From: Thermus oshimai DSM 12092
GTDB taxonomy: Bacteria; Deinococcota; Deinococci; Deinococcales; Thermaceae
Reading direction: 5' to 3'
Assembly (NCBI RefSeq): GCF_000373145.1
Contig: NZ_KB890621.1
Location: 1-64,000 of the forward strand
Length of the DNA: 64,000 bases
The position numbers and the translations under genes were made by a program. The notes under the pieces were generated by a model. The model was not told the DNA's origin and did not search any database. It saw only the letters and a list, made by a program, of their open reading frames with translations. Shown piece after piece: positions 1 through 64,000 of this stretch. Each line of letters starts with the position of its first letter. The stretch's first letter is position 1.

Positions 1-205
1 AATACCGAGATTCCCGATCCCTAGGGACCTTCAGGTCCACCTGGCCGAAGGTGGTCTCCAGCTTGCGGGGGTAGTAGCCGTTCCTGCGGCCTCCGTGCAC
101 CTGCAAGAAGGCCGTCCGGTCCAGCTCCAGAACCGTCTGCAGAACCTCGGCTACTGTCTCCCGCACCGCTTCCCTCAGCAAGATCCGCAGGGTATCCTGA
201 TCCAA
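1..205 (-). CDS. IS256-family (mutator-type) transposase, N-terminal part, cut by window edge
   Basis: Reading from a TTG at 205, the protein starts LDQDTLRILL and continues with RRNGYYPRKL and VPRDRES. The order of an RNGYY..RKL block followed by a VPRDR block is the N-terminal signature of IS256/mutator transposases, which cut and rejoin DNA with a DDE catalytic domain. That domain would lie beyond base 1, so whether the element is intact cannot be judged. The start is supported by a GGAGGAGGT ribosome site a few bases upstream (about 210-218). A GTG five bases further upstream is in another frame and gives a non-transposase product. The gene reads away from the neighbouring restriction fragment. 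Confidence 0.75.
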   Translation of the reverse strand, partial: MDQDTLRILLREAVRETVAEVLQTVLELDRTAFLQVHGGRRNGYYPRKLETTFGQVDLKVPRDRESRY

Positions 206-258
206 GGGGCACCTCCTCCGTCTAAGGTGTGCCCCCCTATTAAACACAGACCCTTACA
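1..258 (-). mobile_element. End of an IS256-type insertion sequence
   Basis: The transposase start lies about 45-50 bases from the probable outer end of the element. On the minus strand the sequence GGGTCTGTGTTTAA (about 239-252) precedes the gene and looks like a terminal inverted repeat of this family. The other end is outside the window, so the exact boundary (250 plus or minus 10) and target duplication are not visible. The gene next to it (240-623) takes its last codons and stop from this end, which fits insertion into or just behind that gene. Confidence 0.5.
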
Positions 259-623
259 CATAATTCCTTACACGACCTCAATAGCTCGTCTAGAAGGCGC
301 GAGGGGTGTTCTTTATAGGAGCTATAAATAGCTTGCAGATCGCGGAGAAGGGGATGGGGCAGAGGACGCTTAAGCGCCTTAAGCAGATCGACGATGCAGC
401 GCCGATCTATCTGGGGATTCCTCGACAAATCACGAAGAAATATTTGCACCTCACGCTGAATCTTCGGCAAGGTTTCTATAGGAACGGCCGTTTGTGTTGC
501 CAGTTCAGAGAGCAGTTTAGTCTGCACTTCAGAAAGTATCGAATCTATATCAAAATCTGCCTCTACACGAGGCGTATCTTCCTCACATCGTATCAGATCG
601 TAAATACGGTACTTTGAATCCAA
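240..623 (-). CDS. Hypothetical protein next to the restriction fragment; C-terminus probably altered by the IS
   Basis: A 127-residue protein of no family I recognise, mainly helical and charged. The start is a TTG at 623 with GAGAGG upstream. It lies 14 bases behind the stop of the restriction-enzyme fragment on the same strand. The last ten or so residues (CKELCVRVCV) and the TAA stop lie in the presumed IS end, so the native C-terminus may have been lost. G+C is clearly lower than in the thiamine genes to the right, matching the restriction fragment and suggesting joint transfer. It could be a specificity or accessory factor of the restriction system, but nothing in the sequence shows that. 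Confidence 0.45.
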   Translation of the reverse strand: MDSKYRIYDLIRCEEDTPRVEADFDIDSILSEVQTKLLSELATQTAVPIETLPKIQREVQIFLRDLSRNPQIDRRCIVDLLKALKRPLPHPLLRDLQAIYSSYKEHPSRLLDELLRSCKELCVRVCV

Positions 624-637
624 AACCTCTCTTTTAT

Positions 638-1429
638 CTAAGTCATGTCACGTCCCCAGTACTTGGCCTCGGCTATGGCCAAGGCCGGGGCGTACCGCTT
701 GACCTCGTCCGTTTTATGCCCTACCGCTTTCCGTTTGGTGTCCTCATCTGGGTAGAGCACATAGTCTGGGCGCTGAGGGCCTCCGGTGGCTTTGGTGGTG
801 TCCTGTACCCAGTAGGCGAAGCCAAGGACCTCGAGGACGGGACGAATAAACTCCTCCTCGGTTTGAGCCTCGTTGGCATCTTTAAGAAGAGCTTCCTTTT
901 CGCGATAAAGCCTCTGGAGTTTCGCTCGCACCGGCTCAGGGTCCTCACGCCATTCCTCACTCTCCGGCAGTCGGTTAACTAAAAAATGCTCACTAAAAAG
1001 GCCGTAGTTTCGGTAGGGGCGCTTTCTGCGAGCGATTTGCCCCTCGCTGTAAGCCCGTATAGACTCCCGAACCCAATCCGCAACCTCAAGTGCATCCTCT
1101 GTTCTGCGATAGCGCTCCTCTATCTCGGAAAGGAGCTTCTTCAACCATTCATTCTCAACTTTCACTCGAAAGCATTGGGAACCTTCTACATAGAAAAGAT
1201 CTAAGAGGGTTTCCACATTACCAGCAAAAATCACTAGAGCGGAACCGCCAGCTCTGGACAAGGATTTTTCTATTTGCTTTACCGGGGGAGTAACAGCATA
1301 CTGAACCCAGTAGACCTGAAAAAGGCCATCGAGGTCATGGAGTCGTTGAGCTGGATAGCTCCCAAGACGAACAAAAGCAGGCTTTGCCTTAAGATCACCG
1401 GGACCCGATTTTGGGTTTTTGCCCGCCAT
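638..1429 (-). pseudogene. Type IIG-like restriction enzyme, N-terminal nuclease half only
   Basis: The 263 residues resemble the N-terminal part of Eco57I-type fused restriction-methylation enzymes, which normally exceed 900 residues. A helical lead is followed by EEEFIRPVLEVLGFAY, then RPDYVLYPDE and, near the end, AIAEAKYWGRD; these give the PD...(D/E)xK nuclease core. In full enzymes a helical linker and an N6-adenine methylase with an NPPF/NPPY motif follow. Here the frame stops two residues after WGRD and no methylase is found in the remaining 600 bases, so the gene looks deleted rather than frameshifted. Low G+C supports horizontal origin. A free-standing nuclease subunit is possible but less likely. 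Confidence 0.6.
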
Positions 1430-1638
1430 TGCTCAACATCCCCCCGTATCAAGACCTTTAGAGAATAATAACCCCAAGAGTTCTGTAAGGAAAGATACCC
1501 CCCTCAGCTAGGTGCCTAGCCTTGACAAGACAAAGGAGAGCTTACCCTTCCCTGGAAAACCTCATCTGAGGTTCCCATCCGCTTCTAGACCGGCGGCTCG
1601 GGGCGAAAGGGGCCCACCTCCCTGGCGATCCAGGAGCT

Positions 1639-2415
1639 CTAGGCCCAATGGTTCAGGGGCCCATGGCCGTGCCCCAGGGACGGGGCGCTCTCCAGGGCCC
1701 GGGTGAGGTAGGCCTTGGCCTCGAGGACCGCCGCCTCGAGGGGGCGCCCCAGGGCCAGGTGGGCGGCGATGGCCGCGGAAAGGGTGCACCCCGTGCCGTG
1801 GGTGTTCCGGGTCGCCACCCGGGGGGCGGAGAACCGCCTCAGGCCCTCCCCCGTGGCGAGAAGGTCCACGCTCTCCGCCCCCGGGAGGTGGCCCCCCTTG
1901 AGGAGCACGGCCTTGGGGCCTAAGGCGAGGAGGGTCATGGCCGCCTCCTCCGCATCCCCTAGGTCGCGGATGGGGCTTCCCAAAAGCCTTTCCGCCTCCA
2001 TCCGGTTCGGGGTCACGAGGAAGGCCAGGGGAAGGAGGGCCTCCTTCAGGGCGGCCACTGCTTCCTCCCCCAGGAGGGGGTCCCCGCTTTTGGCCACCAT
2101 CACCGGGTCCACCACCACGGGCCCCAGGCGGAAGTCCCGCACCGCCTTTGCCACCGCCTCCACGATGGGGGCGCTCCCTAAGGCCCCCGTCTTCAGGGCG
2201 TGGACGGGGAGGTCCTCGGCCACCGCCCGGATCTCCTCGTAGACGAACTCCGGAGGGAGGAGCTCCACCCGCCGCACCCCCAGGGTGTTCTGCACCGTGA
2301 GGAGGGTGAGGGCCGCGGCCCCATAGACCCCAAAGCGGCTAAAGGTCTTGAGATCGGCCTGGACCCCTGCGCCCCCGGAGGGGTCGGAACCGGCCACCGT
2401 CAGGGCTACCCGCAT
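1639..2415 (-). CDS. thiD: Hydroxymethylpyrimidine / phosphomethylpyrimidine kinase
   Basis: Phosphorylates HMP and HMP-phosphate to HMP-pyrophosphate for thiamine synthesis in the cytoplasm. The 258 residues match the usual ribokinase-fold length: [17 protein letters not shown] at residues 9-25 is the ThiD N-terminal signature, [12 protein letters not shown] lies mid-protein, and [11 protein letters not shown] near residue 210 is the anion hole with the catalytic Asp replaced by the Cys typical of ThiD. The ATG at 2415 has a strong AAGGAGGT site. It is on the same strand as the thiamine operon but 333 bases away, with an opposite-strand antitoxin between, so it may have its own promoter. No riboswitch is seen in front of it. 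Confidence 0.93.
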
Positions 2416-2445
2416 GGCTTACCTCCTTGAAGGACGGTTTTCAGG

Positions 2446-2460
2446 GGGCCAAAATGGCCC
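2446..2460. promoter_or_regulatory. Inverted repeat before the antitoxin start
   Basis: GGGCC-AAAAT-GGCCC ends one base before the antitoxin ATG at 2462, between it and the divergent thiD. Phd/YefM antitoxins usually autoregulate by binding a palindrome at this place, so this may be the operator. No clear -10/-35 pair is visible. Confidence 0.35.
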
Positions 2461-2461
2461 T

Positions 2462-2665
2462 ATGCGAACCGTATCCGTTATCAAGGCCAGAAACCACCTG
2501 GACCTCCTCCTGGAATGGGTACGGCAGGGGGAGGAGGTTCTCCTCCTGGACCGGGGGGTGCCCGTGGCCCGGCTGGGGCCCGTTCCCCAGGCTCAGGACG
2601 AGAGCCTGAGCCTTTTGGTACGGAAGGGCCTGGTCCGATCGGGAACAGGTAGGCCCGAGCTCTAG
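2462..2665 (+). CDS. Phd/YefM-type antitoxin, orphan and probably C-terminally truncated
   Basis: The 67 residues start MRTVSVIKARNHL and contain LLDRGVPVARL, the N-terminal DNA-binding/dimerisation pattern of prevent-host-death antitoxins. After the TAG at 2663-2665 the same frame continues for 22 codons (DLPLPESRGSLLAERQ...), which resembles the toxin-wrapping tail normal for this family in Thermus and Deinococcus, up to a TAG at 2732. The visible stop therefore looks like a mutation that cut the toxin-binding end. No VapC/PIN or RelE-type toxin follows; the next gene is a convergent transporter. Most likely a remnant of a toxin-antitoxin pair that may still bind its own promoter. Confidence 0.55.
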   Translation: MRTVSVIKARNHLDLLLEWVRQGEEVLLLDRGVPVARLGPVPQAQDESLSLLVRKGLVRSGTGRPEL

Positions 2666-2747
2666 GACCTCCCGCTGCCTGAGAGCCGGGGAAGCCTCCT
2701 GGCGGAGCGGCAGGGGTTTCCCCTTCCCCCTTAGCCGGGCCACGGCC

Positions 2748-4043
2748 TCACTCCAGGGGAAGGCCCCGGGTTTCTACCCCCACCCCATAGGCGAAGGCCC
2801 CCGCTAGGAGGAGGAGGGCCCCATGGAGGGCCAGGACCCCCCCGGGGCCCAAGGCGGGGAGGAGGAGGCCCGTGGCGTAGGGGGCCAGCACCCCGCCCAC
2901 CCGGCCAAGGGCGGCGGCGAAGCCTGCCCCGCTCCCCCTCAGGGCGGTGGGGAAAAGCTCGGGGGTGTAGGCGTAAACGGCGCCCCAGGCCCCCAGGTTG
3001 AAAAAGGAAAGGAGGGCCCCAAAAAGGAGGACCTGGCCCGGGCCCTGGGCCTGGCCCAGGAGGTAGGCGAAGAGGGCGGAAAGGCCAAGGAAGCCCACCA
3101 ACACCGGTCTTCGCCCCAAGCGCTCCACCAAAAAGGCGGCCAGGAGGTAGCCCGGCACCTGGGCCAAGGTGATGAGGAGGACGTACTCTAAAGAGCGCAC
3201 CAGGCCGTAGCCCTGGGCCACCAGAAGGGAGGGGAGCCAGATGAAGGCCCCGTAGTAGCCCGCGTTCAGGGCCAGCCAGGCCAGGCCGATGAAAAGGGTG
3301 CGCCGCCTCAAGGGGGGCTGGAAAAGGGCCTTGTAGGGAAGGGGCTTGGGAGGGGGAAGGGGAACGGGCTCCGGAAGGGGGCCGGGAAAAGCCTTCTCCC
3401 AGGCGGCCACCACCGCCTCGGCCTCCCTCACCCGCCCCTGGGCCAGGAGGAAGCGGGGGGACTCGGGAAGGGATAGGCGGAGGTAGGCGGCGTAGAGGGC
3501 CGGAAGGGCTCCGGCGAGGAAAGCCGCCCGCCAACCCCAGGAGGGGACGAGGAGGTAGCCCAAAAGGGCGGCAAGAAGCCACCCCAAGGCCCAGAAGGCC
3601 TCGAGGAGGACCACCATCCGCCCCCGGTGGGCCCGGGGGCTCATCTCCCCCATGAGGCTCGCGGCCACGGGGAGCTCCGCCCCCAGGCCCACCCCGGTGA
3701 GGAAGCGGAAGAGGAAGAGCCAGCCCACCCCTGGGGCCAAGGCGGTGAGGAGGCTCCCTGCCCCTGCCAGGAAGAGGCTGTAGCCCACCACCGCCTTCCG
3801 TCCCAAGCGGTCCGCGAGCCGCCCCCCCAGGGCAGCCCCCAGGAGCATCCCCAAAAGCCCCGCGCTTCCCAAAAGCCCCGCCTGGGCCGGGCTCAGGCCG
3901 AACTCCCGGATCAACGCCGGGAGGGTAAAGCCGATGAGCCCCACGTCCATGGCGTCTAAAGCCCAGCCCAGGCCGAGGAGAAGGAGGAGCCTCAGGTGGG
4001 GCCGGCCCAGGGGCAGGCGTTCCAAACGGGCAAGGAGGTCCAT
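2748..4043 (-). CDS. MFS transporter, last gene of the thiamine operon
   Basis: A 431-residue, 12-helix major facilitator protein in the inner membrane. Visible family marks: LGWALDAMDVGLIGF in helix 1 (the D..D pattern of the AAHS/NiaP-like branch), GGRLADRLGRK after helix 2, RFLTGVGLGAELP in helix 4, LPESPRFLLAQGR at the middle loop and VERLGRRP in the second half. The start lies 6 bases after the thiC stop, so it is translated from the TPP-controlled transcript. That context points to uptake of thiamine or a precursor such as HMP or thiazole. The substrate is inferred from context only; related transporters carry nicotinate or aromatic acids. Confidence 0.8.
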   Translation of the reverse strand: MDLLARLERLPLGRPHLRLLLLLGLGWALDAMDVGLIGFTLPALIREFGLSPAQAGLLGSAGLLGMLLGAALGGRLADRLGRKAVVGYSLFLAGAGSLLTALAPGVGWLFLFRFLTGVGLGAELPVAASLMGEMSPRAHRGRMVVLLEAFWALGWLLAALLGYLLVPSWGWRAAFLAGALPALYAAYLRLSLPESPRFLLAQGRVREAEAVVAAWEKAFPGPLPEPVPLPPPKPLPYKALFQPPLRRRTLFIGLAWLALNAGYYGAFIWLPSLLVAQGYGLVRSLEYVLLITLAQVPGYLLAAFLVERLGRRPVLVGFLGLSALFAYLLGQAQGPGQVLLFGALLSFFNLGAWGAVYAYTPELFPTALRGSGAGFAAALGRVGGVLAPYATGLLLPALGPGGVLALHGALLLLAGAFAYGVGVETRGLPLE

Positions 4044-4049
4044 ACCGCT

Positions 4050-5357
4050 TCAGCCTACAGGGAGCTCCATCCGCGCCCCGCCCCGGAGCACCGCCTCCAC
4101 CAGGTTCATGGGGCAGAAGGGGCCGCACATGCTGCAGGCCTTGGTCTTAGAGCCCCGCTCCTCCTTGAGGCGCCGGGCCTCCTCGGGGAAGAGGGCGAGG
4201 GCGAACTGCCCCTCCCAGTCCAGGCGGTAGCGGGCCTCGGACATCCGCCGGTTCCGCTCCAGGGCCTTTGGGTTCCCCCGGGCCACGTCCGCGGCGTGGG
4301 CGGCGATCTTGAAGGCGATGACCCCCTCCTTCACGTGCTCGGGGGTGGGCAGGCCCAGGTGCTCCGCCGGGGTGAGGTAGCAGAGCATGTCCGCCCCCAG
4401 CCACCCCGCCATGGCCCCCCCGATGGCCCCGGCGATGTGGTCAAACCCCGCGGCGGTGTCCACGGGGAGCATGCCCAGGATGTAGAAGGGGGCCCCCCCG
4501 GTGAGCTTTTTCTGGATCTGGACGTTGGTGGCGATCTCGTTCAGGGGGATGTGCCCCGGGCCCTCCACCATGGCCTGGACCCCGGCCCGCCGGGCCCGTT
4601 CCACCAGCTCCCCGATGGTGAGGAGCTCGGCGATCTGGGCCCGGTCGGTGCTGTCGGCCAAGGAGCCGGGCCGGAGCCCGTCCCCTAAGGAGAGGGTTAT
4701 GTCGTAGGTACGGGCGATGTCCAGGAGGTCGTCAAAGCGGGCGTAAAGGGGGTTTTCCTCCCCCCGGTGGAGCATCCAGGCGGCCATGAGCCCGCCCCCC
4801 CGGCTCACGATGCCCGTGGTGCGCCCCGTGTTCCGGTAGGTCTCCAGGTTCTTCAGGGTCACCCCCACGTGCACGGTGATGTAGTCCACCCCCTCCTTCC
4901 CGTGCTCCTCGATCACCTGGAAGAGCTCGTCCGCGGACATGTCAAAGAAGTTCTTCCGCCGGGCGGCCCTAAACTCCGCCTCGTAGACCGGCACGGTGCC
5001 CAAGGGGACGGTGGCCACCTCCAGGATGCGCGCCCGTATGGCCTTGAGGTCCCCCCCGGTGGAGAGGTCCATGACCGTGTCCGCCCCGTACTGGATGGCC
5101 ATCCGGGCCTTCTCCACCTCCTCCTCGGGGTTCACGTAGTCGTAGGAGGTGCCCAGGTTGGCGTTCACCTTGACGGAAAGCCCCTCCCCGATGCCCTTGA
5201 AGTCGCGCAGCGTGGTGTGGTTGGGGTTCCTGGGGATGACGATCCGCCCCGCGGCCACCCCTTCCCGCACGAACTCCGGGGAAACCCCTTCCTGCTCGGC
5301 CACGTAGGCCATCTCCTCGGTGACGATGCCCTTCCTTGCCGCTTCCAGCTGGGTCAT
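4050..5357 (-). CDS. thiC: Phosphomethylpyrimidine synthase (radical SAM)
   Basis: Converts aminoimidazole ribotide to HMP-phosphate using S-adenosylmethionine and a [4Fe-4S] cluster. The 435 residues form the short bacterial/archaeal version without the long N-terminal domain. NPNHTTLRDFKGIGEGLSVK near residue 45, the MEGPGHIP block near 265 and the C-terminal CSMCGPFCPM cluster motif (CxxCx4C) near residue 415 are all intact. The ATG at 5357 overlaps the thiO stop by 4 bases, and the MFS gene follows 6 bases after its stop, so translation is likely coupled. Confidence 0.96.
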   Translation of the reverse strand: MTQLEAARKGIVTEEMAYVAEQEGVSPEFVREGVAAGRIVIPRNPNHTTLRDFKGIGEGLSVKVNANLGTSYDYVNPEEEVEKARMAIQYGADTVMDLSTGGDLKAIRARILEVATVPLGTVPVYEAEFRAARRKNFFDMSADELFQVIEEHGKEGVDYITVHVGVTLKNLETYRNTGRTTGIVSRGGGLMAAWMLHRGEENPLYARFDDLLDIARTYDITLSLGDGLRPGSLADSTDRAQIAELLTIGELVERARRAGVQAMVEGPGHIPLNEIATNVQIQKKLTGGAPFYILGMLPVDTAAGFDHIAGAIGGAMAGWLGADMLCYLTPAEHLGLPTPEHVKEGVIAFKIAAHAADVARGNPKALERNRRMSEARYRLDWEGQFALALFPEEARRLKEERGSKTKACSMCGPFCPMNLVEAVLRGGARMELPVG

Positions 5358-6280
5358 GCCTTCACCCCCAAAAGGGAAAGGACCCTATGGGCCGTCCAGG
5401 GGGCCAGGAGGACGCCGTTCCGCCCGTGCCCCGTGGCGGCCAGGAGGCCCTTTTCCACCTCACCCACAAAGAGCTCCCCCAGGGGCCTGTACCCCCAGAG
5501 GGCCTCCCTAAAGCGCGCCCCCTCCAAGGGGGGAAAGCGCTCGTGCCCGTAGTCCGAAAGCCACCTAAGGCCAAAGAGGTCCACCCCGTCCGCAACCCCC
5601 TCCCGGGCGGTGGCCCCCAGGTAGACCCCTCCTTCCCGGGGGAGGAGGTAGCCCTCCCCGGCGAAGAGGGGGCCTGGAGGGGCGGGGCCAAAGAGGAGGA
5701 GGGCCTCCCCCTTCAGGGGGCGCACCGAAAGGCCGAACCGCCCGCCCCAGGCCCCCACGGCGAGGAGGACCGTGCGGGCCTTTAAGAGGCCCTCCCGCCA
5801 GACCACCCGCCCCTCCCCCACCCCCTCCACCTCCGCCCGGAGGAGGGGGACCCCCATGGCCTTAAGGGCCTCCAGGAGGGCCCTTCGCAGGTCCCTGGGG
5901 TTCACGTACCCCCCGGGGAAGCGCCTCGCCCCCCGGGCCCCCCGCACGGGGTAGGGCGGGGGCTCCTCCGCGGCCCAGAAGGCCCTTTCTTCCTCCGAGA
6001 GGGCCACGACCCAGGTGCCCCCGAAGCCCGCCTCCACCTCGAGGCCCCTCCCTGCAAGCTCCCTAAGGAGCTCGGGGTAGTACTCCAGCCCAAAAAGCCC
6101 CGCCTCCAAGACCTCCCCCGAAAGCCCCTCGGGGTAGGGGGCGAGCATGCCGGCGCTGGCCAGGGTGGCGGCTCCCGGCTTCTCCGCGTCCAGGAGGGCC
6201 ACCTCGAGGCCCCTCTTCCTGAGCTCGTAGGCGGCGAGGGCCCCCACCACCCCCGCCCCCACCACCGCCACCTCGGTCAC
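5354..6280 (-). CDS. thiO: Glycine oxidase (FAD-dependent amine oxidase)
   Basis: Oxidises glycine to dehydroglycine (iminoacetate), the C2-N unit that ThiG uses to build the thiazole. The 308-residue DAO-fold protein opens with [17 protein letters not shown] (Rossmann GxGxxG for FAD), followed by [20 protein letters not shown], and ends with the C-terminal FAD-contact segment [16 protein letters not shown]. It overlaps thiG and thiC by 4 bases each. The presence of ThiO rather than the radical-SAM ThiH fits an aerobic route. Confidence 0.93.
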
Positions 6281-7047
6281 AGGGGCACCCCCTCCGTGGG
6301 GCTGGAAGGGCTCGCCCCCGCCCTCGGGCGCATGGGGCCCGCGAGGTAAGCCTTCCTTCCCGCCTCCACCGCCAACCGGAAGGCCTCGGCCATGGCCGGG
6401 GGGTCCTCCGCCTCGGCGATGGCCGTGTTCACCAAGACGGCGTCCAGGCCCATCTCCAAGACCTCCGCCGCGTGGGAGGGGAGGCCGAGCCCCGCGTCCA
6501 CCACCACCGGGGGGAGGTGGGCCTTCTCCCGGGCGAAGAGCTCCAAAAGGGCCCGGGTCCTCACCCCCCAGCCCGAGCCGATGGGGGCCGCGAGGGGCAT
6601 GACCGTGGCCGTGCCCAGGGCGGCGAGGCGCTTGGCCAGCACCAGGTCCGGCCCCATGTAGGGGAGGACGGTGAAGCCCTCCTCAAGAAGCCGCTCCGCC
6701 GCCTTTAGGGTTTCCAGGGGGTCCGGAAGGAGGTAGGTGGGGTCGGGGATGACCTCCAGCTTCACCCAGTCCTCCCCGGTGAGGATCCGGCCCAGGCGGG
6801 CGAGGCGCAGGGCCTCCTCCGCCGTCCTTGCCCCTGCAGTGTTGGGGAGGAGGGTGACCCCCTCCAACGCCTCCAGGAGGCCCACGTGCCCCGGGGCCTT
6901 GAGCTCCACCCGGCGCACGGAGACCGTGACCACCTCCGCCCCCGCGGCCCTTATGGCCTCCCGCATGACCCCAAAGTCCTTGAACTTGCCGCTTCCCAGG
7001 ATGAGGCGGCTTCTAAGCTCCCTCTTCCCTACCCTCCAGGCGTCCAT
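6277..7047 (-). CDS. thiG: Thiazole synthase
   Basis: Condenses deoxyxylulose-5-phosphate, dehydroglycine and ThiS thiocarboxylate into the thiazole phosphate. The 256-residue TIM barrel has [10 protein letters not shown] near the N-terminus, the Schiff-base lysine segment [10 protein letters not shown] around residue 95, [10 protein letters not shown] near 150 and the phosphate loop [12 protein letters not shown] near 185. It starts with ATG directly after the thiS TAG; the thiS end carries its GGAGG ribosome site. Confidence 0.95.
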
Positions 7048-7242
7048 CTAGCCTCCTTGCATCAGGGCCACCACCTCCACCACGTCCCCCTCCTCCAGGG
7101 GGCGCTCGGGGAGGGCGTGGCCGGGAAAGGCCTCCTCGTTGAGGAGGACGGCCACCCGCTCGGGCTCCACGCCCAGCTCCGCCAGGACCTCCTTCAGGGT
7201 CTTGCCCTCGAGGGGCAGGGGCTTGCCGTTAAGGAAGACCAT
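7048..7242 (-). CDS. thiS: ThiS sulfur-carrier protein
   Basis: A 64-residue ubiquitin-like protein. It opens MVFLNGKPLPLEGKTL, has VAVLLNEEAFPG in the middle and ends in QGG; the C-terminal Gly-Gly is adenylated and converted to a thiocarboxylate that delivers sulfur to ThiG. Length and ending are exactly those of the family. It overlaps the thiE end by 14 bases and abuts thiG. Confidence 0.95.
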   Translation of the reverse strand: MVFLNGKPLPLEGKTLKEVLAELGVEPERVAVLLNEEAFPGHALPERPLEEGDVVEVVALMQGG

Positions 7243-7849
7243 AGAGCCTCCTCCGGAAGGCCCGGGCCGCCCCCTCGGGGTCCTCCGCGTCCAGGATGGC
7301 CCGGACCACCACGATCCCTTGGGCCCCTGCTTCCAGGACCTGGTCCAGGTTCTCCAGGCTGATCCCCCCGATGGCGTACCAGGGCTTCTCCCCCAGGTTT
7401 TCCGCGGCCCAGCGCACGTAGGAAAGCCCCGCCGCCTTCCGCCCGGGCTTGGTGGGGGTCTCCCAGATGGGCCCCACGGAGAGGTAGTCCGCCCCCTCCC
7501 TAAGGGCCCTTAGGGCCTGCTCCGGGGCGTGGGTGGAGCGGCCCAAGAGGCCCCCGAAGAACCGCCGGGCCTCCTCCGGGGTCAGGTCCCCCTGGCCCAG
7601 GTGGACCCCGTCCGCCCCCAGGAGGGCCGCCAGATCGGGCCGGTCGTTGAGGAAAAAGGGCACCCCGTAGCGCCGGGCCAGGGCCAGCATCCTCTCCCCT
7701 AGGGCCAGGGTGGGCCTCGCCTCCCAGTCCTTGGCCCTAAGCTGCAAAACCTCCACCCCGCCGGCCAGGGCCCTCTCCGTGCGCGCCAAGGTCTCCTCAA
7801 AGGTCCAGCCCGGGCGCGGGGTCACCACCAAATAGAGCCTGCCGAGCAA
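7229..7849 (-). CDS. thiE: Thiamine-phosphate synthase
   Basis: Joins HMP-pyrophosphate and thiazole phosphate to thiamine phosphate. The 206-residue TIM barrel shows LQLRAKDWEARPT (substrate-pyrophosphate loop), FFLNDRPDLAALLGADGVHLGQ, SVGPIWETPTKPG and AIGGISLENLDQVLEAGAQGI, all diagnostic. First gene behind the TPP riboswitch. The start is taken as TTG at 7849 because GGGGTGAAAGG directly precedes it; a GTG inside that ribosome site is out of frame. Confidence 0.94.
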   Translation of the reverse strand: MLGRLYLVVTPRPGWTFEETLARTERALAGGVEVLQLRAKDWEARPTLALGERMLALARRYGVPFFLNDRPDLAALLGADGVHLGQGDLTPEEARRFFGGLLGRSTHAPEQALRALREGADYLSVGPIWETPTKPGRKAAGLSYVRWAAENLGEKPWYAIGGISLENLDQVLEAGAQGIVVVRAILDAEDPEGAARAFRRRLYGLP

Positions 7850-7854
7850 CCTTT

Positions 7855-7903
7855 CACCCCCTCAGGCCGGCGGCCGAGGCCCACGCGGCCTGAGGAAGGG
7901 GTG
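7855..7903 (-). promoter_or_regulatory. Predicted hairpin hiding the thiE ribosome site
   Basis: Between the TPP aptamer and thiE the RNA can form CCTCAGGCCG (7895-7886) with CGGCCTGAGG (7869-7860), a perfect 10-bp stem. It can be extended by CACCC (7903-7899) pairing with GGGTG (7859-7855), which is the thiE Shine-Dalgarno. No U-run follows, so the platform looks translational rather than a terminator. The pairing is seen in the sequence; its control by TPP is inferred. Confidence 0.55.
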
Positions 7904-7930
7904 GGTTGTGTGGGGGGTCTTCCGCATAGG

Positions 7931-8018
7931 CTTCCCTCCGCCGGCATTACCCGGATCAGGTTCCAAGGGTTGCTGGGAAGGACCCAGCTCTCAGCCCCTC
8001 CATTGGGGCACCCCTAGC
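7931..8018 (-). ncRNA. TPP riboswitch (thi-box)
   Basis: Minus-strand sequence contains the conserved core in order: GGGGTGCC, GGGGCTGAGAG, ACCC, AACCTGATCCGGGTAATGCC and GGCGGAGGGAA. CUGAGA binds the pyrimidine of thiamine pyrophosphate and the ACCUGAU...GGGUAAU helix binds the pyrophosphate. It lies about 80 bases upstream of thiE and should lower expression of thiESGOC and the MFS gene when TPP is plentiful. A TATAGT -10 box at 8030-8035 puts transcription start near 8023, just ahead of the aptamer; the -35 is weak. Confidence 0.96.
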
Positions 8019-8029
8019 CTGTCCCCTCC

Positions 8030-8035
8030 ACTATA
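8030..8035 (-). promoter_or_regulatory. -10 box of the thiamine operon
   Basis: TATAGT on the minus strand, 12 bases before the riboswitch aptamer begins. No good -35 hexamer sits 16-18 bases upstream (CCTTTT at that spacing). Confidence 0.55.
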
Positions 8036-8074
8036 GCAGAGGGGTGGGGCGGAAAAGGGGGGTGGACACACTCT

Positions 8075-8106
8075 GGGCCCGGCCCCCTTTCGGAGGAACC
8101 GGGCCC
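8075..8106 (-). terminator. Hairpin between the lipoprotein gene and the thiamine promoter
   Basis: GGGCCCGG (8075-8082) pairs with CCGGGCCC (8099-8106), a perfect 8-bp G/C stem with a 16-base loop. It lies downstream of the lipoprotein stop and upstream of the thi -10 box, the place expected for a terminator, but no U-run follows. Confidence 0.4.
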
Positions 8107-8168
8107 AACCCCTCAAACTGGCCGGCCTAGCTCAAAGCTCGGTTAACCCCAGGGCTACCCCCACCCCT

Positions 8169-9278
8169 CTACGGCCGGCAGGCACCCTGGTCCTGGAGCC
8201 ATGCCTCTAGGCTAACCGATCCGTCGCGGAAAGTAAGGGTTACGTCCTCCCCAGGGCAGGGATCCGTGCCGTTCAGGTCTTCTTCATCGAGATACCCGCT
8301 AAAGCTCACCGCCCGCTGGTTGTTGTGGTCCACGTAGCCGTTCAGATCCACCCGAATGGGTCGGCCGTCGGGGTTCCACTGAACGTTGGTGACCTGGAGT
8401 TGGAAGACCATGTTCTCCGAACCCACCTGGGAGGTCAGGGTGAAGGAACCGCTTTGGGGCTGGAAGCTCTGGGTGAAGCAGTTGGCACCCCGGGTAAGCT
8501 GCCCGTTCAGGGTGAGCTCCAGGGAGAGGCCGGAAGTGGGATTGGTGCCCTGGGTGGAGAGGTCAAGCGCAGCTTGGATCCGGTCCTGGGCGCCTTCGGT
8601 AAGCTGGTAGGAGGCATCCCAGTTGAGCTGGGCTGTCTGGCCAAGGTAGCCAGAGAAAGCAAGCCGGGTGGGTTCCAGGATGTAGGTGCTGGCGGCGCTG
8701 CAGTTATACCAGGTGGCCTCAAAGTCAGCGTGGCCAACCTCATCGTCCCCTAAGGTCATATGGGCCTGGGCCGCCTGGGGGGCTTCCCAGCTCTGGCCGC
8801 TCTGATCGTGAGGCCAAAGGGTGGCCCTGCCGTTGTCCCAGTCCACCAGGAGCTCCGCCACCTGGCCCGACGCGGTCCACTTCACACCTAGGTCATAAGG
8901 GGACCGAGGGTCATAGGGCGTGGGGTTGTTGGGATCGGCGGTATAGTCCCAGCCTCCCCGGGGAAGTGCATGATTCTCAGAGGGGTGGTTTAGGGGACGA
9001 AGGCCCGGGAAGGGGAAGAAACCGGGCAAAGTCCCTCCAAAAGGTGCTAGGGCGAGCGATTCTAGGCTCAGACCATCCATCGGATTCCCCAGGAAAGCCT
9101 GGAACGCAGGATCTTGGATGAGTTGCTGGACGACCTGCTGTTGCGTTTGGGTGTGTTCGTCCAAGGCCTGGCCAAACTCCTGCTGGGACATACCCCCCTG
9201 GTTGCCCCCACCGCCTGGTCCACCGCAAGCGGCAAAAAGGGCTAGGCCAAGGGCCAACCAAACCTTCTGGACCTTCAT
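8169..9278 (-). CDS. Putative lipoprotein of unknown function
   Basis: The 369 residues begin with a short lipoprotein signal, MKVQKVWLALGLALFAAC, whose lipobox F-A-A-C gives lipidation at Cys18, so the protein should be anchored to a membrane and face outward. A Gly-rich linker and a Gln-rich helix (residues 27-60) are followed by a Pro/Asn-rich stretch and a probable beta-strand-rich domain. The start at 9278 is chosen because GGGGGTGAGG lies just upstream and it places the signal peptide at the N-terminus; 17 upstream codons are discarded. I recognise no family. G+C is lower than in the flanking genes, typical of exported proteins here but also compatible with transfer. It is transcribed alone. 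Confidence 0.7.
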   Translation of the reverse strand: MKVQKVWLALGLALFAACGGPGGGGNQGGMSQQEFGQALDEHTQTQQQVVQQLIQDPAFQAFLGNPMDGLSLESLALAPFGGTLPGFFPFPGLRPLNHPSENHALPRGGWDYTADPNNPTPYDPRSPYDLGVKWTASGQVAELLVDWDNGRATLWPHDQSGQSWEAPQAAQAHMTLGDDEVGHADFEATWYNCSAASTYILEPTRLAFSGYLGQTAQLNWDASYQLTEGAQDRIQAALDLSTQGTNPTSGLSLELTLNGQLTRGANCFTQSFQPQSGSFTLTSQVGSENMVFQLQVTNVQWNPDGRPIRVDLNGYVDHNNQRAVSFSGYLDEEDLNGTDPCPGEDVTLTFRDGSVSLEAWLQDQGACRP

Positions 9279-9413
9279 CCGCCTCACCCCCTTTTGCTCG
9301 TTGAACTCCCCTTGCTTCCAATGTAGCACCCCCTTGCCGAGGGATATCCCAGGGATTCCCCGGGGCCTTCCCGGGGTGGGCCGGGGGGGATAGGGGCTAC
9401 GCCCTCTATACCC

Positions 9414-9441
9414 TTGACTTTCATAGGCTCATATGTATACT
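9414..9441 (+). promoter_or_regulatory. Promoter of the sulfate-assimilation operon
   Basis: TTGACT (9414-9419), 16-base spacer, TATACT (9436-9441): a strong sigma-A type promoter. Its -10 box overlaps an upstream in-frame ATG at 9433, which therefore cannot be the start. Transcription should begin near 9448, leaving a leader of about 30 bases before the ATG at 9481. Confidence 0.75.
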
Positions 9442-9480
9442 GAACCCCAACCGCCCCCCAGGGGCGGGGGAGGTGGAGGG

Positions 9481-11205
9481 ATGCTGGACCGGTTGGCGGA
9501 AGAGGAGATCCGGTACCTGGAAGCCATGATCGCCCGCCTCGAGGCGGGGGAGGAAGACCCGGAAGATTTCCGCGTTTACCGCCTGAAAAACGGCATCTAC
9601 GGCATCCGGGGCCGGCCCGAGCACCACATGATCCGCATCAAGCTCCCCGTGGGGCGGATCACCCCGGAAGGCCTTAGGGTCCTGGCGGAGGTGGCGGAGC
9701 GCTACGCGGAAAACCGCCTGGCCCACGTGACCACCCGCCAGGCGGTGCAGCTCCACCACGTGCACCGCCGGGACGTGCCCCAGGTCCTCCGGGCGGTGAA
9801 CCGGGTGGGCCTCACCACCCGCGAGGCCTGCGGCCACTCCATCCGGGCGGTCACCTGCTGCCCCTACGCGGGGGTCTCCCCGGAGGAGCCCTTTGACGTG
9901 ACCCCCTACGCGGAACGGGCCTACCGCTACTTCCTCCGCCACCCCGTGGGGCAGAACCTGCCCCGCAAGTTCAAGATCGCCTTTGAGGGCTGCTCCACGG
10001 ACCATGCCCGCACCCCCATCCACGACATCGGGGTGGTGGCCGCGGTGGAGGGGGGAAAGCGGGGCTTCCGCATCTACGTGGGCGGGGGCTTGGGGGCGGC
10101 GCCCATGGGGGCCGAGCTCCTGGAGCCCTTCACCCCGGAGGAGGACCTCCTCCCCACCATGCTGGCGGTCATCCGCCTCTTTGACCGCTACGGCAACCGC
10201 AAGGTCCTCACCCAGGCCCGGCTCAAGTTCCTGGTGAAGCGTTGGGGCATCGCCGAGTTCCGGGAGGCGGTGCGGGAGGAGCGGCGGATCGTCAAGCTCA
10301 CCGCCAGCGGGGCCGACCTCGAGGCCTGGACCCCCCCTGAGGACCCCCCACCCCCCGCCCTCCCCACCCCGCCCAGGAAGCCCCTCTCCTTCGCCCCGGG
10401 GTTTGAGGCGTGGCGCCGGACCAACCTCTTTCGGCAGAAGCAGGAGGGGTTCTACACCGTCACCGTCCGCCTGCCCTTAGGGGACATCACCCCCGAGGGC
10501 CTAAGGGCCCTGGCGGAGATCGCCGAGGCCTACGCAGGGGAGGTGCGGAGCGCCATCAGCCAAAACCTCCTCCTGCGTTTCGTGCCCGAGTGGGCCCTAG
10601 GGGGGCTTTACGAGGCCCTGTTGGAGGCAGGGCTGGCCCAGGCGGGGGCCCACACCCTCCTGGACATCACCCGCTGCCCCGGGGCCGACACCTGCAACCT
10701 GGCCATCACCCGCTCCCGGGGCCTGGCCGCCGCCCTGGAGGAGCGCCTCCAGGCCCTGCCCCTGGCCCAGGACCCTGCGCTGCGACCCTTAAGCCTCAAG
10801 ATCTCCGGTTGCCCCAACGCCTGCGGCCAGCACCACATCGCGGACATCGGCTTCTACGGCGCAAGCCGCAAGGTGGGGGAGCGCGAAGTGCCCCACTACA
10901 CCCTCCTCCTCGGGGGCGGGACCCGGGAAGGGGAGGCCCGCTTCGGCCAGGTGATAGGCCGCGTCCCGGCCCGCAGGGTGCCGGAGGCGGTGGAAAGGAT
11001 CCTAAAGCGCTACCAAGCGGAGCGGCAGAACGGGGAAAGCTTCCAGGCCTTCCTGGACCGGGTGGGGACGGCCTCCTTCAAGCCCCTCCTGGCGGACCTC
11101 CAGGAGATCCCCCCCTACGAGGAGGCCCCTGCGCTCTACGAGGACCTGGGGGCGGAGGGGCAGGCCTTCAGCGTCTCCTTGGGGCGCGGGGAGTGCGCGG
11201 TGTAG
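9481..11205 (+). CDS. sir: Ferredoxin-type sulfite reductase (siroheme, [4Fe-4S])
   Basis: Reduces sulfite to sulfide with six electrons in the cytoplasm. The 574 residues contain the duplicated nitrite/sulfite reductase half-domains and the cluster/siroheme ligands CPGADTC (Cys399 and Cys405) and CPNAC (Cys444 and Cys448). TTRQAVQLHHV and the GHSIRAVTCCP region are also typical. Family members reduce either nitrite or sulfite; the downstream APS reductase and ATP sulfurylase point to sulfite. The start at 9481 follows GGAGGTGGAGGG and lies after the promoter, whereas the ATG at 9433 lies inside it. It is the first gene of a seven-gene operon. Confidence 0.9.
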   Translation: MLDRLAEEEIRYLEAMIARLEAGEEDPEDFRVYRLKNGIYGIRGRPEHHMIRIKLPVGRITPEGLRVLAEVAERYAENRLAHVTTRQAVQLHHVHRRDVPQVLRAVNRVGLTTREACGHSIRAVTCCPYAGVSPEEPFDVTPYAERAYRYFLRHPVGQNLPRKFKIAFEGCSTDHARTPIHDIGVVAAVEGGKRGFRIYVGGGLGAAPMGAELLEPFTPEEDLLPTMLAVIRLFDRYGNRKVLTQARLKFLVKRWGIAEFREAVREERRIVKLTASGADLEAWTPPEDPPPPALPTPPRKPLSFAPGFEAWRRTNLFRQKQEGFYTVTVRLPLGDITPEGLRALAEIAEAYAGEVRSAISQNLLLRFVPEWALGGLYEALLEAGLAQAGAHTLLDITRCPGADTCNLAITRSRGLAAALEERLQALPLAQDPALRPLSLKISGCPNACGQHHIADIGFYGASRKVGEREVPHYTLLLGGGTREGEARFGQVIGRVPARRVPEAVERILKRYQAERQNGESFQAFLDRVGTASFKPLLADLQEIPPYEEAPALYEDLGAEGQAFSVSLGRGECAV

Positions 11206-11215
11206 GAGGTGGGGC

Positions 11216-11980
11216 GTGCGCATCGCCTACGCGGGGCTCCGCAGGAAGGAGGAGTTCAAGGTCCTGGCGGAAAAGCTCGGCTTCACCCCCCTTCTCCTTC
11301 CCGTCCAGGCCACGGAAAGGATCCCCGTGCCCGAGTACACGGAGGCCCTGGAGGCGCTGGCCCGGGGCGTGGACCTCTTCCTCGCCACCACGGGGGTGGG
11401 GGTTAAGGACCTCCTCCAGGCCGGGGAGGCCCTGGGGCTGGACCTCAAGCGACCTCTCCAGCAGGCCCACCGCCTGGCCCGGGGGGAGAAGGCCGCTCGC
11501 GCCCTAAGGGCCCTGGGCCTTCCCCCCCACGCCACCGGGGACGGGACCTCCCCAAGCCTCCTCCCCCTCCTTCCAGAAGGGCCTGGCCGGGCCGCCCTCC
11601 AGCTCTACGGCAAGCCCCTGCCCCTCCTGGAACGGGCCCTGGAAGAGCGGGGCTTCCAGGTGCTTCCCCTCCTCCCCTACCGCCACCTCCCAGACCTCGA
11701 GGGCCTCCGGCGGCTGGAGGAGGCCGTCCTCCGGGGGGAGGTGGAGGCCGTGGCCTTCGTGGCCGCCCTCCAGGTGGAGTTCCTCTTTGAGGGGGCAAGG
11801 GACCCGGAAGCCCTCCGGGAGGCCCTCAACACCCGCGTCCTCCCCCTGGCCGTGGGCCGGGTCACCGCCGACGCCTTAAGGGAATGGGGGGTGGAGCGCT
11901 TTTTCGTCTCGGAAACGGAGCGGCTTGGGGCCATGCTCCAGGCCTTCCGCAAGGAGGCCGTATGGGCTACTTCCCCTTGA
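11216..11980 (+). CDS. hemD: Uroporphyrinogen-III synthase
   Basis: Cyclises hydroxymethylbilane to uroporphyrinogen III, the branch point to heme, siroheme and B12. The 254-residue protein has the two-domain HemD shape. Sequence conservation is naturally low, but LFLATTGVGVKDLLQAGEALG, ERGFQVLPLLPYRHLPD and LPLAVGRVTADALREWG match the family. GTG start at 11216 with AGGAGGTGGGGC. Placed between sulfite reductase and siroheme synthase, it probably secures tetrapyrrole flux for siroheme. Confidence 0.88.
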   Translation: MRIAYAGLRRKEEFKVLAEKLGFTPLLLPVQATERIPVPEYTEALEALARGVDLFLATTGVGVKDLLQAGEALGLDLKRPLQQAHRLARGEKAARALRALGLPPHATGDGTSPSLLPLLPEGPGRAALQLYGKPLPLLERALEERGFQVLPLLPYRHLPDLEGLRRLEEAVLRGEVEAVAFVAALQVEFLFEGARDPEALREALNTRVLPLAVGRVTADALREWGVERFFVSETERLGAMLQAFRKEAVWATSP

Positions 11981-12609
11981 TGCTGGACCTAACGGGAAGG
12001 CCCGTCCTCCTGGTGGCCGGGGGGGCGGAGACGGAGGCCAAGCTCCAGGCCCTCCTGGAGGCGGGGGCCCGGGTCACCGTCCTCTGGCCGGGGGAGGACC
12101 TCTGGGGCCTTGGGGAGAAGGAGGAAAGGGGGCTTCTCCGCTGGGAGAGGCGGGGCTACCGGGAAGGGGACCTCAAGGGCCAGTTCCTGGTGGTGAGCCT
12201 GGACCGGGCCCTGAACCCCCGCCTCCGGCGGGAGGCCGAGGCCCGGGGGGTCTTCCTGGTGGCCGTGGACGATCCCCAAAACGCCAGCGCCATCCTGCCC
12301 GCAGTCCTCAGGCGGGGGCCTTTGGTGGTGGCCCTCTCCACCTCGGGGGCGGCCCCGGCCCTGGCGGTGCGGCTCAGGGAGCGCCTCGCCCTCCTCCTCC
12401 CCGAGGCCCTGGGGGAGGCGGTGGCCCACCTCAAGGCCCTCAGGCCGAGGATCGCCCAGATCCCGGGCTTTGAAGAACGCAAGCGCCTCTGGTACCGGAT
12501 CGCCGACCTGGTGCTGGAGGAACTGGACCTGGACCCGGTGGGAGGAGACGAGAGGGCCAAGGGGCGCATAGAGGAGCTTTTAAAGGAGGTGGTGCCGTGG
12601 ACAAGGTGA
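11962..12609 (+). CDS. Precorrin-2 dehydrogenase / sirohydrochlorin ferrochelatase (Met8/CysG N-domain type)
   Basis: Oxidises precorrin-2 with NAD and inserts iron to give siroheme. The 215 residues are the free-standing N-terminal part of CysG: FPLMLDLTGRPVLLVAGGAETEAKLQALL gives the NAD-binding fold in the first 40 residues, and DDPQNASAILPAVLRRGPLVVALSTSGAAPALAV carries the family's catalytic-region block. The ATG at 11962 sits inside the hemD end with AAGGAGG in front. The methylase half of CysG is a separate gene at 13993. Confidence 0.9.
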   Translation: MGYFPLMLDLTGRPVLLVAGGAETEAKLQALLEAGARVTVLWPGEDLWGLGEKEERGLLRWERRGYREGDLKGQFLVVSLDRALNPRLRREAEARGVFLVAVDDPQNASAILPAVLRRGPLVVALSTSGAAPALAVRLRERLALLLPEALGEAVAHLKALRPRIAQIPGFEERKRLWYRIADLVLEELDLDPVGGDERAKGRIEELLKEVVPWTR

Positions 12610-13265
12610 GATCGGCCGAGCGCTGGATCGCCAAGGCCCTGGAAGGGGCCAAGGCCCCCTGCTTCACCTGCAGCTTCCAGGCGGAGGACGTGGTGGTCCT
12701 AAACCTCCTCCTGAAGGCCCGGCCCGACATCCCCGTCCTCTTCCTGGACACGGGCTACCACTTTCCCGAGGTCTACGCCTACCGGGACGAGCTCCAAAGG
12801 AGGCTGGGCTTCCGGCTGGTGAACCTCACGCCGGAGCTTTCCCGGGAGGAGCAGGAGGCCCGCTTCGGCCGCCTCTACGAAACCGCACCCGACCGGTGCT
12901 GCGAGCTGCGCAAGGTGCGGCCCCTCTTCCAGGCCCTGAGGGGGTACGACACCTGGTTCACGGGCTTAAGGCGGGAGCAGTCCCCCACCCGGGCCCATCT
13001 AAAGCCCCTGGAGGAGGCCCGCCTGCCCACCGGGGAGGTGCTCACCAAGGTGAGCCCCCTCTACGACTGGACCCTGAAGGAGGTCTTCGCCTATCTGGCG
13101 GTGGCCGACCTCCCCCTCCTTCCCCTTTACGAGGAGGGGTACCTCTCCATCGGCTGCGCCCCCTGCACCGCCAAGCCCCTGGACCCCTCCGACCCCCGCT
13201 CGGGCCGCTGGGCGGGCAAGGGGAAGCTGGAGTGCGGCATCCACCTGCACCCAAAGGAGGGCTAG
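12597..13265 (+). CDS. cysH: Adenylylsulfate (APS) reductase, CysH family
   Basis: Reduces activated sulfate to sulfite with thioredoxin. The 222 residues carry the PAPS-reductase fold (FSFQAEDVVVL-type N-terminus, FLDTGYHFPE) and the catalytic ECGIH at Cys213. Two Cys pairs, CC at 101-102 and CAPC at 187-190, ligate a [4Fe-4S] cluster and mark the APS-using branch; enzymes specific for PAPS lack them. The operon has no APS kinase, which agrees. The GTG start overlaps the previous gene by 13 bases. Confidence 0.92.
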   Translation: MDKVRSAERWIAKALEGAKAPCFTCSFQAEDVVVLNLLLKARPDIPVLFLDTGYHFPEVYAYRDELQRRLGFRLVNLTPELSREEQEARFGRLYETAPDRCCELRKVRPLFQALRGYDTWFTGLRREQSPTRAHLKPLEEARLPTGEVLTKVSPLYDWTLKEVFAYLAVADLPLLPLYEEGYLSIGCAPCTAKPLDPSDPRSGRWAGKGKLECGIHLHPKEG

Positions 13266-14000
13266 ATGGCCTTCGTCCTGGGGTTCCTCATCGCCTTTGC
13301 CATCGGGGTCACGGGGGTGGGGGCGGGCACGGTCACCGCGCCCCTCCTCATCCTGGCCCTGGGCCTCCCCCCGGAAGCCGCCGTGGGCACGGCCCTCCTC
13401 TTCGGCTTCCTGGTAAAGGTCCCCGCGGGCGGGGTGTACCTCCTCCGAGGGCAGGTGGCGGGGCGGGCCCTCGGCCTCCTCCTCCTCGGGGGGCTTCCCG
13501 GGGTCCTCCTGGGAAGCCTGGGGCTTTGGGCCCTAAAGGGGGCCAAGGACCTGGTCCTCCTCCTGGTGGGCCTCACGGTGGTCGTTTCCGCGGGGCTTGG
13601 GCTTGTGGGCCTAAGGCGGGCGGGGGGGCGGGAGAGGCCTTGGCTCCTGCCCCTCGGGGCCTTCGGGATCGGCCTCGAGGTGGGCTTCTCCTCCGCGGGG
13701 GCCGGGGCCCTCGGCACCCTCCTTCTCCTCCACGCCACCCGGCTTTCCCCCCAGAAGGTGGTGGGCACGGACCTCCTCTTCGGCCTCTTCCTGGCCCTCC
13801 TGGGCGGGGGGGTGCACCTGGCCCTGGGGGCGGTGGAGGGGGCCCTCCTCCTCCCCCTGGCCCTGGGCGGGGTCCTGGGGGGCGCCTTTGGGGCCCTTCT
13901 CGCCACCCGCCTGCCCAAGGAGCCCCTGAGGGTGGCCCTCCTCCTCTGGCTCCTCTTCATCGGGAGCCAGCTGGTCTACCGGGGGGTGGCCCATGGGTAG
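13266..14000 (+). CDS. TauE/SafE-family sulfite/anion exporter
   Basis: A very hydrophobic 244-residue membrane protein with about eight helices arranged as two repeats, opening GFLIAFAIGVTGVGAGTVTAPLLI and repeating GLEVGFSSAGAGALGTLLLL in the second half. TauE-type proteins export sulfite or related anions. The start abuts the cysH stop and the end overlaps the SUMT gene, so it is made together with sulfite-generating and sulfite-consuming enzymes and probably relieves sulfite overflow. Import of sulfate is an alternative that the sequence cannot exclude. Confidence 0.85.
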   Translation: MAFVLGFLIAFAIGVTGVGAGTVTAPLLILALGLPPEAAVGTALLFGFLVKVPAGGVYLLRGQVAGRALGLLLLGGLPGVLLGSLGLWALKGAKDLVLLLVGLTVVVSAGLGLVGLRRAGGRERPWLLPLGAFGIGLEVGFSSAGAGALGTLLLLHATRLSPQKVVGTDLLFGLFLALLGGGVHLALGAVEGALLLPLALGGVLGGAFGALLATRLPKEPLRVALLLWLLFIGSQLVYRGVAHG

Positions 14001-14715
14001 GGTCTACCTGGTGGGGGCGGGCCCCGGGGACCCGGAGCTCCTCACCCTGAAGGCCCACCGGCTCCTAAAGGAGGCCCCCGTGGTCCTCCACGACCGGCTG
14101 GTGGACGAGCGCATCCTCGAGCTCGTCCGAGGCAAGCGGGTGGACGTGGGGAAGGAGGAGGGGGAGGGGGAAAAGCAGGAGGCCATCCACCGCCTCCTCC
14201 TGCGGTACGCCCGGGCCTACCCCCTGGTGGTGCGCCTCAAGGGGGGGGACCCCTTTGTGTTCGGCCGGGGCGGGGAGGAGCTCCGCTTCCTCCTGGCCCA
14301 CGGGGTCCCCTGCGAGGTGGTGCCGGGGGTGACCAGCGCCCTGGCCTCGGGGGTGCCCCTCACCCACCGGGGCCTGGCCCACGGGTTCGCGGTGGTCTCA
14401 GGGGTGCTGGAGGGCGGGGGGTACCCGGACCTGGCGCCCTTCGCCCGGGTGCCCACCCTGGTGGTCCTCATGGGGGCGGGAAGGCGGGCCTGGATCGCAA
14501 GGGAGCTCATTCGGCTTGGGCGAAGCCCTTTGGAGCCCTGCCTCTTCGTGGAGCAGGCCTCCACCCCAAAGGAGCGCCGCCTCCGGGCCACCCTGGGGGA
14601 GGTGGCGGAAGGGAAGGTGGCGGTGCGCCCCCCCGCCCTTTTCCTGGTGGGGGCGGTGGTGGGGGCCTTTGAGCCTTTGGTGGAACGCCTGAAGGCCCTG
14701 GAGGTGGCGGGATGA
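13993..14715 (+). CDS. cobA: Uroporphyrinogen-III C-methyltransferase (SUMT)
   Basis: Adds two methyl groups to uroporphyrinogen III to make precorrin-2, precursor of siroheme and of B12. The 240-residue tetrapyrrole methylase shows [18 protein letters not shown] at the N-terminus, the [16 protein letters not shown] block near residue 80, and [18 protein letters not shown] near 110. It overlaps both neighbours (8 and 4 bases). In this operon it chiefly feeds siroheme. Confidence 0.95.
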
Positions 14716-15770
14716 GCTGGGACGGTGCGGTGGAGATCGGGGAGGACGAGCGGCTGGACCTGGAGAACCTGGCCACGGGGGCCTTCCACCCCCTGAAGGG
14801 GTTCCTCACCCGGGAGGAGGCGCTTTCCGTGGCCCACGAGATGCGCCTGCCCACGGGGGAGGTCTGGACGATCCCCATCCTCCTCCAGTTCCGCACCAAA
14901 CCCAAGGCGGGCCCGGGGGACCGGGTGGCCCTCTTGCATGGGGGCGAGGCGGTGGGGGTTTTGGAGGTGGAGGAGGCCTTCGAGCTGGACCTAAGGGCCC
15001 TGGCCAAGGCGGTCTTCGGCACGGAGCGCGAGGCCCACCCCGGGGTGGCCCGCCTCTACGCCAAGGGGCCCTACGCCCTGGGGGGCCGGGTGGCCCTCCT
15101 CAAGCCCCGGCCCCGCACCCCCCTGGAGAAGACCCCGGAGGAGGCCCGGGCCTACTTCCAGGCCCGGGGCTGGAAGCGGGTGGTGGCCTTCCAGACCCGC
15201 AACGCCCCCCACCGGGCCCACGAGTACCTCATCCGGCTGGGCCTGGAGATGGCGGACGGGGTTCTGGTCCACCCCATCCTGGGGGCCAAGAAGGCGGACG
15301 ACTTCCCCACGGAGACGGTCCTCGAGGCCTACCGCTACCTCATCGCCCACTTCCTGCCGGCGGACAGGGTGGCCCTCTTCGGCCTCGCCACCCCCATGCG
15401 CTACGCCGGGCCCAAGGAGGCGGTCTTCCACGCCCTGGTGCGGAAGAACTTCGGGGCCACCCACTTCCTGGTGGGGCGGGACCACGCGGGGGTGGGGGAC
15501 TTCTACGAGCCCTACGCCGCCCACCGCATCTTTGACCAGCTCCCCCCCTTGGGGATCGAGGTCGTGCGGGTGGGGGCGGTCTTCCACTGCCCCCTTTGCG
15601 GGGGGATGGCCTCGGAGAGGACCTGCCCCGAGGGGCACATGGAGAAGCGCCTTGCCATCAGCATGACCCGGGTGCGGGCCCTCCTAAGGGAGGGGAAGGC
15701 CCCGCCCCCGGAGCTGGTGCGCCCCGAGCTGGTGCCCATCCTGCGGGCGGGGGTGGTGGGAGGAGGGTAG
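14712..15770 (+). CDS. sat: Sulfate adenylyltransferase (ATP sulfurylase)
   Basis: Makes APS from ATP and sulfate, the first step of the pathway. The 352-residue monofunctional enzyme has [20 protein letters not shown] (the QTRNxxHxxHE ATP/sulfate site) near residue 160, [18 protein letters not shown] near 255, and [17 protein letters not shown] near 295, a Cys/His set that binds zinc in the Thermus-type enzyme. No C-terminal APS-kinase domain. It is the last gene of the operon. Confidence 0.95.
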
Positions 15771-15775
15771 GCGCC

Positions 15776-16807
15776 CTAGGCTGCGGGGGAAGGGGCCTTA
15801 AGGGCGGGAAGGACCTTTTCCCCTAAAAGCTCTATGGCCCGCAGGACCCTGCGGTGGGGCAGGGTGCCCACGGTGAGCTGGAGGAGAAGCCGATCGGGCC
15901 GGAAGAGCTCCCGCCAGTAGAGGGCTTTTTCCAGAACCCGCTCGGGGCTGCCGATGAAGTCCGCCCCCTCCAGGGTGCGGGAGCGGGCGAAGTAGGCCGG
16001 GGTTAAGGGGCGCCAGCCCCGCTCCCGGCCGATGCGGTTCATGACCTCGAGGAAAGCCGGCAGGGCCAGGCGGAAGGCCTCCTCGTCGTCCTCCGCCAGG
16101 AAACCGTGGGCCGCCAAGGCCAGGCGGGGGGTGTGGCCGTGGGCGCGGGCGGTCTCCCGGTAGAGCTCCACCAGGGGAAGGAAGCGCCTGGGGTCCCCGG
16201 CGATGATGGCGAGGACCATGGGGAGACCAAGCCGCCCCGCCCGCACCGCGGACTCCGGCGTCCCCCCCACGGCCACCCAGAGGGGCAGGGGGTTCTGGAG
16301 GGGCCGGGGGTAGACCCCAAGGCCGGGGATGGGCCGGGTGAACCGCCCCCCGGGCCAGTCCACCCGCTCCTCTGCCCGGAGCCTGAGGAGGAGGGCGAGC
16401 TTCTCCTCAAAGAGGGCCTCGTAGTCCTTGAGCTCGTAGCCGAAAAGGGGGAAGGACTCTATGAAGGAGCCCCGGCCCACCATCATCTCCGCCCGGCCGC
16501 CCGAGAGGAGGTCCAGGGTGGCGAACTGCTGGAAGAGGCGGATGGGGTCGTCGGAGCTCAGGACGTTCACCGCGCTGGAAAGGCGGATCCTCCTGGTGCG
16601 GGCGGCCATGGCCGCCAGGACCACCGCCGGGGCGGAGACGGCGTAGTCCGGCCGGTGGTGCTCCCCCACGGCATAGACCGCAAGCCCCGCCTGGTCCGCA
16701 AGCTCCGCCTCCTCCAGAAGGCGCTTTAGGCGCTCCTCCCCCGTGGGCGGGCGGCCGAGCTCGGGGTCTAGGGTGCGGTCGCCGAAGGTGTAGAGGCCGA
16801 TCTCCAT
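15776..16807 (-). CDS. LLM-class flavin-dependent oxidoreductase
   Basis: A 343-residue luciferase-like monooxygenase. [10 protein letters not shown] at the N-terminus, [39 protein letters not shown] in the first third and the [13 protein letters not shown] block near residue 110 are typical of this TIM-barrel FMN family. It follows cobB by 22 bases on the same strand and is probably co-transcribed. A BluB-like role in making dimethylbenzimidazole cannot be claimed, since BluB belongs to another fold. Substrate unknown. Confidence 0.85.
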
Positions 16808-16829
16808 GGGGCCAGGCTAACCCCACGCT

Positions 16830-18155
16830 TTATTTTTGAAAGTGCCCTGACCCACCCTGGGCGAGAAGCCGCCGGGCGGCTTCGGGGCGGGCGGGGAGGT
16901 AGAGGTGGACGAAGCTTGCCAGGACCCTCCCGTCCGTCCAGCCCTCCACCTCCTCTCCCCCCACCCGGCGCCAGGCGGGGCTTGGGGAAGGGGGAAGGCG
17001 GGCGTAGTGGAACTCGTGGCCCTTGAGCCGCTCCCCCTTCCGGGCCACGGGGGTGTCCTTTAGGGCCTCCACCTCCCGGTACCCGAGGACGGGCCGGTCC
17101 GCCATGCGGGCCTCCCCCGGGGCCAGGCCCACCATGGGGAAGAACCTTTCCCCAACCCAAAGCCCCTCCGAAAGGTACATGTACCCCCCGCACTCGGCCA
17201 CGATGGGGCCGGGAAAGGCGCGGACGGCCGAGCGCATGGCCCCGTTTTCCGAAAGCCTTTCCGCGAAGAGCTCGGGGTAGCCGCCCCCCAGGAGGAGGGC
17301 CTCTGCCTGGGGCAGGGCCTCGTCCTCCAGAGGGCTGAAGGGGATGAGCTCCGCCCCCAGGGCCTCCAGAAGCTCCAGGGCCTCGGGGTAGTAGAAGCGG
17401 AAGGCCCGGTCCCAGGCGTAGGCCACCCGGAGCCTAGGAGGGGCCTTTTCCGGGAGGAAGGAGGGCGCCTCGGGGAGGGGCGGGGCCTCCTGGGCCAGGC
17501 AGAGGAGGCCCTCCAGGTCCAGCCGGGGAAGCCTCCTTAAGGCCTCCCAATCGGGCTCGGCCTCCCCCGCAAGCACCAGGCCCAGGTGCCGCTCGGGAAG
17601 CTCCAGGGCGGGGTCCTTGGGGAGCCAGCCCAGGAGGGGAAGCCCGTGGGCAGCGAGGGCCTCCTTCAGGATCTCCGCGTGCCGCTCCGAACCCACCCGG
17701 TTGGCGATGACCCCCACCACCCGCACCCCGGGATGGTGGCGGGCGAAGCCCAGGGCCAGGGGGGCGATGGAACCCGCCATTCCCCCGGCGTCCACCACCA
17801 GGACCACGGGGGCCCTTAGGAGGGCCGCCACCTGGGCGGTGGAGCCCACCCGGCCCAAGGGGTCCTTCCCGTCAAAGAGGCCCATGACCCCCTCCACCAG
17901 GGCCAGGTCCGCCCCCCTTGCCCCGTGGCGGAAGAGGGCGAGGAGGCCCTCCTCGTCCAGGAAGAAGCCGTCCAGGTTGTAGGGCCTCCGCCCTGCCGCC
18001 CCCTCCAGGTGGGTGGGGTCGATGTAGTCCGGGCCCACCTTGAAGGGCTGCACCTTTAGCCCCCGGTCCCTCAGGGCAAGGAGGAGGGCCAGGGCGGCCG
18101 TGGTCTTCCCCGCCCCCGAGTGGGGGGCGGCGAGGAGGAGGCGGGGGAGCCTCAC
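16830..18155 (-). CDS. cobB: Cobyrinate a,c-diamide synthase
   Basis: ATP- and glutamine-dependent amidation of the a and c side chains of cobyrinate (CobB/CbiA). The 441 residues have a P-loop-like N-terminal synthetase domain (APHSGAGKTTAALALLLAL, residues 10-27; FKVGPDYIDPTHLEGAAGR) and a C-terminal class-I glutaminase domain with the nucleophile in IVAECGGYMYLSEGL near residue 330 and FHYARLPPSPSP further on. It overlaps the protoglobin stop by 4 bases. Confidence 0.93.
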   Translation of the reverse strand: MRLPRLLLAAPHSGAGKTTAALALLLALRDRGLKVQPFKVGPDYIDPTHLEGAAGRRPYNLDGFFLDEEGLLALFRHGARGADLALVEGVMGLFDGKDPLGRVGSTAQVAALLRAPVVLVVDAGGMAGSIAPLALGFARHHPGVRVVGVIANRVGSERHAEILKEALAAHGLPLLGWLPKDPALELPERHLGLVLAGEAEPDWEALRRLPRLDLEGLLCLAQEAPPLPEAPSFLPEKAPPRLRVAYAWDRAFRFYYPEALELLEALGAELIPFSPLEDEALPQAEALLLGGGYPELFAERLSENGAMRSAVRAFPGPIVAECGGYMYLSEGLWVGERFFPMVGLAPGEARMADRPVLGYREVEALKDTPVARKGERLKGHEFHYARLPPSPSPAWRRVGGEEVEGWTDGRVLASFVHLYLPARPEAARRLLAQGGSGHFQK

Positions 18156-18751
18156 CTGGGGCTAAGCTCCTGGAGAAGCCGCTCCGCCTCCCTCTGGGCC
18201 AGGGCGCGGAAGGCCTGGGGGTCCTCTCCCCGGGCCTCGGCCAGGGCCTCGAGGTAGGCGTCCAGGTACTCCTCCCCTATAAGCGCGGCCACGGTGAAGC
18301 CGAGCCGCCGCCAGGTCCCCTCCAGGGCCTTGGCCTCCTCCGGGGGCAGGGCGGCGTGGGCCCGCTCCACCACCCGCTCCACCAGCCAGTTCCACATGGC
18401 GGCCATCATGGCGTTGGTCACCTGGCGGCGCACGTGTACGAGCCCCACCAGGGCCTGCCAGGCGAAGTACTGGCCGTTGAAGGGCCCCTGGACCGTGCGC
18501 AGGTACCAGTCCCTTAAGGTCTTCTCCCTAAGGGGCCTCTCCCCTTCCCGGAAGACGGCGCGGGTAGGGGGGTGGGCAAAGAGGGTGTCGTAGAAGCCCT
18601 GCACCAGCTCGTCCACCAGGCCCTCGAGGAAGGCCCGGTGCCGGGCGAGGACCTTGCCGTCCTCGAGGGGGCGGAAGCGGGCGCTTGGGGGGAGTTGGCT
18701 CCAGATCCCTTGGGCGATGGCGTAGAAGCGGGCGAGGTTCTTCTCCGTCAT
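18152..18751 (-). CDS. Protoglobin-domain protein
   Basis: The 199 residues resemble single-domain protoglobins: an N-terminal helix (LARFYAIAQGIWSQL), FLEGLVDELVQGFYDTLFAHPPTR, then LRDWYLRTVQGPFNGQYFAWQALVGLVHVRRQVTN with a His suited to be the proximal heme ligand (in GLVHVRRQ). The start at 18751 has TGGAGGGGG before it; 15 upstream codons are discarded. It sits in the cobalamin operon between cobO and cobB and overlaps cobB by 4 bases. Protoglobins bind heme, O2 or NO; a link to B12 chemistry is only suggested by position. Confidence 0.7.
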   Translation of the reverse strand: MTEKNLARFYAIAQGIWSQLPPSARFRPLEDGKVLARHRAFLEGLVDELVQGFYDTLFAHPPTRAVFREGERPLREKTLRDWYLRTVQGPFNGQYFAWQALVGLVHVRRQVTNAMMAAMWNWLVERVVERAHAALPPEEAKALEGTWRRLGFTVAALIGEEYLDAYLEALAEARGEDPQAFRALAQREAERLLQELSPR

Positions 18752-18817
18752 CCCCCTCCAGTCTAATCGGGCCGGGGGCCCACGGTACGCCCCCAAGAGG
18801 CTTCGCGCCCAAAACCT

Positions 18818-19381
18818 TCAGTGCTCTATCCCCCGCTGGGCGGGCACCCCCTGGTCAAAGGCGTGCTTCACCTTGCGCATCTCCGTCACCGTGTCCGCCA
18901 GCTCCAAAAGGGCCTCCGGAGCCCCCCGGCCCGTGAGGACCACGTGGACGTGGGGGGGCCTATCCTTTAGGGCCTCCAGGACCTCCCCGAGGGGCACCCA
19001 GCCGTAGCGGATGGGGTAGGTGATCTCGTCCAGGACCAGGAGGTCGTAGGCCCCGGAGAGAAGGGCCTCCTTGGCCCTTTGCCAGCCCGCGTAGGCCAGG
19101 GCCCGGGAGCGCTCCAGGTCCCGGCTTTTCCAGGTGAAGCCGTCCCCCAGGCCCTCCACGGGCACCCCCAGCTGGGCGAAGGCCCGGTGCTCCCCAAAGC
19201 GGGCCCCCTCGTGCTTGATGAACTGGAAGACCCGCACCCGAAGGCCCCGGCCGTGGGCGCGGAGGGCCAGGCCGAAGGCGGCGGTGCTCTTCCCCTTGCC
19301 GTCCCCGGTGTAGACCAAGACCAGGCCCCGTCTTTCCCCCGTGGGCCTCCCGTAAGGTTTTAGGCGCGGAGGGCGCTCCAT
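18818..19381 (-). CDS. cobO: Cob(I)yrinic acid a,c-diamide adenosyltransferase (BtuR/CobO type)
   Basis: Transfers the adenosyl group of ATP to the cobalt of corrinoids. The 187 residues show [26 protein letters not shown] (P-loop) near residue 20, [27 protein letters not shown] (Walker B region) near 115 and [18 protein letters not shown] near 150. The ATG at 19381 lies inside the 3' end of cobS, an overlap of 22 bases, which fits operon translation; a longer reading upstream is only the cobS gene in another frame. Confidence 0.93.
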
Positions 19382-20052
19382 AGGGCATACCCTAGCAGAC
19401 CCGCAAGCTCCGATAGGGCGACCATGGCCCCGAGCACGTCCCCCGTAAGCCCCCCTATCCGGGCCAGGGCCAGCCGGGCCACCCCATAGGCCGCGAGGAA
19501 GGCCAGGAGGGCGGGCCCGGGGTAGAGGATGGGAAAGGGCAGGGCCAGGAGGAAGGGAGGGAGAAGGGGCCCTCCCCGCACCAGGGCGGCCATCCCCTGG
19601 TGGGCCAGGGGGTAACGCTGGAGGAAGGGCAGGAAGGCGAAGCGGGCGAAGCCGGGGAGGAGGAGGAGGAAGAGGGGCTCTGGGAGAAGGGCCAAGGCCT
19701 GCCCCTTGAGGAGGAGGTAAAGCCCCCCCACCCCGAAGGCGAAGGCCCCCAGGTGGGGGTCCTTGAGGATGGCGAGGCGCTTCTCCCGGGGCTTGGCCCC
19801 AAGGAGGGCGTCGGCGGTGTCCAGAAGCCCGTCCAGGTGCAAAAAGCCCGTGAGGGCAAGCCAAAGGGCGAGGAGAAGGGCCCCCAGGAGCCCCGGGGGG
19901 AGGGGGAGGAGGGAGGCCAGGGCCAGGAGGCCCCCGAGGGCGTAGCCCACCAGGGGGAAGAAGGCCGAGGCCCCCTTGAGGTCCTCCGGGGCGAAGGCCC
20001 GCCCCAGGGGGAGGACGGTGAGGAGGGCGAAGGCGGCGAGGAGGGCGCGCAA
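19360..20052 (-). CDS. cobS: Adenosylcobinamide-GDP ribazoletransferase (cobalamin synthase)
   Basis: Inner-membrane enzyme that joins adenosylcobinamide-GDP and alpha-ribazole in the last step of B12 assembly. The 230 residues include several hydrophobic helices, LPLGR near the N-terminus, the conserved [16 protein letters not shown] with [14 protein letters not shown], and GLTGDVLGA near residue 205. TTG at 20052, four bases after the YbjQ stop, is chosen: reading further upstream in frame only retranslates the YbjQ gene. Confidence 0.9.
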
Positions 20053-20056
20053 GGGG

Positions 20057-20380
20057 CTAGGGGGCCAGGCGCACCGCGGTGCCGCTGGCGGTGACCATGA
20101 GCATGGAGTTGTTGCCCCCAAGGACCTCGTAGTCGATGTCCACCCCGATGACCGCGTCGGCCCCCAGGCGGCGGGCCTCCTCCTCCATCTCCCTTAGGGC
20201 GATCTCCCGGGCCCGCTTGAGCTCGGCCTCGTAGGCCCCGCTCCGCCCGCCCACGATGTCCCGGATCTGGGCGAAGAGGTCGCGGAAGAGGTTGGCCCCC
20301 ACGATGGCCTCCCCGAAGACGATGCCCAGGTAGGCCTCCACCCTGCGCCCCTCTACCGTGGTGCCGGTGGTGAGGATCAT
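20057..20380 (-). CDS. YbjQ/UPF0145 family protein
   Basis: The 107 residues give a full-length Ybj[37 protein letters not shown], then [25 protein letters not shown] and [16 protein letters not shown]. The family forms small pentameric assemblies and is often annotated as heavy-metal-binding, but the function is unknown. It lies between cobT and cobS with 4-base gaps on both sides, so it is co-expressed with B12 assembly. Confidence 0.88.
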
Positions 20381-20384
20381 GCCC

Positions 20385-21398
20385 TTAGGATACCGGGCCG
20401 CTCACCCCGGCCTCGGCGAAGGTGGCCATGTGGAGGATGGCCGCCGCGGCCCGGAGGAGGGGCATGGCCAGCACCGCCCCCGTGCCTTCCCCTAAAGCTA
20501 GGTCCAGCTGGAGGAGGGGCCTCAGGCCCAGGGCCTCCAGGACCCTCCGGTGGCCCGGCTCCCGGGAGAGGTGGCCGGCGAAGGCGTAGTCCAGGACCTT
20601 GGGCTTTAGGCGGTAGGCCAGGAGGAAGCCTGCGGAAACGGGAAACCCGTCCAGCACCAGGGGCACCCCGGCCTCCGCCCCTTCCAGGTACACCCCGGCG
20701 ATGGCGAGGAGCTCCAGCCCCCCCACCTCCGCGGCCACCTCCAAGGGCCCCATCCCCGGGCGGAGGCGGGCCAGGGCCCGGGCCACCGCCTGCCGCTTGC
20801 GGGCCAGGCCCTCCTCGTCCAGCCCCGTGCCCGGGCCCACCACCTCCTCAGGAGAAAGGTCCAGGAGGGCGGCGGAAAGGGCCGCGGCCGCGGTGGTGTT
20901 CCCGATGCCCATGTCCCCCGCGGCGAGGAGGGTGGCCCCCTCCGAAAGGGCCTTCCGGGCGGCCGTCCTCCCCGCCTGGAGGGCCCTTTCCGCCTCCTCC
21001 AGGGTCATGGCGGCCTCCCGGGCCAGGTTGGCCGTCCCTGGGCGCACCTTGGCCCTAAGGAGCCCCGGGTGCTCGGGGAGCTCCCCCTTCACCCCCACGT
21101 CCAGGACGTAGACCCGGCAGTCCGCCGCCTGGGCGAAGCGGTTGATGGCCGCCCCGCCCCGGAGGAAGTTCAGGACCATCTGGAAGGTGACCTCCTGGGG
21201 GTAGGCGGAAACCCCCTCCGCCAACACCCCGTGGTCCGCCGCCGCCACCACCACCGCCCCGGGGCCCAGCTCGGGCTTCACCCGCCCCTGGATGGCCGCA
21301 AGGCGCACGGCCACCTCCTCCAAAACCCCCAAGGCCCGGGGGGGCTTGGTGAGCTGGGCCATCCGCGCCTTGGCCGCCTGGAGGGTCTCGAGGTCCAT
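20385..21398 (-). CDS. cobT: Nicotinate-nucleotide--dimethylbenzimidazole phosphoribosyltransferase
   Basis: Makes alpha-ribazole phosphate, the lower ligand of B12. The 337 residues include [19 protein letters not shown] near residue 17, [23 protein letters not shown] near 50, the [14 protein letters not shown] segment near 160 and the catalytic-Glu tail [16 protein letters not shown]. It is the first gene of the minus-strand cob operon. TAGGAT ends 6 bases before the ATG, so the mRNA is probably leaderless. Confidence 0.94.
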
Positions 21399-21404
21399 GG
21401 GAGC

Positions 21405-21434
21405 ATCCTAAGGAGGCTCCTCCCCCCGCGTCAA
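21405..21434 (-). promoter_or_regulatory. Promoter of the cobT operon
   Basis: Minus strand TTGACG (21434-21429), 18-base spacer, TAGGAT (21410-21405), then GCTCCC and the cobT ATG at 21398. Transcription would start at or next to the A of ATG. Confidence 0.65.
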
Positions 21435-21454
21435 AGGGGTAAGCTTGGGGTGGC

Positions 21455-21964
21455 ATGGAGCTTTGGCTCGTGCGCCACGGGGAAACCCAATGGAACCGGG
21501 AGGGGCGGCTTTTGGGCTGGACGGACCTGCCCCTCACCCCGGAGGGGGAGGCCCAGGCAAAGGCCCTTAGGGAGAGGCTCCCTCCCCTTCCCGCCCACAG
21601 CTCGGACCTGAGGCGGGCCCTGAGGACGGCGGAGCTGGCGGGCTTCGCCCCCCAGGCCACCCCAAGCCTCAGGGAGATCCACTTCGGCCTCCTGGAGGGG
21701 GCCCTTTGGGAAGGGCTGGACCCGGTGCACAAGGAAGCCCTCCTCCGTTTCCAGGGCTTCCGGCCCCCCGGCGGAGAAACCCTGGAGGATTTTCAAGAAA
21801 GAGTTTTCCGTTTTCTGGAAACGCTTCGGGAGCCCAGCCTCCTCTTCACCCACGGGGGGGTGGTGCGGGCGGTGCTCCGGGCCCTGGGGGAGGACGGGCT
21901 GGTGCCCCCCGGGCACGTGGTGGTGGTGGACTGGCCCCACCGGGTCCTGGACGGGCTCGGATGA
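21455..21964 (+). CDS. cobC: Alpha-ribazole phosphatase, histidine-phosphatase family
   Basis: Removes phosphate from alpha-ribazole phosphate or adenosylcobalamin phosphate. The 169 residues begin [20 protein letters not shown], with the catalytic RHGE motif, and contain [15 protein letters not shown]-like and [15 protein letters not shown] segments carrying the second His. A general sugar-phosphate phosphatase of the same family is possible, but the overlap with cobD by 4 bases and the divergent cobT support the B12 role. TAAGCT at 21440-21445 may be its -10 box. Confidence 0.82.
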
Positions 21965-22800
21965 GCCTCCTCCTCGCCCTCCTCCTGGACGCCCTCTTTG
22001 GGGAACCCCCCTCTAGGCTCCACCCCGTGGTCCTCATGGGCCGGTACCTGGGGTGGGCCTGGCCCCGGGTGAGAGGGTTTTGGTCCGGGGCCTTCTACTG
22101 GACCCTTGGGGCGATCCTCTTCGCCCTCCCCGCCTTCCTCCTGGACCTCCTCCTGAGGCCCCTCGCCTGGGGGTGGGCCCTCCTGGGCCTCCTCCTCAAG
22201 CCCCTCTTCAGCCTGAGGATGCTCCTCTCCGAGGTCCTGGCGGTGGAAAGGGCCCTGGGGGAGGGCCTCGAGGCCGGCCAAAACCGCCTGGGGCGCATCG
22301 TAAGCCGGAAAACAGCGGACCTAAGCCCGGAGGAGGTGCGGGAGGCGGCCTTGGAGAGCTTGGCGGAAAACCTCTCGGATAGCCTCTTGGCCCCCCTCCT
22401 CTACTTCGCCCTCTTGGGCCTGGGAGGGGCCGCCCTCTACCGCTACGCCAACACCGCGGACGCCATGTGGGGTTACCCCGAGCACGGGGAGAGGGGGGCC
22501 TTCGCCGCCCGGGCGGACGACCTCCTGAACCTCCTTCCCGCACGGCTCGCCGGCCTCCTCCTCTGCCCGCCCCGGCTCTGGCCCAGGCTCCCGGGGGAGG
22601 CCCGGAAGACCCCCTCCCCCAACGCCGGCTACCCCATGGCCGCCCTGGCCCTGAGGCTCGGGGTGCGCCTCAGGAAACGGGGGGCCTACGCCCTGAACCC
22701 CCTGGCCCCCTCCCCCACCCCCCGGGACCTCCGCCGAGGGGTGTGGCTGGTGGGCGGGCTGGGGTACGCCTTCGGGGGGCTTCTGGGGGTGGCCCTCTAA
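21961..22800 (+). CDS. cobD: Adenosylcobinamide-phosphate synthase (CbiB/CobD)
   Basis: Membrane protein that attaches aminopropanol phosphate to adenosylcobyric acid. The 279 residues have about four to five hydrophobic helices. [23 protein letters not shown] opens the protein, [43 protein letters not shown] is the family core near residue 100, [13 protein letters not shown] follows, and [17 protein letters not shown] is near 220. The ATG at 21961 overlaps the cobC stop. The end of the gene is followed at once by the protease promoter. Confidence 0.93.
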
Positions 22801-22807
22801 GGGCCTC

Positions 22808-22836
22808 TTGACACCCACCCCGAAACCCGGTATAGT
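22808..22836 (+). promoter_or_regulatory. Consensus promoter of the protease gene
   Basis: TTGACA (22808-22813), 17-base spacer, TATAGT (22831-22836). This is the closest match to the sigma-A consensus seen in the window, and it predicts a leader of about 37 bases before the ATG at 22880. Confidence 0.85.
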
Positions 22837-22879
22837 CCCCCTCGGCCTTAAAAGGCTAAACGCTGTTTGGGAGGACCAT

Positions 22880-24406
22880 ATGCGTTATCAGTGGCTTATC
22901 CTATGGAGCGCAGCTTTATTTGGGCTCTGGGGCTGCCAAACCCCAACGGGGGAAGTACCCGGCAACACCGAGATCCAGGAAGCTCCCCTCTACGGCACGG
23001 ACAACCCCAACGCCATCCCCGACCGGTACATCGTGGTTTTCAAAAAAGAGAGCGCCCAAGCGGTCAAGGCCCTGGCCCAAGGGGATATCCTAACCACCTT
23101 AGGGCTCTCCCCCATGGAGGCCCGCGTGGACCAAGTTTACACCGCCGCCCTGCCCGGCTTTGCCGCTGAGCTAACCCCCCAGGCCCTGAACACCCTGCGC
23201 AAAGACCCCAGGGTGGCCTTCATAGAACAAGACGCCTATGTCCAGGCCTATGCAGTGCAGACCTCCCCACCCTGGGGGCTGGACCGGATTGACCAGCGGA
23301 GCCTGCCCTTGGACGGAGGATACACCTACAACGCCACCGGCCAAGGGGTCAACGTTTACGTAATCGACACGGGCATCCGCACCACCCATCAGGATTTCGG
23401 CGGACGGGCCCAGGTGGCCTACGACGCCTTAGGGGGCAACGGTCAGGACTGCAACGGCCACGGTACCCATGTGGCCGGCACCATCGGCGGAGCCACCTAC
23501 GGCGTGGCCAAGGGGGCCCGTCTCTACGCGATCAGGGTTCTAGACTGCAACGGCTCGGGCACCAACTCCGGGGTGATCGCCGGCGTGGACTGGGTTACCC
23601 GGAACCACGTGAAACCGGCGGTGGCCAACATGAGCCTGGGAGGGGGGGCCTCCACCGCCTTAGACAACGCGGTTAAGAATTCCATCGCCGCAGGGGTGTT
23701 CTACGCGGTAGCGGCAGGGAACGACAACCAGGATGCCTGCCTTTATTCCCCAGCCAGGGTGCCGGAGGCCGTGACCGTGGGGGCCACCACCTCCACCGAC
23801 GCCCGGGCCAGCTTCTCCAACTACGGAAGCTGCCTGGACATCTTCGCACCGGGCCAAAGCATCCTGTCGGCGTGGTACACCTCGGACACCGCCACCTCCA
23901 CCCTTAACGGGACTTCCATGGCCACCCCCCACGTGGCCGGGGTAGCCGCCCTGTACCTACAGCAGAACCCCACCGCTACCCCGTCCCAGGTGACCTCGGC
24001 CATCCTCAATGGGGCTACCACCAACAAACTCTCGGGCATCGGAACCGGTTCTCCCAACCGTCTCCTCTACAGCCTCTTAAGCTCCTCTTCCTCGCCCTCC
24101 CCGTGCACGGGGTGTGAAACCTACACGGGAAGCCTTAGCACCGGCCAGTCCGCTTACCAACCCAATGGAAGCTACTACTACAGCGCCGCCGGGACTCATG
24201 AGGGCTACCTCCAAGGGCCGAGCAACGCGGATTTTGACCTCTACCTCCAGCGCTGGAACGGCAGCGCCTGGACCACGGTGGCCAGCTCCACCGGCACCAC
24301 CTCCACCGAAAGCATCCGCTACTACGGCCAAAGCGGATACTACCGTTGGCGGATCTACGCCTACTCGGGCTCTGGAAGCTACACCTTCTGGCTAAAGCGG
24401 CCCTGA
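22880..24406 (+). CDS. Aqualysin-like subtilisin-family serine protease precursor
   Basis: Secreted thermophilic proteinase K-type protease. The 508 residues comprise a signal peptide ([14 protein letters not shown], a possible lipobox at Cys20), an inhibitor I9 propeptide ([10 protein letters not shown] to about 124), the catalytic domain with Asp163 (VIDTG), His194 (NGHGTHVAG), oxyanion Asn in AAGNDN, and Ser346 ([11 protein letters not shown]), and a C-terminal beta domain of about 110 residues. The Asp-His and His-Ser spacings (31 and 152) equal those I know for aqualysin I, and the disulfide cysteines around DCNG are present. The start follows GGGAGG and gives a proper signal sequence. 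Confidence 0.95.
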
Positions 24407-24420
24407 ACTAAGTCTCCCAA

Positions 24421-24446
24421 AGCCCTCGCCCCCTGGGGCGAGGGCT
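24421..24446 (+). terminator. Terminator hairpin of the protease gene
   Basis: AGCCCTCGCCCC pairs perfectly with GGGGCGAGGGCT (12 bp, tiny loop), followed by TTCCCTTT. It begins 15 bases after the protease stop. Confidence 0.75.
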
Positions 24447-24501
24447 TCCCTTTGGGGCCCAGGCCAAGGTTTCCCTCTGGGGGAGGGCTAGGATAGGGGG
24501 A

Positions 24502-25509
24502 GTGATCGACGACGTGCTGAAGCCCATCCACGGGGGCACGGACGACGGCCCAGAACCCCTTTACGACTTCTCCACCAACGCCAACGCCCTGGGGCCCAAC
24601 CCCGTCATCCTGGACCACCTCCGGCGGGCGGACCCCAGCCGCTACCCCGACCCCCTCTACCGCAGGCTCCGCCGGGCCCTGGCGGGGCATTACGGGGTGC
24701 CGGAGACCCACGTGGCCGTGGGCACGGGGACCAGCGAGCTCATCCACCGCCTGGCCCGCTGGACCTACCTGAGGGGCCCCATCCTCCTCCTCCCCCCCAC
24801 CTTCAGCGAGTACGCCCGGGCGGCCAAGGCCCTGGACCTGCCCCTGTGGGAGGCGAGGGATCCGGAGCACTTCCTGAGGCTCCTCCCCCGGGCCGGCCTG
24901 GCCTTCCTCTGCGTGCCCAACAACCCCACGGGGGAGGTCTATCCTTTCTTGGAGGAGGCGGCCCGGACCGCCCAAAGGGGCCACACCGCCCTGGTGTTGG
25001 ACCTGGCCTACCACGACCTCCTGGAGGCCCCCGTGCCCCTACCGGAAGGGGCCTGGCGGCTCTTGAGCCCCAACAAGGCCCACGGCCTCACAGGGGTAAG
25101 GGCGGGGTACCTCCTCGCCCCCCTGGACCTCACCCACTTCCAGCACCTGGCCCCCAGCTGGCCCCTCTCCGTCTACGGGGAGGCCCTCCTCTTCGGCCAC
25201 CTGGACCCGGAGGCCCAGGCCTGGTTGAAGAAGACCAAGGAGGAGCTCCACCGCTTGAGGCGGAGGCTGGCGGAGGGGCTAAGGGCCTTGGGCCTTTCCG
25301 TACGGGAAAGCCCCGCCAACTTCCTCCTGGTGCGGGTGGGGCGGGCCACGGAGGTGGCGAGGGCCCTAAGGGCCCGGGGGATAAGGGTGCGGGACGCCAC
25401 CAGCTTCGGCCTCCCCCAGTGGCTAAGGCTTTCCGCCCAGAAGGAGGAGGCCATAGAGGCCCTCCTGGAGGCCCTGGAGGAGATCCTTCCGGGGGTTCCG
25501 GTAGACTGA
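24502..25509 (+). CDS. Threonine-phosphate decarboxylase-like PLP enzyme (Salmonella CobD type)
   Basis: Class-I/II aminotransferase fold, 335 residues: DFSTNANALGPNP at residue 25, RYPDPLYRRLRRALAGHYGV, VGTGTSELI, VPNNPTGEVY near 137, LDLAYHDLL, and SPNKAHGLTGVRAGY with the PLP lysine at 192. The family includes histidinol-phosphate aminotransferase. The FSTNANALGPNP opening and the position before cobQ favour decarboxylation of threonine phosphate to aminopropanol phosphate, the substrate of the CbiB-type enzyme above. GTG start; a TAGGAT at 24489-24494 lies 7 bases upstream. Confidence 0.82.
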   Translation: MIDDVLKPIHGGTDDGPEPLYDFSTNANALGPNPVILDHLRRADPSRYPDPLYRRLRRALAGHYGVPETHVAVGTGTSELIHRLARWTYLRGPILLLPPTFSEYARAAKALDLPLWEARDPEHFLRLLPRAGLAFLCVPNNPTGEVYPFLEEAARTAQRGHTALVLDLAYHDLLEAPVPLPEGAWRLLSPNKAHGLTGVRAGYLLAPLDLTHFQHLAPSWPLSVYGEALLFGHLDPEAQAWLKKTKEELHRLRRRLAEGLRALGLSVRESPANFLLVRVGRATEVARALRARGIRVRDATSFGLPQWLRLSAQKEEAIEALLEALEEILPGVPVD

Positions 25510-25513
25510 AGGG

Positions 25514-25777
25514 GTGGAGGGGCGCCTTAAGGCCTACTTGGAGGAGGCCGCGGCCCGGCCGAAGGGGGCCTTTACCCTGGAAGGGGTCCACCTCTTCGGC
25601 TCCTGGGCCCGGGGCAGCGCGGACCCGGACCTCCGGGTGGTGGCCCGGACCGACCTCCCGCCCCTGGAGCGCATCGGGCGGGTGCCGGAGCCCCTCCAGG
25701 ACAGCCCCTGGCCGGTGGAGGCCCTGGCGCTCACCCCCGAGGAGAGGAAGAATGCGAAGGGTGCTCAAGGGGGCTAG
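25514..25777 (+). CDS. Small nucleotidyltransferase-fold protein with a reduced active-site motif
   Basis: The 87 residues contain LFGSWARGSADPDLRVV near residue 29, the GSxARG opening of minimal nucleotidyltransferases. The usual GSxARG-x(5-7)-DxDL spacing is shortened here to ADPDL, so one metal-binding Asp may be missing. There is no following HEPN gene, the common partner of such proteins. It lies 4 bases after the decarboxylase gene and 51 before cobQ, so it is co-transcribed with B12 genes. Function unknown. Confidence 0.55.
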   Translation: MEGRLKAYLEEAAARPKGAFTLEGVHLFGSWARGSADPDLRVVARTDLPPLERIGRVPEPLQDSPWPVEALALTPEERKNAKGAQGG

Positions 25778-25828
25778 GCCCCTGGATGAACGCGGAGAAG
25801 AGGCGGCTCGAGGCTAGGGGGGGACGCC

Positions 25829-27748
25829 TTGGGACGGGCTAAGGCCCTCATGGTCTGGGGTACGGGGAGCGGGGTGGGAAAAAGCCTCCTCGCCGCGGGG
25901 CTCCTCCGCCACTTCCGCCGCCTGGGGCTCAAGGTGGCCCCCTTCAAGGCCCAGAACATGGCCAACCACGCCCGGGTGGCCGAGGGCGGGGAGATGGCCA
26001 GCGCCCAGTGGCTCCAGGCCCTGGCCGCCGGGGTCCCGCCCGAGGTGCGCATGAACCCCGTCCTCATCAAGCCCTTCGGGGAAAGGGGGAGCCAGGTGGT
26101 GGTCCTGGGGCGGGTGGACCCCTTCCTCTCGGGGCTTTCCTGGCGGGAACGGAGGCCCCACCTGGAGGCCCCGGTGCGGGAGGCCCTGGAGGACCTCCAA
26201 AAGGAGTACGACCTCCTGGTGCTGGAGGGGGCGGGAAGCCCGGTGGAGCGGAACCTCTGGCCGGACCTGGTGAACCTCAAGGTGGCGGAGTGGGCAGACG
26301 CCCGGGCCCTCCTGGTGGCGGACGTGGACCAAGGAGGGGCCTTGGCCGCCCTCTTCGGCACCTGGGCCCTTCTGGGGAACCACCGGGAGCGGCTCCTGGG
26401 CTTTGTGTTCAACAAGTTCCGGGGGGACCTGAGCCTCCTGGAGCCGGCCTACGGCCTCCTGGAGGGCTGGACGGGGGTGAGGGTCCTGGGCACCCTCCCC
26501 ATGCTCCCCCTGGAGCTCCCGGAGGAGGACGGCTTCCGCCACCGGCCAAGGGGGGGCAAGGGGATGCGGGTGGCCCTCCTCCGCTACCCCCATGCGGCCA
26601 ACCTGGACGAGTTCTGGCCCCTTTCGGAGCTTTCGGACTTCCGCCACGCCAGGACCCCCGAGGAGGCGGAGGGGGTGGAGCTCCTCATCCTCCCGGGAAG
26701 CCGCCTGCCCGCGGAGGACCTCCCTTGGCTTAGGGCCTTCCTCCCCCTCCTAAGGGCCCACCTCGAGGCCGGCAAGCCCCTCCTCGCGGTCTGCGGCGGG
26801 GCGGAGATGCTGGCCCGGGAGATCCGGGACGAGGAGGGGGTGGAGCGGCGGGGGGTCTTCCCCGGGCTTGGCCTCCTCCCCTTCCGGGTGGCCATGCGCC
26901 AGGAGAAGACCGTGGCCCGCAAGGGGGTGCGCCTTTCGGGCCTCACGGGCTTCTGGGGCCGGCTCAACGGCCTCGAGGTCCAAGGCTACGAGATCCACCA
27001 CGGGGAGGGCCTTCCCCTCGTGCACCAGGAAGGCCCCCTCCTCGCCACCTGGCTCCACGGCCTCCTGGAGGATCCCGGGGTGCAGGAGGCCCTCTTCGGC
27101 CGGAGGGCGAGGGGCCTGGAGGAGGCCCTGGATGCCCTGGCGGACGCCCTGGAAAGGCACCTGGACCTCAAGGTCCTCCACCGGGCCCTGGGCCTCACGG
27201 GGAAGATCTATCCGGCCTCGAGGCCCCTCCAGGCCCCCGACCCCCCACCCCCCCCGGGCCTCGTCCTCCTCTTGGGAGGGGCGAGGAGCGGCAAGAGCCG
27301 CCTGGCCCAGCGGCTCGCCGGCCCCTTCGCCACCCTCATCGCCACCGCCGAGGCCCGGGACGAGGAGATGGCCGAGAGGATCGCCCGCCACCGGAGGGAG
27401 CGCCCCCCCACCTGGGAGACCCTGGAGGAGCCCCTGGACCTGGTGGGGGCCCTGGGCCGGGCCCGGCACGGGGTGGTGGTGGTGGACTGCCTCACCCTCT
27501 GGGTGGCGAACCTCCTGGAGGCGGGCCTGGACCCCTTGGAGGAGGCGGAGCGCTTCCTCCAAGCGGTGGAGGGGAGCAACAAGCGGGTCATCGCCGTGTC
27601 CAACGAGGTGGGTATGGGGATCGTCCCCGCTAACCCCCTCGCCCGGCGCTACCGGGACCTCCTAGGAGAGGTGAACGCGCGCTTCGCCCAGCGTGCGAAG
27701 GAGGCCTACCTCCTGGTGGCGGGGCGGGCCCTGCCCCTGGCCCCTTAG
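25829..27748 (+). CDS. Fused cobyric acid synthase and adenosylcobinamide kinase/guanylyltransferase
   Basis: One 639-residue frame carries two enzymes. Residues 1 to about 460 are CobQ: VWGTGSGVGKSLLAAGLLRHF, VAPFKAQNMANHARV, and a glutaminase domain with Cys322 (LAVCGGAEMLA), GYEIHHGEG and WLHGLLEDP; it amidates four side chains of cobyrinate diamide. From about 477 to the end is CobU: LLLGGARSGKSRLAQRLA (P-loop, about 483-490), LIATAEARDEEMAERIARHR, and AVSNEVGMGIVP; it phosphorylates and guanylylates adenosylcobinamide. A Pro-rich linker (PDPPPPPG) joins them with no internal stop. A TTG at 25829 with AGGGGGGG upstream is the likely start; ATG at 25850 is an alternative. Confidence 0.92.
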   Translation: MGRAKALMVWGTGSGVGKSLLAAGLLRHFRRLGLKVAPFKAQNMANHARVAEGGEMASAQWLQALAAGVPPEVRMNPVLIKPFGERGSQVVVLGRVDPFLSGLSWRERRPHLEAPVREALEDLQKEYDLLVLEGAGSPVERNLWPDLVNLKVAEWADARALLVADVDQGGALAALFGTWALLGNHRERLLGFVFNKFRGDLSLLEPAYGLLEGWTGVRVLGTLPMLPLELPEEDGFRHRPRGGKGMRVALLRYPHAANLDEFWPLSELSDFRHARTPEEAEGVELLILPGSRLPAEDLPWLRAFLPLLRAHLEAGKPLLAVCGGAEMLAREIRDEEGVERRGVFPGLGLLPFRVAMRQEKTVARKGVRLSGLTGFWGRLNGLEVQGYEIHHGEGLPLVHQEGPLLATWLHGLLEDPGVQEALFGRRARGLEEALDALADALERHLDLKVLHRALGLTGKIYPASRPLQAPDPPPPPGLVLLLGGARSGKSRLAQRLAGPFATLIATAEARDEEMAERIARHRRERPPTWETLEEPLDLVGALGRARHGVVVVDCLTLWVANLLEAGLDPLEEAERFLQAVEGSNKRVIAVSNEVGMGIVPANPLARRYRDLLGEVNARFAQRAKEAYLLVAGRALPLAP

Positions 27749-27762
27749 GCCGGCCTCAAGGC

Positions 27763-28512
27763 CTACCGCGCCGTCCAGCCCAGGTCGATGGGCCAGGCCG
27801 CCCCCGTCACCGCCCCCGCCTTCTCCGACACCAGGAAGAGGACGAGCTCCGCCACCTCCTCCGGCTCAATCAGCCGCTTCACCGCCGCCTGCGCCAGGAA
27901 GACCTTCTCCAGAACCTCCCCCTCGGAAATCCCCAAGGTGCGCGCCTGGTCCGCCACCTGCCCCTCCACCAGGGGGGTGCGCACGTAGGCCGGGCACACC
28001 GCGTTCACCGTCACCCCAAAGGCCCCCGCCTCTAGGGCCACGGTCTTGGTGAGGCCCAAAAGCCCGTGCTTGGCGCTGATGTAGGCCGACTTGTAGGGGC
28101 TCGCCACCAGCCCGTGCACGCTGGCGATGTTCACGATCCGACCCCACCCCCGGGCCTTCATCCCCGGCAGGAGGGCCCGGATGAGCTGGAAGGGCGCGGT
28201 GAGCATCACCTGGAGCATCCGCTGCCAGACCTCCAGGGGAAACTCCTCCACCGGGGCGATGTGCTGGAAGCCCGCGTTGTTCACCAGGATGTCCACCCCA
28301 AAGGCCGCGGCCCGCTCCCCCAGGGCCCGCACCCCCTCCGGGTCCGCGAGGTCCGCCTGCAGGAAGACCCCCCCGATCCGCCGGGCCACCTCCTCCCCCT
28401 CGGGGCGGAGGTCGTGCACCAGAACCCGCACCCCCGCCCCCGCCAGGGCCTCGGCGATGGCCCGCCCGATGCCGCTAGCCGCTCCGGTAACCAAAGCCGT
28501 CTTTCCCTTCAT
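27763..28512 (-). CDS. Short-chain dehydrogenase, 3-hydroxybutyrate dehydrogenase type
   Basis: NAD-dependent SDR of 249 residues: TALVTGAASGIGRAIAEAL (TGxxxGIG), LVNNAGFQHIAPVEEFPLE, and SVHGLVASPYKSAYISAKHG with Tyr and Lys of the YxxxK catalytic motif. The NNAGFQHIAPVEEFP and VHGLVASPYKSAY segments are those of D-3-hydroxybutyrate dehydrogenases, which interconvert 3-hydroxybutyrate and acetoacetate. It lies 9 bases behind livF as the last gene of the large minus-strand operon, so its true substrate may be another 3-hydroxyacyl compound made by that operon. Confidence 0.88.
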   Translation of the reverse strand: MKGKTALVTGAASGIGRAIAEALAGAGVRVLVHDLRPEGEEVARRIGGVFLQADLADPEGVRALGERAAAFGVDILVNNAGFQHIAPVEEFPLEVWQRMLQVMLTAPFQLIRALLPGMKARGWGRIVNIASVHGLVASPYKSAYISAKHGLLGLTKTVALEAGAFGVTVNAVCPAYVRTPLVEGQVADQARTLGISEGEVLEKVFLAQAAVKRLIEPEEVAELVLFLVSEKAGAVTGAAWPIDLGWTAR

Positions 28513-28521
28513 GGTCCCAGT

Positions 28522-29226
28522 CTAGAGGCTCAGGTAGGCCTCCCGGACCCGGGGGTCCTCCCGCAGAAGGGGGGCGGGGCCCTCCAGGACCACCCGCCCC
28601 CCCTCCAGGACGTAGGCCCGCCCGGCCACCTCCAGGGAAAGGGCCACGTTCTGCTCCACCAGGAGGACCCCGGTCCCCTCCCGGACCACCTGGACCAGGG
28701 CCAGGAGGACCTCCTCCGCCAGCCTTGGGGAAAGCCCCAAGGAGGGCTCGTCCACCAGGAGGATCCGGGGGAAGCCCATGAGGGCCCGGGCGATGGCCAG
28801 CATCTGCTGCTCCCCGCCGGAGAGGGTGCCCGCAAGCTGGCCCCGCCTTTCCCCAAGCCTGGGGAAGAGGGCGTAGGCCCGCTCGAGGCCCTCCTTCTCC
28901 CGCCCGGGGGCCAGGAAGGCCGCTCCTAAACGGAGGTTCTCCTCCACGGTCATGAGGGGGAAGAGCTGGCGCCCCTCGGGGACGTGGCCAAGACCCAGCC
29001 GGGCCCTCCTGGCCGGGGAAAGGGGCCTGAGGTCCAGGCCGTCCAGGAGAAGCTGGCCCCGCCAGGGGCGGACCAGGCCGGAAAGGGCCCTAAGGGTGGT
29101 GGTCTTCCCCGCCCCGTTGGCCCCCAGGAGGGCCACCATCTCCCCCTCCCCCACCTCCAGGTCCACCCCGAAGAGGACCTGGGCCTTACCGTAGCCGGCC
29201 TCCAACCCCTCCACCTTGAGCCTCAT
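28522..29226 (-). CDS. ABC transporter ATP-binding protein, LivF type
   Basis: The 234-residue ATPase has LLGANGAGKTTTLRALSG (Walker A), GHVPEGRQLFPLMTVEENLRLG typical of LivF, LSGGEQQMLAIARALMG (signature) and ILLVDEPSLGLSP (Walker B). Pairs with the LivG-type ATPase at 29223, overlapping it by 4 bases. Energises import through the two permeases further upstream. Confidence 0.93.
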   Translation of the reverse strand: MRLKVEGLEAGYGKAQVLFGVDLEVGEGEMVALLGANGAGKTTTLRALSGLVRPWRGQLLLDGLDLRPLSPARRARLGLGHVPEGRQLFPLMTVEENLRLGAAFLAPGREKEGLERAYALFPRLGERRGQLAGTLSGGEQQMLAIARALMGFPRILLVDEPSLGLSPRLAEEVLLALVQVVREGTGVLLVEQNVALSLEVAGRAYVLEGGRVVLEGPAPLLREDPRVREAYLSL

Positions 29227-29948
29227 GCTTTCCTCCCCAGGTAGGCCTCCCGCACCCTTGGGTCCTGGGCCACGGCCTCGTAGGGGCCCTCGGCGATCTT
29301 CTCCCCGTGGTCCAGGACCACCACCCGGTCCGCCAGGGCCCGCACCGCGGGCATAAGGTGCTCGATGAAGAGGATGCTCACCCCCTGGGCCCGCACCCGC
29401 TTCAAAAGCTCCACCGCCTCCCCCACCTCCTTGGGCCGGAGGCCGGCCATGACCTCGTCCAGGAGGAGGAGCCTGGGCCGGGTGGCCAGGGCCCGGGCCA
29501 GCTCCAGCCGCTTGTCCTCCAAGAGGGTGAGCTCCGAGGCGGGGGCCTCCCGCTTGGGCCAGAGGCCCGTGAGCTCCAGGACCTCCTCCACCCAGGCCTC
29601 GGCCTCCTTCCGGGAGGTGCCCGGCTTGCCGAAAAGGGCCCCCACCAGGAGGTTTTCCCGCACCGTGAGCTCTGGAAAGGGGCTCACGATCTGGAAGGCC
29701 CGGCCCAAGCCCCGCCAGGTGCGGGCCTCCGGGGAGAGATGGGCGATCTCCTCCCCCTGGAAGAGGATCCGCCCCCCATCGGGCCTGAGGAGGCCGGAGA
29801 TGAGGTTTAAAAGGGTGCTCTTCCCCGCCCCGTTGGGGCCGATGACCGCCAGGATCTCCCCCTCCTCCTGGACAAAGGAGACCCCGTTCAGGGCCCTAAG
29901 GCCCAGGAAGCGCTTGCTCAGGGCGTGGACCTCGAGGAGCCTAGCCAC
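29223..29948 (-). CDS. ABC transporter ATP-binding protein, LivG type
   Basis: The 241 residues contain VIGPNGAGKSTLLNLISGLLRP (Walker A), the LivG-type RTWRGLGRAFQIVSPFPELTVREN, SELTLLEDKRLELARALATRP in place of the usual signature LSGG, and LLLDEVMAGLRPKEV (Walker B). The C-terminal ADRVVVLDHGEKIAEGPYEAVAQDPRVREAYLG is typical of the family. The signature change from LS(Y/G)G to LTLLEDK is worth noting but occurs in related importers. Confidence 0.92.
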   Translation of the reverse strand: MARLLEVHALSKRFLGLRALNGVSFVQEEGEILAVIGPNGAGKSTLLNLISGLLRPDGGRILFQGEEIAHLSPEARTWRGLGRAFQIVSPFPELTVRENLLVGALFGKPGTSRKEAEAWVEEVLELTGLWPKREAPASELTLLEDKRLELARALATRPRLLLLDEVMAGLRPKEVGEAVELLKRVRAQGVSILFIEHLMPAVRALADRVVVLDHGEKIAEGPYEAVAQDPRVREAYLGRKA

Positions 29949-30843
29949 GGCGCCTCCCGAGCCCGATGAGCCCCCGGGGGAGGAAGAGGACCGCCACGAT
30001 GAGAAGCCCCCCGTAGACCACCAGGTACCCCTCCCCCACCCCGAGCCTCAGGACCTGCTCCAGCCCCACCAGGATGGCCCCGCCCAGAAGGGGCCCCAGG
30101 GTGGTGTAAAGCCCCCCGAAGATGGGGATGACCAGGGCCTCCACCGCCCGCCCTAGGCTGAAGGCATCGTAGGGGGTGAGGAAGAGGGCCTTCATCCCGT
30201 AGACGCCCCCGGCAAACCCCGCCAGGAAGCTCCCCAGGAGGAGGGAGAGGAGCTTGACCCGCACCGTGCTCACCCCCAGGACCCGGGCCACCGCCTCCCC
30301 CTGGCGGGTGGCCGCCTGGGCCAGGCGGAACGGGCTCCCCTCCGCCCAAAGGCTCACCCCCACCGCCAGGGCCAGGGCCAAGAGGGCCAGGAAGTAGGGG
30401 GCCAGGGGCCAGACCCCCCCGAAGGGCGGGGCCACGGGCAGGCCGATGGGCCCCCCGGTGAAGGGGAGCTTCAGGGCCAGGGTGCGGAGCACCTCGCTGA
30501 AGGCCAGGCTGGCGATGGCGAAGTAGAGGCCGTGGAGCCTACCGGTGGCCGCCCCCAGGAGGAGGGCCATGAGGGCCGCCACCACCCCCCCAAGGAGGAG
30601 GGCGGGCAGGGTGCCGAGCCCCGGGGCGGAAAGCCCCGCGGCGTAGGCCCCCAGGCCGAAAAAGCCCCCATGGGCCAGGGAGAGCTGGCCGCTCCGGGCC
30701 ACCAGGTCCCAGGCCAGGGCCAGGGCCACGGTGAGGTAGAGGAAGACGGCCACGTCCAGGGCAAAGGCCCGCCAGGCCCCCAAGGGGAGGAGGGGAAGGA
30801 GGATGAGGAGGAGGAAGAGGAGGGGCCAAAGGAGGCGCCTCAT
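29941..30843 (-). CDS. ABC transporter permease, LivM type
   Basis: A 300-residue inner-membrane permease with many hydrophobic segments. SGQLSLAHGGFFGLGAYAAGL near residue 50 and the coupling segment RQGEAVARVLGVSTVRVKLLSLLLGSFLAGFAGGVYG near 205 are the LivM signatures. Overlaps livH and livG-type genes, 4 and 8 bases. Confidence 0.92.
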   Translation of the reverse strand: MRRLLWPLLFLLLILLPLLPLGAWRAFALDVAVFLYLTVALALAWDLVARSGQLSLAHGGFFGLGAYAAGLSAPGLGTLPALLLGGVVAALMALLLGAATGRLHGLYFAIASLAFSEVLRTLALKLPFTGGPIGLPVAPPFGGVWPLAPYFLALLALALAVGVSLWAEGSPFRLAQAATRQGEAVARVLGVSTVRVKLLSLLLGSFLAGFAGGVYGMKALFLTPYDAFSLGRAVEALVIPIFGGLYTTLGPLLGGAILVGLEQVLRLGVGEGYLVVYGGLLIVAVLFLPRGLIGLGRRRG

Positions 30844-31715
30844 ACCCCCCCCAAAGCCCGGGCCGCAGCCCAGGAGCGCAGGACCAGGGCCAGAAAGAGG
30901 ACCAGGAAGAAGACCGCCTCCACCAGGCCGCCCCCCCCGGGCACGTAGGTGCTCACCAGGGCCTCGGCCACCGCCAGGAGCAGGGCGGCGGGGACCACCC
31001 CCTTCAGGTTCCCCAGGCCCGCCAGGGCCACGATGGCGAAGGACTTCAGGGTGTAGACGAAGCCCACCGTGGGGCTGGCGTAGAGGAGGACGGAAAGCAT
31101 CACCCCCGCCACCCCCGCCAGGCCTGCGGAGAGGCCGAAGGCCAGGAGGTAGATCCGGTCCGTCTCAATCCCGAGAAGCCCCGGGGCCAGCCGGTTCTGG
31201 GCCACGGCCCGCACGGCGAGCCCCAGGCGGCTTTGGGTGAGGAAGAGGTGGAGGAAGAGGAGGAGGCCCAAGGAGAGGAGAAAGGCCCCGAGAGGCACGG
31301 CCCCCAGGAAGAAGGGCCCCAGGGTGAGGGTGGCCGCCTGGTAGGGAGGGGCCACCACCCGGGTGTCCGCCCCGAAGAGGAGGAGGGCCAGGTTCTGCAG
31401 GAGGACGGAAAGCCCGAAGGTGAGGAGCATCTGGTTGAGCTCGGGGGCCCTAAGGACGGGGCGGATGAGGCCGCGGTAGGCCAGGGCCCCCACCAGGAAG
31501 GCCGCCAGGAAAGCGGGGCCCAGGGCGAGAAGGGGGTCCACCCCCCGGAGGAGGAAGAGGAAGTAGGAGAGGAAGGCCCCCAGCATGAGGAACTCCCCGT
31601 GGGCGAAGTTGACGATCCCCACCACCCCTAAGGAGAGGGCCAGGCCCGTGGCCACCAGGGCGTAGACCCCGGCGGCCAGAATCCCGTTGAGGAGGGTCTG
31701 GAGGAGGAGTTCCAT
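30840..31715 (-). CDS. ABC transporter permease, LivH type
   Basis: A 291-residue membrane protein; LLNGILAAGVYALVATGLALSLGVVGIVNFAHGEFLMLGAFLSYF at the N-terminus is the LivH hallmark and VRAVAQNRLAPGLLGIETDRIYLLAFGLSAGLAGVAGVML is the cytoplasmic loop. It forms the channel with the LivM-type subunit. The start codon overlaps the stop of the binding-protein gene by one base. Confidence 0.92.
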   Translation of the reverse strand: MELLLQTLLNGILAAGVYALVATGLALSLGVVGIVNFAHGEFLMLGAFLSYFLFLLRGVDPLLALGPAFLAAFLVGALAYRGLIRPVLRAPELNQMLLTFGLSVLLQNLALLLFGADTRVVAPPYQAATLTLGPFFLGAVPLGAFLLSLGLLLFLHLFLTQSRLGLAVRAVAQNRLAPGLLGIETDRIYLLAFGLSAGLAGVAGVMLSVLLYASPTVGFVYTLKSFAIVALAGLGNLKGVVPAALLLAVAEALVSTYVPGGGGLVEAVFFLVLFLALVLRSWAAARALGGV

Positions 31716-32887
31716 CAGCGGAGGTGGTACTCCCCAGGGTAGCGCAGGGGCCGGGCGGCCTTATCCAGGGGGAAGACGGGGCGCCTCGAGCCCCCAAGGT
31801 ACTGGAACTGGAACCAGATCTCCGGGCCAAAGCCCTGGTAGCGGGTCTTGCCGGTGTCCGAGGGCTTGAAGGCGAGGGGCCCGAAGGGCGTGTTCATCCG
31901 CACCCCGGCCAGGGCCTCGGCCACCTTCGCCTTGTCCGCGCTCCCCGCCCGCTCCACCGCCAGGGCCAGGCTCTTCACGATGGCGTAGCCCATGGGGGCC
32001 ATGTACTCCTCCGTGACCTCCCCGTACTTCTTCTGGTAGGCGGCCACGAAGCGGCGGGACTCCGCGTTGGCCACCGTGGGCAGCCAAGCGGTCATGCCGG
32101 CGATGTCGTTGGAGAGGGGGTTCTTCTCAAACCCAATGGGCCAGGAGGGCGGGGCCCCATAGATGAGCTTGGGCCTGAGGCCCACCTGCCGGGCCTGGGC
32201 GGCGATGGGCAAGGCGTCCACGTCGTAGCCGATCCAGTAGAGGATGTCGGGGGCGAAGGAGCGGAAGCGGGTGAGGATGGGGGTGAACTGGCCGCTGCCT
32301 GCCTTGTAGGGCTCGGCCTGGACCTGGTAGCCCAGCTTCTCCAGCTGTTGCTTGTAGACCGCGATCCCCGCAGAGCCAAAGGGGCCGTCCTCGTAGAGCA
32401 CCGCCACCTTTTTGGCCCCATGGGCTTCCTTCAGATGGGCGAAGAACTGCAGGGCCGCGGCCACGTTGTGGTAGTCCCAGGGGTGGTAGTGGAAGAAGAG
32501 GGGGTACCCCTCAAAGGCCTGTTCCACCACGCTGCTGGCCGCCCCGATGCAGAGGAAAAGCGGCCCGTACTGCTTCACGGGCCCCGAGAGGGCGAAGGTC
32601 ACGCCGCTGGCCAGGCCCCCGATGACGATGTCCACCCGGTCCACGGTCATGAGCTTGGTGAAGGCGGGCACCGCCTTGGCCGGGTCGGTGCCGTCGTCGG
32701 CCACCACCAGCTCCAACCGCACCTTGCCCCCCGCGTTCACCTCCTCCGCCGCCAGCTGGATGCCGTTTAGGGCCGCCTTCCCGGACACGGAGGAGACCCC
32801 GGAAAGGGGCAGGAGCACGCCCACCCGCACCTGGGTCTGGGCCAGGGCCAGACCGGCCAACAGGAGAACCGCCACCGCTTTACGCAC
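31715..32887 (-). CDS. ABC transporter substrate-binding protein, Liv/amide type
   Basis: Exported periplasmic binding protein, 390 residues: signal MRKAVAVLLLAGLALAQ, then VRVGVLLPLSGVSSVSGKAALNGIQLAAEEVNAGG and two-lobed Peripla_BP_6 features (DDGTDPAKAVPAFTKLM, IVIGGLASGVTFALSGPVKQYG, KKVAVLYEDGPFGSAG). The family binds branched amino acids, amides, urea or aromatic/aliphatic acids; the ligase-rich operon suggests a carboxylic acid. The start is GTG at 32887, spaced correctly from AAGGAGGT; a GTG nine bases upstream overlaps that site. It overlaps the MaoC stop by 8 bases. Confidence 0.9.
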   Translation of the reverse strand: MRKAVAVLLLAGLALAQTQVRVGVLLPLSGVSSVSGKAALNGIQLAAEEVNAGGKVRLELVVADDGTDPAKAVPAFTKLMTVDRVDIVIGGLASGVTFALSGPVKQYGPLFLCIGAASSVVEQAFEGYPLFFHYHPWDYHNVAAALQFFAHLKEAHGAKKVAVLYEDGPFGSAGIAVYKQQLEKLGYQVQAEPYKAGSGQFTPILTRFRSFAPDILYWIGYDVDALPIAAQARQVGLRPKLIYGAPPSWPIGFEKNPLSNDIAGMTAWLPTVANAESRRFVAAYQKKYGEVTEEYMAPMGYAIVKSLALAVERAGSADKAKVAEALAGVRMNTPFGPLAFKPSDTGKTRYQGFGPEIWFQFQYLGGSRRPVFPLDKAARPLRYPGEYHLR

Positions 32888-33329
32888 CTTGACCACCTCC
32901 TTGTTCCCCAGGGCCTACGCCCTCGGGTTCGTAGAGCACCACCGCCTCCCCCTCCAGGACCCGCTCCCCCCGGGCGTTCTCGCAGAAGGTGTCCAGGGTG
33001 AGGACGTAGCCCCCCTTGGCCCGCTCGCGCACGGCCTTGACCACCGCGGTGGCCGTGACCGTGTCCCCCAGGAAGGTGGGCTTCAGGAAGCGCAGGGTCT
33101 GGGAGAGGTAGATGGCCCCCGTGCCGGGGAGCTTGGTGCCGATCACCGTGGAGATGAGGCCCGCCACCAAGATCCCCTGGGCGATGCGGCGGCCGAAGCG
33201 GCTTTTGGCCGCGTAGGCCTCGTCCACGTGGAGGGGGTTGGTGTCCCCCACCGCCCCCACGAAGAGGGCCACGTGGGCCTCGGAAAGGGTCTGGGTGTAG
33301 CTGGCCCGGTCCCCCACCTTGAACCTCAT
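32880..33329 (-). CDS. MaoC-like (R)-enoyl-CoA hydratase
   Basis: Hot-dog fold protein of 149 residues: FVGAVGDTNPLHVDEAYAAKSRFGRRIAQGILVAGLISTVIG contains the catalytic D-x(4)-H pattern (GDTNPLHVD) of MaoC hydratases, which add water to trans-2-enoyl-CoA. With the acyl-CoA ligase and the 3-hydroxyacyl-type dehydrogenase of the same operon it can form part of a beta-oxidation-like sequence. It overlaps both neighbours by a few bases. Confidence 0.87.
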   Translation of the reverse strand: MRFKVGDRASYTQTLSEAHVALFVGAVGDTNPLHVDEAYAAKSRFGRRIAQGILVAGLISTVIGTKLPGTGAIYLSQTLRFLKPTFLGDTVTATAVVKAVRERAKGGYVLTLDTFCENARGERVLEGEAVVLYEPEGVGPGEQGGGQGA

Positions 33330-34057
33330 CCCATCACCTCCCCTAAAAACGCCTCCAGGATGGCCTTAAGCCGGGGCGGGTCCTCGAGGTTCAGGGAATG
33401 GCCCACCCCCTCCAGCACCAAAAGCCGCCCCCGGGGGAAGAAGGCCGCGGTCTCCTCGGCCATGGCCCGGGAGACCAGGGGGTCCAGGGCCCCATAGAGG
33501 ACCAGGACCGGGCCCCCGTAGGGCCGCTGGAGCCGCCAGGCGGAGAGGGCCCGGGCGTTCCCCTGGAAGTGGGCGGGGTGCATCCTCTGGGCGCGGTCCA
33601 CGAGCTCAGGGAACCAGGGGGGCCTACGGGTGGGGGCCATGGCCGCGAGGGCGGCGGCCAGGGCCTCCCGGTTCTCCCGGTAGGACTCCAGGATGGGGTA
33701 GTAGGCCTCCGGGGTCCTGAGGCCCGAGGGGGGGGCGGAGTTCAGGAGGACGAGGCCTTTCGTCCCCTCCCAGGCGGCCTCCATGGCCACCGCACCCCCC
33801 AGGGAGTGGCCCAGGAGGACCGCCTCCTCCGCCCCCACCGCCCGCAGGAAGCCCCTCAGGGCCTCCGCGTAGGCGGGGATGGAGGGGGTGAAGTCCGGGG
33901 GGGCGGGGCTATCCCCGAAGCCGGGGAGGTCGGGGGCGAGGAGCCGGACCCCCTCAGGGGGGTCTTCCAGGAGGCCCCGCCACCATTCCTTAGAGGCGAA
34001 GTTGCCGTGGACCAGGACCAGGGGGAAGCCGCTTCCGCGTTCCAGATAGCTAAGCAC
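33326..34057 (-). CDS. Alpha/beta hydrolase (first of two)
   Basis: A 243-residue serine hydrolase: LVLVHGNFASKEWW (oxyanion region), LLAPDLPGFGDSPAP, nucleophile in VLLGHSLGGAVAME near residue 102, acid in LVLYGALDPLVS and His in EGVGHSLNLEDP near the end. Overlaps the next hydrolase gene by 8 bases. Could cleave a C-C bond (meta-cleavage type), an ester or a CoA thioester; the sequence alone does not decide. Confidence 0.85.
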   Translation of the reverse strand: MLSYLERGSGFPLVLVHGNFASKEWWRGLLEDPPEGVRLLAPDLPGFGDSPAPPDFTPSIPAYAEALRGFLRAVGAEEAVLLGHSLGGAVAMEAAWEGTKGLVLLNSAPPSGLRTPEAYYPILESYRENREALAAALAAMAPTRRPPWFPELVDRAQRMHPAHFQGNARALSAWRLQRPYGGPVLVLYGALDPLVSRAMAEETAAFFPRGRLLVLEGVGHSLNLEDPPRLKAILEAFLGEVMG

Positions 34058-34820
34058 GGTTCACCTCCAGAAAGGCCCGCACCGCCTCGGCGAAGGCCTG
34101 GGGGGCCTCGAGGGGGGCGGCGTGGCCCGCGGGAAGGCCCTGAAGCCTCCCCCCCAGGGCCTCCGCCAGGGCCTCGGCGTAGGGCCGGGGGAAGAGGAGG
34201 TCCTCCTTTCCGTAGAGGACCAGGGCCGGGAGGGAGAGCCCCCGGAGGCGGGGCCTCAGGTCCTCCAGGGCCAGGAAGCCGAGGAGGAGCCTCTCCTGGG
34301 CCTCAGGAGAGGGGGCCTGGGCCAGGAGGGCCTCCAGGCCCGCCCCTAGGAGCTCCGGGTGGGCGTTCAGGAAGCCCGCCCCAAAGACCCAGGGCAGGGC
34401 CACCCGGAGGCGCAAGGGGGTGCCCCCCGCCCGGAGGGCGTGGAGCCAGCTTTCCGCCTTGGCCCGGAGGGCCGGATCCAGGTAGGGGGTGGTGCAGCAG
34501 AGGACGAGGGCGGAGAAGCGCTCCGGAGCCCGGAGGGCGGCCTCCAGGGCCACCACCCCCCCGTTGGAAAGGCCCACCAGGGCCGCCCCTTCCCACCCCA
34601 GCCGGTCCAGGAGGGCTAGGAGGTCCTCCGCGTGGAGGGCGGGGGTGTAGACCCCTTCCGGGGCCTCGCTCTCCCCTTGGCCTCGCATGTCGTAGCGGAG
34701 GAGGGTATAGCCGGGAAGGTGGGGCAGGACGGGGTCCCAGCTCTCCAGCCGCTGGAAGAGCCCGTTCAGAAGGACCGCCTGGGGGCCCTCCCCCTCCACC
34801 TTGTACCTAAGCCGCACCAT
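34050..34820 (-). CDS. Alpha/beta hydrolase (second of two)
   Basis: The 256 residues show AVLLNGLFQRLESWDPVLPHL, LLRYDMRGQGESEAP, nucleophile Ser in ALVGLSNGGVVALEAAL near residue 98, ALVLYGKEDLLFP and the His in LPAGHAAPLEAPQAFAEAV. It resembles 3-oxoadipate enol-lactonase-like hydrolases but is not close enough for a firm call. Two different hydrolases in one operon suggest an esterified or lactone intermediate. Overlaps the ligase gene by 14 bases. Confidence 0.85.
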   Translation of the reverse strand: MVRLRYKVEGEGPQAVLLNGLFQRLESWDPVLPHLPGYTLLRYDMRGQGESEAPEGVYTPALHAEDLLALLDRLGWEGAALVGLSNGGVVALEAALRAPERFSALVLCCTTPYLDPALRAKAESWLHALRAGGTPLRLRVALPWVFGAGFLNAHPELLGAGLEALLAQAPSPEAQERLLLGFLALEDLRPRLRGLSLPALVLYGKEDLLFPRPYAEALAEALGGRLQGLPAGHAAPLEAPQAFAEAVRAFLEVNRA

Positions 34821-36288
34821 GGCGCTCCTCCCATAGCTTCCTCAAGGCCTCCTTCTGCACCTTGCCGGGTCCGGTCTTGGGAAGCTCCTCCAGGAAGAAG
34901 AGGTGCTTGGGGACCTTGTACCCCGCAAGGCGCCCCCTAAGGAAGGCCCTAAGGGCCTCCGGGTCCAGGGGGGCCTTCAGGACCACGAAGGCCGCCCCCA
35001 CCTCCCCCCAGCGGGGGTCGGGCACCCCGATGACCGCCGCCTCCTTCACCGCGGGGTGGTCGTAGAGGGCCCGCTCCACCTCCACCGGGTAGACGTTCTC
35101 CCCCCCGGAGATGAACATCTCCTTCTTCCGGCCGGCGATGTAGTACCGCCCCCCTTCGTCCCGGAAGGCCAGATCCCCGGTCTTCAGCCAAAGCCTTGCC
35201 CCGTCAAAGGCGAAGACCTTGGCGTTCTCCTCGGGACGGTTGTAGTAGCCCTTCATGACCACGCCCCCGGAAAGCCAAAGCTCCCCCGCCTCCCCCACGC
35301 CCGCCTCCCCCCCGTCCTCCCGCACGATCCGGGCCCAGAGGTGGGGCATGGGGCGGCCCACGCTCTCCGGATAGGCCTCCGCCTCCTCCAGTTCAAAGGT
35401 GAAGCAGTTCACCCCGCACTCCGTGAGGCCGTAGCCCTGCTTGAAGCGCACCCCCCGGGCCCGGAAGGCCTCCCGCACCGGGGCCGGGCAGGGGGCACCC
35501 CCGGAGATGGCGAAGCGCACGGAGGAGAGGTCGGTTTCGGCAAAGGCGGGGCTTTCCAGAAGCATGGCGAACATGGTGGGCACCAGGAAGAGGATCGTGG
35601 GCCGGTGGCGGCGCAAAAGCTCCAGGTACTCCTCGGGCTGGAAGCGCTCCTCGATGACCACCTCCCCCCCCAGGTAGAGGAGGGGGGTGGCCAGGGCGTT
35701 CAGGGCGGCGTGGAACATGGGGGTGGCCAGGATGTAGCGGTCCTCCCGGGAAAGCCCCCAGGCGAAGGCCGTCTCCAGGGCGTTCAGGAGGAGCTGGCGG
35801 TAGGGGATGAGGGCCCCCTTGGGCAGGCCCGTGGTCCCCCCGGTGAAGAGGAGCAGGGCGGGGTCCTCGAGGCCGGGCGCGTACCCTTCCGGGGGCTCCC
35901 CCTCCCCCTCCAGGAGGGCGGAGAGGGGCAGGGCCCGGGGGTCCAGGGCCTCCGCCGCCTCCCGGAAGCCCTCCCCGTAGAAGAGGACCCGGGGGGCGGC
36001 GTAGGCGTGGAGGGCCAGGAGTTCGGGGAGGCTTAGGCGGTGGTTGAAGGGGGCGAGGATGTGGCCGAGGAGGGGCGCGGCGAAGAGGAGGTCCAGGTAG
36101 GCGGGGTGGTTCCAGGAAAGGAGGCCCACCCGGTCCCCAGGGCCCACCCCCAGGGCCTTCAGGGTGGCCGCGGCGCGCCGGGCCCTTTCGTAGAGCTCCC
36201 CGTAGGTGAGCCAGCGGTCCCGGAAGAAGACCGCCCGCCGCTCGGGGTGGTAGGCCGCAAGCCGTTCCAGCCAGTTGGGGTTAAGCAT
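34807..36288 (-). CDS. Acyl-CoA synthetase (AMP-forming)
   Basis: The 493 residues are a complete ANL-family ligase that activates a carboxylic acid to its CoA thioester. LLFTGGTTGLPKGALIPY (P-loop, near residue 165), QGYGLTECGVNCF near 300, WLKTGDLAFRDEGGRYYIAGRKKEMFISGGENVYPVEVE near 370 and the C-terminal lysine in PKTGPGKVQKEAL are present. It overlaps the KASIII-like gene by 8 bases. The substrate is unknown; medium-chain or aromatic acids fit the operon. Confidence 0.92.
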   Translation of the reverse strand: MLNPNWLERLAAYHPERRAVFFRDRWLTYGELYERARRAAATLKALGVGPGDRVGLLSWNHPAYLDLLFAAPLLGHILAPFNHRLSLPELLALHAYAAPRVLFYGEGFREAAEALDPRALPLSALLEGEGEPPEGYAPGLEDPALLLFTGGTTGLPKGALIPYRQLLLNALETAFAWGLSREDRYILATPMFHAALNALATPLLYLGGEVVIEERFQPEEYLELLRRHRPTILFLVPTMFAMLLESPAFAETDLSSVRFAISGGAPCPAPVREAFRARGVRFKQGYGLTECGVNCFTFELEEAEAYPESVGRPMPHLWARIVREDGGEAGVGEAGELWLSGGVVMKGYYNRPEENAKVFAFDGARLWLKTGDLAFRDEGGRYYIAGRKKEMFISGGENVYPVEVERALYDHPAVKEAAVIGVPDPRWGEVGAAFVVLKAPLDPEALRAFLRGRLAGYKVPKHLFFLEELPKTGPGKVQKEALRKLWEERHGAA

Positions 36289-37288
36289 AGAGCCTCCCCT
36301 CGAGGCGGAGCACCGCCGCCCCGTAGAAGTAGCCCACGCCCGCCGCGGCCAGGGCCACCAGGCTCCCCTCCTTGAGAAGCCCCTCCTCCCAGGCCAGCTT
36401 CAGGGAGAGGAGGGGGTCCAGCTGGCCCAGGTGGCCGAAGCGCTCCAGGTAGACGGACTGCTCCGGCCTCAGGCCCAGCCCCTCCAAGACCGCCCGGTGG
36501 GCGGAGCGCTTCATGTGGAGGAGGGCCAGGTAGTCCAGGTCCGCCTCCCCGTACCCCGCCTCCTCCAACGCCTCCCGGATCACCCCGAGGAAGGTGGGGA
36601 TGGAGGTGGCGTCCAGCCGGGCCTTCATCCCCTCGGGGTCCTCCACCCGGAGGCGGTAGGCCTCGAGGGTCTCTGGGGTGAGGGGGAGGCGGGTCCCCCC
36701 CACGGGGACCTTCACGGCCAAGGCCAGCTCCGGGTCCATGCGGTGGGCGAGGCCCAGAAGCTTCAAGCCCGGGCCCTCCCGGGTGAGGAGGGCGGCGGCG
36801 CCCCCCGCGGCCAGGTCGTAGAGGAAGCGGGTGTGGGGGTCGGCGTAGTCCACCAGGTCCCCGTTGCGGTACCCCCCCGCCACCAGGATGGCCCCCACCG
36901 CCTTCCGGGTGGCGAAGAGGCCCCGGGCCACCTCCAGGGCCCCCAGGAAGGAGGCGCACTTCTGGTTGAGGTCCATCCCCTTCGCCCCCCAGGCCCCCAC
37001 CCGCCGGGCCAGGTAGGGGGCGGTGGCCCAGACGGGGTAGTCCTTGTGCTCCTCCACGATGGAGAGCACCCAATCCACCCCCCCACCCGAAAAGCCCGCG
37101 GCGGAAAGGGCCCTCTCGGCCGCCCAGGCGGCCATCTCCGCCGGGTGGTCCTGGGGGCCGGGAACGGCCTTCTCCAGGATCCCCAGCTTCTCCCGCACCA
37201 CCTCCGGGGGAAGCCCCGAGCGCCGGGCGATCTCCTCCGCCCCCATGCGACCTTCCGGCAGGTAGACCCCAAGGGCCCTAAGGTACAC
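36281..37288 (-). CDS. Ketoacyl synthase III-like condensing enzyme
   Basis: Thiolase-fold protein of 335 residues with nucleophile Cys111 (LNQKCASFLGALEVA), His258 (ALLHMKRSAH, matching the HQAN block of FabH) and the C-terminal AAAGVGYFYGAAVL. The Asn of the C-H-N triad is replaced: the block reads RFGHLGQLDPLL with His286. This, and the lack of fatty-acid genes nearby, speak against housekeeping FabH. First gene of the operon; GTG at 37288 follows GGAGGAAGGAGG. It may catalyse a Claisen or reverse-Claisen step on the operon's substrate. Confidence 0.8.
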   Translation of the reverse strand: MYLRALGVYLPEGRMGAEEIARRSGLPPEVVREKLGILEKAVPGPQDHPAEMAAWAAERALSAAGFSGGGVDWVLSIVEEHKDYPVWATAPYLARRVGAWGAKGMDLNQKCASFLGALEVARGLFATRKAVGAILVAGGYRNGDLVDYADPHTRFLYDLAAGGAAALLTREGPGLKLLGLAHRMDPELALAVKVPVGGTRLPLTPETLEAYRLRVEDPEGMKARLDATSIPTFLGVIREALEEAGYGEADLDYLALLHMKRSAHRAVLEGLGLRPEQSVYLERFGHLGQLDPLLSLKLAWEEGLLKEGSLVALAAAGVGYFYGAAVLRLEGRLYA

Positions 37289-37300
37289 CCCTTGCCCTCC

Positions 37301-37364
37301 TTCCTCCCCCAGGTTAGGGGCCGGGTGTTACAGCCCCGTTACACGGGCGGGGGCGGTTTAGACT
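37301..37364. promoter_or_regulatory. Divergent promoters with an 11-bp-spaced direct repeat
   Basis: GTTACA occurs at 37327-37332 and 37338-37343 (start-to-start 11 bp). On the minus strand the pair reads TGTAAC-n5-TGTAAC, then 10 bp and TAACCT (about 37311-37316), the -10 of the catabolic operon. On the plus strand TAGACT (37359-37364) lies 15 bp behind the second repeat and 6 bases before the regulator GTG, so that mRNA is leaderless. An 11-bp repeat just upstream of a -10 is the classical SARP binding layout. Confidence 0.6.
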
Positions 37365-37370
37365 GGGGGC

Positions 37371-39962
37371 GTGCCCTACCCGGTGCCCCCCTCGAGGCTC
37401 CTCCCCCCCCGCCTGGCCAAGGAGGTGCGGCGGGAACGCCTCCTCCGCCTCATGGCCCAGGCCTTTGAGGGAAGCCCCGGCCTGGCCCTGGCCGGGGGGG
37501 CGGGGTACGGGAAGACGGCCCTGGCCACGGAGTTCCCCGGGGTCTACCTGGCCCTCTCCGAGGAGGCCAAGGACCCCGCCCTCCTCCTCTGGCACCTCCT
37601 GGCCGCCTACCGGGCCCAGCGGGGGCTGGCCCTGGAAGGGGCGGAGGCCCTCCTGGAACAGGGGGCCTGGCCCCGGGCCCTGGAGGCCCTGATGGAGGCC
37701 CTGGGGGGGCTTGGCCCCCACCTCCTCCTCCTGGACGAGGCCCACCGGGGGGAAAGCCCGGCCACGATCCGCCTCCTCCAGGACCTCCTGCGCCTGCCCG
37801 GCCTGAAGATCCTGGTCCTCACCCGCCGCTCGGCCCCCTTCGCCTTCCTCCGGGTCATCGGGGAGCGGGAGCTGGCCTTTGACCCCGAGGAGGCCTGCCG
37901 CCTGGCCCAGGCCCTGGCCCCCGAGCTCCCCCCCTTTGAGGTGGAGCGGGCCCTGAGCCTGGTGCGGGGCTGGCCCTTGGGCCTCAGGGCCCTCCTCCTC
38001 GCCATGCGGAGGGGCCTGCGCCCGGAAAGGGCCGTGGTGAGCGGGGAGGGGCTTCTGGGCTACCTGGCCTACGGCCTGCCCGAGGCGGTGCTCCTGGAGG
38101 CGGCCCGGCTGGCCCTCCGGGGGGAGGTGGCGGAGGAGGAGGCGGAGGCCCTCCTCCCCTTCGCGGAGGACCTCCTCCTGGAAAGGCGGGAGGGGCGGCT
38201 CGCCTTCCACCCCCTGGTGCGCTCGGCCCTAAAAGGTCTCCTCCCCCCCGCCGAGGCCCGGGCCCTCCTGGACCGGGCGGCCCGGGAGGCCCTGGGGCGG
38301 GGCGAGGGGGTGCGGGCGGCGGAGCTCCTCCTGGAGGCGGGCCGCTACGGCCACGCCGCGGACCTCCTCTTGAAGGAGGGCCAGGGGTTTTTGGAACGGG
38401 GCCTGGCTCACACCGTCTTGAGGCTCCTGGAGGGCCTTCCGGAAGAGGTCCGGAAGCCCCGCCCCGGCCTCGGCCTCCTCCTGGCGGAGGCCCTGCGCCA
38501 GGCCGGGCGCTACGAGGAGGCGGAACGGGCCTACCGGGAGGCCCTGGAACGGGGGGAGGCGCGGGCCTACCTGGGCCTCGCCCGCCTCCACTTGGACACG
38601 GTGGAACCCGCCCTGGCCCGGCCCTACCTGGAGGAGGCCTTGAGGCGCTTCCCCGAGGAGGCTAGGCCTCTCCTCGCGGAAAACCTCCTCAACGAGGGCC
38701 GGGCCGAGGAGGCCCAGGCCTTGGGCCTCACGGGCCCCAGGGTCCTCCTCCGGCTCGGCCGGGTGGAGGAGGCCCTGGCCCTTCTCCGGGACCTCAAGGA
38801 CCCCGGCCTCCACCGCCCGCCCCAGAACCACCGGGAGGGAACCCTCCTCCGGGCCCTCCTGGAGTGCGTGGCCGGGGACGCGGAGGAGGGCCTGCGCTTG
38901 GCCGAAAGGGGCCGCTGGGAGGCCGAGGTCCTGGGAAGCCCCTTCGGGATCAGCCTGGCGGAGGCCCGGCAGGGCCACGCCCTCCTGGCCCTGGGCCGCC
39001 TTAGAGAAGCGGAGGCCGCCTACCGCACGGCCCTCCTCCTGGCCCAGGGGGGGCCCGCCCGGCTCCAGGTGGAGGCCCTGGGGGGGCTTGCCGCCTTGGG
39101 GGAGGAGGGGGCCTTCCCGGAGATGGTCCGCCTGGCCCGGGCCTCGGGGGACCTCTGGGTGGAGGCCTTCATGACCCTGGCGGTGGCCACGGCCCGGCTC
39201 AGAGGGGGGGAGGCCTGGCCCCTCCCCGCCCTCCCCGCCCCCGACCCCTTCCTGAGGAACCTGGCCCAGGCCTACCCCTTCCGGCAAGGGCTGGAGGACC
39301 TCCTCCTCCGCTACCCCTTCCTGGAACGCCCCACCCTCTTCGCCCCCCCCGTCCACCGGGTGCGCCAGGCCCTTTGGCGGCTCGGGCGCCTGGAGGTGGC
39401 CTATCACCCTGGGGTGCGGGTGGAGATCCGGGCCCTGGGGGGCCTCGAGGTGCGGGTGGAGGGCAGGCCCGTGCGCTTCGGGCGGGAGAAGGCCCGCCTC
39501 CTCCTCGCCCTCCTCCTGGAGAAGGACTGGGATAAGGAGGAGCTCCAGGAGGCCCTGGGGGTCTCCCCCGGGGAGTTCCGGGTGCTGTGGTGGGAGCTCC
39601 TCTCCCACCTGGAACCCGGCCGGCCCAAGGGGGCCCCGGGCTACTTCCTCCGCACCCACCCCTGGCGGCTCCACCGGGAGGCCCCCGAGCTCTACCTGGA
39701 CCTCCAGGACCCCGAGGCCCCCTGCGCCCTCCCCTACCGGGGCCTGGACCACCCCCTCCTGGACGAGTGGGCCCGGGCCCGGCTGGAGGAGCGGAGGCGG
39801 GCCCTCCTCCGAAGCCCCCGGGCCGAGGACTGGCTCCAGGCCCTGGCCCTGGACCCCTTGGACGAGGAGGCCTGGGAGAGGCTCCGCCTCACCCCTTGGG
39901 CAGAAGAGGCCAGGGCCCTCCGGAAGAGGGCCCTGGAGGAGCTAGGGGAAGAGGCATCCTGA
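37371..39962 (+). CDS. MalT-like STAND ATPase regulator with SARP-type C-terminus
   Basis: An 863-residue transcription factor. N-terminal PPRLAKEVRRERLLRLM and LALAGGAGYGKTALATEF (Walker A, about residues 38-49) with LLLLDEAHRG (Walker B, about 118) form a MalT/STAND-type NTPase. Residues 270-560 are TPR-like helical repeats (YEEAERAYREALERGEARAYLGLARLHL, and others). The end has VEIRALGGLEVRVEGRPVRFGREKARLLLALLLE near 685, an OmpR/SARP winged-helix start, followed by a BTAD-like helical tail. It probably senses a ligand and activates the divergent operon. Leaderless GTG start. Confidence 0.85.
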   Translation: MPYPVPPSRLLPPRLAKEVRRERLLRLMAQAFEGSPGLALAGGAGYGKTALATEFPGVYLALSEEAKDPALLLWHLLAAYRAQRGLALEGAEALLEQGAWPRALEALMEALGGLGPHLLLLDEAHRGESPATIRLLQDLLRLPGLKILVLTRRSAPFAFLRVIGERELAFDPEEACRLAQALAPELPPFEVERALSLVRGWPLGLRALLLAMRRGLRPERAVVSGEGLLGYLAYGLPEAVLLEAARLALRGEVAEEEAEALLPFAEDLLLERREGRLAFHPLVRSALKGLLPPAEARALLDRAAREALGRGEGVRAAELLLEAGRYGHAADLLLKEGQGFLERGLAHTVLRLLEGLPEEVRKPRPGLGLLLAEALRQAGRYEEAERAYREALERGEARAYLGLARLHLDTVEPALARPYLEEALRRFPEEARPLLAENLLNEGRAEEAQALGLTGPRVLLRLGRVEEALALLRDLKDPGLHRPPQNHREGTLLRALLECVAGDAEEGLRLAERGRWEAEVLGSPFGISLAEARQGHALLALGRLREAEAAYRTALLLAQGGPARLQVEALGGLAALGEEGAFPEMVRLARASGDLWVEAFMTLAVATARLRGGEAWPLPALPAPDPFLRNLAQAYPFRQGLEDLLLRYPFLERPTLFAPPVHRVRQALWRLGRLEVAYHPGVRVEIRALGGLEVRVEGRPVRFGREKARLLLALLLEKDWDKEELQEALGVSPGEFRVLWWELLSHLEPGRPKGAPGYFLRTHPWRLHREAPELYLDLQDPEAPCALPYRGLDHPLLDEWARARLEERRRALLRSPRAEDWLQALALDPLDEEAWERLRLTPWAEEARALRKRALEELGEEAS

Positions 39963-40083
39963 GACCCCCCGGGCCCTGTGAAGGTACAGCTTTGGCCAAG
40001 CCCAGCTCCACAGGAGAACATCGGATGAACCCCCCATTTGGGGGATAGACTCCCAACAGTACCAACGATTACCATTGAAGCAG

Positions 40084-40521
40084 ATGAGGTCCAAGGGGTT
40101 CACGCTAATAGAACTCCTGGTGACCCTAGGCGTTTTGGGAATCGCCTTCAGTATCGCCGCCCTCAACCTTCGTCCCTTTTCCAACCCTCTCCAGGACGCC
40201 TGGGTCCACACGGAGGGCTACCTTAAGCTGGTGCGGGCCAAGGCCATGTCCACCACCTCCGCCTACCGGGTACGCCAGGTGGGGAACCGGCTTTTGGCAG
40301 AGTACGCACCCCGGTGCACGAGCACGAGCTTCACCGAGGACACCAGCCTGGAGCTGGAGCTCCCCCCGGGGGTTACCCTATCCACGGGAAATGGGCAATC
40401 CGTGGAGCTCTGCTTCTCCAGCCGGGGGTACAGCGACCGAAACCTGGTCTTGGTGTTCCGGAAAGAGGCCCAAGAGCGTCGCCTAGAGGTGCTCCTGGGC
40501 GGGGGGGTGAGGCGGTTATGA
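40084..40521 (+). CDS. Minor prepilin, GspH/PilA1-like
   Basis: The 145-residue protein begins MRSKGFTLIELLVTLGVLGIAFSIAAL: a class III signal cleaved between Gly and Phe by prepilin peptidase, with Glu at +5. The ATG at 40084 is preferred over a TTG at 40075 because it gives the short basic leader. First gene of a four-gene pilin operon. A candidate promoter lies upstream (TGAAC at 40026-40030, TAGACT at 40046-40051), with a small CCCCC/GGGGG hairpin inside its spacer. The order matches the pilA1-pilA2-pilA3-comZ cluster known in Thermus thermophilus, needed for piliation and DNA uptake. Confidence 0.88.
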   Translation: MRSKGFTLIELLVTLGVLGIAFSIAALNLRPFSNPLQDAWVHTEGYLKLVRAKAMSTTSAYRVRQVGNRLLAEYAPRCTSTSFTEDTSLELELPPGVTLSTGNGQSVELCFSSRGYSDRNLVLVFRKEAQERRLEVLLGGGVRRL

Positions 40522-40898
40522 GGCACGGCGGTTCCCAGGGGCTTTCCATTGTGGAGGTGGTGGTGGCCCTCGCCGTCTTGGGCATCGCCCTGGCCTTTAT
40601 CGTCCCCTCCTTCGTGGGGCACCTCCAGACCAATACGGCTTCTGAGGTCCGCTCCCAAGCGGTCTTCCTAGCCCAGCGGGAGTTTGAAAGCCTAAGGCTC
40701 CAGGACCCTTCCACCCTGCCCACCTCGGGGAGTACGGAACGGCAAGAGGGGTACGGGGGGCGCACCTTCACCCTACGCCGCACCTACTGCGCCCAGGCCT
40801 CCTTGTGCGGCCCCGGAAGCCGGCACATCCGGGTGGAAGTGGTCTGGAACGGGAGGACGGTCTATGCCGCAGAAACGGTCTACACTAGCCTCCGCTAA
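40518..40898 (+). CDS. Minor prepilin, GspI/PilA2-like
   Basis: A 126-residue pilin-like protein starting MRHGGSQGLSIVEVVVALAVLGIALAFIVPSF; cleavage after QG leaves Leu +1 and Glu +5. AVFLAQREFESLRLQ after the N-terminal helix is a GspI/PilV-like feature, and two Cys (YCAQASLCG) can form a disulfide. It starts on the ATGA overlap with the previous gene. Confidence 0.88.
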   Translation: MRHGGSQGLSIVEVVVALAVLGIALAFIVPSFVGHLQTNTASEVRSQAVFLAQREFESLRLQDPSTLPTSGSTERQEGYGGRTFTLRRTYCAQASLCGPGSRHIRVEVVWNGRTVYAAETVYTSLR

Positions 40899-41754
40899 GG
40901 GGCTCACCCTGATAGAGCTCCTGGTGGCTCTGGGCATCGGGGCCCTGATCCTGGCCCTTTCCCTGGGCCTGGTCCTTTCCAACCGCCAGCTCTACACCCT
41001 GGACCAGACCCGAACCGCCCTGAACCAGAACCTACGGGCGGCTCTGGACCTCCTGGGAGCCGACATCCGCCAAGCGGGGGAAAGGACACCCATGGACTTT
41101 CCTGCCGTCCAGGTGTCTAGTGGGAACACCTTGGTCCTCCGCAGGAACCTGCTGGACGCGGTTTTAACGCTCTGCGACCGAAACGGCCTACAGGCCGGGA
41201 GCAGCCAAGACGTGCTCTTTGTGGCCCGAAGGGACCACAGCCCTCCGCCCCAATGCCTCCCCCAGGACGGGGACGGAAACGGGTGGGACGACCGCCTGGA
41301 GGCCTTCGCTCGTTACCGCCAGGAAAACGGAGGGGAGGTAACCTTCTACCTCTATGACCCCACCACGGGAAGAGGGGAGTTCTTCCCCTACGACGCCGAG
41401 GACCAATCCCGTTTCCACATCCACCGCGCCCGGGGACGGTGGACCAACGACTACCCCGGGAACGGCACCAGCCGGATCTACGCCCTAGAGGAACGCCGGT
41501 ATGTGCTCCAAGACGGCCTGCTTCACCTCATCCTGAACGGGAATGCGGCCGCACCCTTGCGCTTAGTGGATCGGGTGACGGGCTTTAGGGTGGCGGTGCG
41601 CACCCAGGACGGCAGAACTCACACGGATTTCGGTAGCCGGGGCCAGCGGTGGACGGATGTGGCCGCAATCCTGGTGGAGGTCACGGTGCAGGAAGGGGGG
41701 CGAAGCCGCACCCTCAGCGGGGAGTACTTTCCCCGCAATGTTCTCTCGCAGTAG
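40864..41754 (+). CDS. Minor prepilin, GspJ/PilW-like (PilA3)
   Basis: A 296-residue protein with an extended leader, MPQKRSTLASAKG, then LTLIELLVALGIGALILALSLG (Glu +5). LNQNLRAALDLLGADIRQAG is the PilW/GspJ block, and a large extracellular domain follows with two Cys and an Asp-rich loop (PQDGDGNGWDD) that looks like a calcium site. It overlaps the preceding gene by 35 bases and is followed by the ComZ-like gene after 9 bases. Confidence 0.88.
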   Translation: MPQKRSTLASAKGLTLIELLVALGIGALILALSLGLVLSNRQLYTLDQTRTALNQNLRAALDLLGADIRQAGERTPMDFPAVQVSSGNTLVLRRNLLDAVLTLCDRNGLQAGSSQDVLFVARRDHSPPPQCLPQDGDGNGWDDRLEAFARYRQENGGEVTFYLYDPTTGRGEFFPYDAEDQSRFHIHRARGRWTNDYPGNGTSRIYALEERRYVLQDGLLHLILNGNAAAPLRLVDRVTGFRVAVRTQDGRTHTDFGSRGQRWTDVAAILVEVTVQEGGRSRTLSGEYFPRNVLSQ

Positions 41755-41763
41755 GAGGCAAAC

Positions 41764-43659
41764 ATGAAGGGAAAAGGGTTTGCCCTAGTCACCGCGCTGA
41801 TCCTCCTCACGGTGCTTATGGCCCTCCTCACCGCGTACTTCACCCTCACCCGCATAGAGCTCAGCACCACAAGCGCCTCGGCTGCGCAAACCGCGGGCTT
41901 TTATGCCGCGGAGGCCGGGCTCAACCTCCGGGCGGAGGAAGTCCGGCAAAAGTTTTTAGGTTACAACCGCCCCTCGGGCACCCCCCCAAGCCCCACGAAC
42001 CCCTGCCAGGGGAGCAACCAGGGGGGTGGGGACTTCCGCTGCCAGGCCTACACCCTTTCCGGCCGCCGGGTGATGACCTACGTGGTGGAAGATCCCAACA
42101 ACCCCCAGGTGATCCGGATTCCGCCGGGAGAGCTTTACCAGAACCTGAACGCCCAGGAGTACCGCTATAGCGTCTTCTCCGTAGCGGAGGGACGGGACGG
42201 GAGGCCGGAGGCCATCCTGGAGATGCGCTTCAAGAGCCGGGTGGTGCCCCTCTTCCAGTTTGCCGTCTTTTACCAGCAGGACCTGGAGTTCAACCGCACC
42301 GCCCCCATGACCCTCGAGGGCCCGGTGCACACCAACAGCGACCTTTACTTGGACGCAGGGGGTGGCTCCACTCTGACCATCCGAGGCCAGGTAACCGCCG
42401 CAGGAAGGATTTACCGGGGGAACAAGTCCTCCCGGGGGAGTACGGGCACCGTCCGGGTCCACGATGGGAACCAGGACCGGGAGGTAAGCAACACCGACAG
42501 CCTGCGGGCTCTGTCTCCATCGGAAATCCGGAACTGGAACGGATGGATGCAGGCCGGAGTGGATCCACCCACCATCCCCACCCCCGACACCTTCAACCCC
42601 CCCTGGCGAGGCCGGGCAGGGGAGTACTGGAACAAGGCGGACCTGAGGGTGGCCTTGGACCTCACGGGCACCACACCCACCATAAGGGTCTACAACCCTG
42701 ACGGAAGCCTGGCCCTGGCCGACAGCCTGCTGGCCTCCGCTTGCCCTAGCGCCTTCGGCTACAGCAACAGCTTCTACAACAACCGGGAGCGCCGGACCAT
42801 CTCCATGTTAGAGGTGGACGTTCAGAGGATGCTGGACTGCATCCACATCCTCAGGACTGTTCACGGTGCCCTTTCCTTCGGCTTAGACGACACCACCGAC
42901 GGGGGCCTGGTGGTCCACCTTTCCGTCAGGGGGCCGGATAGCGACCGGACCAATGGCTACGGGGTGCGCCTTAGAAACGGGCGCGAGCTCCGATCCGCCA
43001 TCTCTGGGGCCCCTGCCATTCAAGGCCTTACCCTGGTCACGGACCAAGCCCTCTACATCCAGGGGGACTTCAACGCCGTGAACTGGAGGCCGGCGGCCCT
43101 CATGGGCGACTCCATGAACTTGCTCTCCAACAACTGGGCGAACGGGGAGGCCTACCCTACCCCTCGGCCCGCGGGCTGCCCCGCCACCATAAGCGGGGAT
43201 ACCAAGAGCCGGCCTGAGTGCCGTCTGAGGGGCCAGAATCTCCCCGGTGGGGATAACGGCACGGACACCTCTCGGTGGCTTCCCCAAGCCACCACTACCA
43301 CGGTGAACGCCGCGGTGCTCAGCGGAGCTTCCGTGACCCCCACCCAAGGTGGGCAGGAGGGTGGAGGCGTGCACAACATCTTCCGCTTTCACGAGCACTG
43401 GGGAAGCAACACCACCCAGTGCTGCGGAGGTAGCGTACGCTACACGCAAGCCACGTTTAACTTCACGGGTTCCATCGTAAGCCTGGGAGAGCCCCGAAAC
43501 GTCAACGGCCCCTTCTTCCTCGGCCCCCCGTGGTACCAGCCCCCCATCCGCAATTGGTCCTTTGACACCCGCTTCAACCACTACCAAAACCTGCCGCCCC
43601 TGTCCCCCCGCTTCGTCTACCTAAAACAGGAACTCTTCGTGCGGCAGTTTGAGCGCTAG
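41764..43659 (+). CDS. ComZ-like large pilin-associated competence protein
   Basis: The 631 residues start MKGKGFALVTALILLTVLMALLTAYFTLTRIE, a prepilin-like leader cleaved after KG, but the +5 residue is Thr, not Glu. Loss of Glu5 is typical of GspK-type tip subunits. YAAEAGLNLRAEEVR follows the helix as in PilX/ComZ, then a long, Gly/Asn-rich, beta-rich domain with eight or so Cys, including NTTQCCGG near residue 555. With the three preceding minor pilins it should form a GspHIJK-like tip complex on the DNA-uptake pilus. The identity with T. thermophilus ComZ is inferred from order and N-terminus. Confidence 0.8.
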   Translation: MKGKGFALVTALILLTVLMALLTAYFTLTRIELSTTSASAAQTAGFYAAEAGLNLRAEEVRQKFLGYNRPSGTPPSPTNPCQGSNQGGGDFRCQAYTLSGRRVMTYVVEDPNNPQVIRIPPGELYQNLNAQEYRYSVFSVAEGRDGRPEAILEMRFKSRVVPLFQFAVFYQQDLEFNRTAPMTLEGPVHTNSDLYLDAGGGSTLTIRGQVTAAGRIYRGNKSSRGSTGTVRVHDGNQDREVSNTDSLRALSPSEIRNWNGWMQAGVDPPTIPTPDTFNPPWRGRAGEYWNKADLRVALDLTGTTPTIRVYNPDGSLALADSLLASACPSAFGYSNSFYNNRERRTISMLEVDVQRMLDCIHILRTVHGALSFGLDDTTDGGLVVHLSVRGPDSDRTNGYGVRLRNGRELRSAISGAPAIQGLTLVTDQALYIQGDFNAVNWRPAALMGDSMNLLSNNWANGEAYPTPRPAGCPATISGDTKSRPECRLRGQNLPGGDNGTDTSRWLPQATTTTVNAAVLSGASVTPTQGGQEGGGVHNIFRFHEHWGSNTTQCCGGSVRYTQATFNFTGSIVSLGEPRNVNGPFFLGPPWYQPPIRNWSFDTRFNHYQNLPPLSPRFVYLKQELFVRQFER

Positions 43660-43687
43660 GAGCGGGACCGAAGGCGCTCCTTTCTTT
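43659..43687 (+). terminator. Terminator of the pilin operon
   Basis: GGAGCG (43659-43664) pairs with CGCTCC (43675-43680), directly followed by TTTCTTT. The stem begins at the last base of the ComZ stop codon. Confidence 0.7.
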
Positions 43688-43713
43688 CCCCCAAGGCCTC
43701 GAGGCCTTGGGGG
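43688..43713. repeat. 26-bp perfect palindrome behind the pilin terminator
   Basis: CCCCCAAGGCCTC followed by its exact reverse complement GAGGCCTTGGGGG. It immediately follows the T-run of the pilin terminator and is followed by GCGTCTTAA. It can serve as a second terminator stem; no other copy was noticed in the window. Confidence 0.55.
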
Positions 43714-43767
43714 CGTCTTAACCCAAGCCCTACTCCGGGAAGCTTCCCCGCCCCTATCCGGGGCGCC

Positions 43768-43799
43768 CTGACACGGCCATGACGGAGCCCCCCCAAGCT
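43768..43799 (+). promoter_or_regulatory. Pho-box-like promoter of the alkaline phosphatase gene
   Basis: CTGACAC (43768-43774), 4 bp, ATGACGG (43779-43785), 8 bp, CAAGCT (43794-43799). The layout is the same as at the four other sites listed below; here the -10 is the weakest and a 19-base leader with GGAGGG precedes the ATG. Confidence 0.6.
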
Positions 43800-43818
43800 G
43801 AGGGCGGAGGGATCGGGT

Positions 43819-45318
43819 ATGAACCGTAGGGATCTCCTCAAGGCAGGACTGGTCATAGGGGCCGCCTCGGGGCTGGCCCGGGCCCAGGGGGGGATGATGC
43901 CCTTCTTGCCCAAGGCGCGGAACCTCATCGTCATGGTCTACGACGGCTTCTCCTGGGAGGACTTCGCCATCGCCCGGGCCTACGCCCAGCGGGTTCTGGG
44001 CCGGAAGCTCACCTTGGAACGCCTCTTCGGGCAGGGGGCCTTCGGCCAGATCCACACCAACAGCCTCACCTCCTACGTCACCGAGTCCAGCGCCGCGGGG
44101 AACGCCTTCTCCTGCGGGGTGAAGACGGTGAACGGGGGGCTGGCGGTGCACGCGGACGGGACCAAGCTCCTCCCCATCTTCGCCGCGGCCAAGGAGGCGG
44201 GCAAGGCGGTGGGCCTGGTGACCACCACCACGGTGACCCACGCCACCCCCGCCTCCTTCGTGGTGAGCAACCCCGACCGCAACGCGGAGGAGGCCATCGC
44301 GGAGCAGTACCTGGCCTTCGGGGCGGAGGTCTACCTGGGGGGTGGGGACCGGTTCTTCAGCGCGGAGAGGCGGAGCGACAAAAAGGACCTCTACGCCCTC
44401 TTCCGGGAAAAGGGCTACGGGGTGGTGCGCACCCTCGAGGAGCTCCAGGCGGAGCGCTCCAACCGCCTCCTGGGGGTCTTCTCCAGCAGCCACGTGCCCT
44501 ACGAGGTGGACCGCCGCTTCCAGGGGGTGAAGGTCCCCTCCCTGAAGGAGATGACCGAGGCCGCCCTTAAGCGCCTTCCCGCCTACCGGCAGGGCTTTGT
44601 CCTCCAGGTGGAGGCCGGGCGGATCGACCACGCCAACCACCTCAACGACCCCGCGGCCACCCTTTGGGACGTGCTGGCCGCGGACGAGGCCCTGGAGCTC
44701 CTCCTCGCCTTCGCGGACCGTTACCCCGACACCCTCCTGATCGTGGTCTCGGACCACGCCACCGGGGTGGGGGCCCTCTACGGGGCTGGCCGGTCCTACC
44801 TGGAGAGCAGCCGGGGGGTGGACCTCCTCAAGGACCAGAAAGCCTCCTTTGAGTTCATGCTGGCGCGCCTGGGCCAGAACCCCGACGCCGCCCAGGTGAA
44901 GGAGGCCTTCCGCGCCATGAAGGGGGTGGCCCTCAAGGACGAGGAGGCGGCCATGGTGGTGGAGGCCATCGCCAAGAAGGCCTACCGGCCCGACGGGGTG
45001 CGCTACGGCGTCCAGCCCGCCAACACCCTCTCCTGGGCCATGGTGCAGCGGGAAGCCGCCCGCCCCGACCGGCCCAACATCGGCTGGAACTCCGGCCAGC
45101 ACACCGCAAGCCCAGTGATGCTGGCCCTCTACGGGGCCGGGGTGGGCCGGGGGGTGCAGCTGGGCCTCCTGGACAACACCGATGTCTTCACCCTCATGAG
45201 CCGGGCCCTGGGGCTCCGCTACCAGAACCCGGTGATGACGGAGGAGGAGGCCCTGGAGGTCCTGGCCAAGCGCCCCGGGGCGGAGTGGGTGCACCCCAAG
45301 GAAACCCTGGCGGTGTAG
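43819..45318 (+). CDS. Alkaline phosphatase, Tat-exported
   Basis: A 499-residue phosphomonoesterase that frees phosphate outside the cytoplasm. MNRRDLLKAGLVIGAASGLARAQ is a twin-arginine signal. NLIVMVYDGFSWED carries the first metal-binding Asp, SYVTESSAAGNAFSCG the nucleophile (Ser90 by alignment with the TDSA motif), LQVEAGRIDHANHLND and VSDHATG the metal-binding Asp/His residues, and NSGQHTASPV the last His. All metal ligands look intact. It belongs to the Thermus-type alkaline phosphatases and is probably induced by phosphate limitation through the upstream repeat pair. Confidence 0.93.
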   Translation: MNRRDLLKAGLVIGAASGLARAQGGMMPFLPKARNLIVMVYDGFSWEDFAIARAYAQRVLGRKLTLERLFGQGAFGQIHTNSLTSYVTESSAAGNAFSCGVKTVNGGLAVHADGTKLLPIFAAAKEAGKAVGLVTTTTVTHATPASFVVSNPDRNAEEAIAEQYLAFGAEVYLGGGDRFFSAERRSDKKDLYALFREKGYGVVRTLEELQAERSNRLLGVFSSSHVPYEVDRRFQGVKVPSLKEMTEAALKRLPAYRQGFVLQVEAGRIDHANHLNDPAATLWDVLAADEALELLLAFADRYPDTLLIVVSDHATGVGALYGAGRSYLESSRGVDLLKDQKASFEFMLARLGQNPDAAQVKEAFRAMKGVALKDEEAAMVVEAIAKKAYRPDGVRYGVQPANTLSWAMVQREAARPDRPNIGWNSGQHTASPVMLALYGAGVGRGVQLGLLDNTDVFTLMSRALGLRYQNPVMTEEEALEVLAKRPGAEWVHPKETLAV

Positions 45319-45331
45319 AGGGCTTCCCAGG

Positions 45332-45368
45332 AAGCCCCCGCCGAATCCTCCCCCTCGGCGGGGGCTTT
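45332..45368. terminator. Bidirectional terminator between alkaline phosphatase and glycosyltransferase
   Basis: AAGCCCCCGCCGA pairs with TCGGCGGGGGCTT (13 bp, loop of about 10), followed by TCC on the plus strand and lying 2 bases after the end of the convergent glycosyltransferase gene. Confidence 0.7.
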
Positions 45369-45369
45369 C

Positions 45370-46086
45370 CTACAATCCCTCCGCCAGCTCCGCGTGGTTC
45401 TTGAGGGCCAGGGGGCCAAGGCCGTGCTTGGCCCTTAGCCTTTCCAGGTAGAAGGCCCGCTCCGCCTCCCGGCCCAGGCTCTGGTTGCCCCCGTGGAGGC
45501 CGATCCCCACCCCTGGGCCCTTGAGGTAGCGGAAGGGGAGGCCGGCCCGGTAGACCCGAAGCCAGAGGTCCCAGTCCCAGTAGTGCCCCATGGCCTCGTC
45601 CAGGGGGCCTAGGCGGTCCATCCAGGCCCGGGGCAGGGCCGTCCCCGAGGCCAGGAGGCGGTTGTCCTTTAGGAGCCAGGGGCCCACCTCCCCCGGCTCC
45701 AGGCGGCGGGTCTCCACGGGCCCGAAGAGGAGACCCCCCGTGTAGACCAGGGCCTCCCCCATCTCCTGGGCCCGGCGGACCCGATGGAGGTAGGCGGTGT
45801 CCAGGAGCCAGTCGTCGTCGTCCAGGAAGAGGAGGTACCGGCCCCGGGCTAAGGCGAGGCCCGTGTTCCGGGCCGCCACCTGGCCCTGCCCCCGGTTCCT
45901 GACCCCCTGGACCCGGGGGTCCAGGAAGCTCCGGGCCACCAAAAGCCCTTCCCCCGCCCCGTCCTCCACCACCCAGGCCTCCCAGGCCCCCAGGGTCTGC
46001 CGCTCCAGGGAGGCCAAGGCCCGGGCCAGGAACTCCGGCCGGCCCCGGGTGGGGATGAGGACGCTGAAGAGGGGCTCCCCGCTCAC
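45370..46086 (-). CDS. Family 2 glycosyltransferase
   Basis: A 238-residue GT-A fold enzyme: [60 protein letters not shown] (DxD metal/sugar-nucleotide site) near residue 90, and [15 protein letters not shown] near 190. GTG at 46086 overlaps the surE stop (GTGA), so the two are translationally coupled and share the surE promoter. Acceptor unknown; in this phosphate-starvation context synthesis of glycolipids or surface glycans in place of phosphate-containing polymers is a reasonable guess. Confidence 0.85.
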
Positions 46087-46829
46087 CGCTCGGCGCGCTT
46101 GGGGGCGAAGCCCGAGATCCAGGCCTCGTCCGTGAGGTCCAGCCTCAGGGGGGTGAGGCTCACGAAGCCCTGGGCCACGGCCCAGCGGTCCGTCCCCTCC
46201 TCCGCCTCCCCCAGGGGGTGGGCGGCAAACCAGTACCCGTCCCGGCCCATGGGGTCTTGGGCGGCGACCACCTGGCCCTCGTACCGGCGCACAGACTGCC
46301 GGGTCCAGAGGATCCCCTTGGGCTGGTGGGGGAGGTTCACGTTCACCAGGAAGGGCCAGGGGCCCTCCAGGAGGGCGGCGATCACCCGCTTGACCCAGGG
46401 GACCAGGCGGGAGAAGTCCGGCTCCTCCCCGTTCAGGGGCACGCTGAAGGCGGCCGCGGGGATGCCGAAGAGGAAGGCCTGCTTGGCCGCGGCCACCGTG
46501 CCCGAGTGCCAGATCTCGTGGCCCAGGTTGCTCCCCAGGTTGATCCCGGAAAGGACCAGGTCCGCCCCGCCCCAGTCGTAAACCCCCAGGGCCACGCAGT
46601 CCGCGGGGGTGCCGTCCACCCGGAAGGCCTCCAGGTAGGGCAGGTCCAGATCCAAAAGCCGGGTGGGGCGCATCCTCAAGGGGCGGGCGATGGTGATGGC
46701 GTGCCCGGAGGCGCTCATCTCCCACTCCGGGGCCACCACCCGCACCTCCCCGAAGTCCAGCGCCGCCCGGGCCAGGGCCAGGAGGCCGGGGCTCAGGATG
46801 CCGTCGTCGTTGGTCACCAGGATCTTCAT
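46083..46829 (-). CDS. surE: 5'/3'-nucleotidase SurE
   Basis: Metal-dependent phosphatase acting on nucleoside monophosphates. The 248 residues have [23 protein letters not shown] with the DD metal site at the N-terminus, [29 protein letters not shown] and [39 protein letters not shown]. Usually a housekeeping gene, here it has a Pho-box-like promoter and should recycle phosphate from nucleotides. The ATG is 6 bases behind TAAGGT, so leaderless. Confidence 0.95.
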
Positions 46830-46835
46830 GCCCCC

Positions 46836-46867
46836 ACCTTAGCCCCCGGCGGTCAGGAGGCGGTCAG
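46836..46867 (-). promoter_or_regulatory. Pho-box-like promoter of surE-glycosyltransferase
   Basis: Minus strand: CTGACCG (46867-46861), 4 bp, CTGACCG (46856-46850), 8 bp, TAAGGT (46841-46836), 6 bp, ATG. The two 7-mers are identical. The box lies at the 3' end of the upstream TIM-barrel gene (its stop is at 46839). Confidence 0.7.
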
Positions 46868-47564
46868 CCAGGAAGCGCAGGGAGGGCCCGGGGTCCCCCC
46901 ACACCTCCAGCACCCAGGGCACCCCCTCGAGGCCTTCCAGCCAGGCCAGGTCCCCTTCCCCCCGGTCCAGGTTCCAGTGCCGGTCGTAGACCCCGTCCGT
47001 GCCGTTCAGGTGCAGGTGGCCCGGGCGGAGGGCGAGCCAGGAGAAGGGGTCGGGGGTGGCGCTGAAGACCCGGGCGTGGGCGGGGTCAAAGCAGAAGCCC
47101 AGGCCCAGGGCCTCCAGGAGCTCCACCAGGACCCCAGGGGCGGGCTCGTGGGTGTTCTCCAGGAAAAGGGCCACTCCCAGGGCCCGGGCCCTCTCCACCA
47201 GGGGCCTCAGGGCCTCCAGGAGGGGCTCCACCCGGGCCAGGGCCCCCGCCAGGGGGGTCTTGGCGGGGAGGCCGGAGTGGAAGACCGCCCGCTCGGCCCC
47301 CAGGCGGGCCGCGGCCTCCAGGCCCTCCAGGAGGCGCCTTTGGGAGAGGTCGGCCACCTCGGGGTCGGGGGCGATGGGGTCCAGGTTCCAGAAGGGGAGG
47401 TGGGCGGAAAGGGGCCCGGGAAGCCTCCGGGCCAGGCGCTCCAGGAGGGCCCGGTCCCCCAGGCCCCGGGGGTCCAGGTAGACCTCCGCCCCCAGGCCCA
47501 GGGCCTCGAGGCGGGGGAGGAGGGCCTCCGCCTCCAGCAGGTTCACGGACCAGAGGAGCCGCAT
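46839..47564 (-). CDS. Xylose isomerase-like TIM-barrel protein
   Basis: A 241-residue barrel of the AP endonuclease 2 / sugar-phosphate isomerase superfamily: AHLPFWNLDPIAPDPEVADLSQRRL, AVFHSGLPAKTPL, ALFLENTHEPAPGVLVELLEALGLGFCFDPAHARVFS and PGHLHLNGTDGVYDRHWNLDRGEGDLAWL supply the usual His/Glu/Asp metal ligands. The catalytic role is unknown. The ATG at 47564 is 6 bases behind a -10 box, so leaderless, and a Pho-box-like pair precedes it; that suggests a phosphorylated substrate. Confidence 0.78.
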   Translation of the reverse strand: MRLLWSVNLLEAEALLPRLEALGLGAEVYLDPRGLGDRALLERLARRLPGPLSAHLPFWNLDPIAPDPEVADLSQRRLLEGLEAAARLGAERAVFHSGLPAKTPLAGALARVEPLLEALRPLVERARALGVALFLENTHEPAPGVLVELLEALGLGFCFDPAHARVFSATPDPFSWLALRPGHLHLNGTDGVYDRHWNLDRGEGDLAWLEGLEGVPWVLEVWGDPGPSLRFLADRLLTAGG

Positions 47565-47570
47565 GCCCCC

Positions 47571-47602
47571 ACCCTAGCCTCCCCCTGTCAGGGGCAGGTC
47601 AA
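47571..47602 (-). promoter_or_regulatory. Pho-box-like promoter of the TIM-barrel gene
   Basis: Minus strand: TTGACCT (47602-47596), 4 bp, CTGACAG (47591-47585), 8 bp, TAGGGT (47576-47571), then GGGGGC and ATG at 47564. Same layout as the sites before ugpA and surE. Confidence 0.7.
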
Positions 47603-47603
47603 A

Positions 47604-47665
47604 GCCCCCGGGACAAGCCCGGGGGGTAAGGAAGGGGAGCCCGGAGGGCCTTCCGCCCTCCGGGG
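47604..47665 (-). ncRNA. Candidate small RNA with two hairpins (or ugp terminator region)
   Basis: A -10 box at 47673-47668 predicts a minus-strand transcript from about 47661. The following 60 bases hold no open frame and fold into two perfect hairpins: a 10-bp stem at 47640-47664 and CCCCCGGG/CCCGGGGG (47605-47612 with 47618-47625), followed by CTTTG as on a weak intrinsic terminator. Alternatively both hairpins simply end ugp transcription. A promoter exactly at the ugpB stop is what suggests a separate RNA. Confidence 0.4.
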
Positions 47666-47667
47666 TT

Positions 47668-47699
47668 AGGTTAAGCCCCCCGTGTCAGGAGGCCTTCAG
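47668..47699 (-). promoter_or_regulatory. Pho-box-like promoter at the ugpB stop codon
   Basis: Minus strand: CTGAAGG (47699-47693), 4 bp, CTGACAC (47688-47682), 8 bp, TAACCT (47673-47668). The first repeat overlaps the ugpB stop. It points into the two-hairpin region and toward the TIM-barrel gene, which has a second box of its own. Confidence 0.6.
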
Positions 47700-48994
47700 C
47701 GGGCCACGCTGGCGTTGTAGCGCCTCAAAGCCTCGTCCGCCCGGGCCTTGGCCTCCCTAAGGGCCTCCCGGGCCGGCTTGCCCTGGAGGGTGGCCTCCCA
47801 GGCCGCGGCCACGTACTGGCGGATCTCGGGGAAGGAGCCCATGAGGCACCCCGCGGAGGCGGTGTTGGCCTTGGAGGTCTCCAGCTGCCGGATGGCGGTG
47901 GTGAAGTTGGGGTTCCGCACATGGGCCTGGCGCACCTCGGGAAGCTCCACCACCCCCTTCACCACGGGGAAGTACCCCGTGGCCAGGTGCCACTTGGCCT
48001 GGGTCTTGGGCTCCAACAGGAAGCGCACGAAGGCCCAGGCCCCCTGGACCTCCGCCTCCGGAAAGCCCTTGAGCACATAGAGGGCAGCCCCGCCGATGGC
48101 CACGCCGTTCCGCTCCTTCAGGTAGGGGTAGAAGGCGGTGCGCACAGGGAAACGGCCCCCCACCTGGCGGAGGACCCCCGTGAGGCTCGCGGTGGAGTAG
48201 GCGGCGATGGCCGCCTGGCCCTGGGCGAAGAGGTTCTGGGAGTCCGTCCAGTTCCTCCCGGTGTTGGCCGCCACCCCTTCCCGCACGAGGCGAGCGTACA
48301 TGTCCAGGAAGGCCACCGCGGCCTCGTTGTCAAAGGCCACCTCCGTGGCCCGGGCCCTGCGGCCGTTCTCCCCGTTGCAGAAGAAGTAGCCGGAGTTGTA
48401 GCTCACCTGTTCCACGAACCAAGAGTCTATGGGGATGGAGAGGCCGTAGCGCACGGTGCGCCCCTGGGCGTCCTTCTTGGTGAGCTTGCGGGCCGCCTCC
48501 TCTAGGTCCTTCAGGCTCCAGCTGGCCTTGAAGGGGATGCCCGCCTCGTCCAGGGCCGCGGCGTTAAGGTAGAGGATGGGGTTGGAGGAGTTGAAGGGCA
48601 GGCCGTACAGCTTGCCCTCCACCGTGTAGTAGTTCCTGGGCTGCGAGAGGAAGCGGTCCAGGTCAAAGCCGCTGGCCCGGGCCAGGTCCTCCAGGGGGAC
48701 CACGGCGCCGGAGTCGGCCATGATCCGGGCCCCGATGTCGTAGACCTGGATCACGTGGGGGTAGCCCCGGCCGGCCCGGAGGGCGGCCAGGAGCTTGTTG
48801 ATCCCGTCGTCGTAGCTCCCCACGTACTGGGACTTGACCTCGTAGCGGTTCTGGCTCCGGTTGAAGTCCTGGACCAGGGCCTCCGTGGCCTCCCCCAGGA
48901 CCCCCCCCATGGAGTGCCAGAACTGCAGGGTGATCTTCCCCTGGGCCAACGCCGCTCCCCAACCTAGGACCAAGAACCATACCAGTCTGCGCAT
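47696..48994 (-). CDS. ugpB: ABC transporter substrate-binding protein, UgpB-like
   Basis: Exported family-1 solute-binding protein of 432 residues: signal MRRLVWFLVLGWGAALAQ, then ITLQFWHSMGGVLGEATEALVQDFNRSQNRYEVKSQYVGSYDDGINKLLAALRAG, which resembles glycerol-3-phosphate-binding UgpB. GAALYVLKGFPEAEVQGAWAFVRFLLEPKTQAKWHLATGYFPVVK is typical of the family's C-lobe. The start at 48994 follows AGGAGGTGGGT. The likely ligand is glycerol-3-phosphate or a glycerophosphodiester, from similarity and the Pho-type promoter; a sugar cannot be excluded. Confidence 0.85.
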   Translation of the reverse strand: MRRLVWFLVLGWGAALAQGKITLQFWHSMGGVLGEATEALVQDFNRSQNRYEVKSQYVGSYDDGINKLLAALRAGRGYPHVIQVYDIGARIMADSGAVVPLEDLARASGFDLDRFLSQPRNYYTVEGKLYGLPFNSSNPILYLNAAALDEAGIPFKASWSLKDLEEAARKLTKKDAQGRTVRYGLSIPIDSWFVEQVSYNSGYFFCNGENGRRARATEVAFDNEAAVAFLDMYARLVREGVAANTGRNWTDSQNLFAQGQAAIAAYSTASLTGVLRQVGGRFPVRTAFYPYLKERNGVAIGGAALYVLKGFPEAEVQGAWAFVRFLLEPKTQAKWHLATGYFPVVKGVVELPEVRQAHVRNPNFTTAIRQLETSKANTASAGCLMGSFPEIRQYVAAAWEATLQGKPAREALREAKARADEALRRYNASVAR

Positions 48995-49003
48995 ACCCAC
49001 CTC

Positions 49004-49819
49004 CTATCCCTTCAGCCCGCCCAGGGTGACCCCACGCACCAGGGCCCTTTGGGCGAGCAGAAAGACCACAAGGCTGGGAAGAAGGGTGAGGAAGGCCGCC
49101 GCGGCCACCACGTTCCACCGGGCCACGGCGTCCTGTTCGTTGAGGATGAAGTTGATCCCCAGCTGGACGGTCATCATCTCCTTGCTCTGGACCACCACCA
49201 GGGGCCAGAGGTACATGTTCCAGCTCCCGATGAAGGTGAGGGCCGCCAGGGCCGAGAGGACGGGGGCGGAAAGGGGGAAGGCCAGGTGGCGGAGGATGGC
49301 CAGGTGCCCCGCCCCGTCGATGCGGGCCGCGTCAAAGTAGTCCTGGGGCAGGGCCTTGAGGTGCTGGCGCAGGAGGAAGACCCCCAGGGGGCTGGCCGCG
49401 AAGGGCACGACCAGGGCCCAGTAGGTGTCCAGCCCCCCCAGGCGGTCCACCAGGAGGTAGAGGGGCAGGAAGGTGATCTCCCCCGGGATGAGGAGGAAGG
49501 CCACGGCGAGGCCCAGGAAGAGGCTCTGGCCCCGGAAGGGGAGGCGGGCCAGGGCGTAGCCCGCGGGCAGGCTGGTGAGGAGGACGAGGAGGGTGGTGGC
49601 CCCGGCCACCAGGAGGCTGTTGAGGAGGTAGCGCCCTAGGGGGTAGGCGGTGAGGGCCAGCCGGTAGGCCTCGAGGGTGGCCCCCTGGGGCCAGAGGCCT
49701 GGGCGGAAGAGCTCCTCAGGGGGGCGGAAGCTGGCGGAAAGGAGCACGAGAAGGGGGAGCAGGAGGAGGAAGGCGTACCCCCCCGCCAGGAGGTAAAGGG
49801 GAAGGAGGCGCCTAGGCAT
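49004..49819 (-). CDS. ugpE: ABC transporter permease, UgpE-like
   Basis: A 271-residue inner-membrane permease with six hydrophobic helices. The EAA loop QDYFDAARIDGAGHLAILRHLAFPLSAPVLSALAALTFIGSWNMYLWPL is near residue 180. It pairs with UgpA and overlaps it by 8 bases. VVQSKEMMTVQLGINFILNEQDAVARWNVVAAAAFLTLLPSL at the end agrees with UgpE. Confidence 0.88.
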   Translation of the reverse strand: MPRRLLPLYLLAGGYAFLLLLPLLVLLSASFRPPEELFRPGLWPQGATLEAYRLALTAYPLGRYLLNSLLVAGATTLLVLLTSLPAGYALARLPFRGQSLFLGLAVAFLLIPGEITFLPLYLLVDRLGGLDTYWALVVPFAASPLGVFLLRQHLKALPQDYFDAARIDGAGHLAILRHLAFPLSAPVLSALAALTFIGSWNMYLWPLVVVQSKEMMTVQLGINFILNEQDAVARWNVVAAAAFLTLLPSLVVFLLAQRALVRGVTLGGLKG

Positions 49820-50720
49820 AGTGCACCCGCCTCCCCAGAAGCCAAAACTGCAGGGCCGCCAGGGCGATGAGGAGAAGGAGGAGGAGGACGGCCTCCGCCA
49901 GGGCGTAGGGCACCCGGAAGTTAAAGAAGGCGTCCTGGTAGACCCGGTAGATCCAGACCGTGGTGCTCTCCAGGGGCCCTCCCCGGGTGAGGAGGTGGAT
50001 GGGGCCGAAGGCGGTGAGGCTCTTCAGGACCACCAGGAGGCCCACCAGGAAGAGGACGGGGGAAAGGAGGGGCAGGGTCACCCGGAGGAAGCGGACCCAG
50101 GGGGTGGCCCCGTCCACCAGGGCCGCCTCCAGGACCTCCTCGGGGATGCTCTGGAGCCCAGCGGTGAGGAGGATGGCCGTGAAGCCCACCCCCGACCAGG
50201 CGGTGACGGCCGCCAGGGTGGGGAGGGCCCAGGCGGGGTGGGTGAGCCAGGGGAAGGGCCCAAGGCCGAGGCCCTGGAGGAGGTGGTTCAGGTACCCCCC
50301 CACGGGGTGGAGGAACCAGCCCCAGGCCACCGCGGCCACCGCGGTGGGCACCGCGGCGGTGAGGAAGAAGAGGACCCGGAACAGGGCCACCCCAGGGTAG
50401 TTGCGGTAGACCAGTAGGGCCGCGAGGAGGCCCAGGCCCAGCTCCAGGGGGACCACCATCAGTGCGAAGAAGAGGGAACGCAGGGCGCCCGCCCAAAACT
50501 CCGGGGCCTGCAGGACCTGGGCGTACTGGGCCAAGCCCACGAAGAAGGCCTTCCGGCCCAGAAAGTCCTCCTCGTGGAGGGAAAGCCAAACCCCCTGGAG
50601 GAGGGGCCAGAGGTAGAAGGCCCCGAAGAGCAGGTAGGCGGGGAGGAGGAACCCGTAGGCCCAAAGGCCCTCCCGCAAGGGGGCTGCCCGCCTCAGGAGG
50701 CGACGCTCCGAACGGACCAC
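49812..50720 (-). CDS. ugpA: ABC transporter permease, UgpA-like
   Basis: A 302-residue permease: LWAYGFLLPAYLLFGAFYLWPLLQGVWLSLHEEDFLG at the N-terminus and the EAA loop IPEEVLEAALVDGATPWVRFLRVTLPLLSPVLF near residue 205. First gene of ugpAEB. GTG at 50720 lies 7 bases behind TAACCT, so translation probably starts on a leaderless mRNA. No ATPase gene (ugpC) accompanies the operon, so a shared MsmK/UgpC-like ATPase elsewhere is presumably used. Confidence 0.88.
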   Translation of the reverse strand: MVRSERRLLRRAAPLREGLWAYGFLLPAYLLFGAFYLWPLLQGVWLSLHEEDFLGRKAFFVGLAQYAQVLQAPEFWAGALRSLFFALMVVPLELGLGLLAALLVYRNYPGVALFRVLFFLTAAVPTAVAAVAWGWFLHPVGGYLNHLLQGLGLGPFPWLTHPAWALPTLAAVTAWSGVGFTAILLTAGLQSIPEEVLEAALVDGATPWVRFLRVTLPLLSPVLFLVGLLVVLKSLTAFGPIHLLTRGGPLESTTVWIYRVYQDAFFNFRVPYALAEAVLLLLLLIALAALQFWLLGRRVHYA

Positions 50721-50727
50721 GGAGGAC

Positions 50728-50759
50728 AGGTTAGGCCCCCGCTGTCAGAAGGAGGTCAG
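50728..50759 (-). promoter_or_regulatory. Pho-box-like promoter of the ugpAEB operon
   Basis: Minus strand: CTGACCT (50759-50753), 4 bp, CTGACAG (50748-50742), 8 bp, TAACCT (50733-50728), 7 bp, GTG at 50720. The distal repeat overlaps the stop codon of the BtuF-like gene. Confidence 0.7.
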
Positions 50760-51613
50760 GCCAGGGGCAGGGCGCCCTCCGCCTCCCCGCCCCGGAGGAG
50801 GCGGGCCAGGATCCCCACCCCCTCCACCGTCCTGGGGGTAAGGGCCTGGAAGGGGCCCGCGTCCAGGAGGTAGGCCTTCCGCCCCCGGAGGTAACCCCGA
50901 AGCCACCCTCCCCGGGCCAGGTGGGCCTCCACCGCCACCCGGGCCTCCTCCAGGCCGTAGCCGCAAAAGGCCAGGAAGACCACCTCCGCCAGGGGCACCT
51001 CCTCCGGAGGGACCCTCCGGCTTGGGGCCCCCGCTTCGGGCCCCAGGTACGCCCCTCCCGCGGCCTCCACCACCTCCCGCACCCAGTGCCCCCCAAGGTA
51101 GGGCGGGTCCAGCCACTCCAGGAAGGCCACCCGGGGCCTGGGGGAAGGGGGCGGGGGCAGGGCGGCCAAGCGGGCGGAAAGGCCTTCCACCAGAGCCTCT
51201 GCCCGCCCCTCTAGCCCCAAGGCCTCCCCTAGGCGCCTGAGGTCCCGGAAGAGGTCCGCCAGGCGGGTGCCCCGGAGCTCAAAGACCCTGGGCGGCCGGG
51301 GCAGGAAGGCCAGGGCCCCTTCCACCTCCCGGGGGGTGGGGGCGCAGACCTCGCAGACCCCCTGGGTGAGGAGAAGGTCGGGGGCCAACTCCAGGAGGAC
51401 CTCCTCCCGCACCCGGTAGAGGGAAAGCCCCTGGCGGTAGGCCTCCCGTACCCGCCGGTCGATCTCCTCCTGGGAGAGGCCGGGCGGGATGAGGCTTTCC
51501 GTGAGCACGGGAAGCCCCCGGGGGTTGGGGCAGCTGTGGCTCACCCCCACCGGCTCCACCCCGAGGGCCTCCAGATAGAGGGTGCCTGCGGGCACCAGGC
51601 TGGCCACGCGCAT
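50756..51613 (-). CDS. BtuF-like cobalamin-binding protein without signal peptide
   Basis: The 285 residues have the two-lobed metal/B12-binding fold of periplasmic proteins: RVASLVPAGTLYLEALG(VEPVGVSH), ELAPDLLLTQGVCEVCAPTPREVEGALAFL, GLEGRAEALVEGLSARL and VEGVGILARLL. Homologues of this group are annotated as cobalamin-binding. Here the protein starts directly with the first beta strand; no hydrophobic signal is found upstream in frame, so it should stay in the cytoplasm. The divergent cobalamin riboswitch supports a B12 link. Confidence 0.75.
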   Translation of the reverse strand: MRVASLVPAGTLYLEALGVEPVGVSHSCPNPRGLPVLTESLIPPGLSQEEIDRRVREAYRQGLSLYRVREEVLLELAPDLLLTQGVCEVCAPTPREVEGALAFLPRPPRVFELRGTRLADLFRDLRRLGEALGLEGRAEALVEGLSARLAALPPPPSPRPRVAFLEWLDPPYLGGHWVREVVEAAGGAYLGPEAGAPSRRVPPEEVPLAEVVFLAFCGYGLEEARVAVEAHLARGGWLRGYLRGRKAYLLDAGPFQALTPRTVEGVGILARLLRGGEAEGALPLA

Positions 51614-51630
51614 GCCTTCAGCTTACGGCC

Positions 51631-51659
51631 TTGACGGGAGGCCCTACCGGTAGTAGGTT
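51631..51659 (+). promoter_or_regulatory. Promoter of the cobalamin-riboswitch operon
   Basis: TTGACG (51631-51636), 17-base spacer, TAGGTT (51654-51659). Transcription would start near 51666, exactly where a 9-bp hairpin, AGGACACCC/GGGTGTCCT (51667-51692), opens the leader. Confidence 0.65.
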
Positions 51660-51666
51660 ATCCGGC

Positions 51667-51840
51667 AGGACACCCAAAACTTAGGGTGTCCTGGCCGCGG
51701 GGCCAGGCCGACAGGCCTGGACGCCCACGGGCGGCGGGGGAAGTCCGGTGAGAGTCCGGCGCTGTCCCGCAACGGTAACCGGCCCTGGGCCGGAAGCCCG
51801 AGTACCCGCCCCGCGGTCCTGCCCCGTAGCCCTCGAGGCA
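51667..51840 (+). ncRNA. Cobalamin riboswitch
   Basis: The aptamer core is clear: GGGAAGTCCGGTGAGAGTCCGG, then CGCTGTCCCGCAACGGTAA (the B12-box, about 51760-51779), CCGG...CCGGAAGCCCGAGTACCCGCC. Helix P1 is a perfect 9-bp pair, CCGCGGGGC (51695-51703) with GCCCCGCGG (51808-51816). An extra 5' hairpin (51667-51692) precedes it. Downstream, CTTGAGCC-TTC-GGCTTAAG (51907-51925) followed by GGGGGTCTTTTC and ACCCCC near the ribosome site can form alternative stems and is the probable expression platform. Adenosylcobalamin should repress the thioesterase and RNR genes. Confidence 0.93.
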
Positions 51841-51957
51841 AGGGTGAAGGTGGTGATGCGCATGGACCCTTAGACAAGCCCGTTCCCCCAAAAAACCGGT
51901 AGCGGCTTGAGCCTTCGGCTTAAGGGGGTCTTTTCACCCCCTAGGGAGGGAGGAAGC

Positions 51958-52341
51958 ATGCGTGAGACGCGCATGGTCTACCCCGTCTTCCCCGGGGAGA
52001 CCAACCACTACGGAACCCTTTTCGGCGGTACGGTTCTGGCCTGGATGGACCAGGCGGCCTTCGTGGCCGCCACCCGCTATGCCCGCAGGAAGGTGGTCAC
52101 GGTCCACGCGGACGCGGTGGACTTCAAGCGCCCCGTGCCCCTGGGGTCCATCGTGGAGCTGGTGGCCCGGGTGGCGGAGGTGGGGCGAAGCTCCATCCGG
52201 GTGTCCGTGGAAATGTGGGTGGAGCCTTTGGAGAAGGGGGAGCCCTACTTGGCCGCCCAGGGAGGATTCGTGCTGGTGGCCGTGGATGAGAATGGGCGCC
52301 CTGTTCCCGTCCCCCGTCAGGAGGACCGCCATGCTGACTGA
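51958..52341 (+). CDS. Acyl-CoA thioesterase, hot-dog fold
   Basis: The 127 residues show MVYPVFPGETNHYGTLFGGTVLAWMDQAAFVAATRYARRKVVTVHADAVDFKRPVPLGSIVELVARV, the YciA/BFIT-type thioesterase pattern with the G-G-x-x-x-x-x-x-D active-site block. It hydrolyses acyl-CoA to free acid and CoA. Start at 51958 with GGAGGGAGGAAGC. It is the first gene under the cobalamin riboswitch and overlaps nrdB by 11 bases, an unexpected partner for a reductase. Confidence 0.88.
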   Translation: MRETRMVYPVFPGETNHYGTLFGGTVLAWMDQAAFVAATRYARRKVVTVHADAVDFKRPVPLGSIVELVARVAEVGRSSIRVSVEMWVEPLEKGEPYLAAQGGFVLVAVDENGRPVPVPRQEDRHAD

Positions 52342-53302
52342 ACCCCGCGAGGCCTACCGCCCTTACGAGTACCCTGAGCTTCTCCGGTTTAGGGACGCCA
52401 TCCGGCACAGCTACTGGGTGCACACGGAGTTTAGCTTTAGTTCCGACCTTCAGGACCACGCCCTCTCGGAGCCGGAGGTGCGGAGCCTGGTGGAGAGGGC
52501 CCTTTCCGCCATCGCCCAGGTGGAGCTTTCCGTGAAGCTCTTCTGGGCCAAGGTGTACGAGCGCTTCCCCAAGCCGGAGGTGGCGGAGGTGGGCATGACC
52601 TTCGCCGAGAGCGAGGTGCGCCACGCCAACGCCTACGCCCACCTCTTGGACCTCCTGGACCTCAACGAGCGCTTCGGTCGGTACCTGGAGGAGGCTTCCC
52701 CCTTCCGGGCCCGGGCGGAGGCCCTAAGGGGGGTGCTGGAGCGGGCGAAAGAGGGGAGCCTAAAGGAGTACGCCCTGGCCCTCCTCCTCTTCTCCTCCTT
52801 TGTGGAGCACATCTCCCTCTTCTCCCAGTTCTACGCCCTCATGGCCCTAAACCGCCGGGGCAACCGCTACAAGGGCATCGCCAACGCCATCGAGGCCACC
52901 AGCAAGGAGGAGAACATCCACGGCCTCTTTGGGGCCGAACTCCTGCGCATCCTCCGGGAGGAAGGGCCAGGGCTTTTCGGCGAAGGCTTCGCTGAAGAAG
53001 CCCTGCGCTCCGCCCGGAGCTTCCTCAAGGCAGAGGAAGACCTCCTGGACTGGCTCTTTGCGGAGGGGGACACCCCCTTCGTGGGGCGGGAGGAGGTCTT
53101 GGAGTTCCTCAAGGACCGGTACAACACCGTCCTCCGCCTCCACGGCCTGCCCGAGGCCTTCCCGGTGCGCAAGGAGGTCCTTAAGGACACGGAGTGGTTC
53201 AGCCTGGAGCTCTTGGCGGACAAGGACGTGGACTTCTTCAACAAAAGGAGCGTGGCCTACGCCCGCAGGGTGAAGGCCTTCAGCCCCGACGAGCTGTTCT
53301 AA
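52331..53302 (+). CDS. nrdB: Class I ribonucleotide reductase, beta (radical) subunit
   Basis: Generates and stores the radical used to reduce ribonucleotides. The 323-residue ferritin-like protein has candidate dimetal ligands Glu65, Glu95-x-x-His98, Glu159 and Glu194-x-x-His197. Tyr102 lies four residues after His98, the position of the radical tyrosine (Tyr122 in E. coli), so it appears to be a tyrosyl-radical type rather than a Phe-type Mn/Fe enzyme. It overlaps the thioesterase gene and is followed by nrdA after 12 bases. Confidence 0.92.
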   Translation: MLTEPREAYRPYEYPELLRFRDAIRHSYWVHTEFSFSSDLQDHALSEPEVRSLVERALSAIAQVELSVKLFWAKVYERFPKPEVAEVGMTFAESEVRHANAYAHLLDLLDLNERFGRYLEEASPFRARAEALRGVLERAKEGSLKEYALALLLFSSFVEHISLFSQFYALMALNRRGNRYKGIANAIEATSKEENIHGLFGAELLRILREEGPGLFGEGFAEEALRSARSFLKAEEDLLDWLFAEGDTPFVGREEVLEFLKDRYNTVLRLHGLPEAFPVRKEVLKDTEWFSLELLADKDVDFFNKRSVAYARRVKAFSPDELF

Positions 53303-53314
53303 AGGGGGTAGGGG

Positions 53315-54997
53315 ATGCTTAAGACCAAAGGACACGCCTACGAGCCCTGGTACTGGGTCAACGAGCACACCCGGACCTACATGGCCCGGGGCTACCTGCT
53401 GCCGGGGGTCACGGTGGAGGAAAGGGTGCGGCAGATCGCCCTCCACGCCGAAGGCCTCACGGGGATCCCGGGCTTCGCGGAGAAGTTCACCCGTTACATG
53501 GCCAAGGGGTACTACTCCCTGGCCACCCCGGTGTGGGCCAACTACGGCCTTAGGCGGGGGCTTCCCATCTCCTGCTACGGCACCTACGTGGAGGACGACA
53601 CCGCCTCCATCCTGAGGGCGGTGGCGGAGATCGGCATGATGAGCAAACAGGGGGGCGGGACCTCCGTCTACCTGGGGGCCCTCCGCCCCCGGGGAGCCCC
53701 CATCCGGGACAACGGGGAGAGCAACGGCTCCTACGCCTTCGCCAGCCTCTTCGACCGGGCCATCGAGGTCTTCAACCAGGGCTCCACCCGCCGGGGCCAG
53801 TGCGCGGCCTATATCCCCGTGGAACACCCCGACCTGGAGGAGTGGTTCAAGATCCAGCGGGAGGGGAGCGAGATCCAATCCCTCTTCTGGGGCGTGGTCC
53901 TCCCCGACCGCTGGATGGAAGCCATGGTGGCGGGGGACCGGGAGAAGCGGGAGGTGTGGGCCAGGATCCTCAAGGCCCGCTTTGAAGGGGGCATCCCCTA
54001 CCTCTTCTTCCGGGACGCGGCGGAGCGGGGCATGCCCGAGGTCTTCAAGGCCCTGGGCCTCCGCATCCACGCCAGCAACCTCTGCACGGAGATCATGCTC
54101 CCCTCCTCCCCCGAGGAGAGCTTCGTCTGCTGCCTCTCCTCCCTGAACCTCCTCCACTACGACGAGTGGAAGGACACGGACGCGGTGGAGACCCTGGTGA
54201 TCTTCCTGGACTCCGTCCTGGACGACTTCATCCTGAAGGCCGAGGGCATCCCCTACATGGAGCGGGCGGTGCGCTTTGCCCGCCGCTACCGGGCGGTTGG
54301 CCTTGGGGTCTTGGGCTGGCACAGCTACCTCCAGTCCAGGATGATCCCCCTGGAGGGCATGGAGGCCTACTACCTGAACCTGGAGATCTTCAAGACCATC
54401 AGGGAGCGGGCGGAGGAGGCCTCCCGCTGGCTCAGGAAGCGCCACAAAGATGACCCCTTAGCGGACGTGGGGGAGCTTAAGGAAAGGCGGAACGCCACCC
54501 TCCTGGCCATCGCCCCCACCAAGTCCAGCGCCTTCATCCTGGGGCAGGTCTCCCCCTCCATCGAGCCCTACACCAGCAACTACCACCTGAAGGACCTGCA
54601 GAAGGCCAAGGTGCCCTTCAAGAACCCCTTCCTGGAGGAACTCCTTCGGGAAAAGGGGAAGGACGAGGAAGGGGTGTGGCGGAGCATCCTGGAGCACAAC
54701 GGTTCCGTGCAGCACCTGGACTTCCTCACGGACGAGGAGAAGGCGGTCTTCAAGACTTTCTCGGAGATCTCCCAGCTGGAGCTGGTCCGCCAAGCCGCGG
54801 CCCGGCAACGGTACATCGACCAGGGCCAGTCCCTGAACCTGGTGGTCCACCCCGAGGCCCCCCTGAAGGACGTGAACGGGCTTTACCTCGAGGCCTGGCG
54901 CTCCGGGCTTAAGGCCCTCTACTACCAGTACAACCAGAGCGTGGCCCAGGCCTACAGCCGGGACCTCCTCCTGGGGTGCAGGTCCTGCGAGGGGTAG
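53315..54997 (+). CDS. nrdA: Class I ribonucleotide reductase, alpha (catalytic) subunit
   Basis: Reduces ribonucleoside diphosphates. In 560 residues: Cys87 (PISCYG) and Cys272 (FVCCLSSLNLL) match the redox pair, SNLCTEI holds the thiyl Cys257 and Glu259, and the C-terminal GCRSCEG supplies the swivelling cysteines. The N-terminus starts directly with the helical domain; there is no ATP-cone, so overall activity is probably not inhibited by dATP. The length is short for the family. Cobalamin control suggests a B12-dependent class II enzyme elsewhere in the genome. Confidence 0.93.
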   Translation: MLKTKGHAYEPWYWVNEHTRTYMARGYLLPGVTVEERVRQIALHAEGLTGIPGFAEKFTRYMAKGYYSLATPVWANYGLRRGLPISCYGTYVEDDTASILRAVAEIGMMSKQGGGTSVYLGALRPRGAPIRDNGESNGSYAFASLFDRAIEVFNQGSTRRGQCAAYIPVEHPDLEEWFKIQREGSEIQSLFWGVVLPDRWMEAMVAGDREKREVWARILKARFEGGIPYLFFRDAAERGMPEVFKALGLRIHASNLCTEIMLPSSPEESFVCCLSSLNLLHYDEWKDTDAVETLVIFLDSVLDDFILKAEGIPYMERAVRFARRYRAVGLGVLGWHSYLQSRMIPLEGMEAYYLNLEIFKTIRERAEEASRWLRKRHKDDPLADVGELKERRNATLLAIAPTKSSAFILGQVSPSIEPYTSNYHLKDLQKAKVPFKNPFLEELLREKGKDEEGVWRSILEHNGSVQHLDFLTDEEKAVFKTFSEISQLELVRQAAARQRYIDQGQSLNLVVHPEAPLKDVNGLYLEAWRSGLKALYYQYNQSVAQAYSRDLLLGCRSCEG

Positions 54998-55042
54998 GGA
55001 CGCGGGTTCCCTGCCTCCCCCCTTACCCGCCGCCCACGGAAG

Positions 55043-55074
55043 GGGCTCTGGAGGCGGTGCCGCCTCCAGAGCCC
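55043..55074 (+). terminator. Long terminator-like hairpin behind nrdA
   Basis: GGGCTCTGGAGGCGG (55043-55057) pairs perfectly with CCGCCTCCAGAGCCC (55060-55074), 15 bp with a two-base loop, 45 bases after the nrdA stop. No U-run follows. Confidence 0.6.
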
Positions 55075-55097
55075 GCCTTGGAGGAGCTTAGGGGGCA

Positions 55098-55132
55098 GAC
55101 ACATTGACATAAATCAATGTGTCTGGTAAGGT
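55098..55132 (+). promoter_or_regulatory. ArsR operator 1 within a consensus promoter
   Basis: GACACATTGA-cataaa-TCAATGTGTC (55098-55123) is a perfect 10-bp inverted repeat. TTGACA (55104-55109) and TAAGGT (55127-55132) with a 17-base spacer form the promoter, so the repressor would cover the -35 and spacer. The arsR ATG follows 6 bases after the -10. Confidence 0.85.
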
Positions 55133-55138
55133 GGGGTT

Positions 55139-55477
55139 ATGGCCGCGCCCTCCCTGATAACCGAACTCGAGCCCCCCCAGGACCTCGAGGAGGTGGTCAG
55201 GGTCTTCAAAGCCCTCAGCGACCCGGCGCGGCTCAAGATTCTGGCCTACCTGGCCAGCCACGAAAGCGGGCCTTGCTGCCGCCTGGAGGAAGGGGTCTGC
55301 GCCTGCGACCTCGAGGCCGTCACGGGGCTCTCCCAGCCCACCGTGAGCCACCACATGAAGCACCTGGTCTCCGCGGGGCTGGTGATCGGGGAAAAGCGGG
55401 GGCGCTGGATGCACTACCGCATCCACCCCCAGGGCCTCGCCCCGGTGCGGGCCTTCTTGTCCCGCCTGGGGGGATGA
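55139..55477 (+). CDS. arsR: ArsR-family metalloregulator (repressor)
   Basis: A 112-residue winged-helix repressor: VVRVFKALSDPARLKILAYLASHE, then CCRLEEGVCACDLEAVTGLSQPTVSHHMKHLVSAGLVIGEKRGRWMHYRI. The C-x-C-D-L in the recognition-helix region equals the CVCDL arsenite site of classical ArsR, and an extra CC pair lies a few residues before it. Binding of As(III) or Sb(III) should release it from the two inverted repeats. Leaderless ATG. Confidence 0.92.
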   Translation: MAAPSLITELEPPQDLEEVVRVFKALSDPARLKILAYLASHESGPCCRLEEGVCACDLEAVTGLSQPTVSHHMKHLVSAGLVIGEKRGRWMHYRIHPQGLAPVRAFLSRLGG

Positions 55478-55487
55478 TTTTTTTGCC

Positions 55488-55517
55488 GCAATACATTGAC
55501 AAACATCAATGTGTTGC
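55488..55517 (+). promoter_or_regulatory. ArsR operator 2 before the small Cys-rich gene
   Basis: GCAATACATTGA-caaaca-TCAATGTGTTGC is a near-perfect inverted repeat sharing the ACATTGA/TCAATGT core of operator 1. It follows the arsR stop and a T-run and includes TTGACA (55496-55501), but no good -10 lies 17 bases further. It may be an internal promoter or a second repressor site. Confidence 0.75.
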
Positions 55518-55533
55518 CTTTGAGGAGGTTGGG

Positions 55534-55737
55534 ATGAACGAGCTGGAGCTCTGGGCGCTGGTCAGGGAGCGGCAACGGCAGCTACGGGAGGAGGCCCACC
55601 GCCTCCGGGGGGAGCCCCGCCCGGCGATGGCCCTTTGGAGGGCGTGGTGGGGGAAGCTGTCCCTAAGGCGGGCTCGAGTCCACCCCACCCCGGCCGCATG
55701 CGCGTGCGGTGTCCAGGCCGCCTGTTGCGAGGCCTGA
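55534..55737 (+). CDS. Small protein with Cys-rich tail in the ars operon
   Basis: The 67 residues comprise an amphipathic, Arg/Glu-rich N-terminal helix (MNELELWALVRERQRQLREEAHRLRG), a Trp-containing middle and a tail with four cysteines (ACACGVQAACCEA). GAGGAGGTTGGG upstream of ATG 55534 supports translation. I recognise no family. A C-x-C plus CC tail under an arsenite-type repressor could bind or hand over a thiophilic metalloid, as ArsD does with its Cys pairs, but there is no similarity to ArsD. It lies between arsR and the DUF6428-like gene. Confidence 0.55.
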   Translation: MNELELWALVRERQRQLREEAHRLRGEPRPAMALWRAWWGKLSLRRARVHPTPAACACGVQAACCEA

Positions 55738-55754
55738 GAGGGGAGAAAAACCCG

Positions 55755-56228
55755 ATGAACACCCAAGGGTTTCTGCAAACCCTCGCCCAGCACCCGGAAA
55801 AGGCCCTGGTCTTCCAGCACGGCGAAGGCCAGCGGATACCCCCTGGCTACCACGTCACCGAGATCATGGACGTGCGCTACGCCAGCATGGATTGTGGGGG
55901 GCGGGCCAACGCCTGGCGCGAAACCGTGATCCAGCTGATGGACCCCAGGGGCGAGGAGGAGGCCGTGTTCATGCCGGTGCGCAAGTTTCTCGGCATCTAC
56001 CGCCGCGTGGCGGCTTCGGTGGCGCTGGAGGGGGCGGCGGAGCTCCGCTTTGAGTACGGAAACCCCGCCCTCCGCTACCGGGTAGGGGGGCTGGAGGTCC
56101 AGGGAGAAGCCCTGGTGGTGCACCTCCTTCCCCCCCAAGTGGCCTGCAAGGCCGCCGACCGGGCCAAGGAAGCCGGGTGCTGCGACCCGGGGTTGCCCCT
56201 GCGGCTGAACGCAAGGCCAGGCCCCTAA
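55755..56228 (+). CDS. DUF6428-like protein of ars operons
   Basis: The 157 residues begin MNTQGFLQTLAQHPEKALVFQHGEGQRIPPGYHVTEIMDVRYASMDCGGRANAWRETVIQL. I associate this pattern with DUF6428, found beside ArsR regulators in Thermus and other bacteria; function unknown. Conserved Cys in MDCGG and further Cys in VACKAAD and AGCCDPG could bind a metal. Start at 55755 with GGGGAGAAAA upstream; it lies 17 bases after the small Cys-rich gene. Confidence 0.7.
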   Translation: MNTQGFLQTLAQHPEKALVFQHGEGQRIPPGYHVTEIMDVRYASMDCGGRANAWRETVIQLMDPRGEEEAVFMPVRKFLGIYRRVAASVALEGAAELRFEYGNPALRYRVGGLEVQGEALVVHLLPPQVACKAADRAKEAGCCDPGLPLRLNARPGP

Positions 56229-56255
56229 GATGAACCCCGCCAGAGCCAGCATCCC

Positions 56256-57470
56256 ATGAAGCGCTTCTACGGCTGGAGGATCGTTTGGGCGCTGGCCCTG
56301 GCCACCACCGTTTCCTACGGTGTCCTCTACTACGGCTTCGGGGTGTTGGTCAGGCCCATGGAAGCCGAGCTGGGCTGGAGCCGGGCCCAGACCTCGAGCG
56401 CCTACGCCCTGGGGCTCCTAGCCTCGGGGCTGATGGCGATCCCCGTGGGCCACTGGGTGGACCACCGGGGGGCTCGAGGCCCCCTGCTCCTGGGCTCCCT
56501 CCTGGGCAGCCTGATGCTTCTTGCCTGGTCCCAGGTGCGGCATCTGGGGGCCTTCTACGCGGTCTGGGTGGGGATGGGCCTGGCCATGGCCATGGTCCTT
56601 TACGAGGTGGCCTTCGCGGCGGTGGCGGTGTGGTTCCGCCGCTGGCGCCACCAGGCCACTTTCGTGATCACCATGGTGGCGGGGCTGGCCAGCACGCTCT
56701 TTGTACCGCTGGAAACGTTCCTTGTGGAACACCTGGGCTGGCGCCATGCCCTAGTGGCCCTGGCCCTGATCTATGGGCTTACCACCCTACCCCTGCACGC
56801 CCTGGTGCGCCGCCGCCCAGAGGATCTGGGGCAGGGGCCCGACGGCGAAAGCGGGCCCACCGCACGGCCCCCCGAAGCCAGCGTAAGCGCCCGGGCCGCC
56901 TTCAGAGGTGCGGCTTTTTGGTGGCTGGCCGCCGCCTTCACCCTTCTCCGGCTGACCCCCGCGGCCATGGGGGCGCACGGGGTACCCCTACTGTTGGAGC
57001 GCGGCTACAGCCCGGCCTTCGCAGCGGTGGCCATCGGGTCTGTCGGACTGGTGCAGCTTTTGGGACGGGCCCTTTTCCTGCCGGGTAGCCAGCGCTGGTC
57101 GCTCCACCGGGCCGCTTTAGGGGTGGCGCTCTGCCAGGCCTTGGGCTCCCTGGCCCTCCTGCTGGTTCCCGGCGCGTTTGGGGTATGGGCCTTCGTGGGG
57201 CTCTACGGCATGAGCAACGGCGCAAGCACCCTGGCCAGGGCCGGGCTCGTGGCCGAACTTTACGGCCCTCAAAGCTACGGGCGCATCAACGGGGGCCTCA
57301 GCCTGGTGGTTTCCCTCACCCAAAGCCTGGGCCCAGTGGGCGCGGGCTTTCTGTACGGGGCCACGGGCGGCTACGACGCGGTGCTTGGGATTCTGGCGGC
57401 CAGCTCCCTCCTAGCGGCCCTGTGCCTACACCAGGTGGGCCGGAACCCCAAAGAGGAGGGCTCCTTATAA
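56256..57470 (+). CDS. MFS efflux transporter of the ars operon
   Basis: A 404-residue, 12-helix MFS protein: FYGWRIVWALALATTVSYGVLYYGFGVLVRPMEAELGWSRAQTSSAYALGLLASGLMAIPVGHWVDHRGAR places it in the OFA/monocarboxylate-like group. It lies 27 bases after the DUF6428-like gene as the last gene of the arsR operon, so it probably exports an arsenical or antimonial. Known arsenic MFS exporters (ArsJ, ArsK) differ; the substrate is inferred from operon position. Confidence 0.82.
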   Translation: MKRFYGWRIVWALALATTVSYGVLYYGFGVLVRPMEAELGWSRAQTSSAYALGLLASGLMAIPVGHWVDHRGARGPLLLGSLLGSLMLLAWSQVRHLGAFYAVWVGMGLAMAMVLYEVAFAAVAVWFRRWRHQATFVITMVAGLASTLFVPLETFLVEHLGWRHALVALALIYGLTTLPLHALVRRRPEDLGQGPDGESGPTARPPEASVSARAAFRGAAFWWLAAAFTLLRLTPAAMGAHGVPLLLERGYSPAFAAVAIGSVGLVQLLGRALFLPGSQRWSLHRAALGVALCQALGSLALLLVPGAFGVWAFVGLYGMSNGASTLARAGLVAELYGPQSYGRINGGLSLVVSLTQSLGPVGAGFLYGATGGYDAVLGILAASSLLAALCLHQVGRNPKEEGSL

Positions 57471-57527
57471 AAGGTCTTTCCAGCAGGTCGCTTTTAAGGG
57501 CCACCCCCAAAGCAGAAACCCCAGGGG

Positions 57528-57578
57528 CTGAAAATCAACCACTTAGTGGTTGAAAATCAACTGCTTATCGGCTACGCT
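57528..57578 (+). promoter_or_regulatory. Promoter with tandem 18-bp repeats and a palindrome
   Basis: yTGAAAATCAACyrCTTA occurs at 57528-57545 and 57550-57567, offset 22 bp (two helical turns). Between them CAACCACT-t-AGTGGTTG (57536-57552) is a perfect inverted repeat. TTGAAA (57550-57555), 17-base spacer and TACGCT (57573-57578) form the promoter, 6 bases before GTG 57585. Confidence 0.65.
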
Positions 57579-57584
57579 AAGGGC

Positions 57585-58808
57585 GTGTTTCCCAGACACC
57601 TCATAGACCCTATTCGCACCGCCCTAAGGGAGCGCCCGGTGGTCCTCCTTCTGGGCGCCCGGCAGGTGGGCAAGTCCACCCTAGCCCAGGGGCTGGTGGC
57701 CCAGGGCCTCCTGGACCGCTACCTGACCCTGGACGACCTCGCCCTTCTAGCCGCCGCCCTGGAGGACCCCCAGGGGTTTCTGGCCGGCCTCCGGGGCCGG
57801 GTGGTGCTGGACGAGGTCCAGAGGGCCCCGGGCCTCCTTTTGCCCCTGAAGGCCCTGGTGGACCGGGAGCGGCGGCCGGGCCGTTTTCTCCTCACGGGGT
57901 CCGCTAACCTCCTGGCTCTGCCCAAGGCCTCCGAGTTCCTAGTGGGGCGGGTGGCCCTCTTCACCCTCTGGCCCCTTTCCCAAGGGGAGATGGAGGGCAG
58001 GAAGGAGGGCTTCCTGGCCGCCCTCTTTGGGGAAGAGCTCCCCCCGATCCAGGGGGAGGGCCGCCTGCCCCTGGACCGCCTCCTCCGGGGAGGCTACCCA
58101 GAAGCGGTGGGCCTTTCCCCCGAAGGGCGTGGGCGCTGGTTCCGGGACTATCTGGCCACCCTCCTGGCCCGGGAGGTGCGGGAGCTCAGCCAGATCGAGC
58201 GGCTCCCGGAGCTCGCCCGGCTCTACACCCTCCTCGCGGGCCGGCCCATGGCCCTCCTCAACTGGGCGGAGCTCGGGCGGAGCCTGGGCCTGCCGGCCAC
58301 CACCCTCAAGCGCTACTTCGCCCTCCTGGAAACCCTCTTCCTGGTCCGGACCCTCCCCCCTTGGGAGGCCAACCTGGGCAAGCGGCTGGTGAAAAGCCCC
58401 AAGGTCCACCCCACGGACACCGGCTTGGCCCTCCACACCTTGGGGCTGGATGCGGGGAGGCTGGAAACAGACCGGAGCCTCCTGGGGGGGGTTTTGGAGG
58501 CCTTCGTGGCCATGGAGATCACCAAGCAGGCAGGGTACGCCCCCTTTCCCGTGGGGCTCTTTCACTACCGGAGCCACACCGGGGAGGAGGTGGACCTCCT
58601 CCTGGAAGGCCCTGGAGGGCGGGTGGTGGGCCTCGAGGTCAAGGCCCGGGGAAGCGTGCGGGGGGAGGACTTCCGCGGCCTCAAGGGCCTGGCCCAGGCC
58701 CTGGGGCCCCGGTTCCACCGGGGGGTGGTCCTCTACCTGGGGCGGGAGAGCGTCCCTTTCGGGCCCAACCTGCACGCCCTGCCCCTCGAGGCCCTCTGGC
58801 GGCTCTAG
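57585..58808 (+). CDS. AAA-family ATPase with DUF4143 domain
   Basis: The 407 residues form a COG1373-type protein: VVLLLGARQVGKSTLAQGLV (Walker A), RVVLDEVQRAPGLL (Walker B) and RFLLTGSANLLALPKASE (sensor) in the AAA part, then LLRGGYPEAVGLSPEGRGRWFRDYLATLLAREVREL and, in the C-terminal DUF4143 part, SHTGEEVDLLLEGPGGRVVGLEVKARGS with an E..D..ExK nuclease-like pattern. GTG 57585 is chosen because the promoter -10 ends 6 bases before it; an in-frame GTG at 57546 lies inside the -35 region. Cellular role unknown, often discussed as defence or mobile-element related. Confidence 0.88.
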   Translation: MFPRHLIDPIRTALRERPVVLLLGARQVGKSTLAQGLVAQGLLDRYLTLDDLALLAAALEDPQGFLAGLRGRVVLDEVQRAPGLLLPLKALVDRERRPGRFLLTGSANLLALPKASEFLVGRVALFTLWPLSQGEMEGRKEGFLAALFGEELPPIQGEGRLPLDRLLRGGYPEAVGLSPEGRGRWFRDYLATLLAREVRELSQIERLPELARLYTLLAGRPMALLNWAELGRSLGLPATTLKRYFALLETLFLVRTLPPWEANLGKRLVKSPKVHPTDTGLALHTLGLDAGRLETDRSLLGGVLEAFVAMEITKQAGYAPFPVGLFHYRSHTGEEVDLLLEGPGGRVVGLEVKARGSVRGEDFRGLKGLAQALGPRFHRGVVLYLGRESVPFGPNLHALPLEALWRL

Positions 58809-58817
58809 GGGGCCGCC

Positions 58818-59477
58818 CTACTCCTCCAGGCGGTACACCCTGGAGGGCCGCCCCGGGGTCCCATAGGCCGACTCGGTCCTAACCCTCCCCTCAAGGCGGA
58901 GGGCCTCCAGGTAGCGCCAAGCGGTGACCCGGGAAAGGCCCAGGGCCCTTGCCACCTCCTCCACCGTCCTTCCTCCCCCCTTCAGAAAGGCCAGGACCCG
59001 CTCCAGGGTGTAGGGGTCCAGGCCCTTCTGGATCCGCCTGCGGGCCAGGAGGCGGTCCAGGTCCTCTTGCGAGACCCTTTCCTTGGCCCTCAGGCTCCGG
59101 AAGGCCCGGTAACGGGCCAGGGCCTCCCGGAGCCGGGCCCGGCCAAAGGGCTTCACGATGTAGTCCATGGCCCCCCCGAGAAGGGCCCGCTCCACCGTGG
59201 GCACGTCCTTGGCCGCGGTGATCACCACGGTGTACACACTCCCCAGGACCGGCAGAAGGTCCAACCCGTGGCCGTCCGGAAGATAGAGGTCCAGAAGGAC
59301 CAGATCCGGGCCCAGCTCCAGGGCTTCCAAAGCGGCCTCCAGGCTCCCCGCCACGCCCACCACCTCCAGGCCCTCCGTTTCCAGAAAGGCCCGGTGCAAG
59401 GAAGCCACCCGGGGATCGTCCTCTACAATGAGGGCCCGCTCCGGGGTTCCGGGAAAAGGGCCCGGAACACGGTCCAT
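58818..59477 (-). CDS. Response regulator, CitB/DcuR type
   Basis: The 219 residues have a receiver domain (ALIVEDDPRVASLHRAFL, phosphoacceptor Asp63 in LVLLDLYLPDGHG, Lys109 in IVKPF) and a C-terminal helix-turn-helix (RTVEEVARALGLSRVTAWRYLEALRLEGRV). This is the DcuR/CitB/DpiA arrangement that activates carboxylate-transport genes. It overlaps the kinase gene by 55 bases if the ATG at 59477 is used; no nearer start looks better. Confidence 0.9.
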   Translation of the reverse strand: MDRVPGPFPGTPERALIVEDDPRVASLHRAFLETEGLEVVGVAGSLEAALEALELGPDLVLLDLYLPDGHGLDLLPVLGSVYTVVITAAKDVPTVERALLGGAMDYIVKPFGRARLREALARYRAFRSLRAKERVSQEDLDRLLARRRIQKGLDPYTLERVLAFLKGGGRTVEEVARALGLSRVTAWRYLEALRLEGRVRTESAYGTPGRPSRVYRLEE

Positions 59478-60784
59478 CCTTCCTCCCTATGGTAGCCCAA
59501 GTCGCCCCCCAGGGAGCGCACCTGAGCCCGGGCCAGGGCCAGGCCGTACCCCCGCCCCACCCCCCGGCTGCTGATCCCGGGCAGGAAAACCGCCCCTTCC
59601 CCGGGGGGAACCCCCGGCCCGTTGTCCCAGACCTCCACCGCAATCCCCCCCTCCTGCGGGCGGAAGAGGAGCCGCACCTCCCCCCCTGGCTTGGGAACCG
59701 CCTCCAGGGCGTTCTCCAAGAGGTTGCCCACCACAAAGGCCAGGATCTCCCCCAAGGGGGCGTACCGGGCGGGCAGCTCCCCCTCCAGCCGCAGGAGTAC
59801 TCCCCGCTCCCGGGCCCGCCGCACCTTCCCTAAGAGGAGGGCGGCCACGATGGGCAGTTCCACCCTCCCCAAAAGGGCGGCGAGCTCCGCCTCCGCGGCC
59901 AGCTCCCCCTGCACCAGCCGGAGGGCCTCCTCCGTGCGCCCGAGCTCCAAAAGCCCCCCCACCGCGTGGAGGAGGTTCTGGAACTCGTGGGCCTGGGCCC
60001 TAAGAAGTTCCAGGTGGCGGCGGCTTTGGGTGAGGCTCTCCGCCAGGCGGAAGAGCTCCGCCTGCTCCTGGAAGACCACCACCCGGCGGGCCCCCAGGGG
60101 CACCACCCTCACCCAGGCGGGCCGGCCCGTGGGGAGGGGGAGCACCTCCTCCACCCCCCAAGCCCCCTTGGCCCGCAGGGCCCTTTCCAGCTCGGGCCAT
60201 ACCCTTCCCAGGGAAAGCGGGGTGAGGGCTCCTTGGGGTAAGCCCAGGAGGGCCAGGCCCTTGGGGTTGAGGAGGACCACCGCCCCTTCCTCCACCACCG
60301 CCACCCCCTCCTCCAGGGCCTGGAGGGCGGCCTCCAGGGCCCCAAGCCGAGAGGCCGCCTCCAGGGGGGAGAGGCCCAGGCGGCGGCGGATCTCTCCCGA
60401 AACCCTAGCCCCGGCCCAAAGGCCGGCCCCAAGGGCCAGGAGGAGGGGAAAGAGGAGGCTCGGCCGGTAAAGGGGGTAGGTCCGCTCCAGCTCCAGGGCT
60501 CCCGGGGGCATGGGCCAGGCCGCCCAGACCTCGAGGCCCTTGGGGCTCAGAACCGCCTGCGCCCCCACCTCCCCCAGGAGGGGCACGGGGTCCTTAGGCC
60601 GGGCGGTCCAGCGCACCCCCAGCCCCTCCAGGGCCCTAGGCTCCTCCAGGCGAGCGGCGGCTTCCAAAAGGGCCCCTGCCTCCCTTAAGAGGAGGCCTCC
60701 CAGGTGGTGGTTGGCCTCCCAGCCCCAAAAGGCCCAAAGGACCAGGATCAAGCCCCCCAGGGGAACCAGAAGGGCGCGGGCCAT
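59423..60784 (-). CDS. Sensor histidine kinase, CitA/DcuS type
   Basis: A 453-residue membrane kinase: TM1 at about 5-22, an external sensor of only about 85 residues, TM2 at about 110-127, a PAS domain (150-245; GVAVVEEGAVVLLNPKGLALLG), the phosphorylated His266 in AQAHEFQNLLHAVGGLLELG, and an ATPase domain (NLLENALEAVPKPGG; DNGPGVPPG; GRGYGLALA). HEFxNxLHxxxGLLELG is the CitA/DcuS motif. The external domain is smaller than in classical DcuS, so the ligand may differ. Likely leaderless ATG behind GATAAT. Confidence 0.9.
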   Translation of the reverse strand: MARALLVPLGGLILVLWAFWGWEANHHLGGLLLREAGALLEAAARLEEPRALEGLGVRWTARPKDPVPLLGEVGAQAVLSPKGLEVWAAWPMPPGALELERTYPLYRPSLLFPLLLALGAGLWAGARVSGEIRRRLGLSPLEAASRLGALEAALQALEEGVAVVEEGAVVLLNPKGLALLGLPQGALTPLSLGRVWPELERALRAKGAWGVEEVLPLPTGRPAWVRVVPLGARRVVVFQEQAELFRLAESLTQSRRHLELLRAQAHEFQNLLHAVGGLLELGRTEEALRLVQGELAAEAELAALLGRVELPIVAALLLGKVRRARERGVLLRLEGELPARYAPLGEILAFVVGNLLENALEAVPKPGGEVRLLFRPQEGGIAVEVWDNGPGVPPGEGAVFLPGISSRGVGRGYGLALARAQVRSLGGDLGYHREEGWTVFRALFPEPRSGPSL

Positions 60785-60790
60785 GCCCGC

Positions 60791-60820
60791 ATTATCCCGG
60801 CCTCAAGGAGGGTAGACCAA
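60791..60820 (-). promoter_or_regulatory. Promoter of the two-component system
   Basis: Minus strand: TTGGTC (60820-60815), about 18 bases, GATAAT (60796-60791), then GCGGGC and ATG at 60784. It lies over the 3' end of the ABC ATPase gene. Confidence 0.5.
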
Positions 60821-61936
60821 GGCCTCTCCCGGATCAAAGGCCAGGCGGGGGCGGGCCTCCCCCACCGGCCTCGGGCTCAGGAAGCGGAGGGAGGCCTCCC
60901 CCACCCGGACCCAGTGCTCGTAGTGGCTTCCCAGGTAGAGGCTGTGGGCCAGCTCCCCCTCCAGCAGGTTGACCTCCCCCGGAAGGGCGGGGTGCAGGGC
61001 CTCCGGGCGCAGGACCAGCTTGGCCAACCTGCCGGGCACCACAGGCCCCATGGCCCGGGCTCGGAGGACAAACCCGGCCAGCTCCAGCCGGGCCATCTCC
61101 CCTTCCAGGCCCAGCACCAAGGCGTCCACCACGTTGGGGTTACCCAGGAAATCGGCCACGAAAAGGGTCCTGGGGTTGCGGTAAAGCTCCTCCGGGGTCC
61201 CCACCTGCTCGATGCGCCCCTCGTTGAGGAGGGCGATCCGGTCGGCGATGGCCATGGCCTCGCCCTGGTCGTGGGTGACGAAAAGGGCGGCCTTCCCTGT
61301 GGCTTTCAGGGTTTCCCTGAGCCAGACCCGGGCCTGGTCACGAAGCTTAGCGTCTAAGTTGGAAAGGGGCTCGTCCAGGAGGAGAAGTTTGGGATCGTAC
61401 GCCAGGGCCCGGGCCAGGGAGACCCGCTGCTGCTGCCCGCCGGACAGGGCCCCGGGGTACCGGCCTTCCAAACCGGTGAGCCCCAGGCGGTCCAAGAGGG
61501 CCAGCACCCGCTCCCGGACCTCCCTTTCGGGAACCCGGCGGAGCCTCAGGCCGTAGGCCACGTTCTCAAACACCGTGCGGTGGGGCCAGAGGGCGTAAGA
61601 CTGGAAGACCAGGCCCAGGTTGCGCCGCTCCGGAGGCAGGAAGAACCCGCGCCCCCCATCGAAGAACACCTCCTCGCCCAAAAGGATCCGCCCCCCCGTG
61701 GGCTGGACCAGACCCGCCACCGACCGCAGGAGGGTGGTCTTGCCCGATCCGGAAGGCCCCAAAAGGGCCACGATCTCTCCTGGGGCCACGGCCAAGTCCA
61801 CCCCCCGCAGGACCGGGTTCTCCCCCAGGCGCACCTCCAGGGCCTCCACCCTTAGGGAAGCCCCTCCCGGGTCCCGCACGCCCCCAGTTCCCATGGATGC
61901 CCCTTCCCCGCGCCGTGAAAATGCTCTTCCAAACAT
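60803..61936 (-). CDS. ABC transporter ATP-binding protein, FbpC/PotA type
   Basis: The 377 residues have LLGPSGSGKTTLLRSVAGL (Walker A), LVFQSYALWPHRTVFENVAYGL (Q-loop), LSGGQQQRVSLARALAYDPKLLLLDEPLSNLDAKLR (signature and Walker B), FVTHDQGEAMAIADRIALLNEGRIEQVGTPEELYRNP, and a C-terminal TOBE domain. The ATG at 61936 has GAGGTGA before it and follows the permease stop by a few bases; ATG 61894 is an alternative. It drives the two-part permease next to it. Confidence 0.9.
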   Translation of the reverse strand: MFGRAFSRRGEGASMGTGGVRDPGGASLRVEALEVRLGENPVLRGVDLAVAPGEIVALLGPSGSGKTTLLRSVAGLVQPTGGRILLGEEVFFDGGRGFFLPPERRNLGLVFQSYALWPHRTVFENVAYGLRLRRVPEREVRERVLALLDRLGLTGLEGRYPGALSGGQQQRVSLARALAYDPKLLLLDEPLSNLDAKLRDQARVWLRETLKATGKAALFVTHDQGEAMAIADRIALLNEGRIEQVGTPEELYRNPRTLFVADFLGNPNVVDALVLGLEGEMARLELAGFVLRARAMGPVVPGRLAKLVLRPEALHPALPGEVNLLEGELAHSLYLGSHYEHWVRVGEASLRFLSPRPVGEARPRLAFDPGEALVYPP

Positions 61937-61943
61937 CTTCACC

Positions 61944-63644
61944 TCACAACCCCTGGGGCCGCACCCCAAGCCGGTTGGCCAGCAGGAAGACCGCGCTCAC
62001 GATGAGGACCTGCAGGGTGGCCAAGGCCGCGATCACGTCCACCGCCCCCGTGCCCCACAGGGCCACGATCTGGGCCCCCAGCACCTCGGTCCCAGCGGTG
62101 AGCAGGTAGACCCCCGTGGAGTACTCCCGCACGAACTGGATGAAGAGGAGGAACCAGGCGGTGAGGATCCCCCCCTTCAGGAGGGGCAGGGTGCCGTTCA
62201 GGAAGGCCCGGACGGGGGAAGCCCCAGCGATGCGGGCCGCCTCCTCCACCTCCCGCCCCACCTGCAGGAGGGCCGCGGTGAGGAGCCGGACCCCGTAGGG
62301 CATCCAGACCACGGTGTAGGCCAGGATAAGGCCCAACAGGGTGGTGCGGAGGGGGGCCAGGGGCTTGAAGAAAAGGAAGATCCAGAGGAAGGCCAGCCCC
62401 ATGACCAGCCCCGGCACCGCCCGGGGCAGCCCGGCCAGGTAGTCCAGCACCCGGCCCCAACCCCGTCCCCGCTGGATGCCCAGGGCCACGAGCAGGTAAA
62501 AGGCCAGGGCGGCCATGCCCCCCAAGGCGGCCACGACCAGGGTGTTGGTCACCGCCCGGCTCAGGTTGGGCAGCTTGAAGACCTCCACGTAGTGGCCTAG
62601 GGTAAAGACCTCCCTCAGGTCCACCCCCGGCCCCCAGCTGGTCACCAGGCTGCGGAAAACCACCCCCAGCACCGGGAGGACCACGGCCACCAGGAGGTAG
62701 AGGGCCAGGACCAGGGCCCACACGTAGCGCAACCGCCCCAGGGGGAGCCTTTCCGTACGGTACCCCCGGGCCCCGATGGCCACGTACCGTCCCTCCAGCC
62801 GGCCCACCAGGTAGCGCTGCAGGAGCACCAGGGTAAAGGCGATGAGGACGATGGCCACGCTCACCGCCCCCATGAGGTGGTAGGCGGAGGTTCCGGTGAT
62901 GGCCGTGAGGCGGTAGAGGTAGGTGGTGATGACCATGATCCCCTTGGCGTCGCCCAGCACCAAGGGAAGACCAAAGAGCTCAAACCCCAAAAGGAGCATG
63001 AGCGCCCCGCTGTAGACCAAGGCCGGGCGCACCAGGGGCAGGGTTACAGAAAGGGCCACCTGGTAGGGCCTGGCCCCTGCCACCCGGGCCGCCTCCTCCA
63101 AAGAGGCGTCCACGTTCTGGATGGTGCTGGCCACGTAAAGGTAGACGTAGGGCACGTGGGTGAGCCCAGCGATCACCGCGATAGCAGGTAGGGTGTAAAT
63201 GGTCCAGGGCACCCGCCCCAGGAACCCCTCCACCCACCCCGACACCAGGCCCGAGGGGCCGAAGGCCACGATGAAGCCGATGCCTAGGATGATGGCCGAG
63301 ATGAAGATGGGAGCGAGAAGGAGGAGTTCGAAGAGGCGGGCCAAGGGGAGGTCCGTCTTGGTCACCAAGAAGGCGAAGAGGCTGCCCAGGGGCACGGCCA
63401 CCAAGACCATCCCCAAGCCGATGAGAAAGGAGTTCTTCAGAGCCTCAAAGAAGTAGGGATCGTGGAGGATGTAGCGGTAGGCCTCCAGGGCAAACCGCTT
63501 GAGGGGGGCGAAGAAGGGAGCGGTGAGGAGGCTCTGGTAGAGCAGGATCCCGATGGGGGCCAGGACCATGGCCCCCACCAGGGCCGCCATCAGGGCCGCC
63601 GGCCAGGCCTCGAGGAGCCGGGAAAGCCTACCCGATGGGGCCAC
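61944..63644 (-). CDS. ABC transporter permease, double-length FbpB type
   Basis: A 566-residue inner-membrane protein with two fused permease halves, about 12 helices. Two EAA loops are visible: LEEAARVAGARPYQVALSVTLPLVRPALVYSG near residue 185 and VEEAARIAGASPVRAFLNGTLPLLKGGILTAWF near 475. This fusion is typical of iron(III)/thiamine/phosphonate-type importers (FbpB, SfuB). It lies between the binding-protein and ATPase genes. Confidence 0.9.
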   Translation of the reverse strand: MAPSGRLSRLLEAWPAALMAALVGAMVLAPIGILLYQSLLTAPFFAPLKRFALEAYRYILHDPYFFEALKNSFLIGLGMVLVAVPLGSLFAFLVTKTDLPLARLFELLLLAPIFISAIILGIGFIVAFGPSGLVSGWVEGFLGRVPWTIYTLPAIAVIAGLTHVPYVYLYVASTIQNVDASLEEAARVAGARPYQVALSVTLPLVRPALVYSGALMLLLGFELFGLPLVLGDAKGIMVITTYLYRLTAITGTSAYHLMGAVSVAIVLIAFTLVLLQRYLVGRLEGRYVAIGARGYRTERLPLGRLRYVWALVLALYLLVAVVLPVLGVVFRSLVTSWGPGVDLREVFTLGHYVEVFKLPNLSRAVTNTLVVAALGGMAALAFYLLVALGIQRGRGWGRVLDYLAGLPRAVPGLVMGLAFLWIFLFFKPLAPLRTTLLGLILAYTVVWMPYGVRLLTAALLQVGREVEEAARIAGASPVRAFLNGTLPLLKGGILTAWFLLFIQFVREYSTGVYLLTAGTEVLGAQIVALWGTGAVDVIAALATLQVLIVSAVFLLANRLGVRPQGL

Positions 63645-63654
63645 CCTTCCCCCC

Positions 63655-64000
63655 TTACTGCCCCCGCACCGCCTGGCGCCAGAAGGTTAGGAAGCGCATC
63701 CGCTCCGCCGGGTCCAGGTTCTTCAGGATCTCCCGGGACACGGGGATGGCGTAGACCTTATCCTTGCCCCCCACCGCCCGGTAAAGGGCCTGGGGCGTGG
63801 CCTCCCCCACCACCGTTTCCCTCCGGGCGAAGATCAGGGCGGTGTAGGCCATGAGGTTCTGCCCCCGGAGGGAGAGGAGGTAGTCCAGAAAAAGCTTGGC
63901 AGCGTTCGGGTGGGCGGCCCGCCGGCTGATGAGGGCCACCCTCTGGATGGCCACAGTGCCGTCGGTAAGGTACACGATTTCCAGGTCCTTTACGGTGCGT
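63655..64000 (-). CDS. ABC transporter substrate-binding protein, C-terminal part, cut by window edge
   Basis: About 114 residues of the C-terminus of an extracellular binding protein: EIVYLTDGTVAIQRVALISRRAAHPNAAKLFLDYLLSLRGQNLMAYTALIFARRETVVG and AVGGKDKVYAIPVSREILKNLDPAERMRFLTFWRQAV. The 'HPNAAKLFLDYLLS..GQ' pattern is the hinge-following block of FbpA/family-1 proteins. The first gene(s) of the operon lie beyond 64000. The substrate could be ferric iron or a carboxylate; the adjoining CitA-like sensor hints at the latter or at a ferric-citrate complex. Confidence 0.8.
   Translation of the reverse strand, partial: RTVKDLEIVYLTDGTVAIQRVALISRRAAHPNAAKLFLDYLLSLRGQNLMAYTALIFARRETVVGEATPQALYRAVGGKDKVYAIPVSREILKNLDPAERMRFLTFWRQAVRGQ

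Follow-up and report, generated by a model that had tools for sequence, protein, structure and literature searches.

Introduction

In the Pho regulon of Escherichia coli, two 7-bp direct repeats that are 4 bp apart replace the -35 region. They are bound by an activator of the PhoB family, whose own gene is autoregulated and whose targets include pst, phoA and ugp. The Thermus sites described here share this repeat arrangement, and a PhoB-family activator, autoregulation of phoB and these targets are predicted for them as well. The 18-bp definition of the Pho box has been reviewed, and its consensus varies among species, so the E. coli half-site CTGTCAT is not defining outside E. coli (PMC4415409). 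Leaderless expression is normal in the Deinococcus-Thermus phylum, where TANNNT directly precedes the open reading frame (PMC12340547). Pho boxes have also been connected to arsenic genes. In Halomonas HAL1, PhoBR controls the arsenite oxidase genes aioBA via the Pho box TTGACACTCCATTGTTAT, and binding of PhoB was shown (PMC4563254); gene islands for arsenate and phosphate likewise include an arsenic gene with a Pho box (PMC3834237). For the TtarsC gene of T. thermophilus HB27, the available part of the published work reports that TtSmtB shifts a 78-bp upstream fragment; in this part TtSmtB is the only regulator named, and neither a Pho box nor an effect of phosphate is considered (PMC5658604).

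In a search of literature available without subscription we found no description of a Pho box or Pho regulon in Thermus, an absence that is not proof. An alkaline phosphatase of T. thermophilus was the subject of older papers from the Berenguer group, in about 2001-2002.

Direct Repeat Sites in the Analyzed Window

The window, which is the whole stretch of 64,000 nt that was analyzed (Thermus oshimai DSM 12092, contig NZ_KB890621.1, positions 1-64,000, forward strand), contains five sites with the common pattern CTGACNN-N4-CTGACNN-N8-nAnnnT, starting at 43768, 46867, 47602, 47699 and 50759 (Table 1). In three of the five, one of the half-sites deviates from CTGAC at a single position. When at most one mismatch was allowed in the 12-position core (both CTGAC motifs and nAnnnT), exactly these five sites were found in the 64 kb, compared to a mean of 0.145 and a maximum of 2 chance matches in 200 Markov-1 simulations of the window. 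The five sites were also the only ones in the window with a matrix score above 14. With a matrix built from the sites of other genomes, the own genome being left out, they scored 19.8-32.0 (site 2, 28.4; site 4, 23.8; site 5, 32.0); for the same matrix 0.5 chance matches are expected per simulated genome of 2.26 Mb at scores of at least 20, and 0.17 at scores of at least 22. Site 1 was the weakest (19.8), yet the box was kept at 23 of 24 phoA orthologues.

A preliminary description of this DNA had claimed five such sites with identical geometry, and all of them were present. It had placed them before the alkaline phosphatase gene, surE-GT, the TIM-barrel gene, the ugpB stop and ugpA; site 4, at the ugpB stop, is not directly before any gene. 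Leaderless spacing held for surE, the TIM-barrel gene (tim) and ugpA, with 6-7 nt from the -10 to the start codon, but not for phoA, where this distance is 19 nt and a GGAGG is present.

The glycosyltransferase gene presumably shares a transcript with surE, and this gene order is retained in relatives. The surE genes of other species also have the box, 6-7 nt before the ATG. Site 2 spans the 3' end of tim, the product of which has weak similarity to the cobamide phosphodiesterase CbiR.

Table 1. Features of the locus in the window (positions in nt; -10 hexamers as read on the strand of the site)
Feature	Position	Strand	Details
Site 1, candidate Pho box upstream of phoA	43768..43799	+	CTGACAC GGCC ATGACGG, N8, -10 CAAGCT (43794-43799)
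phoA, alkaline phosphatase with Tat signal	43819..45318	+	PF00245, TAT_signal; 19-nt leader with GGAGG
Family 2 glycosyltransferase (GT)	45370..46086	-	PF00535; overlaps surE
surE, 5'/3'-nucleotidase, predicted leaderless	46083..46829	-	TIGR00087 above cut-off; ATG 6 nt past -10
Site 2, candidate Pho box upstream of surE	46836..46867	-	CTGACCG CCTC CTGACCG, N8, -10 TAAGGT
tim, xylose-isomerase-like TIM-barrel gene, predicted leaderless	46839..47564	-	PF01261; ATG 6 nt past -10
Site 3, candidate Pho box upstream of tim	47571..47602	-	TTGACCT GCCC CTGACAG, N8, -10 TAGGGT
Two hairpins between sites 4 and 3	47605..47661	-	Fold; second with short U run
Site 4, candidate Pho box overlapping the ugpB stop codon	47668..47699	-	CTGAAGG CCTC CTGACAC, N8, -10 TAACCT
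ugpB-like substrate-binding protein	47696..48994	-	Best NCBIfam UgpB NF008211, below cut-off
ugpE-like permease	49004..49819	-	ORF; conserved gene order
ugpA-like permease	49812..50720	-	Best NCBIfam UgpA NF007852, below cut-off; GTG start 7 nt past -10
Site 5, candidate Pho box upstream of ugpA	50728..50759	-	CTGACCT CCTT CTGACAG, N8, -10 TAACCT
Additional weaker half-site, upstream of site 5 by one turn of 11 bp	50755..50770	-	CTGCCCC

Conservation of the Box and Genome-Wide Matches

Orthologous promoters carried the box in 27 of 27 species for phoB, 17 of 17 for pstS, 23 of 24 for phoA, 18 of 18 for tim, 14 of 15 for ugpA and, within tim loci, 4 of 4 for surE. Unexpectedly, arsC also had the box in every Thermus species with the gene (26/26). 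The background rate was 0.42% of random 220-bp windows, and two ugpA paralogues with 59% identity, which lack the box, served as an internal negative control. The two 7-bp direct repeats at a distance of 4 bp (11-bp period) were found at the window sites and at their orthologues. The distance from the box to the -10 was 8 bp in nearly all cases, 9 bp at phoB (27/27) and 7-9 bp at arsC; the -10 of phoB is TAGACT or TAAACT. In four other genera of the Thermaceae, TGAC repeats and a TANACT-like -10 were present at phoB in all 15 readable upstream regions.

As an indication of leaderless transcripts we used a TANNNT -10 that is no more than about 10 nt away from the start codon and leaves no room for a Shine-Dalgarno sequence. 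This was seen for phoB in 26 of 27 species (6 nt), for tim in 18 of 18 (6-7 nt), for surE in 4 of 4 (6 nt) and for arsC in 24 of 26 (6-9 nt), but not for phoA and pstS, which both have leaders.

A scan of the own genome with a model from the five sites alone had arsC and ushA among the matches listed, and pattern matches outside the window (exact core or one mismatch) include ushA, arsC, phoB and pstS. With a model of 71 Thermus sites, the top ten of the own genome among the matches listed were the five sites together with arsC, pstS, DUF4032, ushA and phoB. The boxes at phoB and pstS precede the operons phoB-phoR-phoU and pstSCAB. The weak own-genome matches past rank 11, located within coding sequences or upstream of unrelated genes, were discarded. 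Matches to CTAAC-CTAAC (C1:82957 and C20:99815, for example) were left out of the regulon, as no phosphate gene goes with them. In relatives, the box was additionally found at genes for a second type of PstS (TIGR00975 above cut-off), phosphonate-type binding proteins and phytase-like enzymes, and in some Thermus species at a gene for a channel of the MIP family.

The genome-wide scan, which had been suggested beforehand as a check, thus gave the outcome asked for and brought up pst, phoB-phoR-phoU and further phosphate genes. The local phosphate regulon that had been proposed is supported as a Pho regulon but not as a local one, since the boxes occur throughout the genome and the genus. Its genes had all been assigned to phosphate supply; in the wider regulon this does not plainly hold for arsC, the MIP channel and DUF4032.

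The Putative Regulator

A phoB-phoR-phoU operon is located at L028 10047-12280. It encodes a PhoB with receiver and Trans_reg_C domains, followed by the histidine kinase PhoR; the third gene would encode PhoU, as judged only by reading of its sequence. PhoB belongs to the OmpR family, and its best family was TIGR02154 (PhoB) with 198.7 bits, below the cut-off of 296.2. The cut-off serves annotation and is not a mechanistic feature, so we keep the functional assignment. Of the recognition helix of E. coli PhoB (RTVDVHIRRL), Thermus PhoB (RTVDQHILQL) retains RTVDxH.

We are highly confident that the five sites represent Pho boxes of a genome-wide and genus-wide Thermus Pho regulon under a PhoB-type activator. 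It is very improbable that they are instead bound by another regulator of the OmpR family, although a second PhoB-like protein with 55% identity, to which some of the sites could belong wholly or in part, is encoded in T. oshimai (G000:C2:220974-221627) and in most Thermus genomes. The box is found upstream of phoB itself in 27 of 27 species, the targets are phosphate genes, and the boxes are kept in G002, G005, G018, G019, G021 and G023, where a search for the paralogue gave no match at E<=1e-60, a threshold that could hide a divergent copy. Even less credit can be given to the idea that the repeats are ordinary -35 elements of sigma-A promoters working with no activator, as suggested by the similarity of TTGAC or CTGAC to TTGACA. 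As -35 elements the half-sites would have spacers of about 9 and 20 bp compared to the usual 16-18 bp, and none stands at the normal -35 distance. A sigma-70 scan found 0 promoters. Moreover, conservation extends to both half-sites and to the 11-bp period, which a single -35 would not require.

The sequence shows the sites with their geometry and conservation, the genome-wide list of targets and the identities of the genes; from these we infer PhoB binding, phosphate induction and leaderless transcripts. Under low phosphate, PhoR, together with PstSCAB and PhoU, would most likely phosphorylate PhoB, which would then dock head to tail on the two CTGACNN half-sites with 11-bp spacing in the place of the -35. 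From there, 8 bp (9 bp at phoB) above a TANNNT -10, it would recruit sigma-A RNA polymerase. In roughly half of the target families, a start codon 6-10 nt past the -10 would lead to leaderless mRNA, while phoA and pstS mRNA would have a leader with a Shine-Dalgarno sequence. The predicted targets are the phoB-phoR-phoU operon itself, pstSCAB, phoA, ushA, surE-GT, a ugp-type transporter, tim and arsC.

This regulon differs from that of E. coli by the predicted leaderless phoB, tim, surE, ugpA and arsC, by the inclusion of arsC and by a soluble PhoR of 295 aa. The Thermus half-site is CTGAC(C/A)N, whereas E. coli has CTGTCAT, which was not found here. The box is 8-9 bp from the -10 in Thermus and 10 bp in the phoA promoter of E. 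coli; the sequence of this promoter was verified in 4,662 genomes. Compared to the leaderless promoters known from the phylum, which share the TANNNT directly before the open reading frame and, by prediction, the leaderless mRNA, the -10 elements described here are under an activator box; PMC12340547 mentions neither PhoB nor an activator. A Pho regulon with leaderless targets had been regarded beforehand as little described in Thermus. What is new is this use in a Pho regulon and not leaderless expression as such.

Site 4 at the End of ugpB

Site 4 is followed by two hairpins and no start codon. The second hairpin is likely the ugp terminator, and relatives have a terminator at the corresponding place after ugpB. 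A scan for T-runs did not pick up a terminator between sites 4 and 3, and the fold of this region was not significant as structure (z -1.36). The relatives had no box at the position of site 4; their box near ugpB is past the terminator and immediately before surE, while in T. oshimai tim, with its own box past the terminator, lies between ugpB and surE. We therefore rejected that site 4 corresponds to the surE box of the relatives, which comes after the ugp terminator while site 4 comes before it. This arrangement would suit a relic of gene rearrangement, or an extra docking site for PhoB 97 bp above site 3, and we are evenly divided on whether site 4 is one of these and not a working promoter. 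Its score and the 8-bp spacing to its -10 go well beyond what chance would give, so it may produce a short transcript or one that reads through into tim-surE-GT.

The Box at arsC

The product of arsC gave 80.8 bits with TIGR02691 (cut-off 174.3) and 92.4 bits with NF010053 (cut-off 215), its best families, and thus missed both. It is presumed to be a thioredoxin-type arsenate reductase on the basis of its presumed orthology to TtArsC. Outside Thermus (MAGs of Thermaceae, Trueperaceae, distant phyla) arsC had no box at the expected place; a marginal match in Jeotgalicoccus (10.5) was taken as chance.

We infer an arsenate rationale for this box. Phosphate importers also admit arsenate, and a place in the regulon would prime arsenate reduction as they are induced. 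PhoB may directly control arsenate detoxification in Thermus, acting on arsC in all 26 species with the gene and, in some species, on a MIP channel as a possible exit for arsenite; both would be co-induced with the importers as advance protection, independent of sensing by TtSmtB. We give this proposal an even chance. Alternatively, arsC may have a box on account of a phosphatase activity of its product in phosphate metabolism and not for arsenate defence. Such an activity is reported for TtArsC in the available part of PMC8949286, and the family scores below the curated cut-offs would agree with it. ArsC, however, has no apparent signal peptide, unlike the exported phosphatases, and experiments in HB27 support the arsenate role, according to the accessible part of PMC5658604. 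We therefore regard the phosphatase explanation as rather unlikely. As far as the available part of that report goes, the TtSmtB-TtarsC system concerns the same gene family and promoter region; since the conserved box reaches no further than about 45 bp from the start codon, it should fall in the fragment shifted by TtSmtB. Compared to Halomonas and the gene islands, the Thermus gene encodes an arsenate reductase, is solitary and outside any island, and has a candidate box that is conserved genus-wide.

Implications

For a deep-branching thermophile, a testable consensus, target list and promoter geometry of the phosphate response are now available. The Thermus Pho regulon is predicted to be an example of an activator acting at leaderless promoters, and the promoters with a box are candidates for phosphate-inducible promoters in Thermus genetics. 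If the link to arsC is true, it would directly account for the way in which a bacterium from hot springs rich in arsenic escapes self-poisoning when it opens its phosphate importers.

Predicted Pho Boxes in the Window

The five motifs claimed in the preliminary description (before phoA, surE, the xylose-isomerase-like gene tim, the ugpB stop codon and ugpA) were all in place when the sequence was re-read. Each consists of two 7-bp repeats with CTGAC cores, separated by 4 bp and followed after 8 bp by a hexamer whose second base is A and whose sixth is T; three of the five have one mismatch within one half-site. With up to one mismatch, a core of 12 fixed positions matched only these five sites on both strands of the 64 kb, compared to a mean of 0.145 matches in first-order Markov sequences of equal size. 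The phoA site was the weakest, but it is still credible because the box is kept at 23/24 phoA orthologues of Thermus.

Site 4 overlaps the ugpB stop codon and lies before the likely ugp terminator. The gene order in several relatives is ugpB, terminator, box, surE; in this genome, tim is located between ugpB and surE and has its own box after the terminator. Site 4 scores 23.8, well over chance, but is not directly followed by a gene. It may drive a short RNA, its transcript may read through into tim, surE and the glycosyltransferase gene, or it may be a relic.

Genome-Wide Distribution

Four exact copies of the double core CTGAC-N6-CTGAC are present in the genome of 2.26 Mb, two of them within the window. 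Core plus -10 (13 fixed positions, ≤1 mismatch) gave seven matches: four window sites, arsC, pstS and one DUF4032 gene. A sequence-only model trained on nothing but the five window sites had only arsC and ushA as further own-genome matches among those listed. With a 71-site orthologue model, the best ten among the matches listed were the five sites, arsC, pstS, the DUF4032 gene, ushA and phoB, scoring 19.8-32.0 with a matrix lacking any own-genome site. The same matrix gave 0.5 matches at ≥20, 0.17 at ≥22 and none at ≥24 in a simulated genome. As pst, phoU and phoBR all came up in the genome-wide scan, the proposed Pho regulon is supported, but it is not local.

Pho boxes and associated features (C, contigs of the own genome, G000; L, stretches read out from it or relatives)
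Feature	Location	Description
UshA-type 5'-nucleotidase gene	C1:202759	exact double core before gene
arsC	C3:37832-37863 (L027 9833-9864)	exact double core, box directly before gene
phoB of phoB-phoR-phoU	C2:306507	one-mismatch match
pstS of pstSCAB	C24:15715	one-mismatch match
DUF4032 protein gene	C13:246730 (L039)	CTCACCT TCTT CTGACCG
DUF4032 orthologues, two other species	L413, L414	Pho box likewise
MIP-family (aquaporin) gene, predicted leaderless	C13:110307-110330 (L402)	Pho-like box ATGACCC TGCC CTGACCC-N9-TAAAAT
phoR	L028 10715-11602	295 aa, PAS-like domain
Second PhoB-like response regulator	C2:220974-221627	55% identity to PhoB; in most Thermus genomes
Prepilin-like ORF row (MKQMRSKGFTLIELL.., MPQKRSTLASAKGLTLIELL..), 631-aa PilX-like ORF	window 40075-43659	5' of phoA
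Divergent tim and ugpA	L371 9442/9450; L372 12643/12651	boxes back-to-back, few bases between
PstS types TIGR02136 and TIGR00975	L326, L328, L329, L332, L351, L356	same box before both
Small, predicted leaderless gene, several Thermus species	L336, L337, L346, L349, L411, L416	63-70 aa, MxxETRLEMLLELxPEALDPG.., under Pho box

Conservation in Relatives

Orthologue promoters were inspected directly in 27 Thermus genomes, and a box was called at a score ≥10.5, which 0.42% of random 220-bp windows reach. The box was present at phoB (27/27), pstS (17/17), tim (18/18), surE (4/4, copies within tim loci only) and true ugpA orthologues (14/15). It was not found at the two ugpA paralogues that are more distantly related (59% identity), which serve as an internal negative control. 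Upstream of phoB in four other Thermaceae genera, all 15 readable regions showed the same TGAC repeats in tandem and, by the start, a -10 resembling TANACT. Most of the further genes that the 71-site model picked out in relatives as bearing a box were, again, phosphate genes: classical PstS (TIGR00975 above cut-off), surE, ushA, phosphonate-type binding proteins, phytase-like enzymes and UgpA/UgpB-like transporters. Several species without one PstS type carry the other.

Regulator and Promoter Architecture

The half-site period is 11 bp. Neither half-site is spaced from the -10 as a -35 element would be, so an activator should be required at this promoter; scanning the region for sigma-70 promoters gave no match. 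phoB, which phoR and phoU follow, has the box in its own promoter; this makes the PhoB of this operon the likely regulator. Alignment of its DNA-binding domain with E. coli PhoB (sequence checked against PDB 1qqi/1gxp) placed helix RTVDQHILQLREKL opposite RTVDVHIRRLRKAL, and these changes could account for the half-site CTGAC in place of CTGTCAT. The box to -10 gap is 8 bp (9 bp at phoB in 27/27 species), in contrast to 10 bp in the verified E. coli phoA promoter sequence. Unlike the membrane-bound E. coli PhoR, this PhoR lacks a transmembrane segment (hydropathy over 19 residues peaks at 0.96).

The distance from -10 to start codon is 6 nt at phoB and surE, 6-7 nt at tim, 4-10 nt at ugpA and mostly 6-9 nt at arsC (24/26; -10 mostly TAGGCT-type); therefore, these five mRNAs should be leaderless. 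A leader containing GGAGG precedes the coding sequence of both phoA and pstS. Thus, leaderless targets, as previously suggested, are predicted for surE, tim and ugpA but not for phoA. Leaderless, -10-adjacent genes are a known general pattern of the phylum (PMC12340547).

Possible Link to Arsenate

The eleventh own-genome match among those listed (71-site model) precedes a MIP-family channel gene (PF00230) at leaderless spacing. MIP genes of some relatives are located within or beside the ugp/phoA cluster, adjoining tim or phoA (L374, L378, L371). A MIP channel is known as arsenite exit in Sinorhizobium; by analogy, one may speculate on the same role here.

The arsC box was found in all 26 Thermus species having arsC, in differing upstream contexts, and was not found at arsC outside Thermus. 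For T. thermophilus HB27, PMC5658604 ascribes TtarsC control to TtSmtB. Arsenite oxidase of another organism is under PhoB control via a Pho box (PMC4563254), and clustering of phosphate genes with arsenic genes is known (PMC3834237). Alternatively, arsC may owe its regulon membership to phosphatase activity of its product, which PMC8949286 reports.

Judged by sequence, the Pho regulon is real and reaches far outside the window; its half-site, its spacing and its predicted leaderless design set it apart, and one of its members is unexpected.
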